From: a virus
DNA length: 43,954 nt
Reading direction: 5' to 3' (one strand)
IMG/VR virus record: IMGVR_UViG_3300030020_000047
Span: 1 to 43,954 of that record
Part shown: piece by piece, positions 1-43,954 of the stretch
Position numbering within the stretch: position 1 is the stretch's first letter
Layout of the letters: each line of letters starts with the position of its first letter
Translations under genes and position numbers: made by a program
Notes under the pieces: model-generated
Told to the model about the DNA's origin: nothing
What the model saw: the letters and a program-made list of their open reading frames with translations, nothing else
Databases searched by the model: none

Positions 1-504
1 AATCGATTGACGTGGTGGGGATTTCTGGCAGAACATAACGTTGCTGGCCTGTGCGCGAAATAATTTCTTGTATATGCCGATCAATGGTGTTGCGTCAAAT
101 GTTGGCAGCTGCGCGTCGAACCCGATCTCAACCATGTTCAGTGCTTTGCTTACTGCTTCGTCCTGTTCAGCCGATCCGTCATTGAATGGGTCAATCCCGC
201 AGGCGACAACGAGTTTGGTTTTTGCCTTTGCTTTCCGGTAATTCCACAGCAGTTGATTCAAGCAGTAGAATCCGAGTGAGTTCACGATGCTGTTTTGCGC
301 GAAGTATCCGTTGCTGGCTGCGAGCGTGTGCAGTTCGTCCAGATACTCTTGCACGTTGCTGATGATTGCTGTGACGGATGCAGCTATCTGTTTGGCTGCG
401 ATTGCATTGATCGCGTCTTTCTTGATGCCGGTGATTTTCTTGGCGGCGTGAGTTTTCTTGGTTGTGATGATGCTGGCTGCGATTTCAGGTGTGATGACGT
501 TCAT
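1..504 (-). CDS. hypothetical protein, 3' end cut by window edge
   Basis: The leftward frame is open from an ATG at 504 to the window edge, 168 codons without a stop, so the C-terminus is missing. The start follows an AGGAA Shine-Dalgarno about 6 bases upstream. The protein begins MNVITPEIAASIITTKK and is rich in Lys, Ala and Ile. The first 60 residues look helical, and a mixed-composition region follows (FNDGSAEQDEAVSKAL). Codons are mostly C- or A-ending (AAC, ATC, GCA), like the genes to its right. I recognise no family or motif. It is the last visible gene of the leftward cluster at 1-2520 and may continue well beyond the window. The gene is likely real; its function is unknown. Confidence 0.7.
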   Translation of the reverse strand, partial: MNVITPEIAASIITTKKTHAAKKITGIKKDAINAIAAKQIAASVTAIISNVQEYLDELHTLAASNGYFAQNSIVNSLGFYCLNQLLWNYRKAKAKTKLVVACGIDPFNDGSAEQDEAVSKALNMVEIGFDAQLPTFDATPLIGIYKKLFRAQASNVMFCQKSPPRQSI

Positions 505-685
505 GGTTATTTCCTTGGTTGTGTATGTGTGGTTTGCCGGTTACAGCGTCCGGCGTGCTTTGGCTTTGAGCACTGCTATCCTTGATGCTTACGTTCTGAT
601 GGTTGGCTGCGAGTCCGGTCGCTCTCTGCGCCAATTTGCCGGTCTGGTTCGTGTTCTGCGTATCACCACAAGGATAACGAACCAT
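485..685 (-). CDS. doubtful small ORF, 66 aa
   Basis: This is the only sizeable leftward frame filling the gap between the genes at 714 and 504. It encodes a polar peptide rich in Gln, Asn, Thr and His, beginning MVRYPCGDTQNTNQ, and its end overlaps the next gene's start by 20 bases. Codon choice (AAC, ACC, GGC, CAG, AGC) resembles the neighbours. However, the AGGA upstream lies almost against the ATG, which is poor spacing, and no family is recognised. It may instead be an untranslated spacer. Confidence 0.3.
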   Translation of the reverse strand: MVRYPCGDTQNTNQTGKLAQRATGLAANHQNVSIKDSSAQSQSTPDAVTGKPHIHNQGNNHERHHT

Positions 686-713
686 ATCCTGTGATCCGCT
701 TGATTGATCGTCG

Positions 714-872
714 CTACATTGGCTGTTTCTCCTTTGGCTTGGTGGCGAACAGTATTTGCAGGTTGGTGGCGGTGCGTGACGCGAGGGTTAATGCATCCTT
801 GCTGTAACGCGCTGTAATTTGCACGAGTGCTGGCCTTCCGTGGTGCGTACACATGATGTGGTAAGTGGGCAT
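714..872 (-). CDS. hypothetical small protein, 52 aa
   Basis: The start at 872 is chosen because AGAGGAA followed by ACAGG lies directly upstream on the leftward strand; upstream in-frame ATGs lack such a site. The protein begins MPTYHIMCTHHGRPA and ends KPKEKQPM. It has a possible beta-alpha pattern with two His and one Cys near the N-terminus and a basic C-terminus. No family is recognised. The first 85 bases overlap the end of the gene at 788-1006 in another frame. That means either true overlapping genes or one gene split by a frameshift near 870. Confidence 0.5.
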   Translation of the reverse strand: MPTYHIMCTHHGRPALVQITARYSKDALTLASRTATNLQILFATKPKEKQPM

Positions 873-1006
873 CCTGTTTCCTCTTCCATCGCTGCGATGA
901 TGTCGAATGGGTCGCCGCTGTACTGACGTTCCGGGTCGATGCAATTCACCTCAAGCACGTCTTCGTCGTCTTGAGGTGCGTCGTAGTAGTATTCAGAATT
1001 GTTCAT
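788..1006 (-). CDS. hypothetical acidic small protein, 72 aa
   Basis: The ATG at 1006 is placed so that the stop of the preceding gene (993-1163) lies just inside this one, which suggests translational coupling; there is no strong Shine-Dalgarno of its own. The N-terminal half is strongly acidic (MNNSEYYYDAPQDDEDVLE, then DPFDIIAAMEEETG). The C-terminal 27 residues are Cys-, Thr- and Arg-rich and unlike the first half. That C-terminal part is the stretch that overlaps the gene at 714-872. No family is recognised. Confidence 0.5.
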   Translation of the reverse strand: MNNSEYYYDAPQDDEDVLEVNCIDPERQYSGDPFDIIAAMEEETGCPLTTSCVRTTEGQHSCKLQRVTARMH

Positions 1007-1163
1007 TCGGTTTTTCGCCAAACATGATTTTGATTTCTTCCATCGCGAGTCGAAGCTGTTTCAATGCGTACTGCTTGTCGGTGATGGTGTTCTTCACAAC
1101 GACCAGCCGCGCATATATGGTTTCGATCCGTAGTCTGCCTATCTCCGCTGTGTCGTTGGTCAT
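993..1163 (-). CDS. hypothetical small helical protein, 56 aa
   Basis: The start at 1163 (MTNDTAEIGRLRIETIYARL) is preceded by AGAGGAG at ideal spacing, and its ATGA overlaps the stop of the upstream membrane-protein gene, so the two are coupled. The sequence is predicted to be almost entirely alpha-helical, with a run of charged and hydrophobic residues suited to a short coiled coil. It ends KPNEQF. No known family is recognised. A longer reading starting upstream is possible but would overlap the previous gene and lacks a ribosome site. Confidence 0.65.
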   Translation of the reverse strand: MTNDTAEIGRLRIETIYARLVVVKNTITDKQYALKQLRLAMEEIKIMFGEKPNEQF

Positions 1164-1450
1164 CTCAACTCCTCTGCATCCACTTGCCAAATCCCCGGAT
1201 AATAAATCCGTGCATCAATGTGCCCGAGACATTTACGTCCGACAGTTATGAGTCCAGAACAAATCAGAGAACCAGTCGCTGCGACCATCACACCAGAAAA
1301 TGAGCCCCAATGTAAAATGTTCAACATTATGAAAACTATGACATCCATTAGCAAAGGATTCGATAGCATCCACATTCTTTTTTTCCATGGGCACTTGAAC
1401 CACATGAACGTGAGTCCGAGTGCTACGATCAAACCACTTTCTATAATCAT
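1160..1450 (-). CDS. small integral membrane protein, 96 aa
   Basis: AAGGAG lies 6-7 bases before the ATG at 1450. The protein has an N-terminal transmembrane helix (residues about 3-17, ending GLTFMWF), a short basic cytoplasmic stretch (CPWKKRMW), a second hydrophobic helix (about 33-47) and a third (about 52-71, GVMVAATGSLICSGLIT), then a polar tail. I have the impression of similar small membrane proteins in other podovirus genomes, but no function is established. It sits between another membrane protein gene (1497-1961) and a small helical gene, to which it is joined by a 4-base ATGA overlap. Superinfection or entry interference is possible but unsupported by any motif. Confidence 0.75.
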   Translation of the reverse strand: MIIESGLIVALGLTFMWFKCPWKKRMWMLSNPLLMDVIVFIMLNILHWGSFSGVMVAATGSLICSGLITVGRKCLGHIDARIYYPGIWQVDAEELR

Positions 1451-1496
1451 GATGCTCTCCTTAACTGGCCGCGATGTTCTGCGGCCTGAGTTTTAG

Positions 1497-1961
1497 TTAC
1501 GCTGTCTTAGGTGCTGCGCGAAATATTCCGAGCACCGATTCTTTAGCGTTCGACAGATGGCGATCAATCGCACCGGAGGAAATATATCCAGCCGCGACGT
1601 GACCGAGCTTCGACGCGGCCCACACCGCGATGCACATCGCGAGCAAGCCAACCACGAAGGCCAAGAACATCCCGCCGCTCAACGCAACCGCCCCGACCAA
1701 CATCGAGTTGACCAAACTCCACGCGCCGATGGTGCCGACGGTGAGGATCGAAATGTGCGCGACGTATGCGATGATGCTGCGTGTGCTCGGCATCATGTTG
1801 CGCGTCAAATCCCAAACGATCTGCGCCATGCTTGGTTCGGCCAACTCTGCTTCGGTAGCAGCAACTGGTTTTGGTTGATTGAGATTTGCGCCGAGATCAA
1901 TCGGTTGTTTCTTTGCGTTGCGCATTGCTTCGATTACTTTAGTTTGTACAGCTGTGGCCAT
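1497..1961 (-). CDS. membrane protein with two transmembrane helices, 154 aa
   Basis: The start at 1961 (MATAVQTKVIEAMRNAKKQ) follows AGGAG with good spacing; upstream in-frame ATGs have no such site. Residues 1-60 are soluble and helical. A hydrophobic helix spans roughly 63-85 (YVAHISILTVGTIGAWSL) and a second roughly 90-113 (GGMFLAFVVGLLAMCIAVWA). About 40 polar residues follow. No enzymatic motif is visible. It begins about 50 bases after a hairpin that also precedes the two genes upstream of it. The pairing with the next membrane gene suggests a shared membrane function, but what that is cannot be told. Confidence 0.75.
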   Translation of the reverse strand: MATAVQTKVIEAMRNAKKQPIDLGANLNQPKPVAATEAELAEPSMAQIVWDLTRNMMPSTRSIIAYVAHISILTVGTIGAWSLVNSMLVGAVALSGGMFLAFVVGLLAMCIAVWAASKLGHVAAGYISSGAIDRHLSNAKESVLGIFRAAPKTA

Positions 1962-2013
1962 GATGATTCTCCTGAGTGATTGAATGATAGGGAACAACAC
2001 AAAAGCAAAAAGA

Positions 2014-2042
2014 GCAAGGACGCAGCCTTACCGCGTCCTTGC
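2014..2042 (-). terminator. repeat hairpin H1, terminator-like
   Basis: This is a perfect 10-bp stem (GCAAGGACGC with GCGTCCTTGC) and a 9-base loop. Read leftward it is followed by the T-rich run TCTTTTTGCTTTT, the form of an intrinsic terminator after the gene at 2048-2203. The 49-base block 1996-2044 is identical to 2224-2272. It also lies in the leader of the next gene (start 1961), so it may attenuate rather than fully stop transcription. Confidence 0.7.
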
Positions 2043-2047
2043 AGGGT

Positions 2048-2203
2048 TTAAGAAACAGCGCTCATCGCCAACTCGTCCATCTGTTCGTCGCACGCACCAT
2101 CTGGGATTGCTACGCGCGTAACGTCATCGCTCCTGTGTTTCATTTCTGATAGTTCTGAGTCGAAGCACCACGACCCGTCTGCCCACACGTTGATGTATTC
2201 CAT
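2048..2203 (-). CDS. small acidic protein, 51 aa, WADGSWC motif
   Basis: AGGAGAACGAAC lies directly before the ATG at 2203. The protein begins MEYINVWADGSWCFDSEL and continues with EMKHRSDDV. From memory, phage ORFs with a similar pattern (W-x-D-G-x-W-C, then H-x-S-D-D) occur widely as small proteins of unknown function. It is acidic, with one central Cys and a second (GACDEQMDEL) near the end. A repeat hairpin lies on each side (2014-2042 downstream, 2242-2270 upstream). Function unknown. Confidence 0.7.
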   Translation of the reverse strand: MEYINVWADGSWCFDSELSEMKHRSDDVTRVAIPDGACDEQMDELAMSAVS

Positions 2204-2241
2204 GTTCGTTCTCCTAGGTAATGAACACAAAAGCAAAAAGA

Positions 2242-2270
2242 GCAAGGACGCAGCCTTACCGCGTCCTTGC
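2242..2270 (-). terminator. repeat hairpin H2, terminator-like
   Basis: The same stem, loop and leftward T-rich tail as at 2014-2042 lie directly after the stop codon of the gene at 2275-2520 and about 40 bases before the next start. The surrounding 49 bases (2224-2272) are identical to 1996-2044, which implies a recent duplication or gene conversion. Confidence 0.7.
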
Positions 2271-2274
2271 AGAA

Positions 2275-2520
2275 TTACCCAACCTTGGCAATGACGTGCT
2301 TGGTCATCGCCAACGCGCGCGCTGCTTCCATGGCGGCAGCACGATCTATCTGCCACTGGGGTTTGACGTATTGCGGCGCACCCGATGCCTGCTTGTGCAT
2401 CCGGTTGACGGAGCTTGCTACTGACGCAGCATTGAGCGCCTGCTCCTTCAATGTCGCGATCTCTGCGCGTAGTGCTGCGTTCTCCGCTTCCAGCTGCGCC
2501 TTGGTGAGTGCTGATGCCAT
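2275..2520 (-). CDS. small coiled-coil protein, 81 aa
   Basis: The start at 2520 (MASALTKAQLEAENAALRAE) follows AAGGAGATAGTC. Residues 5-35 form a clear leucine-zipper-like coiled coil with Leu, Ala and Glu spaced in heptads (LEAENAALRAEIATLKEQAL). A central polar segment (SSVNRMHKQASGAPQYVKP) follows, then an Ala-rich helix to the C-terminus. It is the first gene of the leftward cluster, downstream of the third copy of the leader hairpin. The coiled coil suggests an oligomeric protein. No DNA-binding motif is evident and no family is recognised. Confidence 0.7.
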   Translation of the reverse strand: MASALTKAQLEAENAALRAEIATLKEQALNAASVASSVNRMHKQASGAPQYVKPQWQIDRAAAMEAARALAMTKHVIAKVG

Positions 2521-2566
2521 GACTATCTCCTTGGTTAATGTATAGACAACACCAAGGCAGACAGAC

Positions 2567-2593
2567 CAAGGACACAGCCTCACCGTGTCCTTG
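2567..2593 (-). promoter_or_regulatory. leader hairpin H3, covarying copy of H1 and H2
   Basis: A 9-bp stem (CAAGGACAC with GTGTCCTTG) and a 9-base loop lie in the leader of the gene starting at 2520. Compared with H1 and H2, one stem pair has changed from G-C to A-T on both arms while the structure is kept. The T-rich tail is lost, so this copy is unlikely to be a terminator. A role as 5' leader structure (stability, processing or protein binding) is inferred. Confidence 0.55.
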
Positions 2594-2825
2594 TGGTTGG
2601 ATGTGTGGTGGCGAGCGCCAAGAACTCGGAGCGGGGTTCGGAATGCTTGGAGTTCCTTGCTGCGTGGCCGGGGTAAAAGAGACTCCTTATCCGGGCGCTG
2701 GGTGCGGAAACCGAAGTGGGGGCGGCTGATGACGAGGGGTAGGTGAGGGACCCAGACCGACGTAACCCAGAAATTTTCATAAAAATTTTTCTGAAAAGAT
2801 TTACGATCTAAGTTAGACTCGCGTG
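2594..2825. other. non-coding divergent region before the terminase genes
   Basis: No convincing gene is present; the leftward frame at 2580-2780 has no ribosome site and runs into the hairpin repeat. The first 150 bases are GC-rich with several G runs. Bases 2770-2822 are strikingly AT-rich, with near-palindromic AGAAATTTT and AAAATTTTTCT flanking a CAT centre, then GTTAGACT (inverse of AGTCTAAC) just before terS. Divergent promoters and a packaging (pac or cos) site would be expected here by analogy with other phages. I cannot point to a clear sigma-70 promoter or cut site. Confidence 0.4.
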
Positions 2826-3458
2826 ATGACCAAACGCAAAGACCCCGCCGACCTGAAAATCAGGGCCAGGGACGACCTCACCCCGAAACCCCGACTAAGG
2901 TCAAAACAAAATGCCTCCCCGGAAGGGCAGGCTAAGCGCATCGCTGCGCTCCGCAAGACACCGACCAACGGCGGCAAGATCGCCATCATCGAAACCCAAA
3001 ACCCTAATCGACCGCTCACCGAAAAACAGAAAATTTTCGTCAAAGAGTGGGCTGCTGGCGAGACGATCCTGAGCGCCAGTTACCGCGCGGGTTATGCCGA
3101 TAGTGGAGCAATGTGTTACCGGCTGGCAAAAGACCCGGCGATTTTAAGGATATACGACGCCGAAAAAGCCCTGTACGTGGCTGCGGCACAGATGACCCGT
3201 AAAAAGGTCATGGACGGCTTCCTGGAGGCTGCTGACATGGCTCGCACACTGGCCGACCCGACCGCTTTGACAGGCGCATGGCGGGAAATCGGAAGAATGT
3301 GCGGATATTATCAAGAAAACACCAAAAAAATTGACATAAACATCACGGGCGACCTCACTATGAAGCGCCTCGAACGAGCCTCCGACGCCGATCTGCTGAA
3401 GCTGATCAAGGGTGAGATCGAGGATGTGGCGTTCGATGAGGTGATGCGTGACGACTAA
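2826..3458 (+). CDS. terS: terminase small subunit
   Basis: The small terminase recognises phage DNA and hands it to the large subunit for packaging. The N-terminal 60 residues are basic and low in complexity. The recognisable core starts near residue 65 with LTEKQKIFVKEWAAGE, then ASYRAGY and YRLAKDPAI, a helix-turn-helix typical of terminase small subunits. After it come a helical oligomerisation stretch (MTRKKVMDGFLEAADMA) and an acidic C-terminus. About 210 residues is normal for the family. A GTG at 2823 directly precedes the chosen ATG, and neither has a good Shine-Dalgarno. The 3' end overlaps the large subunit gene by 11 bases, the classical terS-terL arrangement. Confidence 0.85.
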   Translation: MTKRKDPADLKIRARDDLTPKPRLRSKQNASPEGQAKRIAALRKTPTNGGKIAIIETQNPNRPLTEKQKIFVKEWAAGETILSASYRAGYADSGAMCYRLAKDPAILRIYDAEKALYVAAAQMTRKKVMDGFLEAADMARTLADPTALTGAWREIGRMCGYYQENTKKIDINITGDLTMKRLERASDADLLKLIKGEIEDVAFDEVMRDD

Positions 3459-4998
3459 GCCCGCGCTCGCCGCCAAGCAGGAGATGGCGAGCCGGATCAT
3501 GGCGCGCAGAAAGCTGCTGTCGTTCGTGCGGCGCATGAACCCGAAGTACATGGCTGGCTGGGTGCATGAGGATATCTGCAGGCGGTTGGAGAGGTTCAGC
3601 GACGACGTAGCGGCTGGCTTAAGCCCACGGTTGATGCTCTTGATGCCGCCGCGTCATGGTAAGAGTGAGTTGGCCTCCAAGATGTTCCCGGCGTGGCACC
3701 TTGGACGACACCCGGATCACGAATTCATCGCCTGCTCGTACAACATCTCCCTGGCGATGGGGTTCTCCAAGAAGATCAAGGCCCTGTTCGACGACCCTGC
3801 GTTTCAGACTGTGTTCGACGCCCGATTGAACCCCGACAACCGCTCCACGGAAGAGTGGGCTATCGCCGGGGACACAGGCGGCTACGTCGCAGCCGGTGTC
3901 GGCGGTGGGATCACAGGCAAGGGCGCGCACATCCTGGTCATTGATGACCCGATCAAGAACGCGGAAGAGGCGGACAGCGCCACCACGCGCGAGTCCCTGT
4001 GGGACTGGTACGGCTCGACGGCTTACACGCGCTTGGCCCCAGGTGCCGGCGTACTTGTCATTCAGACATGGTGGCACGATGACGATCTGGCTGGCAAGCT
4101 GCAGCAGGCCATGATCGCCGACCCGGAGGCTGACCAGTTCGAGATCGTCAAATACCCGGCGATTGCGGAGCACGACGAGTATCTGGATACCGACACTGAC
4201 TTAATCGTCTACGACACCGCCCCGGCGAACGGTCGGCTGCTGCGGCAGAAAGGCGACTGCCTCCACGAAGCCCGCTACGATATCGTTAAACTTCGCCGGA
4301 TCAAGGCGACCATCGCCAACCGCTTCTGGGCTGCGTTGTACCAGCAGAACCCGGTACCCGACGACGGCAGCTACTTCACCAAGGATCAGTTCAAACGTGG
4401 GCCGATCCCGTTGCTACTCCAGAGCCGGGTCTACATCGCGTGGGATTTCGCCATCAGTGAGAAAGCTCACAACGATTACACGGTCGGTACGGTAGGTCTG
4501 CAGGATTACGACGATGTGCTGCACGTAGCGGAGGTGGTGCGGTTCAAGTCTGCTGACGCTTTTTTTATCGTCGAATCTATTTTAAATCTATCTAAGAAGT
4601 GGTACCATGCGAGTCTAACGATTGGCGTCGAGGATGGGCAGATTTACCGCTCGATTGAGGCCCTGCTGAAAAAGCGCATGCGGGAGACGAATTTCTACCC
4701 CTCCATCGTTGTCCTCAGACCGATTACGGACAAGCTGGCGCGAGGCAGGGCGCTTCAGGGCCGGATGCAGCAGGGCATGGTGAGCTTCAACCACACAGGC
4801 GAGTGGTACGACACGGTCAGAAATGAGATGCTGCGCTTCCCGGCTGGCGTACACGATGATTGTGTTGACAGTATGGCGTGGATGGCGCAGATGGCAGTGG
4901 GTAGTGAGCCGCCGCAGATGCCGAAGGCGAAGGGCAAGAAGTCCTGGAAAGACAGATTACGCGGTACCCGCGCGAACGCGTCGCACATGTCGGCGTAG
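3448..4998 (+). CDS. terL: terminase large subunit (ATPase and nuclease)
   Basis: This is the motor that cuts concatemeric phage DNA and pumps it through the portal into the procapsid. Motifs in order: Walker A MPPRHGKSE near residue 66, Walker B LVIDDPIKN near 165, and the coupling motif IQTWWHDDDLAGKL near 205. The C-terminal RNase H-like nuclease has acidic residues in WDFAIS (about 332), VEDGQ (about 395) and HDDCVDSMAW (about 473). At 516 residues it is full length. The GTG start at 3448 is preceded by GAGGTGATGC inside terS, so the two are coupled. Bases 4558-4622 are unusually AT-rich and use rare-looking codons (TTA, CTA, TCT), which may reflect an embedded control site. Confidence 0.95.
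   Translation: MTTKPALAAKQEMASRIMARRKLLSFVRRMNPKYMAGWVHEDICRRLERFSDDVAAGLSPRLMLLMPPRHGKSELASKMFPAWHLGRHPDHEFIACSYNISLAMGFSKKIKALFDDPAFQTVFDARLNPDNRSTEEWAIAGDTGGYVAAGVGGGITGKGAHILVIDDPIKNAEEADSATTRESLWDWYGSTAYTRLAPGAGVLVIQTWWHDDDLAGKLQQAMIADPEADQFEIVKYPAIAEHDEYLDTDTDLIVYDTAPANGRLLRQKGDCLHEARYDIVKLRRIKATIANRFWAALYQQNPVPDDGSYFTKDQFKRGPIPLLLQSRVYIAWDFAISEKAHNDYTVGTVGLQDYDDVLHVAEVVRFKSADAFFIVESILNLSKKWYHASLTIGVEDGQIYRSIEALLKKRMRETNFYPSIVVLRPITDKLARGRALQGRMQQGMVSFNHTGEWYDTVRNEMLRFPAGVHDDCVDSMAWMAQMAVGSEPPQMPKAKGKKSWKDRLRGTRANASHMSA
4558..4622 (+). promoter_or_regulatory. AT-rich patch inside terL with recurrent motifs
   Basis: Within GC-rich coding DNA, this stretch holds a run of T, TATTTTAAAT, ATCTATCTAA (4586-4595) and TCTAACGAT (4614-4622). 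The last two motifs recur in the intergenic regions before the genes at 22586 and 31670. That suggests an internal promoter or protein-binding site. No standard sigma-70 pair is evident, so this is only a candidate. Confidence 0.3.
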
Positions 4999-5010
4999 CA
5001 GAGAGAAAAT

Positions 5011-7176
5011 ATGCCCCTTAACACCGAGTCGGCTTCAAAGGTCTGGTATCGCTATGCCTACTGTAGGGACAACGGGCATGCCCAGTACGTCCTGAAAGCC
5101 GATACCTGCGAGCAATTTTTCCAGGGCAACCAGTGGACTGAGGCAGATCGAGCAGCCCTTCGCGCCGCGCGCCGCCCCGCGCTGACGATCAATAAAATCA
5201 TCTCCACCATCGGCAACGTAATGGGGGAGCAGATATATAACCGCTCAGAGATCAGTTTCCGGCCTAAGTCCGGCGCTGACCCTGCCACCGCCGACGTGCT
5301 GACGAAGGTGTTCAAACAGATATCTGACAATAATCAGCTTGACTGGCGGCGTAGCGACATGTTCGCAGACGGGATTATCACCAGCCGTGGGTATCTTGAT
5401 GTCAGGCTGGACTTTAATGCCTCCATGCAGGGCGAAGTGCGGATCGAGACGATCAACCCGAAGAACGTGATCGTCGACAACGACGCCGAGGAGCACGACC
5501 CGGACAGCTGGAACGAGGTGTTTGTCACGAAGTGGATGACTGCCGACGATATCGCCATCCTGTACAGTAAGGAAGATGCGGAGTATCTGCGCAACCGCGA
5601 CGACAGCTACTACCCCTACGGCTACGACTCCATTGACAACATCCGTGACAGGTTCGGCCTGCCATTCAACGCCAACTACGGCGGGCAGGCTCAGGCATAC
5701 GACGAGTCGCCGGTTGTGCGCAGTCTGCGCGTGATTGAGCGCCAGCACCGCATTATGGACCGCCAGAAACACTTCATCGACCCAAAAACGGGGAATATGC
5801 GCCCGGTTCCAGAGGGTTGGGATCGTGACCGCATCGCCGCAGTCGTCCAGCAGTTCGGTTATCAGGTCATCCCTCGGCTCGTCAAACGTATCCGCTGGAC
5901 GGTGATCTGTGACAACGTCGTGCTGCACGATGACTGGTCGCCATACAAGCACTTCACAGTCATCCCTTATTTCCCGTACTTCCGGCGCGGCACCACTATC
6001 GGATTGGTCGAGAATCTGGTCGGCCCGCAGGAGCTGCTGAACAAGGTCACATCGCAGGAGCTGCACGTCGTCAACAGCAGCGCGAACGGCGGCTACAAGG
6101 TCAAGAGCGGGGCGCTTGCCACGATGTCGATAGAGGAGCTGGAGCAGCGCGGGGCCGAGACAGGGCTGGTGATCGAGATGGCCAATTCACTGGACGATAT
6201 TGAGAAGCTGCAGCCTAACGCCACGCCGCAGGGTCTCGACCGGATCAGTTACAAGGCCGAGGAGAGCATCAAAACGATTTCTGGCATCACCGACAGCCAG
6301 CAGGGGCAGGACAGGGAGGATGTTGCGGCTAAGGCGATTCAGGAAAAGAAGAAAGCCGCCAACACGAACCTCGCCAAGCCGCTGGACAGTCTGGTGCGGA
6401 CGGACTTCATGATCGCCCGGAACGTGCTGGACCTCGTACAGACCTTCTACACAGAAGAACGCATCCTCACCATCACCCATGACACGCCTGGGGGCGGCAC
6501 AGAAAATGTCACGATCAATCAGGTGCAGCCCGACGGCACTGTCGTGAACGACTTGATGCTGGGCGAGTTCGACGTGACGATCAGTTCGGTGCCGCAGCGC
6601 GAGACGCTGGAAGACAGCCAGTTCGATCAGGCGGTCTCCATGAAGAAAGACCTCGGCATCAACATACCTGACGCGTTCATCATCAACACGTCCCGGCTGC
6701 TCAACAAGAACGATCTCATCAAGCAGATGCAGGCAGCTTCCCAGTCGCCGGAAGCCCAGGAGCAGCAGAAGCTGGCCCTGCGCCAGCAGACAGCGGAGGT
6801 CACGAAGACTGAGGCTGAAACGAAGCAGAAAGACGCGGACGCTGTGCTGAAGGATGCCAAGGCGAGGAAAGAGGGCGTCGCTACCCAGAAAGAGGCCATG
6901 ACCCCGATTGAAGGGCCGGAAGCAGAGTCCCAGGCAGAGCAGGCGAAAGTGCAGGCGGAGATCGCCCTGAACGAGCGGAAGTTCCAGCACGAGCAGCAGA
7001 TGGCCCAGCAGAAATTCCAGCTGGAGCAGGAGAAGCTGCACGCAGAGCTGCAGATGAAGCGGGAAGAGATGAACATGAAAGCGCAGCTGGATCAAAAAGC
7101 AGCAGCGGAGAAGGCGGTCTCCGACAGAATCGCCGCGAGAAGCCAACCTAAACCACAACCAGGAACAAAGACATGA
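5011..7176 (+). CDS. portal protein, P22 type
   Basis: The portal forms the dodecameric channel at one capsid vertex, nucleates procapsid assembly and docks the terminase and connectors. The N-terminal third (FFQGNQWTEADRAALRAARR, then PALTINKIISTIGNVMGEQ) and the middle region (INPKNVIVDNDAEEHDPDSW) match what I know of P22-like podoviral portals. So does the length of 721 residues. Residues about 600-700 form a long Gln- and Glu-rich coiled coil (FQHEQQMAQQKFQLEQEKL), equivalent to the helical barrel tail of P22 portals. The start follows GAGAGAAAAT. The 3' end overlaps the scaffold gene by ATGA. Confidence 0.9.
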   Translation: MPLNTESASKVWYRYAYCRDNGHAQYVLKADTCEQFFQGNQWTEADRAALRAARRPALTINKIISTIGNVMGEQIYNRSEISFRPKSGADPATADVLTKVFKQISDNNQLDWRRSDMFADGIITSRGYLDVRLDFNASMQGEVRIETINPKNVIVDNDAEEHDPDSWNEVFVTKWMTADDIAILYSKEDAEYLRNRDDSYYPYGYDSIDNIRDRFGLPFNANYGGQAQAYDESPVVRSLRVIERQHRIMDRQKHFIDPKTGNMRPVPEGWDRDRIAAVVQQFGYQVIPRLVKRIRWTVICDNVVLHDDWSPYKHFTVIPYFPYFRRGTTIGLVENLVGPQELLNKVTSQELHVVNSSANGGYKVKSGALATMSIEELEQRGAETGLVIEMANSLDDIEKLQPNATPQGLDRISYKAEESIKTISGITDSQQGQDREDVAAKAIQEKKKAANTNLAKPLDSLVRTDFMIARNVLDLVQTFYTEERILTITHDTPGGGTENVTINQVQPDGTVVNDLMLGEFDVTISSVPQRETLEDSQFDQAVSMKKDLGINIPDAFIINTSRLLNKNDLIKQMQAASQSPEAQEQQKLALRQQTAEVTKTEAETKQKDADAVLKDAKARKEGVATQKEAMTPIEGPEAESQAEQAKVQAEIALNERKFQHEQQMAQQKFQLEQEKLHAELQMKREEMNMKAQLDQKAAAEKAVSDRIAARSQPKPQPGTKT

Positions 7177-8156
7177 AATACTCCAAACTCCTAAAATTCC
7201 TCCTCGCCCCCTTCTTCATGTACGCCGCAGGCGACGAAGGCGGCGGCGCTGAAGACTGGGGCAACGAAGTCACCCTCGGCGACGGTGCTCCGGCAGACAA
7301 AGTCGATCCTGCCACGATTGTTGATCCGCTCAAAGATGACAAGGTCGTCGACGAGACGAAGTTAGACCAGACGGACGAAGAGAAAGCCGCCGAAGCGCTG
7401 AAAGCGAAGCAAAAACCCGTTCCTTTCGAGCGTCACGACGCGATCCTCAAGAAAGAGCGCGCAGAGCGCGCCGCGCTCGTCGCTGAATTGGCTAAGTACA
7501 AGCAGGGCGAGCAAGTCGTCAAGGTCAACCAGGACTTGAATGCCGCCGAGACGAAGATCGTCGGCCTGGAGGCGGAGTACAACAAGCTCCTGGCTGACGG
7601 CGAGATCGAAAAGGCCACTGCCAAGATGAGCGAAATTCGCCGTCTGGAGCGGGATGTGCGCGAGTACCAGTCAGATATGAAGGTGCAGCAGGCGGAAGTG
7701 CGCGCAGTCGAGCGTGTGCGCTACGACACCGTCGTGGAACGGCTGGAGTCGGCGTACCCGGTGCTGAACCCTAACGACGAGGCATATGACAGCGAGCAGG
7801 TCGAAGATATCCTGGACCTGAAGGCCACCTACGAGCGCAAAGGGCTGGCTCCCTCGGCGGCGCTGCAGAAAGCCGTAACCAAGATGCTCGGTGCCGGCAC
7901 GAAGAAGCAGGAGATCGCGACTGAAGTGACGCCGAACGTCAAAAAAGAAGACGTTGCTGCCGCCCGCAGGGAAGCCGCCCTGAAGGCAGGGATCGACGCA
8001 GTGAACAAGACCCCAGCCTCGCTGACGAAAGTCGGGGTGAATAGCGACGAGCAGGGCGGCGCGTTGACCGCTGAACGCGCTATGGCTATGAGCCAGAAGG
8101 ACTTCGCGGCTATTGACGAGAAGACGTTAGCTAAACTGCGGGGCGACGAGCTGTAA
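7173..8156 (+). CDS. putative scaffolding protein
   Basis: Scaffolds direct procapsid assembly and are then removed. The assignment rests mainly on position between portal and major capsid and on composition: 327 residues, highly charged, with a predicted coiled coil at about 85-190 (ERAERAALVAELAKYKQGEQ, then AETKIVGLEAEYNKLL). The region around 25-60 is acidic and low in complexity, and the C-terminus is alternately charged (DFAAIDEKTLAKLRGDEL). Hydrophobic residues near the N-terminus (LLKFLLAPFFMYAAG) are odd for a scaffold and may be a docking helix. Translation is coupled to the portal gene by a 4-base overlap. Confidence 0.7.
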   Translation: MKYSKLLKFLLAPFFMYAAGDEGGGAEDWGNEVTLGDGAPADKVDPATIVDPLKDDKVVDETKLDQTDEEKAAEALKAKQKPVPFERHDAILKKERAERAALVAELAKYKQGEQVVKVNQDLNAAETKIVGLEAEYNKLLADGEIEKATAKMSEIRRLERDVREYQSDMKVQQAEVRAVERVRYDTVVERLESAYPVLNPNDEAYDSEQVEDILDLKATYERKGLAPSAALQKAVTKMLGAGTKKQEIATEVTPNVKKEDVAAARREAALKAGIDAVNKTPASLTKVGVNSDEQGGALTAERAMAMSQKDFAAIDEKTLAKLRGDEL

Positions 8157-8198
8157 CCGGCCCCATACTTAACCGTACCAACCACTTGAAAGAAAATT

Positions 8199-8606
8199 AT
8201 GAGCATCGGATCAAGAGACGCAGCAGAACAAGCCATGAACAGCCCACGAAACGCCGGGGGCAACATGTCCACCCCAGGGTTCTTCGTGGAGACCTACATG
8301 GATGCCGTAACAGCTCATGCTGGCGGCGGACAGACCACCGGGTATCCTATCACCACCCAGATCGCCCGTGTCACTACAGTGGCCTCAGCAGGCGATTCGG
8401 TTCTGCTTCCCCTTGCGGTTGCCGGTAATTCGATTACCGTCGCTAATGCAGCTGCAGCGAACAGCCTGAATGTCTTCCCCGGTGTCGGCGATGCTATCAA
8501 CGCGCTGGCTGTGAATGCCGCCTATGCGTTGGCGGCTGGGAAGACGGTCACGTTCTTCTGCGTGTCCGACGCACCGGCTGTGTGGCACGCACTACTAAGC
8601 GCCTAA
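8199..8606 (+). CDS. putative capsid decoration or head-associated protein, 135 aa
   Basis: The first 30 residues are Gly-, Asn- and Ser-rich. After that comes a beta-rich domain whose end (residues about 85-135) has the pattern SLNVFPGVGDAINAL, then NAAYALAAGKTVTFF and VWHALLSA. From memory, this pattern is widespread in small phage head proteins encoded just before the major capsid gene. The start is preceded by a GAAAGAAAAT purine run only. A strong terminator (8628-8669) follows at once, so this is the last gene of the packaging operon. Decoration function is inferred from family impression and place. Confidence 0.6.
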   Translation: MSIGSRDAAEQAMNSPRNAGGNMSTPGFFVETYMDAVTAHAGGGQTTGYPITTQIARVTTVASAGDSVLLPLAVAGNSITVANAAAANSLNVFPGVGDAINALAVNAAYALAAGKTVTFFCVSDAPAVWHALLSA

Positions 8607-8627
8607 ACCCAGCTTTACGAGTCTAAT

Positions 8628-8669
8628 AAAATAGATAGACTGCTTGCAGTCTATCTATTTTTGTTTTAG
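8628..8669 (+). terminator. strong intrinsic terminator
   Basis: A perfect 16-bp inverted repeat (AAAATAGATAGACTGC at 8628-8643 and its complement at 8646-8661) is separated by only TT, and the T-rich run TTTTTGTTTT follows. It separates the packaging genes from the capsid gene. The stem contains the TCTATCTA motif seen elsewhere in the window. It could act in both directions. Confidence 0.9.
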
Positions 8670-8785
8670 AATCACGAACATGTAGTACCCCGCTTGGCTC
8701 CCGATACGGGCCACCTCGTAGGTCGAGACGAAATTCGACACAGCAGCAGTTGTGACTAATTTCAATCAACTTACGGAGGTGCCAA

Positions 8786-9898
8786 ATGGCATTGACCAAT
8801 TTTGGGCTTTTGACCAACAACCAGAAAACGATGTGGAGTCGTGATCTCTGGAAGAATGCCCGTAACCAATCATTCATCGGCAAATTCCTGGGCAACGGCC
8901 CCGGTGCGATGGTTCAGCACATCACTGAGCTGAAGAAATCCGAAAAGGGCGCACGCGCCGTAATTACACTGCTCGCCGACTTGGTCGGTGACGGTATCGC
9001 AGGCGACCGCACACTGGAAGGCAACGAAGAAGCGATGCAGACCTTTGATCAGGTCATTCGCGTCGATCAGCTGCGTCACGCTAACCGCCACGAAGGTCGC
9101 ATCGCCGATCAGAAGTCTATTGTCGAATTCCGTGGCAATGCCCGCAACGTGCTGGCGTACTGGCTCTCGGATCGTATCGACCAGATGGCGTTCCTGACGC
9201 TGGGCGGCATCTCTTACGCCTACCAGACCAACGGCGCACTGCGCGTTGGCTCCGATCTGCCGTACCTCGAATTCGCTGCCGATGTTACTGCGCCGACCAA
9301 TCTACGCGTATTCCGCTGGGACAACACCAACAAGGTGCTGGTTGCCGGTGGTGCGTCGAGCACTGTTACTGCAGTTGATACAGTGTCATGGGAAATGTTC
9401 GTCGGCCTTAAAGCAGCCGCCAAGAACAACTACATCCGTGGCGTAATGGAAAGCGGCGAAGAAACTTTCCACGCGTTCCTGACGCCTTCCGCGATGGCGA
9501 ACCTGAAGCTCGATCCGACCTACCTGTTGAACTTGCGGCACTCGCAGAACAAGGACGTGAACGACAAGCTGTTCTCCGGTTCCTCGGTCAAGATCGATGG
9601 TATCTACCTGCACGAGTTCCGACACGTACCGTGTACCACTGGCGCTGCTTCCGGCTCCAAGTACGGCGCGTCCGGTACCGTCGAAGGTGCTCAGATTTTG
9701 TTCTGTGGCGCTCAAGCGCTCGGCATGGCAGACATCGGTGCCCCAGAGTGGGAAGAAAAAGGATTCGACTTCGAGAACCAACAGGCTATCGCCGTCGGCA
9801 AAATCCTGGGCTTCCTGAAACCACGCTTCGGCAACATCTACAACAACAACACCGTGCAGGATTTCGGTGTGTTGTCGTGCTACGTCGCTCAGAAATAA
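8786..9898 (+). CDS. major capsid protein, N4-gp56 / DUF4043 type
   Basis: This is the main shell subunit. The sequence shows features I associate with the N4-gp56 / DUF4043 capsid family: LWKNARNQSFIGKFLGNG near the start, ITELKKSEKGARAVITLLAD (about 48-67), and GDRTLEGNEEAMQTFDQV. These are followed by RVDQLRHANRHEGRIADQ, and by LAYWLSDRIDQMAFLTLGG near 138. At 370 residues the length is normal. A good GGAGG site lies before the ATG. A terminator lies before (8628-8669) and another after the next gene (10431-10454), so capsid plus partner form their own unit. That fits the need for several hundred copies. Confidence 0.93.
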   Translation: MALTNFGLLTNNQKTMWSRDLWKNARNQSFIGKFLGNGPGAMVQHITELKKSEKGARAVITLLADLVGDGIAGDRTLEGNEEAMQTFDQVIRVDQLRHANRHEGRIADQKSIVEFRGNARNVLAYWLSDRIDQMAFLTLGGISYAYQTNGALRVGSDLPYLEFAADVTAPTNLRVFRWDNTNKVLVAGGASSTVTAVDTVSWEMFVGLKAAAKNNYIRGVMESGEETFHAFLTPSAMANLKLDPTYLLNLRHSQNKDVNDKLFSGSSVKIDGIYLHEFRHVPCTTGAASGSKYGASGTVEGAQILFCGAQALGMADIGAPEWEEKGFDFENQQAIAVGKILGFLKPRFGNIYNNNTVQDFGVLSCYVAQK

Positions 9899-9910
9899 GG
9901 ATAACCAGCC

Positions 9911-10411
9911 ATGAATCTCATCGCATCCCGTTCTGCCCAGTACCCGCTGGTCGCTCAGTTCATCGGCAACTATAACAATTGGGTCTATGACTCGGTTAGC
10001 TTGGTTGCTGAAACGCTGGGGTCCACGGTGGCCCTGGCTACTGACCCTACGCAAGCCGGCTTGACCGGCCCAGTAGCGAACACCATCACATTCGACTGTA
10101 TCCCGATGCCAACAGGCGCGGTGATTACGGGTGGTGAGCTGATCGTCGACACCGCCTATGCCGGCTGTACCGCCGCCACGCTCTCACTTGGTATCGCCGG
10201 TTCGACTACGGATTTACTATCCGCAGTCAATCTGATGGCAACTGGCCGTACAGCGTTGACCCTGACGTCTCTGGTCACGGAAGACCCGAATACAGGCTCG
10301 AACCTGCGCATGACGCTCGCCTACACCGTGGCTAACGCCACAGCAGGCAAGTTCCGAATTCGCGTGATGTACACCATCGACGGACGCGCTCAGGAAGTGC
10401 AGATCACCTAA
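9911..10411 (+). CDS. putative capsid-associated (decoration) protein, 166 aa
   Basis: This directly follows the major capsid gene, 12 bases apart, with AAGGATAACC as ribosome site. The protein is neutral, rich in Thr, Ala and Gly, and predicted to be all-beta: strands around ANTITFDCIPMPTGAVITGG, AATLSLGIAG and GKFRIRVMYTIDGRAQEVQ. No transmembrane helix or catalytic motif is visible. Position between the capsid gene and a terminator, so that it is co-expressed at capsid level, suggests an abundant shell or decoration protein. A specific family is not recognised. Confidence 0.6.
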   Translation: MNLIASRSAQYPLVAQFIGNYNNWVYDSVSLVAETLGSTVALATDPTQAGLTGPVANTITFDCIPMPTGAVITGGELIVDTAYAGCTAATLSLGIAGSTTDLLSAVNLMATGRTALTLTSLVTEDPNTGSNLRMTLAYTVANATAGKFRIRVMYTIDGRAQEVQIT

Positions 10412-10430
10412 GTTTCACTGGGTGAATAGC

Positions 10431-10454
10431 CAGGGGCTTCGGCCCCTGTTTTCT
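10431..10454 (+). terminator. intrinsic terminator with UUCG tetraloop
   Basis: The stem is CAGGGGC and GCCCCTG (10431-10448) with a TTCG loop, the most stable tetraloop class, followed by TTTTCT. It lies 20 bases after the decoration-like gene and ends the capsid transcription unit. Confidence 0.92.
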
Positions 10455-10474
10455 AATTACTTAGGACCATCGAC

Positions 10475-10852
10475 ATGAATTTCACACTGAATAGAGACAA
10501 GACGGTGCGATCCCTCTCAGGGCGCTCCGTCGAGTTCAAGAAGGGCGTCAGCACCCATGTGCCGCCTGGTATGTGGCCAGAGGTACTTGCCCTCGGCGCG
10601 CAGCCGGAGGAAGAACTACCCGAGCCAAAGACGTTCGAGTCGAGGGAGCCGTCAGACCCAGTCGCCCGCAGAGCCACGATTATGGAAGCGTTCGAGCAGA
10701 TGGTGAACGGCGCCAAGCGCGACAGCTTCATGGGTACCGGCGTACCGCATATCAAGGCGCTGACCGCGCAGCTGGGCTTCGTACTCGACAGCAAAGAGCG
10801 CGACAAGCTGTGGCAGGAGTTCAAAGAAGGCAAGGGCGGCAGCGAAGCATGA
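10475..10852 (+). CDS. conserved phage head protein of unknown function, 125 aa
   Basis: The N-terminal part (MNFTLNRDKTVRSLSGRSVE, then FKKGVSTHVPPGMWPEVLAL) has a pattern I recall from podovirus genes between capsid and connector: a short beta domain with a VPP motif, then a helical C-terminal part (AFEQMVNGAKRDSF, then GVPHIKALTAQLGF). A Pro- and Glu-rich linker at about 45-65 separates the two. The ATG follows ACTTAGGACC. The stop overlaps the connector gene by ATGA, which suggests a partner role with the connector. Function is not known. Confidence 0.65.
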   Translation: MNFTLNRDKTVRSLSGRSVEFKKGVSTHVPPGMWPEVLALGAQPEEELPEPKTFESREPSDPVARRATIMEAFEQMVNGAKRDSFMGTGVPHIKALTAQLGFVLDSKERDKLWQEFKEGKGGSEA

Positions 10853-11544
10853 ACTCCGACGACCTGTACGAGATGTTCCGCACCGAGATGAACGATACGG
10901 TAGAGCCGTATCTTTGGTCCGATGAAGAAGTGTACGGGTTCGTCGATAGCGCACAGAACAAGTTCGTCAAGTTGATAGGGGGGCTGGCAGATACCACGTC
11001 GCCCTTCACGATGCTGCCGATGACGCTCACCACGGACAGGGTGAAGATCGACAAGCGGATTCTGAAGATACGTGATGCGTACCGGGTCTCGGACGGCAGG
11101 CTGATCGAGGTCATCAACTTCGAGGATATGCGTACCCGACGTATCCGATTCGACGGGCGAACGGGCATGCCAGAGTATTTGATTATCGGCATGGAGCCGG
11201 AGTATGCGCGGTTTTACCCAGCGCCGGCCACTGTTGACACCGTGCAGCTGCTGGTAGATCGCCTGCCGCTGCACAGGATTACCGACGAAGGCGACCAAGA
11301 GCTTGAGGTCGACGAGCAGCATAAAGATGGCCTGATGTACTGGATGAAGTATCGCGGCTACAGCAAGCAGGACGCGGAAACATTCGACAAGGGCAGGGCT
11401 GCGGACTTCGAGATGAAGTTCAAAGAATATTGCGGCGAGGCACTGAAGGAAAAAGCCCGCGCCATGCACAAGACACGCATCACGGCTTACGGCGGCATCC
11501 CGATGCACGGTGGAGGCTCTCACTACAGACCACGCGTTTATTAA
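10849..11544 (+). CDS. head-tail connector / adaptor protein, 231 aa
   Basis: The ATG at 10849 is chosen over the in-frame upstream ATG because it overlaps the preceding stop as ATGA and gives a coherent protein (MNSDDLYEMFRTEMNDTVE). The fold pattern (helix, then WSDEEVYGFVDSAQNKFV, mixed strands, and a helical end) and size match podoviral adaptor proteins of the P22 gp4 kind that extend the portal. The C-terminal tail (GGIPMHGGGSHYRPRVY) is Gly- and His-rich, as in other adaptors that insert into the portal. Assignment comes from position and family impression; no motif search was done. Confidence 0.65.
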   Translation: MNSDDLYEMFRTEMNDTVEPYLWSDEEVYGFVDSAQNKFVKLIGGLADTTSPFTMLPMTLTTDRVKIDKRILKIRDAYRVSDGRLIEVINFEDMRTRRIRFDGRTGMPEYLIIGMEPEYARFYPAPATVDTVQLLVDRLPLHRITDEGDQELEVDEQHKDGLMYWMKYRGYSKQDAETFDKGRAADFEMKFKEYCGEALKEKARAMHKTRITAYGGIPMHGGGSHYRPRVY

Positions 11545-11552
11545 GGCTGAAC

Positions 11553-12005
11553 ATGTCGAAGAACACCAAGCTCGCCCCGATAGCCCTGACCGTCACCGCT
11601 GCCGCTTATACAAGCGCGTACTGCGTCGGGGGCCTGATCACGATCCCGGTATCGCCCGTCCAGTCCACATCAGGGCGCATACTCGACGCCCAGGTGAACT
11701 GCGCTGGTACGCAGACATGCACTTACAACCTGATCCTGTTTAACGCGCTGCCGGCCAGTTCGACGTTCACGGATCGCGCAGCGATCACGATCAACTCCGC
11801 AGATTTCGGCAAGGTCATCGGCATTCTGCACCTGACCGACGTGACGACTGTCGGCGGTCTGACCGTTGCGCAAACCACAGCGGACTGCGCGAAGGCGTTC
11901 TCCGGTGCCAGCCCAGCGTTCTATGCAGTGCTTGAGGTCATCGGTACGCCAACCTACGCGACCGTCAACGACGTGCAGCTCGCCGTCGGCTACATGCCGG
12001 ATTAA
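11553..12005 (+). CDS. structural protein of unknown role, 150 aa
   Basis: The start at 11553 (MSKNTKLAPIALTVTAAAYT) is chosen because it follows the connector stop by 8 bases and removes an implausible Arg- and His-rich leader. It is a beta-rich, Thr/Ala/Gly-rich small protein with four Cys residues (YCVGG, NCAGTQTCTYN, DCAKAF), which is unusual for an intracellularly assembled virion protein. It resembles the decoration-like protein at 9911 in composition and probable fold. The neighbourhood (connector before, FCCH-like protein after) suggests a head surface or connector role. Confidence 0.5.
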   Translation: MSKNTKLAPIALTVTAAAYTSAYCVGGLITIPVSPVQSTSGRILDAQVNCAGTQTCTYNLILFNALPASSTFTDRAAITINSADFGKVIGILHLTDVTTVGGLTVAQTTADCAKAFSGASPAFYAVLEVIGTPTYATVNDVQLAVGYMPD

Positions 12006-12007
12006 TC

Positions 12008-12595
12008 ATGGGCTACCTGGACAACCTCTGCCTGAATGTCGCCCTTGGGGAGACGTTCGTGGTCGTGCTCCGCTGGGGTACTGACGTGCTGACGAGCGTG
12101 CCGGTCACAGGCATCACGAACGCCGCGCCCGCTGTCATTACGGCGGACGGTCACGGCATGGTCACTGGCTGGCGCGCATCAGTCGTATCCGCAGGCGGCA
12201 TGAACCAGATCAACACGAACAACTACCCACCGCGCGAGCGCGACTGGGAGGCAGTCAGCGTGCTGTCATCGAACACGGTGGCGCTGAACGATGTCAACAG
12301 CGCGGGCTACCAGCCCTACACGTCAGGCGGGTTCTTGGTCTACTCCACGCCGGTTGTTTTGACCGGCGCGACGGCGGTGATGAATATCCTCGACAACCCG
12401 AACCCGGAGGTCGGGAACGTGCTGCTGAGTCTGACGAATGGCTCAGGCATCACCGTCGATCCTGTCGGCATGACGATCACCCCCTCTTTCTCGACGGTCG
12501 GCCTCACCTGGACGACCGGCTACTTCTCCCTGCAGATCACCCTCGCGTCAGGTGTCACGACGCAAGTGGCTGCGGGCACCATCACTATCAACTAG
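12008..12595 (+). CDS. phage structural protein with FCCH-like domain, 195 aa
   Basis: Residues about 30-110 carry the pattern PVTGITNAAPAVITADGHGM, then GWRASVVSAGGMNQIN and a strand ending TVALNDVN. That is the beta motif often annotated in phages as an E1 FCCH domain (a name from ubiquitin-activating enzymes, with no enzymatic implication here). The remainder looks like an Ig-like beta sandwich ending GVTTQVAAGTITIN. It begins 2 bases after the preceding stop with only a weak GGA site, so coupling is likely. A virion surface or tail-attached role is inferred. Confidence 0.6.
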   Translation: MGYLDNLCLNVALGETFVVVLRWGTDVLTSVPVTGITNAAPAVITADGHGMVTGWRASVVSAGGMNQINTNNYPPRERDWEAVSVLSSNTVALNDVNSAGYQPYTSGGFLVYSTPVVLTGATAVMNILDNPNPEVGNVLLSLTNGSGITVDPVGMTITPSFSTVGLTWTTGYFSLQITLASGVTTQVAAGTITIN

Positions 12596-12603
12596 GAACT
12601 GAC

Positions 12604-12813
12604 ATGGCAAAGATCACTTGCAGCATCAATGGAACGAATTGCGAAATCGACGACATGGCGCTTGAGCCGTTTCAGGTCGTGCTCGACAACGAAACCGAAA
12701 CCACGACCATCACGGGCTACAAGCTGTTCGGCGCGGTGGTGCAGAACGACGTTCACATGACTTTGAAGAAGCCCTTGGTCTGGGCAGAAGGTTCCACAGC
12801 CGCCATTGGCTAA
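12604..12813 (+). CDS. hypothetical small protein, 69 aa
   Basis: AGGAACTGAC precedes the ATG. It is a compact acidic protein (MAKITCSINGTNCEIDDMAL) with two Cys nine residues apart, a central strand pair (TETTTITGYKLFGAVVQNDV) and a Trp near the end. It lies between two structural genes and is probably co-transcribed with them. No family is recognised. Confidence 0.6.
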   Translation: MAKITCSINGTNCEIDDMALEPFQVVLDNETETTTITGYKLFGAVVQNDVHMTLKKPLVWAEGSTAAIG

Positions 12814-12837
12814 TTAATTTTATAGAGAGGTTTCATC

Positions 12838-13308
12838 ATGTCGGCCAACGTACAAGCAATGCCCTCCAGTTTTAAGTCTGAGCTTCTGAAAGGCACCCAC
12901 GCTCTCGGTACCCAGTCCGCGAACAGCGTGCGTACTGTCACGACCGCAGACGTGGTGAAAGCCGCGCTGTTTGTGACGAACAATTCGATGGGCGCGGCTA
13001 CTACGGCGTACTCGACGACAGGCGAAGTGACCGGCACTGGGTACACCGCAGGCGGCGTAACGGTAACAAATGCGACTGCGCCATCAGTGTCCGGCACAGG
13101 TGCGCTGTGGACGCCATCGGCTTCCATTGTGTACCCGACCGTGACTCTGACTACCGCGTTCGACACGGTGCTGCTGTACAACGCGTCTTCGACCGGCTCG
13201 CTGGCGATAGGCGTGTACACGTTCGGTGCGCAGACGGTGACTGCTGGCACATTCACGTTGACCATGCCAGCGAACACCACTGGCAACGCGCTCGTTCAAA
13301 TCAACTAA
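12838..13308 (+). CDS. structural protein, Ala/Thr-rich, 156 aa
   Basis: AGAGG precedes the ATG by 8 bases. The protein is low in charge and rich in Thr, Ala, Val and Gly, with a short helical start (MSANVQAMPSSFKSELLKG) and a beta-rich remainder (TTADVVKAALFVTN, TFDTVLLYN-like strands, TFTLTMPANTTGNALVQIN). Its composition matches the decoration-like proteins at 8199 and 9911. It is probably exposed on the head or tail. No specific family is recognised. Confidence 0.55.
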   Translation: MSANVQAMPSSFKSELLKGTHALGTQSANSVRTVTTADVVKAALFVTNNSMGAATTAYSTTGEVTGTGYTAGGVTVTNATAPSVSGTGALWTPSASIVYPTVTLTTAFDTVLLYNASSTGSLAIGVYTFGAQTVTAGTFTLTMPANTTGNALVQIN

Positions 13309-13333
13309 ACCACGTCGTCAGGGGTAGCTCGCC

Positions 13334-14626
13334 ATGCTTGGCTTTTCGCCGGTCGCAAGCGCCCCTTTCGCGGGGCAGACAGGAAACAGAAACGTCACCG
13401 TTGGGTTGACGGGTGTTTCCATGTCCGGCGTGGTCGGCTCGGTTCTCTTCGCGCTGGCGATGGGTCTCGCGGGGCTGGCCGGTACGGGCGGGGCTGGTGG
13501 CGTAACACACACGACTGCTCCGACGATTTCAGGCGTTGCCGGTACGGGCGCGTCGGGATTGTTAGCGTACTCGCAAGCTGTGAGCGGTGTGGCCGGTACG
13601 GGGGCGTCAGGTGCAGCAGTTTCTTCCCTTGCTGTCGGGCTGACCGGCGTAGCGGGAACGGGCGGGGTAGGGGTAGCGGCTCCGTCTATCTCCTCGACAC
13701 TGACAGGTGTGGCCGGTACGGGGGCAGTAGGTACAGCAGTTTCTTCCCTTGCTGTCGGGCTGACCGGCGTAGCGGGAACGGGCGGGGTAGGGGTAGCGGC
13801 TCCGTCTATCTCCTCGACACTGACAGGTGTGGCCGGTACGGGGGCAGTAGGTACAGCTTCGGTATTTTCGGCCTCGGCGATCACGGGCGTCGCAGGCGCG
13901 GGAGCAACCGGGCAGATAGCGACATCTCCTGCGCTTATGGGCGTGGCTGGAATGGGGGCGGCTGGATCGCTCACCTCGTCCAGAATTGCAGCTATAACCA
14001 GCGTGGCCGGAACGGGCGCAGTCGGCTCCGCTACAGCGTCTACCTCCTCAGCACTTACCGGCGTATCTGGCACAGCTGCGACGGGCGCAGTCATCATCCC
14101 AGGAGGCGCTGCACTCAGTGGTATGGCTGGCGCGGGCGCGGTCGGAACAGTTATCCCCTCCAAAACCTTTGCTGTCACTGGCCTAGCTGCGACTGGCGCA
14201 GTTGGCTCTGCCATATCGTCTACCTCGCTGACGCCCACAGGGGTGGCTGGTACGAGTGCAGTCGGTTCAATTACGCCGACCATTTCTTCGTCGCTCGCCG
14301 GCGCAAGTGGTGCAGGCGGCGTCGGCGCTATTACTCAGGCGCGGGCCGCAAGTCTCGCAGGAATTACTGCCACAAGCGCGGCGGGCTTAACCGCGCCAAC
14401 CATTTCTTCAGCGCTGGCAGGGAACAACGGCGCTGGCGGCACAGGCGCTGCCGCACCGATCACCGCGCTCGCTGGAAACGTCGCGACGGGCGCAGTCGGC
14501 ACTGTCTCTGCGAGCGTAACCATTACCGCCGAGCAGCCTGGGCTGATCCAAGAACTCTATGTCGTCGCCCCCGTAGTACGCAACCTTTACATCACCGCAC
14601 CTACCGTGCAGGAGTTCTTCGTATGA
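13334..14626 (+). CDS. Gly-rich tandem-repeat protein, 430 aa
   Basis: After about 30 unique residues, the protein consists of roughly 18 repeats of about 20 residues with consensus LTGVAGTGAVGTAxSSxxxx, followed by a unique C-terminus (QPGLIQELYVVAPVVRNLYI). Two adjacent 40-residue blocks are identical at the DNA level (13614-13856). The C-terminal YVVAPVVRNLYITAP ladder looks like a trimerisation or docking strand. I associate similar GVSATGSVG repeats with phage fibre proteins, where they probably form a beta-solenoid or glycine-rich shaft; that role is inferred. The stop overlaps the receptor-binding protein gene by ATGA, so a shaft or adaptor for that protein is plausible. Confidence 0.65.
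   Translation: MLGFSPVASAPFAGQTGNRNVTVGLTGVSMSGVVGSVLFALAMGLAGLAGTGGAGGVTHTTAPTISGVAGTGASGLLAYSQAVSGVAGTGASGAAVSSLAVGLTGVAGTGGVGVAAPSISSTLTGVAGTGAVGTAVSSLAVGLTGVAGTGGVGVAAPSISSTLTGVAGTGAVGTASVFSASAITGVAGAGATGQIATSPALMGVAGMGAAGSLTSSRIAAITSVAGTGAVGSATASTSSALTGVSGTAATGAVIIPGGAALSGMAGAGAVGTVIPSKTFAVTGLAATGAVGSAISSTSLTPTGVAGTSAVGSITPTISSSLAGASGAGGVGAITQARAASLAGITATSAAGLTAPTISSALAGNNGAGGTGAAAPITALAGNVATGAVGTVSASVTITAEQPGLIQELYVVAPVVRNLYITAPTVQEFFV
13614..13856 (+). repeat. perfect 120-bp tandem duplication
   Basis: Bases 13614-13733 are repeated without mismatch at 13734-13853 (identity runs to about 13856). The unit is two 20-residue protein repeats. Flanking repeats are similar but diverged, so this copy arose recently. 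Confidence 0.95.
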
Positions 14627-17616
14627 CCTTGATTATTGCAGATCGCGTCAAAGAGAGCGCGACGGTGACGGGAACAAACCCGCTGTCGCTCGCGGGGGCG
14701 ATGACCGGGTTCCAGTCGTTCGGTTCTGTATGCTCGACGGGCAGCACTTGCTACTACTCTATTCAGGCGGTGGACAGCAACGGCAACCCAACCGGCAACT
14801 GGGAGACGGGGCTGGGCACTTACACCACGTCTGGGAACACGTTGACCCGCACCGCCGTGACCGGCTCAAGCAACGCAGGGGCGCTCGTTAGTTTTTCCGC
14901 AGGTACGGTGCAGGTATTCATCGACATAACGGCGGCTTACGCCTCGGTGTTGGCGTCATCGGCGGAGTCTCTCGTTCCGGTATCAACGTCACTGCACTAC
15001 GGCGCAATCGTCAAAGCGATCATTTACGACACCAGCAAGGATTCTGACGGCGGAGCATGGCGTCGGCGGTGTCAGCAAACAAGCTGGATGAACGAGCCGC
15101 TTTGCACCGGCACATGGCGCGGTCAGCGTGCCAGTCTTGCGGCAGCATGGGCGGTATCCGGTGCAGCGGTTGGCGACTTTTACCAGTCCACGGCTGACGG
15201 ACTGTTTTATACCATCGGCGGCACGGTTGGTTCGCCTACGCAGACGCAGGTTTATCGCGGCAATGTGGCGCAGTTCCCGGAACAGGTTGCGATCATCGCC
15301 GAAGCAGGGCGCGTTGTGGTTTATGACTTGACGGTGCCTTCTTGCCCGATGTGGATGGTGTTTGTCGGTGTAGCAAACGCGAACATGGTACGAACGGGGC
15401 TATCAAGTATAGCGGCTGTGAACGGCCAACTTTGGTGCGGATCGAATACGAATCAAGCATTGGTGCTAGTCAACTTTGTTACTGATTCAGGTTATTACAT
15501 ATACACCAGCCTTACATACTCGGGGCCGGAGGTTGGAACGATATCTCAACGCAATCAAGGTCTTGCGTATGTAGGTTTTGGTACGAAGTACGGGCAAATA
15601 GTCAATGCGAGCGTCAACGACATCGCCGCAATAGTCCTTCCCGGCGCACCGTTCGATCCGGCTACCGGCTTGCCTATCCCGACGATTGCCGTGGCGACTG
15701 CGGGGGGCATCAGCGTCATCCAGAATACAGGTGTGGTGGTGAACGGTGCGTATACTTTATCGTGCAGCTCCCCCTCATTCAATAATGGACGGCTCAATTA
15801 CCAGTATGGGGGAGCTGAGTGGGGTTTTAGGTCTCTACCTGTAACAAGCATCACAAGCGGCTTCACAGGTTCAGGACTTAATCAAGCATCTATTCCAAAC
15901 GTCGGCGCTACTGGATCACCCCTAAGTGCGGGAAAGCAAATTGCCCTTGCTGGCGCGACGCAAGTTACATTAGTACGAGAGAACCCAACTGCTGAATCGT
16001 TAGGCATGGTTGCCTACCTGACCAACGCCTACAATTCAGGCTGGATGGTCGGCGACATTCGCGGCTGCTGGCTGGCTGACACGGCGGTCGAGACGATCAC
16101 GGCATCAGGCAATCTGGTGACGAATCCTGGGCCGTTCACGGCGACGACCGGCTGGACGGCACATAATTCCACATTAAGCACTGCCTCAAATGAATTGGTA
16201 CTTACTGGAGACGGCACCCTTAACTCACACCAACTTTTCCAGGCAATTACTACGGTCGTGGGAAAAGCGTACACGCTGTCAGCCACAGCTAGACGAGGCA
16301 CATGTTCTGCAAATATTCGGGTATTTTGCGATGCTACAGGCACTCCTTTTGCGCTGAATTCTTCATCAGCCACGGCAGTAAGCGGATCAGTGACGTTTGT
16401 GGCGTCCTCAACGACTACCACTATTACCTGTGACTACAATGAAAATACCGCCAGCCTAACGGCATACTTTGATTCCATCTCCTGCCAACTCGCGCAGGCA
16501 GACCGCAGCGTTAAAAACAACGGTATTATCGTCAACGGCAGTTTGACGAAAGCGCCGGTTGCTTCGGGCGCGGGGCTGGTCGGCTATAGCGGGTTCAGCT
16601 CTGCGAATAACCTCACTCAACCATACAGCGCAAATCTGGACATGACAGGCGACTTCTGCGTAATGGGTTGGGCGATGTCCAACACAGTCTCCGGATCGAC
16701 GCAAACTCTATTGAACTGCATAGGAACAAACACTTTTGGGATACAAATCGGCAGAGTTACTTCAGGAGGCACAACCTATCCCCTCACCCCCATGGTATTG
16801 TTGTACGGATCATCTGGAACTCTATCTATACAAGGCAGCCAAGCCGGCCTCCTCCCCTATAGCTCCGGGGTGTGGATGCACCTAGCCGTCATCCGCGCAG
16901 GCAACCTTATCTCAATTTATCAAAATGGCTCCCTAGTATTCTCCGGGACTTCCATCCTCGGCTCCCTAGCCACCCTGAACGGCGCACTCCAGATCGGCTC
17001 AGGGTTTAATATAACCAACTATGAAATGTCGATGGCCCTTTGGCGTATCGGTGCCACGGCGGCAAGCGCCAATCAGATCGGCAAAATCTACAAAGACGAA
17101 CTCGCGCTATTCCAACCCAACGCCCAATGCACCCTCGCAGGATCAAGCACAGCCGTCACCGCGCTGGCTTACGACCAAAACACCGATCTGCTGCAAGTCG
17201 GCACATCGTGGGGCGTGACCGCGTTTAACAATCTGGTTCAGGTGAGCAGCACGGCATCCATCGGCGGCGCAGTCACGTCGCTATCCGCAAATCAAGGCGC
17301 GGTGTTGGTCGGCGGCGCAACGAACGGCGCGTTTTACCAGCCGGCGTACCTGCTGCGCGACGAGCTGCGGCGCGCGGAAGAAGCGCGCCTTGCGCTTGGC
17401 CGAGCGTTGGTGCCGGTCAGTGCCACTGCGACAGCAGCGCAAACGACATTCCCGTTGCCACTCGGGTATCAAGCTAATTTTGTCTACGCAAACGGCATTC
17501 TCAAGACGCTCACTACTGACTACACGCTGTCTTTTGATGGTTTCGTGTGGTCGGTCGTGTTCAACAGCGGCCTCGTCCTGAACGCCCCCGTAACGATTTT
17601 GGCTAACTGGAGCTAA
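14623..17616 (+). CDS. putative receptor-binding tail protein with LamG-like domain, 997 aa
   Basis: The N-terminus (MTLIIADRVKESATVTGTNP, then a TGFQSFGSVCS region to about residue 105) is an attachment module I know from many phage tail proteins. Residues about 110-480 form a beta-rich middle part. Residues about 490-620 (NPGPFTATTGWTAHNSTLS onward) resemble a carbohydrate-binding module. Residues about 660-820 (NLTQPYSANLDMTGDFCVMG, then WMHLAVIRAGNLISIYQNGS) match the LamG / concanavalin-like fold. A C-terminal module (PLGYQANFVYANGILKTL) ends the protein. The role would be binding surface sugars on the host. Central coding DNA is noticeably more AT-rich than its flanks, consistent with domain exchange. 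No depolymerase catalytic site is seen. Confidence 0.7.
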   Translation: MTLIIADRVKESATVTGTNPLSLAGAMTGFQSFGSVCSTGSTCYYSIQAVDSNGNPTGNWETGLGTYTTSGNTLTRTAVTGSSNAGALVSFSAGTVQVFIDITAAYASVLASSAESLVPVSTSLHYGAIVKAIIYDTSKDSDGGAWRRRCQQTSWMNEPLCTGTWRGQRASLAAAWAVSGAAVGDFYQSTADGLFYTIGGTVGSPTQTQVYRGNVAQFPEQVAIIAEAGRVVVYDLTVPSCPMWMVFVGVANANMVRTGLSSIAAVNGQLWCGSNTNQALVLVNFVTDSGYYIYTSLTYSGPEVGTISQRNQGLAYVGFGTKYGQIVNASVNDIAAIVLPGAPFDPATGLPIPTIAVATAGGISVIQNTGVVVNGAYTLSCSSPSFNNGRLNYQYGGAEWGFRSLPVTSITSGFTGSGLNQASIPNVGATGSPLSAGKQIALAGATQVTLVRENPTAESLGMVAYLTNAYNSGWMVGDIRGCWLADTAVETITASGNLVTNPGPFTATTGWTAHNSTLSTASNELVLTGDGTLNSHQLFQAITTVVGKAYTLSATARRGTCSANIRVFCDATGTPFALNSSSATAVSGSVTFVASSTTTTITCDYNENTASLTAYFDSISCQLAQADRSVKNNGIIVNGSLTKAPVASGAGLVGYSGFSSANNLTQPYSANLDMTGDFCVMGWAMSNTVSGSTQTLLNCIGTNTFGIQIGRVTSGGTTYPLTPMVLLYGSSGTLSIQGSQAGLLPYSSGVWMHLAVIRAGNLISIYQNGSLVFSGTSILGSLATLNGALQIGSGFNITNYEMSMALWRIGATAASANQIGKIYKDELALFQPNAQCTLAGSSTAVTALAYDQNTDLLQVGTSWGVTAFNNLVQVSSTASIGGAVTSLSANQGAVLVGGATNGAFYQPAYLLRDELRRAEEARLALGRALVPVSATATAAQTTFPLPLGYQANFVYANGILKTLTTDYTLSFDGFVWSVVFNSGLVLNAPVTILANWS

Positions 17617-17620
17617 CACC

Positions 17621-18490
17621 ATGACAGATTTCAACGGGCCTATTTCCTTCGGGTCGACGATCACCCCCGCTGGCGGAGTGATCGCCCCCTCCTACACGTT
17701 CGCCACACTTCCTGCACCCGCAGCCGGCAATACTGGCGCGGAGGTGTTTGTCTCGGATGTTGGTACGAATGGCTCTTCTTGGCGCAGCAACGGAACGGTC
17801 TGGTCGCCAGTCAACGGCGAAGTGAATTTATACGCTAGTGGGCTTCCGTTTGTGTTCCCGCCTAGCAGCTCCATCGCTGTAACGACCGGCGCGATCACTT
17901 ACGGCACCGCGCTGGATGTCGTCTACGCGTCCAGCTACCAGTATTTCCCGGCAGGCGCATGGACTGGCAGCGCGGCTGGCTGGTACTACGTGACCATGTC
18001 AAGTACGACCTCCGGCCTCGTCTACTCGAACACTTACACCAGCGGCGTGCCGACGATCCCTGGTAGCCCGACGCTGGTTACGACTGGCGCTGGGGCGTTC
18101 ACGCAGACGACCGCTGCCTACGTCGCAGGCCCGAACTTCTCCATCCAGGGCAACGTAATGGGGGCCTATGGCAAACTCGACGTGGACTTTCTCGGCACGA
18201 ACTATTCCAGTGCCGGCAGCAAATATCTGCAGCCATCGTTCGGCGGCACAGGGCTGACCTCCACACATCAGACGACGATCTCGCCGTTGCAGAACAAGCT
18301 CTTGCTGACCAATCAGGGCGTTGCAAACAGTCAGTTTTACCTGAACAGCAATACGAACTACGGTTCAGTCGTGAACGGCAACGCCGCTATCGACACGACC
18401 GCCGCCAAGACATTCCAGATCAACTTCTACCTGACCGTCGCAACTGACTGGGTAGTTCTCCAATACCTTAACGTGAAAGCCTCAAGATGA
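17621..18490 (+). CDS. putative tail fibre or spike accessory protein, 289 aa
   Basis: The sequence is rich in Ser, Thr, Gly and Tyr with a beta-dominated pattern. The N-terminal segment (APSYTFATLPAPAAGNTGAE, then VFVSDVGTNGSSWRSNGTVW) is a motif I know from phage tail spike and fibre genes. The C-terminal part (LDVDFLGTNYSSAGSKYLQP onward) resembles receptor-facing tips. It begins 4 bases after the stop of the large receptor-binding gene and its own stop overlaps the next gene by ATGA. A role in host attachment together with that protein is inferred. Confidence 0.6.
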   Translation: MTDFNGPISFGSTITPAGGVIAPSYTFATLPAPAAGNTGAEVFVSDVGTNGSSWRSNGTVWSPVNGEVNLYASGLPFVFPPSSSIAVTTGAITYGTALDVVYASSYQYFPAGAWTGSAAGWYYVTMSSTTSGLVYSNTYTSGVPTIPGSPTLVTTGAGAFTQTTAAYVAGPNFSIQGNVMGAYGKLDVDFLGTNYSSAGSKYLQPSFGGTGLTSTHQTTISPLQNKLLLTNQGVANSQFYLNSNTNYGSVVNGNAAIDTTAAKTFQINFYLTVATDWVVLQYLNVKASR

Positions 18491-18909
18491 AAAAACTATT
18501 CGCTGCTCTCTCGCTGCTCGTTCTTTCGAGCTGCGCACCGGCCTACGCTGACGACATATCGCCTAATGCGTTTCAGTTCGATCAGACGGCGTTGTCTCCT
18601 ACCACGCTGATCATGGAGGGGGCGTTCGACGCGCTGCTGGTCATCGACAGCCATCAAACGAACAGCATCCGGTCGGCGTGCCCAGTCCATGAGACTTGCG
18701 CCTTCCAGGAAACAAACCCGTGGCTCGGTAGCACCGACCCAGATGCGGTACGGGTAAGAAATTACTTTATTGCGTCTGCTCTTATCCATGGGCTGATCAC
18801 GTATCTGCTGCCGCAGGATTACCGGATTTTCTGGCAGGGCGCGTCGTTCGGCTTGGAGATTAACGCGGTTCGGATGAATGCCTACGCAGGGCTTGGACTT
18901 AAATTTTAA
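18487..18909 (+). CDS. phage lipoprotein, 140 aa
   Basis: The N-terminus has a bacterial lipoprotein signal: MKKLFAALSLLVLSSC with lipobox LSSC, Cys at 16. The mature part contains a region (FQETNPWLGSTDPDAVRVRN, then YFIASALIHGLITYLLPQ) that I recall in small phage and bacterial proteins of unknown function, and a C-terminal amphipathic strand (MNAYAGLGLKF). It is expected to be anchored in a membrane, probably periplasmic or outer-membrane facing. It is the first gene of the lysis region, coupled by ATGA to the fibre gene. It could serve lysis, superinfection control or envelope modification. Confidence 0.7.
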   Translation: MKKLFAALSLLVLSSCAPAYADDISPNAFQFDQTALSPTTLIMEGAFDALLVIDSHQTNSIRSACPVHETCAFQETNPWLGSTDPDAVRVRNYFIASALIHGLITYLLPQDYRIFWQGASFGLEINAVRMNAYAGLGLKF

Positions 18910-18920
18910 TGGAGGTTGGT

Positions 18921-19286
18921 ATGGTACCCGAGAGCAACGAAATAACAGTAGGTAGGCTGGACGAACGGGTAAAAGCTCTCAGTTCCACCGTGGGTGGGAT
19001 ATCTGAGGATATCAAGCGAATAGCCGCCTCATACGAGAAACTGGTCGAGAGTACGCAGCGGATTGCGCTTCTTGAGGCCGACATGGTTCTGGCGAAGGCA
19101 GGGCAGAACAAGCTGTGGGAGAAATACGACGCGATGGACTCCGCGCGTATCACTACCGAGAAGGTTCGCCTGGAGGAAGCACTGAAGTCCAACAACCGTT
19201 GGATCGGCGAGGTAATCAGGATGCTGCTTGCCTCGGGCTTCACTGGCGCGGTAGCAGCAGCGCTCTACCATTTTGGTATCCACTAG
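18921..19286 (+). CDS. coiled-coil protein with C-terminal membrane anchor, 121 aa
   Basis: The start at 18921 (MVPESNEITVGRLDERVKAL) is chosen because GGAGG at 18911-18915 lies 5 bases upstream of it; the ATG at 18909 has no site. Residues 10-95 form a predicted coiled coil (GGISEDIKRIAASYEKLVES, RIALLEADMVLAKAGQNKL). Residues about 98-119 (VIRMLLASGFTGAVAAALYH) form one transmembrane helix at the C-terminus. This layout resembles XhlA-like proteins encoded with phage lysis genes. It is followed 9 bases later by the lysozyme. A role with the holin is likely but not shown. Confidence 0.6.
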   Translation: MVPESNEITVGRLDERVKALSSTVGGISEDIKRIAASYEKLVESTQRIALLEADMVLAKAGQNKLWEKYDAMDSARITTEKVRLEEALKSNNRWIGEVIRMLLASGFTGAVAAALYHFGIH

Positions 19287-19294
19287 GAGATGAA

Positions 19295-19732
19295 ATGATC
19301 AACGACGATCTGCAGTACGACGGCGCAGGCCTGAAAATTACCGAAAACGGCGAGGGCTGCAGGCTGATCCCATATCTGGACGGCGGCGGCACACCGACTG
19401 ATGGCTACGGCAACACGCACAATGTTGTCATGGGTGTGCCGATCACGCTGGAGAAAGCGATAGCTGATCTGACCACAAATATTCAGTGGGCTGTCCGGGT
19501 GGTCAAAGAACATGCCCTCGTGCGGTTGACGCAGGGCGAGTTTGACGCGCTGGTGGACTTCGTGTTCAACGAAGGCAGCGGTCATTTCCAGTCGTCGACC
19601 TTGCTGCGCCTACTCAACGCGGGTGATTTCGACGGCGCTAAAGCGCAGTTTATGTCGTGGGACAAGTGTGGCGGCGTCTTCTCTCAGGGGCTATTCAACC
19701 GCAGAACTGCAGACGTTGGAGAGTTCAAATGA
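19295..19732 (+). CDS. endolysin, GH24 lysozyme, 145 aa
   Basis: It cuts the beta-1,4 bond between MurNAc and GlcNAc in peptidoglycan to release progeny. The ATG at 19295 follows AGGAG with good spacing; an in-frame ATG at 19115 would lie inside the previous gene. The catalytic triad of T4-type lysozymes is present with exact spacing: Glu20 (in ENGEGCRLIPYLD), Asp29 and Thr35 (in GGGTPTDGYGNTH). The C-terminal LTQGEFDALVDFVFNEGSG and GLFNRRTADVGEF motifs also fit. There is no signal-anchor, so export should depend on a holin. The stop overlaps the holin candidate by ATGA. Confidence 0.92.
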   Translation: MINDDLQYDGAGLKITENGEGCRLIPYLDGGGTPTDGYGNTHNVVMGVPITLEKAIADLTTNIQWAVRVVKEHALVRLTQGEFDALVDFVFNEGSGHFQSSTLLRLLNAGDFDGAKAQFMSWDKCGGVFSQGLFNRRTADVGEFK

Positions 19733-19926
19733 CCCCGAGAGACGTACTTCTGACCGCCATCGGCGTACTCACCTATGCCGTCTGGGGAGCAACAGCCTAC
19801 TTCGTCGATAGGTCGCTGCTTGGGGCCTTCGTGACGTTCACGATCAGCGTCGTGAACGGGGTGATCTGGCTGGTTCTGCGGGACATGCAGCCACCAAAAA
19901 ACGCCAACGGCGATGTGGCTCCTTAA
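19729..19926 (+). CDS. putative holin with two transmembrane helices, 65 aa
   Basis: The start at 19729 overlaps the endolysin stop as ATGA. The protein has helix 1 at about 6-25 (VLLTAIGVLTYAVWGATAYF), a short turn (VDRS), helix 2 at about 30-50 (LGAFVTFTISVVNGVIWLV) and a polar tail (QPPKNANGDVAP). Size, two-helix topology and position directly after the lysozyme fit a class II holin, which opens the inner membrane at lysis time. There is no sequence match to a named holin family that I can be sure of. Confidence 0.65.
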   Translation: MTPRDVLLTAIGVLTYAVWGATAYFVDRSLLGAFVTFTISVVNGVIWLVLRDMQPPKNANGDVAP

Positions 19927-20107
19927 CGGCCTCATCGCCTGTTGTCTCGCCGGGTGCGCGGACGTGTCCTGTCACCCTGAATTTGTCATTAATTCCTGGC
20001 ACTCGCCGTCCGGGATGCCAGCAGCAAAAAGCGGACAGCTTACCGTCCGGGAGCACTTGTCGGAGATCGAATCCGTCTCTTTTACCACCTGTAATTACAA
20101 TGACTAG
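19913..20107 (+). CDS. small lipoprotein, possible outer-membrane spanin, 64 aa
   Basis: The sequence starts MWLLNGLIACCLAGCADVSC: a short signal peptide with lipobox LAGC and lipid-anchor Cys at 15, then about 50 residues (VINSWHSPSGMPAAKSGQ, EHLSEIESVSFTTC). The start overlaps the end of the holin candidate by 14 bases, and it has no Shine-Dalgarno, so it is probably translated by coupling. A lipoprotein of this size after endolysin and holin is the usual place for an o-spanin (Rz1-like), which disrupts the outer membrane. Against this, no i-spanin gene is evident and the mature part is not Pro-rich. Confidence 0.5.
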   Translation: MWLLNGLIACCLAGCADVSCHPEFVINSWHSPSGMPAAKSGQLTVREHLSEIESVSFTTCNYND

Positions 20108-20117
20108 GAGCACCACC

Positions 20118-20411
20118 ATGAACGGAATCACCGCACTCACCCTTATCACTGATCTGCTCGAAGCGTTCGAAGCGATCTTCCCGAAGGCTAACACTCTGGC
20201 GCACACCGCTGCTGTAACGTCTATCGTCGGCGCAACCCTGACTGCTACGCAGGTTATTTCCGGTACGGTCAGCCCAACCGTGACTGCCATCACCAACGCT
20301 CTGCCGGTCGTCGTCTCATCCGTGCAGGCAGTTCGTGCGTCCATCGCAGCGGCCCCCGTGGAAGCTCCCGCAGTTCCAGTTGCCCCTGTCCCTGTTCAGG
20401 CAGCAGCGTAA
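20118..20411 (+). CDS. hypothetical hydrophobic protein with Ala/Pro/Val tail, 97 aa
   Basis: The start at 20118 follows AGGAG by 7 bases. Residues about 1-70 are hydrophobic and Thr/Val/Ala-rich (MNGITALTLITDLLEAFEAI, then HTAAVTSIVGATLTATQVIS), with one or two segments that could enter a membrane. Residues about 80-97 are a flexible Ala-Pro-Val tail (VEAPAVPVAPVPVQAAA). It lies between the small lipoprotein and the phospholipase gene, with TAATG overlap to the latter. It could be a membrane partner for either. No family is recognised. Confidence 0.55.
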   Translation: MNGITALTLITDLLEAFEAIFPKANTLAHTAAVTSIVGATLTATQVISGTVSPTVTAITNALPVVVSSVQAVRASIAAAPVEAPAVPVAPVPVQAAA

Positions 20412-21214
20412 TGAAGGCGCTCCGGTTGGCACTTTCAGGCTCCGGGTTTAAATTCCCGGCCCATGTCGGCGCTCTGATGGCTATCCGGGACGCTGGTTTC
20501 ACGCCTATTGAATACGCTGGAACGTCTGGTGGTTCAATCGTCGCTGCGCTGGCGGCGAGCGGCATGGACCTCGACACAATGAAGTCGTTGACCATGACGC
20601 GGGACTGGTCGGACATGCTGACGTTTAGCGTGCTGTCGATCCTTGGCGGTAAGGGGTTCTGCTCGGGCGATACCCTGCTCGACTGGATCACGAAGACCAC
20701 GAACGGCGCTACGTTCGACGATTTGACGGTGCCGTTGACCATCATGGCGTCCGACGCGAGCAACGAAGTCGGCTTCGAGTTCAGTCAAAAGACTACAGGC
20801 GCCACGCAGATCGCTTTCGCCGCGCGGTGCTCGGCATGTATCCCGCTGGTGTACGAGGCTGTGCCATTTGGCGGTACGTTCCTGCAGGACGGCGGGCTTG
20901 TCGACAATATCCCCGCCGACAAGCTGGTCGTGGACGACGTGCCGCGCCTCGGCATTCATCTGGTAGCGAAGTCCAAGCCGCTGACCGGCAAGGGCGACTC
21001 GTACATCGACTTGCTTGAGCGGGACGTGAACATGCTGCTGAACGCCAACGAGGATGCCCATGTTGGCATGGGGGCTGAGAACGGCGCGCGCTACGCCGTC
21101 GTCGAGACAGGCTACGCGAACGGGCTGGACAGAAACATGAGCGCCGAAATCCGCACGCGGTTATTTACCGATGGGTACAACGCCACGGCTGCGGCGCTCA
21201 AAATGGTTGCATAA
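20411..21214 (+). CDS. patatin-like phospholipase, 267 aa
   Basis: This is a serine hydrolase expected to cleave acyl groups from phospholipids. The patatin signature is complete: a glycine-rich oxyanion loop LSGSGFKFPAHVGAL (residues 8-22), the nucleophile elbow GTSGGS with Ser39, and the catalytic Asp160 in LQDGGLVDN. An additional ACIPLVYEAVPF segment (about 142-153) before the Asp also fits the family. No signal peptide is seen, so action from the cytoplasmic side or inside the virion is possible. Start and preceding stop share TAATG. It sits directly after the lysis genes, which suggests membrane breakdown at lysis, but a virion or accessory function is also possible. Confidence 0.85.
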   Translation: MKALRLALSGSGFKFPAHVGALMAIRDAGFTPIEYAGTSGGSIVAALAASGMDLDTMKSLTMTRDWSDMLTFSVLSILGGKGFCSGDTLLDWITKTTNGATFDDLTVPLTIMASDASNEVGFEFSQKTTGATQIAFAARCSACIPLVYEAVPFGGTFLQDGGLVDNIPADKLVVDDVPRLGIHLVAKSKPLTGKGDSYIDLLERDVNMLLNANEDAHVGMGAENGARYAVVETGYANGLDRNMSAEIRTRLFTDGYNATAAALKMVA

Positions 21215-21220
21215 GCCCTA

Positions 21221-21310
21221 GTAGGAGTGGGCTGCGAGCGGGTTTACATTGTCGCCTGCAAAACTCCTACCGAGCCGCCACGGGTGTCCTTCCTACGTCC
21301 GTGGCGGTTC
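21221..21310 (+). other. two stem-loops after the phospholipase gene
   Basis: GTAGGAGT (21221-21228) pairs with ACTCCTAC (21263-21270) across 34 bases. GAGCCGCCACGG (21272-21283) pairs with CCGTGGCGGTTC (21299-21310) across a 15-base loop, with one G-U. No T run follows, so a classical intrinsic terminator is unlikely. A processing site, a transcript stabiliser or a weak terminator are options. Confidence 0.45.
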
Positions 21311-21333
21311 ACCCTTAAACCCGAGGAACTATT

Positions 21334-22548
21334 ATGAGCTTCGACACTACACTGCTGTACCAGATTCGGGCGATGGTCGCGTCCATAATGAAGCAGAATA
21401 ACGCGGCGAAATCGACCGGTTCTGCGATCGATTTCGCCGTTGACATGTTTGACCGTGCGGACGCTGAAGGTCTCGGCGGCTACTGGAGCGACACTACAGG
21501 CAGTTGGGCGATACGCAGTAACCAAGCAGTTCCATTCAGCCGCGACCCGACTGGAGTGGCGCAGGATACGCTGATCAATTCCTTATCATCGACTTACGCG
21601 GGTCTCAGCATAGTTGGGTATTCTGGCGTAAGTAACCAGCTCGGAGCTACTCCGCGCATAACGAACTCTTATCTTGGCTCCCTACCACCGAATTTCACGG
21701 CGGCGATAGTCTTTAACGTGGCCAACACAGTTGGCGCTGGGTACATAGCCGCCGTCGAACCCGCCGCCGTCGCCGCCGCCGCCGCCGCCGTAGCCGCCGC
21801 CGCCGCCGCCGCTGCCGTCAGCGCCGCCGACGGCGGCTACGCCTATGCCGCCTACACCGCTGCCGTAGCCGCCGCTGCCGTCAGCGCCGCCGATGCCAAA
21901 GCCGCCCTCGCCGCTCTCAATGGTGTTATATCCGTACAAGCAAGCCAGGTTGCAGCGGCTGGGTATGGACAATTCAATTTTCCGGCCTCCGTCGCCCCAG
22001 CCCTCGTCACCAGCGCTGGCATTATCTGCGGCGGAACAGGTGCCGGGATCGTCGGCGCATGCGTAGCTGTTGCCGATACCGTACCTATCGTCGGAGCAAC
22101 GCAAACCTTCCCCGGTGGGGTTTTAGCGAATAGTGAGTTCGGCGACATGCAGGGTTTTAGCTTCCCTGTGGAGACTATAGGGCCTGCCGGGGAAACTCCC
22201 AGCACAATGATCGTCGTCGGTCAGAATACGATGGTGCTTACTGCGACCGGCAATACCTACGCTGTCACCCTGAACGATTATCCATATTACACGTCAAACT
22301 CCGCGTGGCTAGGGTCACGGTCAACCGCTGGCATCTGCGCGCACGCGATCAACTCGGTCGCTGCGTCCATCAAGTTCGGGTACGCTTTTGCCGGAATATC
22401 GTCGTTCAAGGCGTGGAACTCGGCGATCCCCGAGCCGCTTGATGAATCTGGTAACGGCACATTCGTTAATGGTGCTCACGTGTACTCCGACCGCTACCAC
22501 ACGCTGGACGCGGACGGTACAGGATACGTCTATAACCCCAACGCGTAA
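21334..22548 (+). CDS. putative tail protein with polyalanine tract, 404 aa
   Basis: The start follows CCGAGGAACT. Residues 1-140 are mixed (MSFDTTLLYQIRAMVASIMK at the start, then LGGYWSDTTGSWAIRSNQ). Residues about 141-192 form an Ala-rich stretch with Val, Tyr and Asp encoded by GCC repeats. The remaining 210 residues are beta-rich, Gly/Ser/Thr-rich and end GYVYNPNA. The C-terminal part has the look of a concanavalin-like or tail protein fold. The stretch could be a flexible or helical linker between two domains. It is part of the tail gene run; no family is firmly recognised. Confidence 0.55.
   Translation: MSFDTTLLYQIRAMVASIMKQNNAAKSTGSAIDFAVDMFDRADAEGLGGYWSDTTGSWAIRSNQAVPFSRDPTGVAQDTLINSLSSTYAGLSIVGYSGVSNQLGATPRITNSYLGSLPPNFTAAIVFNVANTVGAGYIAAVEPAAVAAAAAAVAAAAAAAAVSAADGGYAYAAYTAAVAAAAVSAADAKAALAALNGVISVQASQVAAAGYGQFNFPASVAPALVTSAGIICGGTGAGIVGACVAVADTVPIVGATQTFPGGVLANSEFGDMQGFSFPVETIGPAGETPSTMIVVGQNTMVLTATGNTYAVTLNDYPYYTSNSAWLGSRSTAGICAHAINSVAASIKFGYAFAGISSFKAWNSAIPEPLDESGNGTFVNGAHVYSDRYHTLDADGTGYVYNPNA
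21754..21911 (+). repeat. GCC triplet repeat coding polyalanine
   Basis: Long in-frame runs of GCC and near-GCC codons are present. A 20-base block GCTGCCGTCAGCGCCGCCGA occurs at 21811-21830 and again at 21874-21893, 63 bases (21 codons) apart. The tract is likely prone to length change by slippage without loss of frame. Confidence 0.9.
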
Positions 22549-22563
22549 CGTGGTAAACTCCAG

Positions 22564-22585
22564 TCTAACGATAATTAGATAGAAT
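22564..22585 (+). promoter_or_regulatory. TCTAACGAT motif before the tail stabilisation gene
   Basis: TCTAACGAT (22564-22572) followed by AATTAGATAGAAT leads straight into an ATG with no Shine-Dalgarno. The same nine bases occur at 4614 and 31632. GATAAT within it resembles a -10 box but has no fitting -35. A phage-specific control site is inferred. Confidence 0.3.
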
Positions 22586-23809
22586 ATGCCCTACACCGAG
22601 ATCAAAGCCGTCAAAGGCGTCCGCAACGACGTAGGCCCGGAGCGTTTCGCTTCCGGTGACCTCGTGTATGCGAGCAACATTGATATCGACGAGACCGGCA
22701 AGTGCAACTCCCGGCTAGGCACCACGACCCTTTACGCAGGCGCGGCGCACTCAGCATGGGCTGACGGCTCCCAGGCGTTCTTTGTGCAGGGCGGCAACCT
22801 GAACCGCTTCGCCCCCGGTACGGCTCCTTCTCCCATCGCCCCCGTCACAGGCCCGCGTGTGGCCTATGCCAACATCAACGGGCCGGTGTACTGGACTGAT
22901 ACCCTTACCAATGGCGTCGTGGTCAACGGCGTCAATAAACCGTGGGGCAAGGTCGTGCCCGCCGCGCCGATTCCTACCGCCGTAGCGGGCGGCATGCCCT
23001 CCGGCACCTACCTCTGCACCATGACCTACCTGGACGCCGCAGGGGCTGAATCCGGCGCTCCGGCGTCCACCAGCATCACTCTGGCGGGGGTATCCTCGCC
23101 GGGTGATGATTACCCTTTAGGGGGCGGAATTTCGTTCTCGAATCTAAGTATTTCGTCAGATACTACGGTCGTGTCGAAGAATGTCTACATCTCCGCGCCG
23201 AACGGCGACTTACCGCTGCTGGTAGCGACGATCCCGAACGCGCAGGCCACGTTCAGCATGACGGAGATGTCGCAGCAGACAATCCCCGTCCGCACACAGT
23301 TCTGGGGACCACCGCCTCCGGGCCAAGTCGTCGCCTATTTCAACGGTCGTGCCTACGTCGCCAGTGGTAATTTCCTCTGGTATAGCCAGCCCTACGAGTT
23401 CGAGCTGTTCGACCTGCGCACCGGGTTTATCCCGTTCAGCGCCTCGATTCAGACAATTTCAGTGGTGGCGGACGGTATTTATGTCGGCACCATGATCCGC
23501 ACCGTGTTCTTAAGCGGCATGGAGCCTGACGCGTTCATCTCCCATACCGTGTCCCCGCTCGGCACGATCCTCGGCACAGAGGTCAGCGTCCCCGCCGACG
23601 CCATCGGCATGGTGGATATCGAGGGGAGCCAGGGCGAAGGTATGACCGTGCTCTGGATGTCCACGCGCGGGGTCGTCGTCGGCACTGACGGCGGGCTGGT
23701 ACGTGACTTAACCGTCAGCCGTTTTATCCCGCCACAGGGCTTGACCCACGGCGGCGCATTTTTGAAATACCGATCCCAAACACCGCAGTACGTTGTTTCA
23801 CTTTCTTAA
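22586..23809 (+). CDS. putative tail stabilisation / tail hub protein, 407 aa
   Basis: The start region (AVKGVRNDVGPERFASGDLV, then ASNIDIDETGKCNSRLG) matches the pattern I know for podoviral head-to-tail stabilisation proteins (P22 gp10-like): GVRND, then SNVDID, followed by a beta-propeller-like body. WADGSQAFFVQGGNLNRF and GQVVAYFNGRAYVASGNFLW show repeated blade-like motifs. It would close the connector and hold packaged DNA. Residues about 130-230 include an Ig-like insertion. Its position after the lysis cassette and before the tail paralogues is unusual but acceptable for a mosaic phage. The start has no Shine-Dalgarno. Confidence 0.65.
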   Translation: MPYTEIKAVKGVRNDVGPERFASGDLVYASNIDIDETGKCNSRLGTTTLYAGAAHSAWADGSQAFFVQGGNLNRFAPGTAPSPIAPVTGPRVAYANINGPVYWTDTLTNGVVVNGVNKPWGKVVPAAPIPTAVAGGMPSGTYLCTMTYLDAAGAESGAPASTSITLAGVSSPGDDYPLGGGISFSNLSISSDTTVVSKNVYISAPNGDLPLLVATIPNAQATFSMTEMSQQTIPVRTQFWGPPPPGQVVAYFNGRAYVASGNFLWYSQPYEFELFDLRTGFIPFSASIQTISVVADGIYVGTMIRTVFLSGMEPDAFISHTVSPLGTILGTEVSVPADAIGMVDIEGSQGEGMTVLWMSTRGVVVGTDGGLVRDLTVSRFIPPQGLTHGGAFLKYRSQTPQYVVSLS

Positions 23810-23827
23810 CTTTGCAAAGGTCTCATT

Positions 23828-24268
23828 ATGGCAGCTCGTCTCTCCACTGGTCTCGTCACTGCGTTGATGGGGTCCAGCAATTTCCGCACCTTGTTCGCGC
23901 TCGGCTTCATCGACATTTACTCCGGCACTCAGCCTACGCTCCCGGACAACGTGCCCAACGGCACGTTGCTCTGCACGTTGTATTCAGACGGCACGACAAC
24001 TGGCTTGTCCTGGTCGCCTACTGCCCCAGACGGTGTACTGTCGAACCTGTCCTCACAAACGTGGTCAGGCACCGTACTGGCTACCGGCACTGCTGGCTGG
24101 TTCCGGCTGCGCGCTGTGGGTGACACGGGCGTGCTGTCCACCACCCAGTGCCGCTTCGACGGTGCCATCGCCACGTCCGGTGTTGAAATGAACCTGGGGA
24201 ACCTGTCGCTGCTGCTGGGCGCTCCGTTCGTGATCACCGCTGCGTCGTTCACGCTGCCACAACAGTAA
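23828..24268 (+). CDS. tail-associated protein, paralogue family member 1, 146 aa
   Basis: AAAGG precedes the ATG. The family signature is present: a helical start (LSTGLVTALMGSSNFRTLFA), IDIYSGTQPTLPD, TGTAGWFRLRAVG, and near the end TSGVEMNLGNLSLLLGAPF. I recognise this as a common small phage protein usually annotated as a tail or structural protein. Three further copies follow at 24690, 25085 and 25490. It is predicted all-beta after the first helix. A multimeric appendage role is inferred from the duplication; the exact function is not known. Confidence 0.6.
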   Translation: MAARLSTGLVTALMGSSNFRTLFALGFIDIYSGTQPTLPDNVPNGTLLCTLYSDGTTTGLSWSPTAPDGVLSNLSSQTWSGTVLATGTAGWFRLRAVGDTGVLSTTQCRFDGAIATSGVEMNLGNLSLLLGAPFVITAASFTLPQQ

Positions 24269-24279
24269 GGAGCCGGATC

Positions 24280-24681
24280 ATGACTCTCTATATCCCGCAA
24301 GCGGGGCAAGACGCGATCCTGAAGAATGCGCTAGGGCTGGTGACGCCGGCCAATTTGCTGCTGAAGCTATTCGTCAACAGCTACACGCCGGCTGCTGGCG
24401 ACAGCGCCGCATCCTACACAGAGATGTCCACGCTAGGCTATGCCGCCAAGACGTTGTCGATGGCGTCGTGGACTGAGTCCGAAGTTATCGGGGTCGGCAC
24501 GGCAGTGTACGCAGCGCAGACCTTCACCTTCACGGCGGGGACTGCGGTGACGATCTATGGGTACTTCGTGGTCGGTGCGACGGACGGCATTATCCGCTGG
24601 GCTGAGTTGTTCGCTACGCCATTCATCGCGCAATATACCGGCGACTCCGTTGTGCTGACTCCTCAGTTTACGTTGACATAG
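24280..24681 (+). CDS. phage structural protein, 133 aa
   Basis: AGGAG lies 8 bases before the ATG. The pattern (YIPQAGQDAILKNALG, LLLKLFVNSYTPAAGD, YAAKTLSMASW, AQTFTFTAG, IYGYFVVGA) fits a well-known small beta-rich phage protein that I have seen annotated as tail or hypothetical protein. It sits between paralogue 1 and paralogues 2 to 4 and differs clearly from them. It is likely part of the tail or of a fibre. No catalytic motif. Confidence 0.6.
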   Translation: MTLYIPQAGQDAILKNALGLVTPANLLLKLFVNSYTPAAGDSAASYTEMSTLGYAAKTLSMASWTESEVIGVGTAVYAAQTFTFTAGTAVTIYGYFVVGATDGIIRWAELFATPFIAQYTGDSVVLTPQFTLT

Positions 24682-24689
24682 GCGCGGTC

Positions 24690-25076
24690 ATGAAGGTATC
24701 CACGCTGTTAGCGAACCAGATGATGAACATGGCTTCTCCAGCCTTCGAGTTTATGGCTGTGTTCTCTGGGCCGATTCCTGCCAACGGGTCAGCGGCTGTA
24801 ACGGGTACGCTGCTGGCGAGCTGGGGGCCTATCACCATGAACGCAGCAGTGGCGGGGGTGGTAACGCCGTCCAGTTTGCCGCTCGCGTCCAACGCTGCGG
24901 TGGCGACAGGTACGGCGGGGTACGCCGTGTTCGCCGCGACAGCAGCGTTGACGATCCCGTTGATGTACTGCTCAGTTGGCACGGCTGGGGCTGAGGTGAA
25001 CCTCTCGACATTATCTATTACGGAGGGGGCCACAGTGGACCTCACCGCGATGCGATTTAATTACCCAATCTCATAG
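24690..25076 (+). CDS. tail-associated protein, paralogue family member 2, 128 aa
   Basis: It shares with its neighbours VFSGPIPANGSAAVTGTLLA, ATGTAGYAVFAATA, YCSVGTAGAEVNLSTLS and a terminal strand. It begins 8 bases after the previous stop and has little Shine-Dalgarno (GCGCGGTC), so coupling is likely. It is closer to members 3 and 4 than to member 1, which suggests successive duplication. Function as for the family: probably virion surface, unproven. Confidence 0.6.
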   Translation: MKVSTLLANQMMNMASPAFEFMAVFSGPIPANGSAAVTGTLLASWGPITMNAAVAGVVTPSSLPLASNAAVATGTAGYAVFAATAALTIPLMYCSVGTAGAEVNLSTLSITEGATVDLTAMRFNYPIS

Positions 25077-25084
25077 GGGGCATC

Positions 25085-25480
25085 ATGCCGCTCATTTCTG
25101 ACACCCTTGCGGACTATTTCTGTGCGTGGTCTTCTGACCTGCGGTCGCTCAGCATCTATTCTGGCCCGATCCCTGTCAGTGGGGACTCGGCCCCGACTGG
25201 CTCACTCTTGGTGAGCTGGGAATTGACCGTAGCGTGGCCCATTGCTTTTACCGCGATTGATGGAGTAGTTACGGCGCTCTCCATGCCAGCCAGTTCGTTC
25301 CCGGCTGTGGCGGCAGGGACGGCAGGGTACGCTATGATATGGTCAAACACCTCCCCGGTCTGCTCCGCGTACCTTACAGTAGGCACGTCCGGGGCGGAGG
25401 TAAACCTGTCGACACTGGCCGTCAATGTGGGGGATGTCCTAACCCTCCAAAGCGCCTCTATAACCTTCAACCCTTCATAG
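25085..25480 (+). CDS. tail-associated protein, paralogue family member 3, 131 aa
   Basis: AGGGGG lies before the ATG. Family residues: SIYSGPIPVSGDSAPTGSLL, AAGTAGYAMIW, TVGTSGAEVNLSTLAV, and a closing strand LQSASITFNP. Two Trp and a Cys pair in the N-terminal helix region (YFCAWSSDL) distinguish it from the others. Its central loop is the most diverged of the three short copies, as expected if each copy binds a different surface. Confidence 0.6.
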   Translation: MPLISDTLADYFCAWSSDLRSLSIYSGPIPVSGDSAPTGSLLVSWELTVAWPIAFTAIDGVVTALSMPASSFPAVAAGTAGYAMIWSNTSPVCSAYLTVGTSGAEVNLSTLAVNVGDVLTLQSASITFNPS

Positions 25481-25489
25481 GAACCAACC

Positions 25490-25870
25490 ATGCCTAGAGT
25501 ATCTACGATGCTGCGGAACGATTTAGCTGGGGTATTCTCCCAGTTGAGCTATATGAACATTTATTCCGGTGCGATTCCGGCCACAGGGGACACCGCTGCG
25601 ACGGGGACACTCTTGGTGTCGTGGTCAGGGACGTTGGCCTGGGGTGGGCCAGCATCAGGTGTAACAGCTTTGACGGGCACGCCTATAACATCGAACACCG
25701 CTGTGGCTACCGGCACGGCGGGGTACGCTGAGATATACGACTCCAGTACGACGATTATGTACTGCACAGTGGGTACGTCCGGCGCGGAGGTGAATCTGTC
25801 CTCGCTCAGCATCGTGACAGGCGGGACGGTGAATCTTACGTCCGGTTCGATTACGATACCAGCGACGTAG
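25490..25870 (+). CDS. tail-associated protein, paralogue family member 4, 126 aa
   Basis: AGGAACCAACC lies before the ATG. Family residues: MNIYSGAIPATGDTAATGTL, TAVATGTAGYAEIY, YCTVGTSGAEVNLSSLSIV, and terminal SGSITIP. It begins PRVSTMLRNDLAGVF, matching the LRN-type N-terminal helix of the family more closely than the other copies. It is followed 9 bases later by the long repeat protein gene. Confidence 0.6.
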   Translation: MPRVSTMLRNDLAGVFSQLSYMNIYSGAIPATGDTAATGTLLVSWSGTLAWGGPASGVTALTGTPITSNTAVATGTAGYAEIYDSSTTIMYCTVGTSGAEVNLSSLSIVTGGTVNLTSGSITIPAT

Positions 25871-25879
25871 GCGAGCAGC

Positions 25880-28126
25880 ATGACCGCCGCCATCTCGATT
25901 AACTTCTCGCAGTTCACCGTTTCGACGGCGGGTGTGACGAGCCTCACAGCTACTGCGGCGATTAACCTCTCGCAGTTCACCGTCGCTATAAGCCAGCCAG
26001 TTACCGTCACCGTAGCGCTGACTGGGAATGCCGGGATTGGCGGCACAGGTGCGGTTACTGGGGGGCATCAGCTTACTGGTGTTTCCGGGGTGGGCGCGGT
26101 AGGCTCAGTTGCGCCTTCACGTAGCGCCTCACTGATAGGTATCGCCGGCGTTGGCGGCACCGGAGGTATCGCAGGTGGTCAACCCCTCGCGGGTAGTGCA
26201 GGTACAGGCGGTACCGGAACGATCAACGTAGGTCCTTCAGTTACGCTCACGGGCATCGTAGGGGCCGGTAACGTCGGTACACTGTCTCTTCCGGGGCACC
26301 AAGCCTTACTAGGGAGCAACGGCACTGGCGGAACGGGCGTTACATCTCCGGTGCTCACTAGACCGACCGCAGGTAGTGTGGCTACGGGCAGCACCGGAGC
26401 TGTCGCCCTTTCGGTTTTTTGTGCTCTGACCGGCATATCCGGGGCATGCGCAGAGGGGATGGTGGCCATGACATCCTCAGCACCTCTAACCGGCCTCGTC
26501 GGTGTGGGGGTGCTAGGCTCACCCGTCTTCCCAGCGATTGTGAGCCTGACGCTCACGGCACCGTCCATGACTATGACCTCCTCGCTCCTGGCAGTGACGG
26601 GCGCGGGTGGTGCTGTCGTCAGTGGCGTGGCGACGGTGGTGGCATCAACTAGGCATCTCACCGTCTCCGGCGCAGGTGGTGCTGTCGGCAGCGGCTTGGC
26701 GACGGTGGTGCCGCACTACTCACAGTTTCTGATCGTGGGTGCAGGCGGAGCAGTTGGCAGCGGCGCGGCGACAATGGTGCTGCACCACTCACATTTTACG
26801 GTGGCGGGTGCAGGGGGCGCTGTCGGAAGCGGAGCTGCAGCGCATGCAGTGACGACCTCCTACCGAGCCAGTGGTGGTGCGGTCGGCTCGGGGACGGGGG
26901 CACCAGTCACGTCCACCCTGCTTGTAACCGGAATCGTATCAGCGAAGCTGCCGAAGGTTACTTCAGCGTTCGCTGCGTGGAACAACCACATCACCGCGCG
27001 GTTGCGGCTGATCACTCCGGTTGTCTACGCGGGGAACGACCAGGAAGCAGCGACGTTACCGAAGATCACCGCGTCGATCACGGTCATGTCGAACACCTAC
27101 GCGTCGATCAACGCGAACCTGAGATTAATCCAGCCAGCACTAAGCGGAGGGGTTCAGCAGATCGCCGCCGAGCTACCGACGCTAGGCGCTGAAGTTACTG
27201 CTTTCGCAGGCTCGGCTGGTACGATCAACGCCGGACTGCCGCTGATTCAGCCAGCACTGAGCGGCGGGGTTCAGCAGATAGCTGCTACGCTTCCGACGTT
27301 AAGTACGTCTTTCGCCGCTTTCTCAGGCTCTGCTGCTACGATTAGCGCCGGTCTGCCTCTGATCCAGCCATCCGTCAACGGACTCGCTGGCACTGTTGCG
27401 ACGCTCAGTGTGCTGACGCCGAAGGTGTCGTCGAGCTTCGTCGGCGCTGTGGGTTACGCCGCTACAGTCTCGGTGATCACGCCGAGAATCGCAGCGAGCG
27501 TGCAGTGTAACGGCGGCTCCCACGGCGCCATCGCCACGAGCCTGCCAAAGATCAACGCCGCCTTGAATGCTGGTTTCGGTGCGGTGGGTACGATCTCCGC
27601 GAAGCTGCCGAAAGTCATTGCCGCGATCACCGTGCTGGCTCAGGCCACTGAGCAGCAGCTGGTCATGGTCTTGAACACTCATAACAATGCGCTGTCCACA
27701 TACCAGAACTACCCGTTCAACTCGTTCTGCTCGCTGGGCGGCGTGTATTACGGGGCAGGGCCGAACGGGTTCAGCCAGCTCGACGTACCCACGGCTACGG
27801 ACGATGCTGCGCCGGTCGCTGCGGGCTTGAGCTTCGGCATGCTGGACTTCAAGGAGCCGAAGCTCAAGCGTATCAGCGACGCTTACATGACGCTCCGCAC
27901 GGCGGGGAATCTGACGCTCACGATCACGGTGGATGAGGGCATACCCGTGATCCTGACCATGACCGCGCAGCAGTTTGCCACGTTCATCCAGCGGCGGATC
28001 ATCACGCCGAAGGGCCTCGTCGGGAAGTCTTGGCAGTTCGCCATAAACAATCAAAACGGAGCGGCCTTCGACTTTGGGCAGCTCGGGTTCAACACAGCCG
28101 TCAGTGCGCGGCGCATAGGGAGTTAG
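25880..28126 (+). CDS. multi-repeat structural protein, 748 aa
   Basis: Several repeat types are joined in one protein. Residues 1-45 have two copies of INFSQFTV / INLSQFTV. Residues about 50-230 have Gly-rich repeats of the LTGVSGVGAVGSV kind, similar to those at 13334. Residues about 235-330 have four copies of GAGGAVGSGxATVV. Residues about 350-560 contain longer repeats, including 39-residue units starting at 27119, 27236 and 27353 (LPLIQPALSGGVQQIAATLP). A unique C-terminal domain (FKEPKLKRISDAYMTLRTAG onward) looks globular. It is probably an elongated virion appendage built by repeated duplication. No named family beyond the repeats is recognised. Confidence 0.6.
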   Translation: MTAAISINFSQFTVSTAGVTSLTATAAINLSQFTVAISQPVTVTVALTGNAGIGGTGAVTGGHQLTGVSGVGAVGSVAPSRSASLIGIAGVGGTGGIAGGQPLAGSAGTGGTGTINVGPSVTLTGIVGAGNVGTLSLPGHQALLGSNGTGGTGVTSPVLTRPTAGSVATGSTGAVALSVFCALTGISGACAEGMVAMTSSAPLTGLVGVGVLGSPVFPAIVSLTLTAPSMTMTSSLLAVTGAGGAVVSGVATVVASTRHLTVSGAGGAVGSGLATVVPHYSQFLIVGAGGAVGSGAATMVLHHSHFTVAGAGGAVGSGAAAHAVTTSYRASGGAVGSGTGAPVTSTLLVTGIVSAKLPKVTSAFAAWNNHITARLRLITPVVYAGNDQEAATLPKITASITVMSNTYASINANLRLIQPALSGGVQQIAAELPTLGAEVTAFAGSAGTINAGLPLIQPALSGGVQQIAATLPTLSTSFAAFSGSAATISAGLPLIQPSVNGLAGTVATLSVLTPKVSSSFVGAVGYAATVSVITPRIAASVQCNGGSHGAIATSLPKINAALNAGFGAVGTISAKLPKVIAAITVLAQATEQQLVMVLNTHNNALSTYQNYPFNSFCSLGGVYYGAGPNGFSQLDVPTATDDAAPVAAGLSFGMLDFKEPKLKRISDAYMTLRTAGNLTLTITVDEGIPVILTMTAQQFATFIQRRIITPKGLVGKSWQFAINNQNGAAFDFGQLGFNTAVSARRIGS
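27119..27469 (+). repeat. 39-residue (117-bp) repeats
   Basis: Units start at 27119, 27236 and 27353, exactly 117 bases apart, each beginning L-x-LIQP. The first two share LIQPALSGGVQQIAA. The third is more diverged after PSVNG. This is a duplication older than that at 13614. Confidence 0.8.
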
Positions 28127-28129
28127 GGT

Positions 28130-30304
28130 ATGAGCGACAATGTAAGCCCGTTGAGCATGCAGCAGAATGCAGCAACCGCAGCTGGGACAGCATCGACACA
28201 GATGCAGGCGTTTATCACGCAGCTGTCGGCCCTGACGAATTTACCGGGGAACACCAAATTTACTCTATCCGACACACTTAACACGAGTTCACTACAGGCG
28301 AGCATTCAGCTCCTGCTGAATGATGCGTCTCTCGTGCCGCCCACGCTGGCGACGACTCCGGCGTACACTCGTCCGACAGCGCCGACGCCGATCAGTTCGA
28401 ACGCGGTGATCACCCCGCCGACTTTTGTCGCACCCAGCCTACCGACTCTGTTGAACCCCGTAGCGCCGGTGGTAGGCACCGCGCCGTTCACAAGCGCGCT
28501 CGCCACGATTGACTTCCCCGTCGTGCCAAACGCCCCCACGATCAGCCTGCCCACGGTGCCGGTGCTGCCGACGATCACAGTCACTGCGCCGAACGCGCCG
28601 AGCGTGTCGTTGCCTTCGGTGCCGTCGCTCGCGGACATAGCCGTCACAACGCCTGTGCGTCCGGCCCTCACGCTGCCGGCAGCGCCAGTGTTCAACAACA
28701 TCGTGATGCCTACGATCACGTCGATCACGTTGCCGACATTGACCGCGCTGGCTCCGAGCGAACTGCTCCCTGACCCGACGGACTTGTTCGCGTTCAGTGA
28801 GAGCGGGTACAGCTCGCTGCTGCTACTGGCCGGCCAGCAGAAGCTCGCGAACGACTTGGCGAACGGTGGGTACGGCATCGAGACAGCCGACGAGCTGGCG
28901 ATCTGGCAGCGTGCGCAGGATCGTGAGCTACGCGCAGGCGTGGCAGCGGCGGCTGACATTGCCCGTGCGATGGCTGCGCGGGGCTTCGCTATGCCGCCCG
29001 GTGCGATGCTGGCGCAGATGGCGTCGAGCAATCAGGCCACGCTGGAAAAGATGAGCACGTTGTCACGCGACACAGCCTTGAAGCGCGCCGACATGTACGT
29101 GGAGAACAGGAAGTTCACGATAGATCAGGCGCGGGAGTACGAAGCGCTGACGACAGCGCTGTACAGCGCCGTCATGGAGCGCGCGCTGAACGCGTCGAAG
29201 GCTACTGCTGAGTTCGGCATCGCTGTCTATAATGCCAGCCTCGCCAAGTTCGACGCGCTCACGAAGGCGTTCTCCGTTCAGGTGCAGGCGTATGGCGAAG
29301 AGGTGAGGGCGGCGGTCGCCACGCTGGAAGTTCAACGGTTGAGCCTGGAGGTGGTGCGTACCGAGACTGAAGTACAGAAAACGCAGGCTCAGTTGTATCT
29401 TGACCAGATCGAGGCGCAGAAGCTGCCGCTCGAAATTTACCGCACGGACGCCCAGGTTCAGCAGATGCTCGCCGACACGCAGGTCAACGTGCAGCGCAAT
29501 CAGGTGGCTGTCTACTCTGCCGAGATGGACGCACAGAGAATACCAGTCGAGCTGTACCGCACAGAAGCCCAGGTTCAGCAGATACTGGCTGACACACAGG
29601 TCAACGTGCAGCGCAACCAGATATCTGCCTACATCGCGGAGACCGAAGCGCAGAAGGTGCTGGTGGACATGTACCGCACGGATATCAGTGCGCTGGAGGG
29701 GCTGGCGCAGGTGGAGCACCTGAAGCTCGACACGTTCCGCTGCCAGGTTGAAGCCTACGCTGAAATGATCCGCGCCCAGACCCTGCAGCTGCAGGGGTAC
29801 GAGGCCCAGACCCGTGGCGACATGGTGCAGGCCGAGATATACAAAACACAAGTAGACGCCCAGCTAGTACAGGCGGAGTATGCCAAGGCGCAGGCGCAGA
29901 TCAACGAAGCGAACACGCAGATCGCCGTGGAGAACCTGAAGGCGAATCTGGCGATCATTCAGACGAATTCTGACGTGTATCGTGCGCAGGCGCAAGGCAC
30001 GTCGCTGACGAACGACGCGCAGTCCCGCTCGTTCGCCGCCCGTACTGAGGCGTTCCGGTCGGTCGCCAGCGCGTATGACAGCCTGGGCAAGATCGAGATC
30101 GCCGGGGCGGAGATACAGCTGAAAGCTGCCTACGAGTCCCAGTTCCTGTCGAACGACTACTCGAAAGCGCTGCTCCAGATCGACGCGAACAATGCCATTG
30201 CCGGCGCGCAGGTACTGGCGCAAACCGTTCAAGCGAATCTGGGTCAAGTGTTGGCGATTGCTACGGACGTCAATAACTTTACGGCTGCGGGCGGCTCGTC
30301 GTAG
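28130..30304 (+). CDS. long coiled-coil virion protein, 724 aa
   Basis: Residues about 75-220 are Pro/Thr/Val-rich and beta-like (PTISLPTVPVLPTITVTAPN, LTLPAAPVFNNIVMPTI). Residues about 240-680 are almost entirely helical, with a long coiled coil rich in Gln, Ala and Glu. Within it are two 39-residue repeats (YRTDAQVQQMLADTQVNVQR) at 29438 and 29555. The end (QVLAQTVQANLGQVLAIATD) is also helical. It begins 3 bases after the previous stop. A fibrous or needle-like tail part, or a protein lining the tail, is plausible. I cannot assign a known family. Confidence 0.55.
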   Translation: MSDNVSPLSMQQNAATAAGTASTQMQAFITQLSALTNLPGNTKFTLSDTLNTSSLQASIQLLLNDASLVPPTLATTPAYTRPTAPTPISSNAVITPPTFVAPSLPTLLNPVAPVVGTAPFTSALATIDFPVVPNAPTISLPTVPVLPTITVTAPNAPSVSLPSVPSLADIAVTTPVRPALTLPAAPVFNNIVMPTITSITLPTLTALAPSELLPDPTDLFAFSESGYSSLLLLAGQQKLANDLANGGYGIETADELAIWQRAQDRELRAGVAAAADIARAMAARGFAMPPGAMLAQMASSNQATLEKMSTLSRDTALKRADMYVENRKFTIDQAREYEALTTALYSAVMERALNASKATAEFGIAVYNASLAKFDALTKAFSVQVQAYGEEVRAAVATLEVQRLSLEVVRTETEVQKTQAQLYLDQIEAQKLPLEIYRTDAQVQQMLADTQVNVQRNQVAVYSAEMDAQRIPVELYRTEAQVQQILADTQVNVQRNQISAYIAETEAQKVLVDMYRTDISALEGLAQVEHLKLDTFRCQVEAYAEMIRAQTLQLQGYEAQTRGDMVQAEIYKTQVDAQLVQAEYAKAQAQINEANTQIAVENLKANLAIIQTNSDVYRAQAQGTSLTNDAQSRSFAARTEAFRSVASAYDSLGKIEIAGAEIQLKAAYESQFLSNDYSKALLQIDANNAIAGAQVLAQTVQANLGQVLAIATDVNNFTAAGGSS
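29438..29671 (+). repeat. two 117-bp repeats in the coiled coil
   Basis: Units at 29438-29554 and 29555-29671 are about 80% identical at the protein level, and a partial third unit starts at 29672 (YRTDISALEG). Phase is exactly 117 bases, 39 residues. Confidence 0.85.
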
Positions 30305-30320
30305 GTGTATCATAGCAGGT

Positions 30321-31406
30321 ATGAAAATACCCCAACGCGCGTTTACCCTGGCTGAAATGGCTATTGTTGTGCTCATCGGCGGCATCATGCTGACGATGAG
30401 CCTCAAGACATGGATCGCTAAACTGAATAATTCAGCTTACGCCGAAACCGCCTCAAAGCAGGCGCAGATTAAGATTGCGCTGATCGGGTTTTTACGGACG
30501 AACGGTAGACTCCCATGCCCGAGTGCTATGAGCACTGCGGTTCCACCTGTGCCGACCGGGCTTGAGATACTGGGGCTACCAGCAGGTCGTGGATGTATCA
30601 ATAATCCCTATGGCGAAATCCCTTGGGCGTCGCTTGGGGTTTCGAAGGATATCGCACAAGATGGATGGGGGAACTTCTTTACCTACCGTGTGGCGACGGC
30701 GGCGACCGCTATCGTCCCCGCGCCAGTTACAGTGCCGGTACCCCCCATGCCAAAGAATCTCAACCAGAACTGGACATCATTAGCAGCGTCCGCCAACGCT
30801 TTCGACATCACTAGCCTCGTAAGCTCGGCAACTTCAAACCGCCAGACAATCCAGATCGATCAAGGGGATGGAGTGGACGCGCTTGTGCCGATCACTTATA
30901 ACGCTGTGGTGGTGATTCTCTCGTCCGGTAAAAACGGTTTTGGGGCGTTGACGCTGCAAGGAGTCCGCAACACAGCGCCGCCTGTCGCGCCGGTCAACCA
31001 CGCCGACGAAACCACTAATGCGACCCCAGGGACGCTAGTTTTCATCATGCGGCCATATACAGAACTGTCGACCGCATTCGGTGGGCCGTTCGACGACGTG
31101 GTGGCATTTATGTCGCCGCAGGATTTGCTGCAGCCGCTGGTGAGCGAGGGGACGCTGGGGGCGTGCAGATCATACTGTGCCGCTGCCGCTGCCCCAGTGC
31201 TCAGTGTTACTGCGACTTGTACCCCGCCCGGGGGTGGAATATGCACATGTGCCTCTCTAGGCGTACCAGGAACTCCGACTCCCAGCTCATGTACTAACAA
31301 CGCTACCCCCTCATCTTGCTCTATCTGCGCGGTCGTGTCATCGCCCCCTGCCTCCTGCACACCGACAAATGTCCCTATCGGCAATCCAGCGCCTAACTGC
31401 CCATAA
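30321..31406 (+). CDS. type IV pilin-like (pseudopilin) protein, 361 aa
   Basis: The start at 30321 gives MKIPQRAFTLAEMAIVVLIG: a 7-residue basic leader, cleavage after Ala7, Phe at +1 and Glu at +5 (Glu12), then a hydrophobic helix. This is the class III signal cut by prepilin peptidase (PilD). Ala replaces the usual Gly at -1, which is tolerated in some prepilins. Further conserved parts are LRTNGRLPCPS, RGCINNPYGEIPWASLG and DGWGNFFTYRV, as in bacterial minor pseudopilins. The C-terminal 80 residues are Cys- and Pro-rich (CTPPGGGICTCASLG). No other pilus gene is near. It sits between tail and ejection genes, so it is probably an accessory gene affecting host type IV pili or secretion, or less likely a virion part. 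Confidence 0.8.
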   Translation: MKIPQRAFTLAEMAIVVLIGGIMLTMSLKTWIAKLNNSAYAETASKQAQIKIALIGFLRTNGRLPCPSAMSTAVPPVPTGLEILGLPAGRGCINNPYGEIPWASLGVSKDIAQDGWGNFFTYRVATAATAIVPAPVTVPVPPMPKNLNQNWTSLAASANAFDITSLVSSATSNRQTIQIDQGDGVDALVPITYNAVVVILSSGKNGFGALTLQGVRNTAPPVAPVNHADETTNATPGTLVFIMRPYTELSTAFGGPFDDVVAFMSPQDLLQPLVSEGTLGACRSYCAAAAAPVLSVTATCTPPGGGICTCASLGVPGTPTPSSCTNNATPSSCSICAVVSSPPASCTPTNVPIGNPAPNCP

Positions 31407-31416
31407 GGCGCAAAAA

Positions 31417-31611
31417 ATGAAAACTCGTTTCCTCCAAGCCCTTTATCTCATGCCCGCAATCATGATGCTGATGATGTGGATAGCTGCTGCGCCCAGTTAT
31501 GTATCTCAGTGCAGCAACTGGCAACTTCTCGGAACCATCGCCTTGTCGGCTTTCGGGTCCGCTTGGTCCGTCGCCATATTCGCTCACTCCGTGAAGGGCG
31601 GCTCGGTATAG
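31417..31611 (+). CDS. small membrane protein with two helices, 64 aa
   Basis: The start at 31417 follows AAGGCGC 6 bases upstream and lies 10 bases after the pseudopilin stop. Helix 1 is at about 7-25 (ALYLMPAIMMLMMWIAAAP) and helix 2 at about 37-57 (LGTIALSAFGSAWSVAIFAH), joined by a loop with one Cys (SQCSNW). The end is KGGSV. It is probably co-transcribed with the pseudopilin, as a two-gene accessory unit; it might anchor or regulate it. No known family. Confidence 0.6.
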   Translation: MKTRFLQALYLMPAIMMLMMWIAAAPSYVSQCSNWQLLGTIALSAFGSAWSVAIFAHSVKGGSV

Positions 31612-31615
31612 TGCC

Positions 31616-31669
31616 ATCTATCTAATATCTATCTAACGATGTAAAATTAGGGCTTCTTCGTGAGGCCCT
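31616..31669 (+). promoter_or_regulatory. repeated motifs and ribosome-site hairpin before the ejection genes
   Basis: ATCTATCTAA occurs at 31616-31625 and 31627-31636, running into TCTAACGAT (31632-31640), then an AT-rich stretch. A hairpin at 31649-31669 (AGGGC with GCCCT plus three inner pairs, loop TTCGT) ends at the start codon. The only Shine-Dalgarno (GAGG, 31662-31665) is in its 3' arm. A promoter here and translation control by the hairpin are inferred. Confidence 0.45.
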
Positions 31670-33982
31670 ATGAACAACATCCAGAAATCCTTCAAAGCCA
31701 AGGCCCAGATGGGCCTGCGCAGCACTCAACCTGCCTTAACCCAACCTCTGCATCTATCTAACGGTGGGCAGGGTCTTCGCCAGCAGGGCTTTGTTCAAGG
31801 CCCTGGCACCGGCACCAGCGACAGCGTTCCTGCCATGATCTCCAAGGGAGAGTACGTGCTGCCGGCTGATACCGTCGCGCACGTCGGCAAAGCCAACCTG
31901 GATGCGCTGAAGGACGCCACACACACGCCTGTGAACAACGGACTGCGGGGCGGCATGCAGCACATGGCTGACGGCGGGTTTATGGGCGACGCAGGGAACA
32001 TGATAGGCGAGGCCCGTGACTGGATGGCAAGCAAGATAGCCAACGGCGACGCCCCAGCGAATGCTCAAGAGACCGTCGCTCACGGACCTGTACCTGCCGG
32101 TAATTACACCGTCAGCCCCCGCAGCTTCGACACCCTCGCAGCTGACCCAGCGCTCGCCGCTCCCACTGGCGTCCGCGCAGCTGACCCTGCCGCTGGTTAC
32201 ACGCGATATAACCCGAGCATCACCACCACGCCCCCCACGCCCCCCGCAGCGCCTGAGTTGACCACTACCCTCGGTGCCGCACCGCAGGCCGCTCCTGCCG
32301 CATCGACAACCACAGAATCCGCTCCAGGTATCGTTTCCCGCGCGGCAAATGGGGTGCGCTCGATGGGTAGTTGGCTGGGCAGAGCCGCGAACGTGGGTGG
32401 CGTACTGGGTGGCACATACGCTGCTGCAGACGCCGCGCGCGACATGCACTTGAATGGGGTCAACACCGACAACTCTACACGTCTCGCTGGCGGTACTGCG
32501 CTCGGGCTTGGGTCTGCGGGGAGCTTCGTACCAGCGCTTGCCGGTGGGCTTGCCGCCCCGCTCACTGCTACCGTTGGCGGTGCGGCGTTGATGGGCAATC
32601 AGATCGGTAAATCGATCACCAAAAGCAACCCATCTTTGGCTGACGGGCTGGCAAGCCCTGGCGAAGCGATAAGCCGCTGGTGGAATGGCCAGCCGCTGCT
32701 GCACCAAGAAGCCGGTACCGCACACATGCCGGGTGGAGATACACAGACCCCAGGACGACCCGACTCCTACTATAAAGACCAAAACCCAAGCGCTGCCGTG
32801 CTCGCTGCTCAGGCTAACTCGCGAGGGGCGGATACTGTCTCTGCGCCGACAACCCCAGCGCCGACAACCCCAGCGACCCCCAGCACCCCAGCGCCGACCG
32901 TAGCCTCTGCTCCTGTTCCTGTTCCTGACCCCATCGTCGGTAAAGACGGTATGGCGACAGATGGTAGCGGCAACCCTATCCCCGGCTACGGCTCAATGAC
33001 CAATTCGAGCGGGAAGCGCGTGTTTTTCTCCCCCGGCTCCGGTACGCAGCAGGGGTCATCCCCCGGCTCCGTGGCTGCTAACCTGCGCGCAGCCTACGCG
33101 CCGACGCAGTACGCCGACGACAGGCCGGGTGAGGCGATGCGAGATTTCGCAGCCGGGCGGGGGCTTCAATCAGGCAACTCTGGTGGTCTTGGTCAAGGCG
33201 ACTCACTCGCCGATCTCGCTTACCGTGGGGGCATGCAGAAAGCCGCTATGCGCCAGCAGGGGCTGAACATTCAGCAACAACAGGTTACTGGCGATCAAGG
33301 GCTGCGCAGCCGGGAAATCGACTCCCGTTACGGCTCGGAAATGTACGGCCATGACGTGCAGCGCGAAAACAACCAGAGCACTGTGCAAGCCAGCATGATC
33401 AATTCCGCAGCCCTGCGTGATCAGGCGCGGGCGCAGATGGCTATCGCGCAGATGAACCACCGCGATCTGCTCGGTCAGCAGGATATAACCAACAAGCGCG
33501 AACAGGATGCGCAGAACTTCGAGCAGAACCAAAAATCCGATACCCAGTTGACGACTGACCTCCAGAAGCAGAACCCCGGCTCCGAGCCAGGGAAGTTCGA
33601 CGACGCTACCGTGGCGCAGCAGAGAACTGGCATTGGTCAGTCAATGGCTGCGCTTGGCATCAAGAGCTATGCCGCGCTCGATCCGCTGAAGCGCCAGCAG
33701 CTGCTGGCTGGGAGCAAACTGATTTCCAAGATCAACTCCAACGCTTCGACCTGGAACCCATTCATGGCGGATTACATGAAGACGGTAATGCCCCATAACC
33801 TCGTAGGTATGAAGAGGATGACAAACGGTGACTACCAGACGCCAGATTATACTGATGCCTCTGGGGCAAAACGCTCCGGTCAGGTTATCCCTGGTCGTAT
33901 TGTCGACAAGGTGAACTCCGACCGTATCATGGGTCAGCCGTCAGGCGACGAATTCTCCTCGCTCATGCAAGGAGGTCAATAA
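31670..33982 (+). CDS. putative internal virion (ejection) protein, 770 aa
   Basis: Residues about 28-70 carry the motif QGFVQGPGTGTSDSVPAMIS, then KGEYVLPADTVAHVGKANLD. From memory, this motif marks large phage virion proteins that are injected or line the tail. A Pro/Ala/Thr-rich low-complexity middle follows (about 110-450; PTTPAPTTPATPSTPAPTVA). Between about 185 and 310 lie Gly- and Ala-rich helices that could insert in a membrane. The C-terminal half is helical and Gln-rich (MQKAAMRQQGLNIQQQQVTG). It overlaps the 2109-residue gene as TAATG, and large paired ejection proteins are common in podoviruses. The start depends on a hairpin-embedded GAGG. Confidence 0.6.
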   Translation: MNNIQKSFKAKAQMGLRSTQPALTQPLHLSNGGQGLRQQGFVQGPGTGTSDSVPAMISKGEYVLPADTVAHVGKANLDALKDATHTPVNNGLRGGMQHMADGGFMGDAGNMIGEARDWMASKIANGDAPANAQETVAHGPVPAGNYTVSPRSFDTLAADPALAAPTGVRAADPAAGYTRYNPSITTTPPTPPAAPELTTTLGAAPQAAPAASTTTESAPGIVSRAANGVRSMGSWLGRAANVGGVLGGTYAAADAARDMHLNGVNTDNSTRLAGGTALGLGSAGSFVPALAGGLAAPLTATVGGAALMGNQIGKSITKSNPSLADGLASPGEAISRWWNGQPLLHQEAGTAHMPGGDTQTPGRPDSYYKDQNPSAAVLAAQANSRGADTVSAPTTPAPTTPATPSTPAPTVASAPVPVPDPIVGKDGMATDGSGNPIPGYGSMTNSSGKRVFFSPGSGTQQGSSPGSVAANLRAAYAPTQYADDRPGEAMRDFAAGRGLQSGNSGGLGQGDSLADLAYRGGMQKAAMRQQGLNIQQQQVTGDQGLRSREIDSRYGSEMYGHDVQRENNQSTVQASMINSAALRDQARAQMAIAQMNHRDLLGQQDITNKREQDAQNFEQNQKSDTQLTTDLQKQNPGSEPGKFDDATVAQQRTGIGQSMAALGIKSYAALDPLKRQQLLAGSKLISKINSNASTWNPFMADYMKTVMPHNLVGMKRMTNGDYQTPDYTDASGAKRSGQVIPGRIVDKVNSDRIMGQPSGDEFSSLMQGGQ

Positions 33983-36900
33983 TGGCTGGCCTCCAGGACT
34001 TGATGCCAGCTCCGACCTACTCCACGGACGCGACGGGTGGGGATGGATCATTAGTTAAGGGTCTCCGTGCAGGCTGGGAAGGCGTCAAAAGCCAAACCCA
34101 CCAGCTGCTCGGTCAGGCCGGTGAGGGCTTAGGGGCCGATCAGTTCGCCGCAGACCAGCGTGCGCAGTCCGTAGCCAACCAGCAGGCAGCTGCGGCTGAC
34201 TCTCAAGGTGCAGTGCAGCATTTCTCCGATGTGCATGGCCTTCGCGACTTCGGTAACTGGGGCATGTACAACCTCGGCGCGATGGCACCGACCGTCGCCG
34301 CAGGCGCAGCCGGAGCACTCGCCGCAAGGTATTTCCCCGGTGGAGTGTCCGCAGAGGGCGCGGTGCTCGGCAACGCTGCCGGTATGGCTCCCGGCATGAT
34401 CGGAGAGCAGCTTCAGGCCCAGCAAAACGACCCAGAACAGGCTAAAAAGCCGTGGCTGGACCGAACCCTTACCGCAGGCGTTGGCGGGGGCCTACAGTCC
34501 CTTGTTACGGCTGCTGCCCCTGGCACGATTGAGAGTAAGTTCTTGGCTCCCGCCGTCGAAGGTGTTGCTAAAACTGCTACGCCATTCCTTGAGGGACTGG
34601 CCCACAACGTACCGGGCGCGGTGGCCGGCAACGCTGCAGCGATGGCTGCGTCAACGGAGATCGGCCATCAGGCGGCGAGCCATTTAAACCCTAACCGCGA
34701 CGCGTCGAACGATCTGGAAGAGGACAAGCAAGCGGCTATTGAGGGCGGTGCTATGGGTGCGCCGTTCGGCGTGCTGGGCGCTGCCGGTGACATGCGGGGC
34801 GCGAAAGCCGAACCAAAACCCGGTGAAGCCGCCAGCGGCAGCATAACCAGCAAGGTGTTCGGCAATGGGAAGGATGGAGCGGTCAGCAAGAGCAGCGGAG
34901 TGCCGGTGGCGCTGGACAAACCAGCGGTGCCTGCACCCGATGATTTGGGTACGTCGGAGTCCGCGCCGCTCGGTGCGCGCATGGACGCAGCGACGAAAGT
35001 GTTCACTCCGCCCGCGCCTCCCGATCTCGCAGCAGCGGCTGAAGGCAAGCCGCCTGAAGAAGCCATGATGGCGATGGACCAGCTGCAGGCCGATATCAAG
35101 GCCAAGGACGACGCGACGAATGCAGCGATGGCTCGCCGTCGTGCGGAGAGAGCGCCGAAGAACCTGCCTGCTGATGAGCCGCCGCTGCCGGATGAACTGC
35201 CCCCTGATGTCAGCATGAGCATGATGAGCACCAACGCTCCTGAAGGTGCGGCTGCGGACGACGCTAAAACACTGGCGGCGTTCGTGGCGAAAGCCAAGGC
35301 AGGCAAGGTTGAACCGTGGCGTGTGCAGGATGTCGCCGATATGCTGCAGGATAACGGCAAGCCGCCAACAGCGCTAGTTCACATGTACGGTGAGATGGAG
35401 CCGGGGGAGGGCAAAGACAATTTCCTGACGGCGGTAAATCAGGTCATGAAAGCGGCGAGCGACAAGAAGACGCTGACGGACAGCCTGACCGGCATGCTGA
35501 AAGACAAAGACGTGCAGCCCGGTTACGTTAATCAGTTGATCCCCTATTTGAAGTCGTATTTTAACGACGACTTGACGAGAGGGCTGAATCCTGCCGAGAG
35601 CAAGATGTTGACGGAGCATATCGACAACGTGATGCGGGACACCTTCAACGATCCTCGGCAGGTCAGCGATTTGTTCGAGAGCGAAAAAGGCAGCGAGATC
35701 AGCGACGAAGGTTCGTCCGTTACCGGCGCGGCCAAGAGCGAGAGCGAGCTGAGTGATGCCCCCGGAGTAGACCCCGGCGCGTCGTTCGACGCAACTGACC
35801 CGGAGTACACGAACTATTACGGCCAGGGCAAGGACAAGGCGAACCCGCAGTACATGCTGAGTGACGAGGCCCACAAGGCCGAATATGGCGACGCCACACG
35901 CAGCACGGCGTCGGATGTCGCAGCACAGGCCGCAGCTGCTCATCCTGACGCAGCCATCGGCTGGGTTTCCGCTACGGACCACGCCAGAGAGAATGGCGTA
36001 CCGGCCACGAAACTGAACGCGCAGACGAAGGGCAAGCCGGAGAACTACGGGCTGGTCACGGCGAAGGGGCGCACGAGCCGCGACGCCTTCACTGCCGACG
36101 ACGTGCAGAACATGAAGTTGGACACGGACAAATACCCGAACTCCGACAGCCGCATGGAGGTCAAGGGCGGCGACGGCAAGACGCTCAACCTGGACGCCAA
36201 GCGGATCGCTGGTGTCATTCAGCGCAAGATGGGCCACAGTGATGTCAGCGAGAGCGTGGGCGATCCGGCGCAAGCGAGGAACGAGAAGCTGCACGCGCTG
36301 CGAGATAACTTTCATGCGGGCGTGGCTGCTCTATCTGATCGCCTTGGTGCCCGCATCGAGCCGAGCGACAGCACAGTGGTTGCCAAGGGTGTGACTTACG
36401 GCGACCTGAAAAATCTGCCGGCGCTTGAGCGGCCTGATATGGGCAGTGAGCTGGACAAGGCCGACGCCACCGGCAAGACTGCTAAAGAGCCGATGTCCAA
36501 CGCCGAACAGCGTCGCGCCATATCCACGCTGGATGTGGAGGCGAGCAACCATCAGGCCAACGTATCCAAGGTGCAGAAGAAACTCGGCATGTCGGACGCT
36601 GAGATCAAAACCACCGTCGAAGCCGTGAAAAAGGTCAGCGCGGCTAAGGGGCTGGGGCCGAAAGCTGCCGCCGAGGCGAAACATTGGCTGAATGAAGTGA
36701 CCGCCAGAATGAAGGCCGCTGGGTTTAAAGGGGCTGACGCTTACGACCTCGGGTGGGAGAAGGTCAACGCCGACCAGAAAAGTGCCAGCGCTGACAGAAT
36801 CCAGGCCGGGGCTGACGCACGCGCGGAGACCGCTCGATTCGAAGCGGTCAAGAGCGGCGACCCACAACGGGTAAAACCAGCTGACTGGGCACCGGACTTT

Positions 36901-39900
36901 CAGGGCGGCGACCAGATCAAGGAAGCTGGCGAGCCGGGGTTAGGTAGAACCGAGATTGACCCCAACGACGATAATATCCACCTCGCCGACAAAGAGCATG
37001 GTGACGATCTCGGTAGGGTTTCCGCTGCGGTGCGCGGGATCGACGCTGCCGACGCTGTGCCGAACCACGCCATCGCTGATAAAGCGAGAGGACTAGACAA
37101 GAACGGCGAGGTCAACGCTCTGGGCAAGTCCCTCGTGGAGACCAAGATTAACTCACTTGGCGTCGGTGCCAAAAGTGCGAGCGACCGCGCCGTCATCGCG
37201 CAGGCGCGTGGGCTGCTGAAGAACTGGGATAAGATGCCGCCGAAGGATCAGGCCAAGCTGTACAGCGAGCTGAAAGACACCAAGCGGATCGAGGCTGTGG
37301 GCGGCACGATAGACGGCTTAACCAAGTCCCTCGATGCCAGCCAGAACAAGCTCGCCAAGAGCAACGCCGCCCTCGCTGCGGAAGGTAAGCCGCGCGTGTT
37401 CCCGAAGACCGAGGCGCAGGTTGCCAAGGCATTCAGAGATACCGTTAAGACCGACGCAGGCCGTGACGCCACGCTTGAACGCGTGAAAGCGTCCACCGAC
37501 GCGAAAAGTCTGCAGTCTGCCGTGTCCCGACTGGTCGACAAAAAAGGCTGGGAGCGCGATGCCAACACCAAGCAGGTTGTCGATGCCCTCAACACAAAAA
37601 TCTCCGACCTGATCGCTCACGATCCTGATCAACTGATCGGCATGGACCCGGCGAAACAAGCGCTGGCCGGGGAGTGGAAAGCCGACGCTTCCAAGTCCGA
37701 CACAGCGATTGGTACCGGGCGAATCACCGACGCGCAGAAAGCCGAGGTCGCCAAGATCATCAATGACCGGCTCGGGCCGCTGGTGTCCAGGATGTTCAGC
37801 AGCACCATGAAGCACGCGGGAGAATTCACGCCGCAGCTTGCTGACGGGCTGGCCCGAGCTGGGATCAAGGTGTCAGTCTTCGCAAAAGACCCTGGGAGCG
37901 TGGCGCTGCATGAGTCCATGCACGCGCTCTTCGACCACATGCGCAAGATGGGCATGAAGGAGGTCAACGACGCGCTGGCGAAAACGGCTTCCTCCCCGTC
38001 CGTCAGGGGCCAGCTGCGCGAGCTGCTGAAGGATGAGCCAGCTGCGTGGAAGCAGTGCCAGGATAGCGCCGAGGAGCGTGCTGCCTACATGTATCAGTTC
38101 CACGAGGCCGGCAAGCTGAAGGTCGGCGGCGAGGTCAAGGGCATATTCCAGCGCATCGGCGACTTCATCAAGCGCACGCTGGGTATCTGGACTTCCGACG
38201 AGCGTGCCGTGCAGATCATGAAGTATTTCAGCTCCGGCGACGTGGTGAGGAATATCGGCGACCGCAGCGCCGTGCATAACGCGCTGATCAGAGCAGGCAG
38301 GAACGAGTCGCTGCACCACATCGGCGAAGCGATGAAGCCGATGTACAACCTCGGACAGCGGGTGTTGGGGATCGGTAGCCAAGGTATCCGGGACATGAAC
38401 ATCGACCCGCTGACGAAAATGGTGGACTTGACCGGCCAGCACGCCAATCGTACAGGCGAGGATCGCGGGTTCATTCCGACTTACACGCAGAAGGCGCGTG
38501 ACACGATGAATCAGTTGGCGGCTTCATTGTCGAAGTTCTCCGACGCCGACAAGAAAGCGGCGTGGGCGCAGATGCAGACCAGAGAAAAAGGGCAGGTCGA
38601 TACTCCTGAGCACGCGGAGATCAAGGCGATCCTGCGCAAGACGCTCACGGACGTGTATGACGGCATGACGAAGGCTGGGGTGAAGATCGGGTTCATCAAG
38701 GACCACACCCCTGTGCAGTGGGACGCTGCTTACATTGCCGGCCACCAGCCCGAGTTTCTGAAGATGGCTGCGGAGGCGATCAGGCGCGAAGGGTTCGACG
38801 GTACCCCGCAGAGTATCATGAATCACCTGATGCGCAACGACGGCAACGAGCTGGGCATCCAGGACGTGCGCCCCGATACGAAACCCGGCAACGTGTTCGC
38901 CAAGGAGCGAGTATTCAAGCACTTCACCGCCGCCGAGCGCGCACCATTCTTGATCGACGACCCGATGCGCGTGATGTCATCCTATGTTCACCAGGGCATC
39001 AAGCGGGCAGAGTGGGCGGCGCGGTTCGACGACGACAACGGGAAGATCAACGCTGCACGGCAGCAGGCTATTCTCAAACACGGTGCCACGGACGAGCAGA
39101 TCAAACAGTTCGACAACTACATGAACGGCGTGAACGGCTCGCTGGGTAGTGAGCTGTCACCGAAGGCCCGCAGGCTGATGTCCGGCCTCATGGTCGCCAA
39201 CAACCTGCGCGTGCTGGGGTTGGGCTGGTTCTCCGGGATGGTTGACCCGATAGGCATCAAGGTACGCGGCGGTACATGGGGCGACGCGGCCAGCGCGTAC
39301 AAGGACGGCATCTTTAAGATAGCCAAAAATCTGATCACCGACTCGAAGCCTGACGCCAAGGATAAATTCGCCGAGGACATGGGCGTGATCGAGAACGCCA
39401 TGCTGGGCCATGCGGTGCAGTCGGCTTACGGTGTGACTGGGCTGGGGAACTGGTCGCGCAGAGTCAACGACATGCTGTTCAAGTATAACCTGATGGAGCA
39501 GCAGGGCCGGAACATGCGCGCAGGCGCGGCGGTGGCGGCGGCGAAGTTCATCGCTCGTCACAACGACGGCTACAACGGGCACAGCGCACGGTACATGGAG
39601 GAGCTGGGGCTGAAGAAGGGCGAAGCGGTCGTGAAGAACGGCGAGCTGGTTACGGACGCCGACGAGCTGCGGGAACACTTTAAGACGCAGGGGATTTCCG
39701 GCGACGCGCTAGAGGCGAAGGTCGACACGCAGGTCGCCAAGATGAAGATGGCGGTCAACACTTGGGTGGACGGCGCGGTGGTTCGGCCTGACGCCACGAA
39801 GAAGGCCACATGGATGAACGACCCGTACTTCGCGTTGATGGCGCACATGAAGTCGTACACCTACGCGTTTCACGACACGATCCTCAAGCGCGTGGCCCAT

Positions 39901-40311
39901 GAAGCTGCGCACGGAAACAACCAGCCTCTCGTCGCGCTCGGCGCTTACGTACCGGTGATGTTCGCTGCGGACATGATGAAGGCGTATATAATAGGCGGCG
40001 GGTCGATGCCGGCGTACCAGCAGAACTGGGACACGGGCGACTGGCTGGCACACGAGACTTCACGAGCGGGGCTGCTGTCCACTGGTCAGTACGCCGCTGA
40101 CGAGTTCAACGGCATCCGGTCACACGGTGGTTATCTCAATGCACTCGGGCCTGATGTGTCGGAAATTGAACGGCTGGCGAGAGCGGTGGGCAGTGGTGGC
40201 GGGTCGTCGCAGTACGCCAACGCACTCATGCCTGTACCGTTTAATGACTGGCTGGACACAGGCGGTAAGGGTCATTCAGCGGGTGGGCCGTCCGAGCCAG
40301 TGTCGGAGTAG
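33982..40311 (+). CDS. giant putative ejection protein with zinc-protease-like motif, 2109 aa
   Basis: The longest gene in the window, preceded by AAGGAGG, a very strong ribosome site. Residues about 90-150 are Gly/Ala-rich hydrophobic (GAMAPTVAAGAAGALAARYF), possibly membrane-inserting. The middle 300-1250 is helical and highly charged. A metalloprotease-type HExxH is at residues 1310-1314 (VALHESMHALFDHM), followed at about 1360 by AEERAAYMYQFHEAG with a candidate third ligand Glu. Residues about 1720-2000 (ARRLMSGLMVANNLRVLGLG, then WFSGMVDPIGIKVRGG) form a helical domain I associate with the C-termini of giant phage polyvalent (LPD-type) proteins. It is likely injected with DNA. Protease activity is inferred from the motif only. 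Confidence 0.65.
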   Translation: MAGLQDLMPAPTYSTDATGGDGSLVKGLRAGWEGVKSQTHQLLGQAGEGLGADQFAADQRAQSVANQQAAAADSQGAVQHFSDVHGLRDFGNWGMYNLGAMAPTVAAGAAGALAARYFPGGVSAEGAVLGNAAGMAPGMIGEQLQAQQNDPEQAKKPWLDRTLTAGVGGGLQSLVTAAAPGTIESKFLAPAVEGVAKTATPFLEGLAHNVPGAVAGNAAAMAASTEIGHQAASHLNPNRDASNDLEEDKQAAIEGGAMGAPFGVLGAAGDMRGAKAEPKPGEAASGSITSKVFGNGKDGAVSKSSGVPVALDKPAVPAPDDLGTSESAPLGARMDAATKVFTPPAPPDLAAAAEGKPPEEAMMAMDQLQADIKAKDDATNAAMARRRAERAPKNLPADEPPLPDELPPDVSMSMMSTNAPEGAAADDAKTLAAFVAKAKAGKVEPWRVQDVADMLQDNGKPPTALVHMYGEMEPGEGKDNFLTAVNQVMKAASDKKTLTDSLTGMLKDKDVQPGYVNQLIPYLKSYFNDDLTRGLNPAESKMLTEHIDNVMRDTFNDPRQVSDLFESEKGSEISDEGSSVTGAAKSESELSDAPGVDPGASFDATDPEYTNYYGQGKDKANPQYMLSDEAHKAEYGDATRSTASDVAAQAAAAHPDAAIGWVSATDHARENGVPATKLNAQTKGKPENYGLVTAKGRTSRDAFTADDVQNMKLDTDKYPNSDSRMEVKGGDGKTLNLDAKRIAGVIQRKMGHSDVSESVGDPAQARNEKLHALRDNFHAGVAALSDRLGARIEPSDSTVVAKGVTYGDLKNLPALERPDMGSELDKADATGKTAKEPMSNAEQRRAISTLDVEASNHQANVSKVQKKLGMSDAEIKTTVEAVKKVSAAKGLGPKAAAEAKHWLNEVTARMKAAGFKGADAYDLGWEKVNADQKSASADRIQAGADARAETARFEAVKSGDPQRVKPADWAPDFQGGDQIKEAGEPGLGRTEIDPNDDNIHLADKEHGDDLGRVSAAVRGIDAADAVPNHAIADKARGLDKNGEVNALGKSLVETKINSLGVGAKSASDRAVIAQARGLLKNWDKMPPKDQAKLYSELKDTKRIEAVGGTIDGLTKSLDASQNKLAKSNAALAAEGKPRVFPKTEAQVAKAFRDTVKTDAGRDATLERVKASTDAKSLQSAVSRLVDKKGWERDANTKQVVDALNTKISDLIAHDPDQLIGMDPAKQALAGEWKADASKSDTAIGTGRITDAQKAEVAKIINDRLGPLVSRMFSSTMKHAGEFTPQLADGLARAGIKVSVFAKDPGSVALHESMHALFDHMRKMGMKEVNDALAKTASSPSVRGQLRELLKDEPAAWKQCQDSAEERAAYMYQFHEAGKLKVGGEVKGIFQRIGDFIKRTLGIWTSDERAVQIMKYFSSGDVVRNIGDRSAVHNALIRAGRNESLHHIGEAMKPMYNLGQRVLGIGSQGIRDMNIDPLTKMVDLTGQHANRTGEDRGFIPTYTQKARDTMNQLAASLSKFSDADKKAAWAQMQTREKGQVDTPEHAEIKAILRKTLTDVYDGMTKAGVKIGFIKDHTPVQWDAAYIAGHQPEFLKMAAEAIRREGFDGTPQSIMNHLMRNDGNELGIQDVRPDTKPGNVFAKERVFKHFTAAERAPFLIDDPMRVMSSYVHQGIKRAEWAARFDDDNGKINAARQQAILKHGATDEQIKQFDNYMNGVNGSLGSELSPKARRLMSGLMVANNLRVLGLGWFSGMVDPIGIKVRGGTWGDAASAYKDGIFKIAKNLITDSKPDAKDKFAEDMGVIENAMLGHAVQSAYGVTGLGNWSRRVNDMLFKYNLMEQQGRNMRAGAAVAAAKFIARHNDGYNGHSARYMEELGLKKGEAVVKNGELVTDADELREHFKTQGISGDALEAKVDTQVAKMKMAVNTWVDGAVVRPDATKKATWMNDPYFALMAHMKSYTYAFHDTILKRVAHEAAHGNNQPLVALGAYVPVMFAADMMKAYIIGGGSMPAYQQNWDTGDWLAHETSRAGLLSTGQYAADEFNGIRSHGGYLNALGPDVSEIERLARAVGSGGGSSQYANALMPVPFNDWLDTGGKGHSAGGPSEPVSE

Positions 40312-40443
40312 GGAAATTGGGCTTGAAACCGGAAGAACGGAAGTAGCAAATCGCCCGCAAACCCTTTATCTATATACCTCTTCTATTCTTCCATTCTACT
40401 TTAAATAAATTAATAGAAGAAGAGAAGAGAAGGGAGTAATAAT
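40312..40443 (+). other. non-coding AT-rich tail of the late operon
   Basis: After the giant gene lies an AT-rich stretch with the inverted repeat CTTCTATT (40380-40387) and AATAGAAG (40412-40419), a 24-base loop, then a purine run AGAAGAAGAGAAGAGAAGGG. It may be a weak terminator or a leader of the mini-ORF that follows. No gene above about 25 codons fits. Confidence 0.4.
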
Positions 40444-40518
40444 ATGTATATAGAAGGTAGAGGTGGATCAAAAATGGAAGTGGTATATTTCCGGGCTATG
40501 CGCCGCGATTATAAATGA
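40444..40518 (+). CDS. possible mini-ORF, 24 aa
   Basis: GGGAG lies 7 bases before an ATG that opens 24 codons (MYIEGRGGSKMEVVYFRAMR to the stop at 40518). The peptide is basic with a few aromatics and no membrane segment. A good ribosome site and purine-rich leader favour translation; the short length and lack of family leave it uncertain. Transcription would come from the late operon read-through. Confidence 0.3.
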   Translation: MYIEGRGGSKMEVVYFRAMRRDYK

Positions 40519-40534
40519 TCGCCCAGTGTTTGTG

Positions 40535-40554
40535 TAAAGCCCGTGAGGGCTTTA
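40535..40554. terminator. bidirectional terminator between convergent operons
   Basis: The stem TAAAGCCC and GGGCTTTA (40535-40554) has loop GTGA, with A/T-rich flanks on both sides. It lies between the rightward late genes and the leftward early operon, where it can stop transcripts from both. Confidence 0.8.
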
Positions 40555-40557
40555 GCT

Positions 40558-40809
40558 TTAGTATTTAAGTCGTTGCGCGAGCGCGTAGGCTAAACATTCT
40601 TGATGGTACCCGCTGCCGCTGGCAGCACGCTCCATGACGAAGGCAACAGCGTCCTCGTCAGTCGCGAACGGCCTTTTCGCGTCGCGGTCTTTCTTGTTGC
40701 CGTAATACTTCTTGATGACGACCCGTTCGTCGCCAGCGAATCGTGGGCGCGTGCTGAACTTCCACCCTTCAGCACGCCCGCGAGTATCGTTAGGATAGAG
40801 CACGCTCAT
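40558..40809 (-). CDS. small protein, YHQxCLAY family copy A, 83 aa
   Basis: The start at 40809 is given by an ATGA overlap with the previous stop. The protein has GWKFSTRPR near residue 13, PFATDEDAVAFVMERAASG (about 48-66) and GYHQECLAYALAQRLKY at the end. The neighbour at 40806-41039 shares the same pattern (GWSF, PFATD, YHQ, CLAY), so the two are tandem duplicates. Last gene of the leftward operon, followed by a terminator. No known function; a basic middle part (IKKYYGNKKDRDAKR) might contact nucleic acid. Confidence 0.7.
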   Translation of the reverse strand: MSVLYPNDTRGRAEGWKFSTRPRFAGDERVVIKKYYGNKKDRDAKRPFATDEDAVAFVMERAASGSGYHQECLAYALAQRLKY

Positions 40810-41039
40810 TTTGTCATCCTCTCCTGCATGATGTACGCGAGACACACCTGATGATACTCGCTGCCCTCGGCGGCACGCTTGACGACGAAGTCGCGGGCTT
40901 CTTGATCGGTGGCGAACGGCGTGTCGCTCGCATACCCTATGATCCTGTTCGGATGCAGGCGGCTACGCCGACCAATCGGTGACTGGAGGAACGACCAGCC
41001 TTCACTGAATCGTGTTTCATGGTCTTCGAACGGGTTCAT
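40806..41039 (-). CDS. small protein, YHQxCLAY family copy B, 77 aa
   Basis: The start at 41039 (MNPFEDHETRFSEGWSFLQS) overlaps the previous stop as ATGA and has GGGGA upstream. It shares with copy A a GW-x-F motif, PFATDQEARDFVVKRAAEG and EYHQVCLAYIMQE. A basic stretch (GRRSRLHPNR) lies in between. It probably has the same fold with a diverged linker. Function unknown. Confidence 0.7.
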   Translation of the reverse strand: MNPFEDHETRFSEGWSFLQSPIGRRSRLHPNRIIGYASDTPFATDQEARDFVVKRAAEGSEYHQVCLAYIMQERMTK

Positions 41040-41230
41040 AAAATCCCCAGTTCCCTTTCCTTGGCCCGATTTCGGCGAAGCAGAGGTGCCCACGCAATGA
41101 AGCTGCCGTCGTCCACCCACACGCCCGTGACCTGAACCTTGCCCTTAGTGAGCAGGGTTAGCTTCACACCGCGTGGTGGCTTGTCGGTGTAATTGAACCC
41201 GGTCGGTTCGGCTGCGAGGTGGTCGATCAT
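41036..41230 (-). CDS. hypothetical small beta protein, 64 aa
   Basis: The ATG at 41230 overlaps the preceding stop as ATGA; no other start fits the operon. The protein starts MIDHLAAEPTGFNYTDKPP, then strands RGVKLTLLTKGKVQVTG and VWVDDGSFIAWAPLLR, and a basic end RNRAKERELGIL. It reads as a compact small beta-barrel-like fold, perhaps OB- or SH3-like. No family is recognised with certainty. Confidence 0.6.
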   Translation of the reverse strand: MIDHLAAEPTGFNYTDKPPRGVKLTLLTKGKVQVTGVWVDDGSFIAWAPLLRRNRAKERELGIL

Positions 41231-41373
41231 GACGCAGTCGCTTTCATCGCTGCATAGACCACTTCCTCGAAAGTCATCTTGAGGATCATGGCTCTGCAGG
41301 CAGTGCGGCAGATCAGCGGCCACTGCAGCCGGAGCTGCATATCGATTGGTTCTTCGGGGATGATTGGGTTCAT
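41227..41373 (-). CDS. small hypothetical protein, 48 aa
   Basis: This short gene fills the gap between ligase and the next gene exactly: its ATG (41373) overlaps the ligase stop as ATGA and its TGA overlaps the next start as ATGA. It begins MNPIIPEEPIDMQLRLQWPL and ends FEEVVYAAMKATAS. It has two Cys (ICRTAC) and is probably helical. The two overlaps are the main evidence that it is real. No function is known. Confidence 0.65.
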   Translation of the reverse strand: MNPIIPEEPIDMQLRLQWPLICRTACRAMILKMTFEEVVYAAMKATAS

Positions 41374-42260
41374 GACATATCCAAAGGTGAGCGAAACGAA
41401 ATGAACACAGGGTGACGGGGCGCATCCTTCACGCCGACCAGGAACGACTTGTACTTGATGGTCTTGCCTTCGTGCTCGGGCCGGTTTGCCCAGATGTGAT
41501 CGCGCATGCAGTCGTTCAAGCCGGTACCCACGTTGAACTGCACACCGGAAACGATATCCTGCACAACCAGCGCACCCAGCGTTCCTTTGCCGACCTTGCC
41601 AGCCTTGTGGCTTGATCGCTTGGAACGACCGAGTTCGTTGACCTGCTTCTCATTGGTGTTTTCGAGCTGCTCCTCGAACCCGATCACTTTGGCCTCGCTG
41701 TCGGTAAATCTTTTCACCTTCATCAGCAGGCCCTCATTGCATGTTGAGCGACCAAATTTATAGCGCCCGTGCAGTGACCGCAGGATCAGCCCCTCATACC
41801 CTTTGGTCAGACACTCAGCTTCATACTCCAGCAGTTCGGCCTCATCGTTGATCAGCCGACGTTCGTGGAGGCGCAGGTTCATGCCAATCGTAGCGGCTCC
41901 GTTGAACCGCTTGATCAGGGCATCGTGGCGGGCAATGTACGGTTCGTCAGGGTCGTTGTGCAGGTCGAACACAAAGAACGTGAAGTCGTCGGAGACCTTA
42001 TCCCGCGCCATGAAAAAGCTGGTCGCCTCCTGCATGGCGTTGGGTGAGGTCGGCGAGCCGGCAATCAGCTCACCGTCCATACCCTCGAACATGGGCTGCG
42101 ACAAGATCGCCTGGACGTGCTTGTTCGGGATCAGCTTCAGACTTCGTGACAGCAGCTTACCTTCATGTACCAGACCGCGCAGGCCGTCTAGCTTGGGGCT
42201 GGCGTAGCATGGATACTTCAGTTTCATTGGATCATGATCCACGGCGAGCATTGGTTTCAT
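41370..42260 (-). CDS. ATP-dependent DNA ligase, 296 aa
   Basis: It seals nicks in phage DNA using ATP. Nucleotidyltransferase motifs in order: motif I PKLDGLRG with the adenylated Lys23, motif III GMDGELIAG near 70, motif IV YEGLILRS near 162, and motif V LLMKVKRF near 186. The C-terminal 100 residues fit an OB-fold. It resembles the T7-type phage ligases but is shorter than T7 ligase (359 residues); it appears complete. The start at 42260 overlaps the previous stop as ATGA and has AGGA upstream; a longer reading lacks a site. A replication or repair role in the early operon. Confidence 0.9.
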   Translation of the reverse strand: MKPMLAVDHDPMKLKYPCYASPKLDGLRGLVHEGKLLSRSLKLIPNKHVQAILSQPMFEGMDGELIAGSPTSPNAMQEATSFFMARDKVSDDFTFFVFDLHNDPDEPYIARHDALIKRFNGAATIGMNLRLHERRLINDEAELLEYEAECLTKGYEGLILRSLHGRYKFGRSTCNEGLLMKVKRFTDSEAKVIGFEEQLENTNEKQVNELGRSKRSSHKAGKVGKGTLGALVVQDIVSGVQFNVGTGLNDCMRDHIWANRPEHEGKTIKYKSFLVGVKDAPRHPVFISFRSPLDMS

Positions 42261-42556
42261 TCCGTCATCCTTTTGGCTACGTGCTCGGCGATGAACGCCG
42301 ACCACTTGGTTGTGAAAAATTCATCTAGTTCTTGGAGGTAATCCCCGATTTGCGGGTCGGTTTCCTTGAGTCGGTACATCGTTTCGAACTCCTCTGCCCA
42401 TAGGACAGCCTGTTCTGCAAGACCCCTGGAACCACCAATAGTGTCCAATATGTATTCCTGCGCCTCCAGGGTCTGTTTGCTCCACGCGTACCCCATCTCA
42501 AACGAGACATCGAACAGGGTTTCTTTGGCGCGGTAGGGGTGCTCAGAACGCTTCAT
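42257..42556 (-). CDS. hypothetical acidic helical protein, 99 aa
   Basis: The start at 42556 overlaps the previous stop as ATGA. It is predicted to be all-helical, acidic, with Trp and Phe residues (SFEMGYAWSKQTLEAQ, AVLWAEEFETMYRLKE, YLQELDEFFTTKWSAF). No motif is recognised. Small acidic early proteins of phages often bind host enzymes; that is a general observation and not evidence for this one. Confidence 0.65.
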   Translation of the reverse strand: MKRSEHPYRAKETLFDVSFEMGYAWSKQTLEAQEYILDTIGGSRGLAEQAVLWAEEFETMYRLKETDPQIGDYLQELDEFFTTKWSAFIAEHVAKRMTE

Positions 42557-42771
42557 AGCGGCCCCGCACCCGCCAGCTGGCGGATACGTTCAACCGACCA
42601 GCCGGTGCGGTCGTAGACCTTCAGGATGAGGCCAGCGCCTATGTCACGATCCTTGGCGCGCATCATGCTCAACATTGACCTTGGAATGCCGAGCCATGCC
42701 GCTAGGGTAGTGTCTGTTTTGAAAGAGTTGTATTCTAGTAACTCATTGAACAGGCGGTTAGGAGTTGTCAT
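42553..42771 (-). CDS. Cro-like helix-turn-helix protein, 72 aa
   Basis: The start at 42771 (MTTPNRLFNELLEYNSFKTD) overlaps the previous stop as ATGA, with AGGAG upstream. Residues about 20-50 (TTLAAWLGIPRSMLSMMRA) fit a helix-turn-helix: a positioning helix, a turn at LGIP, a recognition helix with Arg. After it comes IGAGLILKVYDRTGWSVERI, a pattern I know from small proteobacterial phage-type regulators that start with a diverged XRE domain. It may control this operon from the iterons at 43051-43080. DNA binding is inferred from the pattern. Confidence 0.7.
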   Translation of the reverse strand: MTTPNRLFNELLEYNSFKTDTTLAAWLGIPRSMLSMMRAKDRDIGAGLILKVYDRTGWSVERIRQLAGAGPL

Positions 42772-42992
42772 TTTGTCTTGCTCCTGAACGCGAGTGCCCA
42801 TGCCTTCCGGCAGAGGTCGTTGATATTTGAAAAAGTTTTAACGTGCAGACGGGCGGCTTCGTCGGACAAAAAGATGTTGGATTTATCATTTTTCTGTATC
42901 TCGTACTCCAGCCTCCCGTCCCAGATTTCAAACACATCCCAGCCTTGGGAGCGGGCTGCGGTAGAATCCTGATTTGTCCATTCGTTGTTCAT
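42768..42992 (-). CDS. small protein, possible third YHQxCLAY-family member, 74 aa
   Basis: First gene of the leftward operon. The protein starts MNNEWTNQDSTAARSQGWDV. GW-x-V at about 17, FLSDEAARLHVKTF at about 41-54 and LCRKAWALAF near the end occur in the same order as GW-x-F, PFATD and CLAY in the two small proteins at 40558 and 40806. It may therefore be a distant paralogue. There is no clear ribosome site before the ATG; initiation could rely on the AT-rich leader. Function unknown. Confidence 0.6.
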   Translation of the reverse strand: MNNEWTNQDSTAARSQGWDVFEIWDGRLEYEIQKNDKSNIFLSDEAARLHVKTFSNINDLCRKAWALAFRSKTK

Positions 42993-43238
42993 GGTGATTT
43001 TCGTTAAAATAGATTCGTTAAGTCATTGATTTTACAGCCTCTTATTATCACGTTAGATTGCGTAAGATAGCGTTAGATTGTTAGACGCAAATGCACTAAG
43101 TATTTGATTTTGTTGCATAATGTTATTTTTAGAGCGGGTTTATACCATGAAAATGTCGGGAGGCCGGGAAGCCACGGCCTGAGCCATTGTTGGTCGCTTC
43201 GTTAAAAATTCGTTAAATAGATTCCAAAAACGAAGGTG
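42993..43238. promoter_or_regulatory. non-coding control region with iterons and direct repeats (candidate attP / operator)
   Basis: Three adjacent 10-bp units lie at 43051-43080: CGTTAGATTG, CGTAAGATAG, CGTTAGATTG. TTCGTTAAAATAGATTC (43000-43016) recurs as TTCGTTAAATAGATTC (43209-43224), differing by one A. TTCGTTA occurs twice more (43014-43020, 43198-43204). The region contains no gene, lies between the integrase 3' end and the first gene of the leftward operon, and is AT-rich. Operon promoter, repressor sites, integrase arm sites or a replication origin are all consistent; the sequence does not decide among them. Confidence 0.5.
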
Positions 43239-43954
43239 CTACTTGGCGCTAATAACTTGCCAGCCGGAACCGCGCAAATCGTCATATTCCGCCGTCATGG
43301 TAGCATTCTTATGCCCCAACATTGCCTGGGCGAACTCAGGACCATACTGATCCCGATACAATCTTTCGGACAAACTGCGTATTTCATGGAAAGAAGCAGG
43401 CGTTCGTCCAACTGTCGGCACAACCTTGGCTTTTTTATAAGCTGTACTGAACGCATGGGTGATTGCTGCTACCGAAAGCCCGTCACCGGGCTTCGCTGTC
43501 GCGTGGCGTTTCTGGTGGTGGACCATGAATTGGCTGACCGCACGGTTTCGGCACTGCTTGATCACATCGGCAATTGTCCTGTTCACAACGGCAAGACCGA
43601 TGCTGGCGTCCTGCTGCAGCCGCACTTTTCCCTGCATCTTACCAGGGACGAAGTAGATGAACCCATCACGGAAGTCGGCGAACATAGCTCCAGCGATCTC
43701 TTCCCGGCGCTGTGCAGTCAGCAGGGCCAAGTCCATCGCATCGACCAGCCACGGCTGCGCGACTTCCCTGACAGCATGATACTGCTCAAGCGATAGTCGG
43801 TCGCGCTTGACTTCGTATGCTGGCCGGTAAGTGGAATCGACGGGGTTTTTACCGTCCGCTACCTCGCCCTTGGAGATTGCCATCTTGAATACGTCGCTGA
43901 GACGGGACCGAATAAAACCAGCAGTGGCAGCACCACTTTCTAGCTCGACGGCAT
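43239..43954 (-). CDS. int: tyrosine-recombinase integrase, 5' end cut by window edge
   Basis: The leftward frame is open to the window edge with no stop (visible part about 238 residues), so the N-terminal arm-binding domain is missing. The part present begins with AVELESGAATAGFIRSRLSD of the core-binding domain. The catalytic domain shows the family set: Arg in LLTAQRREEIAG, a Lys in the GKMQGKVR hairpin, H-x-x-R in FHEIRSLSERLY, His in LGHKNATM, and the nucleophile Tyr in TAEYDD. It catalyses integration and, with an excisionase, excision. It supports a temperate phage. An internal ATG at 43883 is not the likely start. Confidence 0.92.
   Translation of the reverse strand, partial: AVELESGAATAGFIRSRLSDVFKMAISKGEVADGKNPVDSTYRPAYEVKRDRLSLEQYHAVREVAQPWLVDAMDLALLTAQRREEIAGAMFADFRDGFIYFVPGKMQGKVRLQQDASIGLAVVNRTIADVIKQCRNRAVSQFMVHHQKRHATAKPGDGLSVAAITHAFSTAYKKAKVVPTVGRTPASFHEIRSLSERLYRDQYGPEFAQAMLGHKNATMTAEYDDLRGSGWQVISAK

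Follow-up and report, generated by a model that had tools for sequence, protein, structure and literature searches.

A phage-borne type IV minor pilin apparently captured, with its operon partner, from a Betaproteobacterial pilus cassette

The stretch of DNA analyzed here (the window) is a 43,954-base viral contig record. Our comparisons indicated that two adjacent genes in its late region, one for a minor pilin (A) and one for a small membrane protein (M), are a captured piece of A-M-B, a minor-pilin cassette of Betaproteobacterial chromosomes whose third member is a further pilin, B. They also indicated that related phages acquired A-type pilins separately. Below we present the evidence for these two conclusions, and we discuss how a captured pilin may affect the pili of the host.

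Results

The prepilin and its family

Gene A (30321–31406, plus strand; ATG at 30321, stop codon ending at 31406) encodes an A-type minor pilin of 361 aa, made as a prepilin. Its N-terminus, MKIPQRA/FTLAEMAIVVL, can be read directly as a type IV class III prepilin signal, with a seven-residue leader (MKIPQRA, 30321–30341, plus strand), Ala at −1, Phe at +1 (Phe8) and Glu at +5 (Glu12); this is the complete signal named in the original prediction. The NCBIfam prepilin domain TIGR02532 matched from residue 5 onward at 16.9 bits, above the cut-off of 16.3, and the Pfam N_methyl match was slightly below its cut-off (20.8 vs 21.2 bits, E = 2.7e-4). An AlphaFold2 model of the protein (mean pLDDT 69) showed pilin architecture, that is, a long N-terminal helix (residues 10–61) and a beta-sheet head. 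When this model was searched against PDB folds, the top six matches were all type IV pilins, with weak scores (best E 0.011). The major pseudopilin of type II secretion, GspG, was ruled out as an identity for A (TIGR01710, 20.1 bits vs a cut-off of 88.85).

Two stretches that had been singled out as conserved minor-pilin parts, GEIPWASLG and DGWGNFF, did fall in regions conserved across the family. The long Cys-rich end (residues 283–361; 31167–31403, plus strand), likewise pointed out beforehand, is predicted to be disordered and proved to be a family trait: it closes with a PIGNP-P--C motif that is common to the Oxalobacteraceae homologues. We confirmed 187 bacterial relatives of A by tblastn and kept 80 (best E 2e-88), with the head conserved among them; thus, the prepilin assignment goes beyond chance. 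PHROGs, a PDB sequence search and the BFVD viral fold library yielded no relative of the A pilin, and tblastn against 50,697 named phages and 72,556 plasmids returned nothing meaningful. The claim that no further pilus gene lies nearby held over a longer distance: a 59-kb contig of the same phage contained no other prepilin gene, and no prepilin peptidase was found in the phage records, whereas the related host genome (a Janthinobacterium MAG) has such peptidases.

The partner M and the region behind it

Gene M (31417–31611, plus strand) encodes a two-helix membrane protein of 64 aa. It is 67% identical over 63 aligned codons to a homologue in the Janthinobacterium MAG (L061:9342-9533) that is sited between the A and B pilins. 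The small two-helix membrane partner of the original prediction was borne out, and its start, placed earlier at 31369, was moved to 31417 because of the extent of the homologue.

The intergenic region that follows (31612–31669, plus strand) contains two ATCTATCTAA repeats and a hairpin with a 9-bp stem over the Shine-Dalgarno of the next gene. This hairpin is strong (31647–31670, z −3.38) and reaches the start codon at 31670. The repeat ATCTATCTAA occurs at window positions 4586, 31616, 31627 and 31752, and with up to one mismatch there were six matches vs 0.8 expected. A candidate promoter had been proposed behind A and M; we found no sigma-70 promoter match there in the window, and the repeated element is present instead. 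Ahead of the pair, too, the window held no clear promoter of their own, and A starts 16 bp after a late virion gene. A palindrome, TCTAAGTTAGA, was found exactly or with one mismatch at window positions 2807–2817, and in the related prophage (L164) at 11791–11822 and 18760–18770. In that prophage it gave six matches vs 0.04 expected, and it precedes gene blocks in both the window phage and the prophage; we regard it as a candidate regulatory or promoter sequence of the phages, which may bound the pilin slot.

The phage and the borders of the slot

The window phage encodes a terminase, a portal protein, a head-closure protein and other virion proteins. Genes A and M had been described as lying between structural modules, and both do sit within the late module with virion genes on either side. 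The left border of their slot is a virion structural protein (28130–30304, plus strand) that is distantly like that of F116-like phages, e.g., phiC725A (24%), and the right border is a protein with a tape-measure-like N-terminus (31670–33982, plus strand). The 59-kb contig extends the window and is 100% identical to it over the shared slot region. A chimeric assembly was rejected, in that the pilin and both phage junctions recur, 100% identical, in two further contigs assembled from two metagenomes; contigs identical to the window may stem from related samples.

A tyrosine-recombinase-like integrase, read by eye, begins on the minus strand at window position 43239 and is completed in the longer contig. 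Because of this integrase-like gene, and counting also a related prophage in a bacterial genome, the window phage is very likely temperate. No tRNA genes were detected in the window or in the related regions scanned. A tandem duplication was observed at 13586–13857 (self-match of ~153 bp, 98%, at an offset of 120 bp), inside gene 13334–14626.

Bacterial origin of A and M

The nearest relatives of A are found in Oxalobacteraceae and are up to 50–57% identical near full length, with the best matches to both phage proteins in the Janthinobacterium MAG (L061; 57% for A, 67% for M). In this family, the A and B genes lie within or adjoin MSHA-like pilus operons. The operon of Sapientia aquatica (L063) has A and B directly after genes for an MshL-like secretin, a TPR protein, an MshE-type assembly ATPase of the c-di-GMP-binding type, and a GspF/PilC-type platform. 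Gene order A-M-B is found in the Janthinobacterium MAG, in Methylotenera and in phage G006, and in the MAG an assembly ATPase lies ~10 kb from A-M-B on the same contig. Because bacteria have this order, A and M amount to two thirds of the bacterial cassette; pilin B is absent from the window phage and present in phage G006.

The homology of A extends over the whole protein, and A nests within the bacterial family, with the Oxalobacteraceae rows, at supports of 100/98 and 100/99. Phage A resembles the A-type minor pilins of these MSHA-like operons, a family with no curated name (typified by Sapientia aquatica L063 and Janthinobacterium L061), in leader type, head motifs and the end of the Cys-rich tail, and it has M as its gene neighbor, a partner shared with L061. 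It differs in that it is encoded within the late module of a phage, where pilin B, a secretin, an ATPase and a peptidase are all missing. Judging from operon context, the A-type pilin would be part of a pilus assembly complex. Between the window phage and the MAG, substitutions in M were mostly synonymous (dN 0.18, dS 0.71), and for A we obtained dN 0.37 and dS 1.63, the latter near saturation; part of the branch is bacterial in both comparisons. The phage-made pilin of the original prediction thus appears to be a real pilin with a partner, but one captured from a bacterial cassette and neither isolated nor invented by the phage.

The slot in related phages

A search for synteny across relatives, suggested at the outset, found the slot conserved and the pilin accessory. 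In L006, L007, L008, L013, L014, G017, G018 and G027, the slot has no pilin and the structural gene leads directly to the next virion gene. The slot of G016 (L170, 10522–11773) holds two unrelated genes of 175 and 202 codons. Because most relatives lack a pilin there and one has other cargo, we consider the slot an accessory ("moron") site, and the pilin is an extra gene where relatives carry none or carry other cargo. The F116-like phages (Hollowayvirus; phiC725A, H66, LKA5) offer a further comparison: the temperate phage phiC725A shares the order of structural gene, slot, and a gene that precedes a very large protein. This phage uses type IV pili, but its slot is without a pilin and holds an unannotated reverse-strand ORF instead (L202, 10388–10738, minus strand; 116 codons, with a signal-peptide-like start).

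The Janthinobacterium MAG also holds a prophage of this phage group, with a terminase 80% and a portal 74–76% identical. The slot of this prophage (G034) has a different A-type pilin, 32% identical, at exactly the same position. A weak promoter-like site and a good terminator flank the prophage pilin, neither of which was seen around the window pilin; a small membrane ORF of ~50 codons with one hydrophobic stretch precedes it, and the terminator, of the intrinsic type, stands behind it. In G006/G007, genes A, M and B are behind a 2,289-aa virion protein, i.e., at another site. Given phage G006 and the G034 prophage, we rejected specificity of the pilin for the window phage. A maximum-likelihood tree placed the window pilin with the Oxalobacteraceae rows at 100/99 support and required three separate origins for the three phage pilins; not one of 200 bootstrap trees gave them a single origin. 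Long branches lead to two of the three, which makes their exact places in the tree uncertain.

The likely host

The G034 prophage and the closest A-M-B operon occur in one MAG, on two contigs joined by binning only, and some other genes on the prophage contig look like ordinary chromosomal genes. Taken together, the prophage, this operon and the prepilin peptidases of the same MAG point to a soil bacterium, a Janthinobacterium-like member of the Oxalobacteraceae, as the likely, if not proven, host of the window phage. We sought the neighboring virion protein in 394 Oxalobacteraceae genomes and recovered the G034 prophage and one weak match (G111), so that prophages of the G034 type appear to be rare in the family.

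Discussion

Minor pilins start pilus assembly. The explanation that we favor, with about as much confidence as doubt, is that the captured host minor pilin is matured by the host and changes the host pili, limiting re-infection by pilus-using phages. In this view, a moron slot in the late region of a temperate F116-like phage would house A and M, both taken from a type IV pilus cassette of the MSHA-like kind. Host prepilin peptidase would cut the prepilin after Ala7, and the mature pilin would sit in the inner membrane beside M. There it may join the host A pilin, or take its place, in the complex that initiates assembly at the pilus tip, such that the number, dynamics or tip of the host pili would be altered. 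An infected cell or lysogen would then take up fewer pilus-using phages, including the phage's own progeny. Entry of a phage pilin into the host pilus machinery had been proposed from the outset, and the pilin homology and operon cassette support it as a possibility. Homology speaks for the first two steps, maturation by the host and entry into the pilus-initiation complex; the effect on pili we infer.

Several published results are relevant here. In V. cholerae, the ratio of minor to major pilins sets pilus dynamics (PMC13249403). Phages profit from tuning pili: the prophage proteins Tip, Aqs1 and Zip do so via PilB or PilZ, and the effect of Zip has been interpreted as protecting progeny against binding to lysogens (PMC11656802). 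The F116-like phage phiC725A depends on type IV pili, and pilus-using phages are restricted in cells lysogenic for it (PMC5217972).

An alternative is lysogenic conversion, in which the phage pilin would be a working variant that alters adhesion, surface colonization or DNA uptake of the lysogen and has no anti-phage role. Consistent with this, head, tail and partner M show the conservation of the host gene. The related prophage, moreover, has its pilin in a unit with a terminator behind and a weak promoter-like site ahead, as in morons, and another phage has other cargo in the slot. In the window, however, A-M follows 16 bp behind a late virion gene and has no recognizable promoter, and we consider this alternative unlikely.

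We give somewhat less credence to the decoy of the original prediction, a phage pilin that jams the assembly complex from within, causing the loss of pili. In its favor, the polymerization helix and Glu+5 are kept, and some phage proteins are known to shut pili down (PMC11656802). Jamming is not favored, since the whole protein and its partner are under constraint: the head domain, the motif at the end of the Cys-rich tail, and M are all kept, which is more than a jam needs. Moreover, excess minor pilins raised, and did not stop, pilus dynamics in V. cholerae (PMC13249403). With so much of the pilin and M under constraint, we rate a pure decoy as less likely than a substitution or a change in stoichiometry.

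It is improbable that A and M are host DNA picked up by chance and not used. F116-like phages are generalized transducers (PMC5217972) and pilin B was not kept in the window phage, but the frames are intact, dN/dS is well below 1 vs the nearest relative (with part of that branch bacterial), related phages made three separate acquisitions, two of them at the same slot, and identical copies are present in three contigs. Least probable of all is a pilin built into the particle or used at exit, as its position within the structural module might suggest, because most related phages with the same virion genes lack it, it needs a host peptidase and membrane insertion, and its homologues are located in pilus operons.

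Known phage proteins against type IV pili mostly act on the motor or on regulators. Pilin A is phage-coded like Tip/Aqs3 (D3112, JBD26), Aqs1 (DMS3), Zip (JBD26) and the Pf4 pilus inhibitor, and it would share with them an action on the type IV pilus. The binding partners of Tip, Aqs1 and Zip belong to the motor or its regulation (PilB, PilZ), whereas A is a pilus subunit; we set them apart on the basis that A is a 361-aa membrane-anchored pilin and not a small cytoplasmic protein that binds PilB or PilZ.

Other phage-borne pilins, some annotated and some not, share the prepilin N-terminus with A. These include genes in Synechococcus phage ACG-2014f (annotated 'pilin'), Acinetobacter phage Acibel004 ('PilE-like'), Aeromonas phage Aes508 and S-CAM7, and in the uncultured contigs L143, L144, L146, L148, L149, L151 and L154. 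They differ from A in type, being mostly short or PilA-like, and belong to unrelated phages. The L148 gene (5989–6465) encodes a PilA-like pilin of 158 aa between terminase- and portal-like genes and had no match in named phages. In the large phage contigs L141 (7953–8612) and L142 (7944–8612), a pseudopilin lies behind a repeat protein of 810–822 aa and ahead of a FecR-like protein, a locus that reads as another phage-borne pilin cassette. In the literature that we searched, pilins encoded by phages have no described function.

Phage control of host pili is already known; what is new here is a phage-borne pilus subunit with its operon partner, which is not a new category. The window phage supplies the pilus subunit itself along with that partner, and such pilins have been captured more than once in related phages. 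We suggest, tentatively, that capture of host minor pilins has recurred in several phage lineages and that these phages use the pilins as interchangeable subunits, giving the type IV pilus of the host a new tuning or a new tip to the detriment of rival phages; superinfection would then be controlled by subunit exchange and not by motor blocking. An isolate of Sapientia aquatica carries the native operon and therefore offers a ready experimental system. The window phage and related viruses probably alter pili that many phages use for entry, and if A does act on pili, prophages would have a new means of controlling a major receptor of phages.
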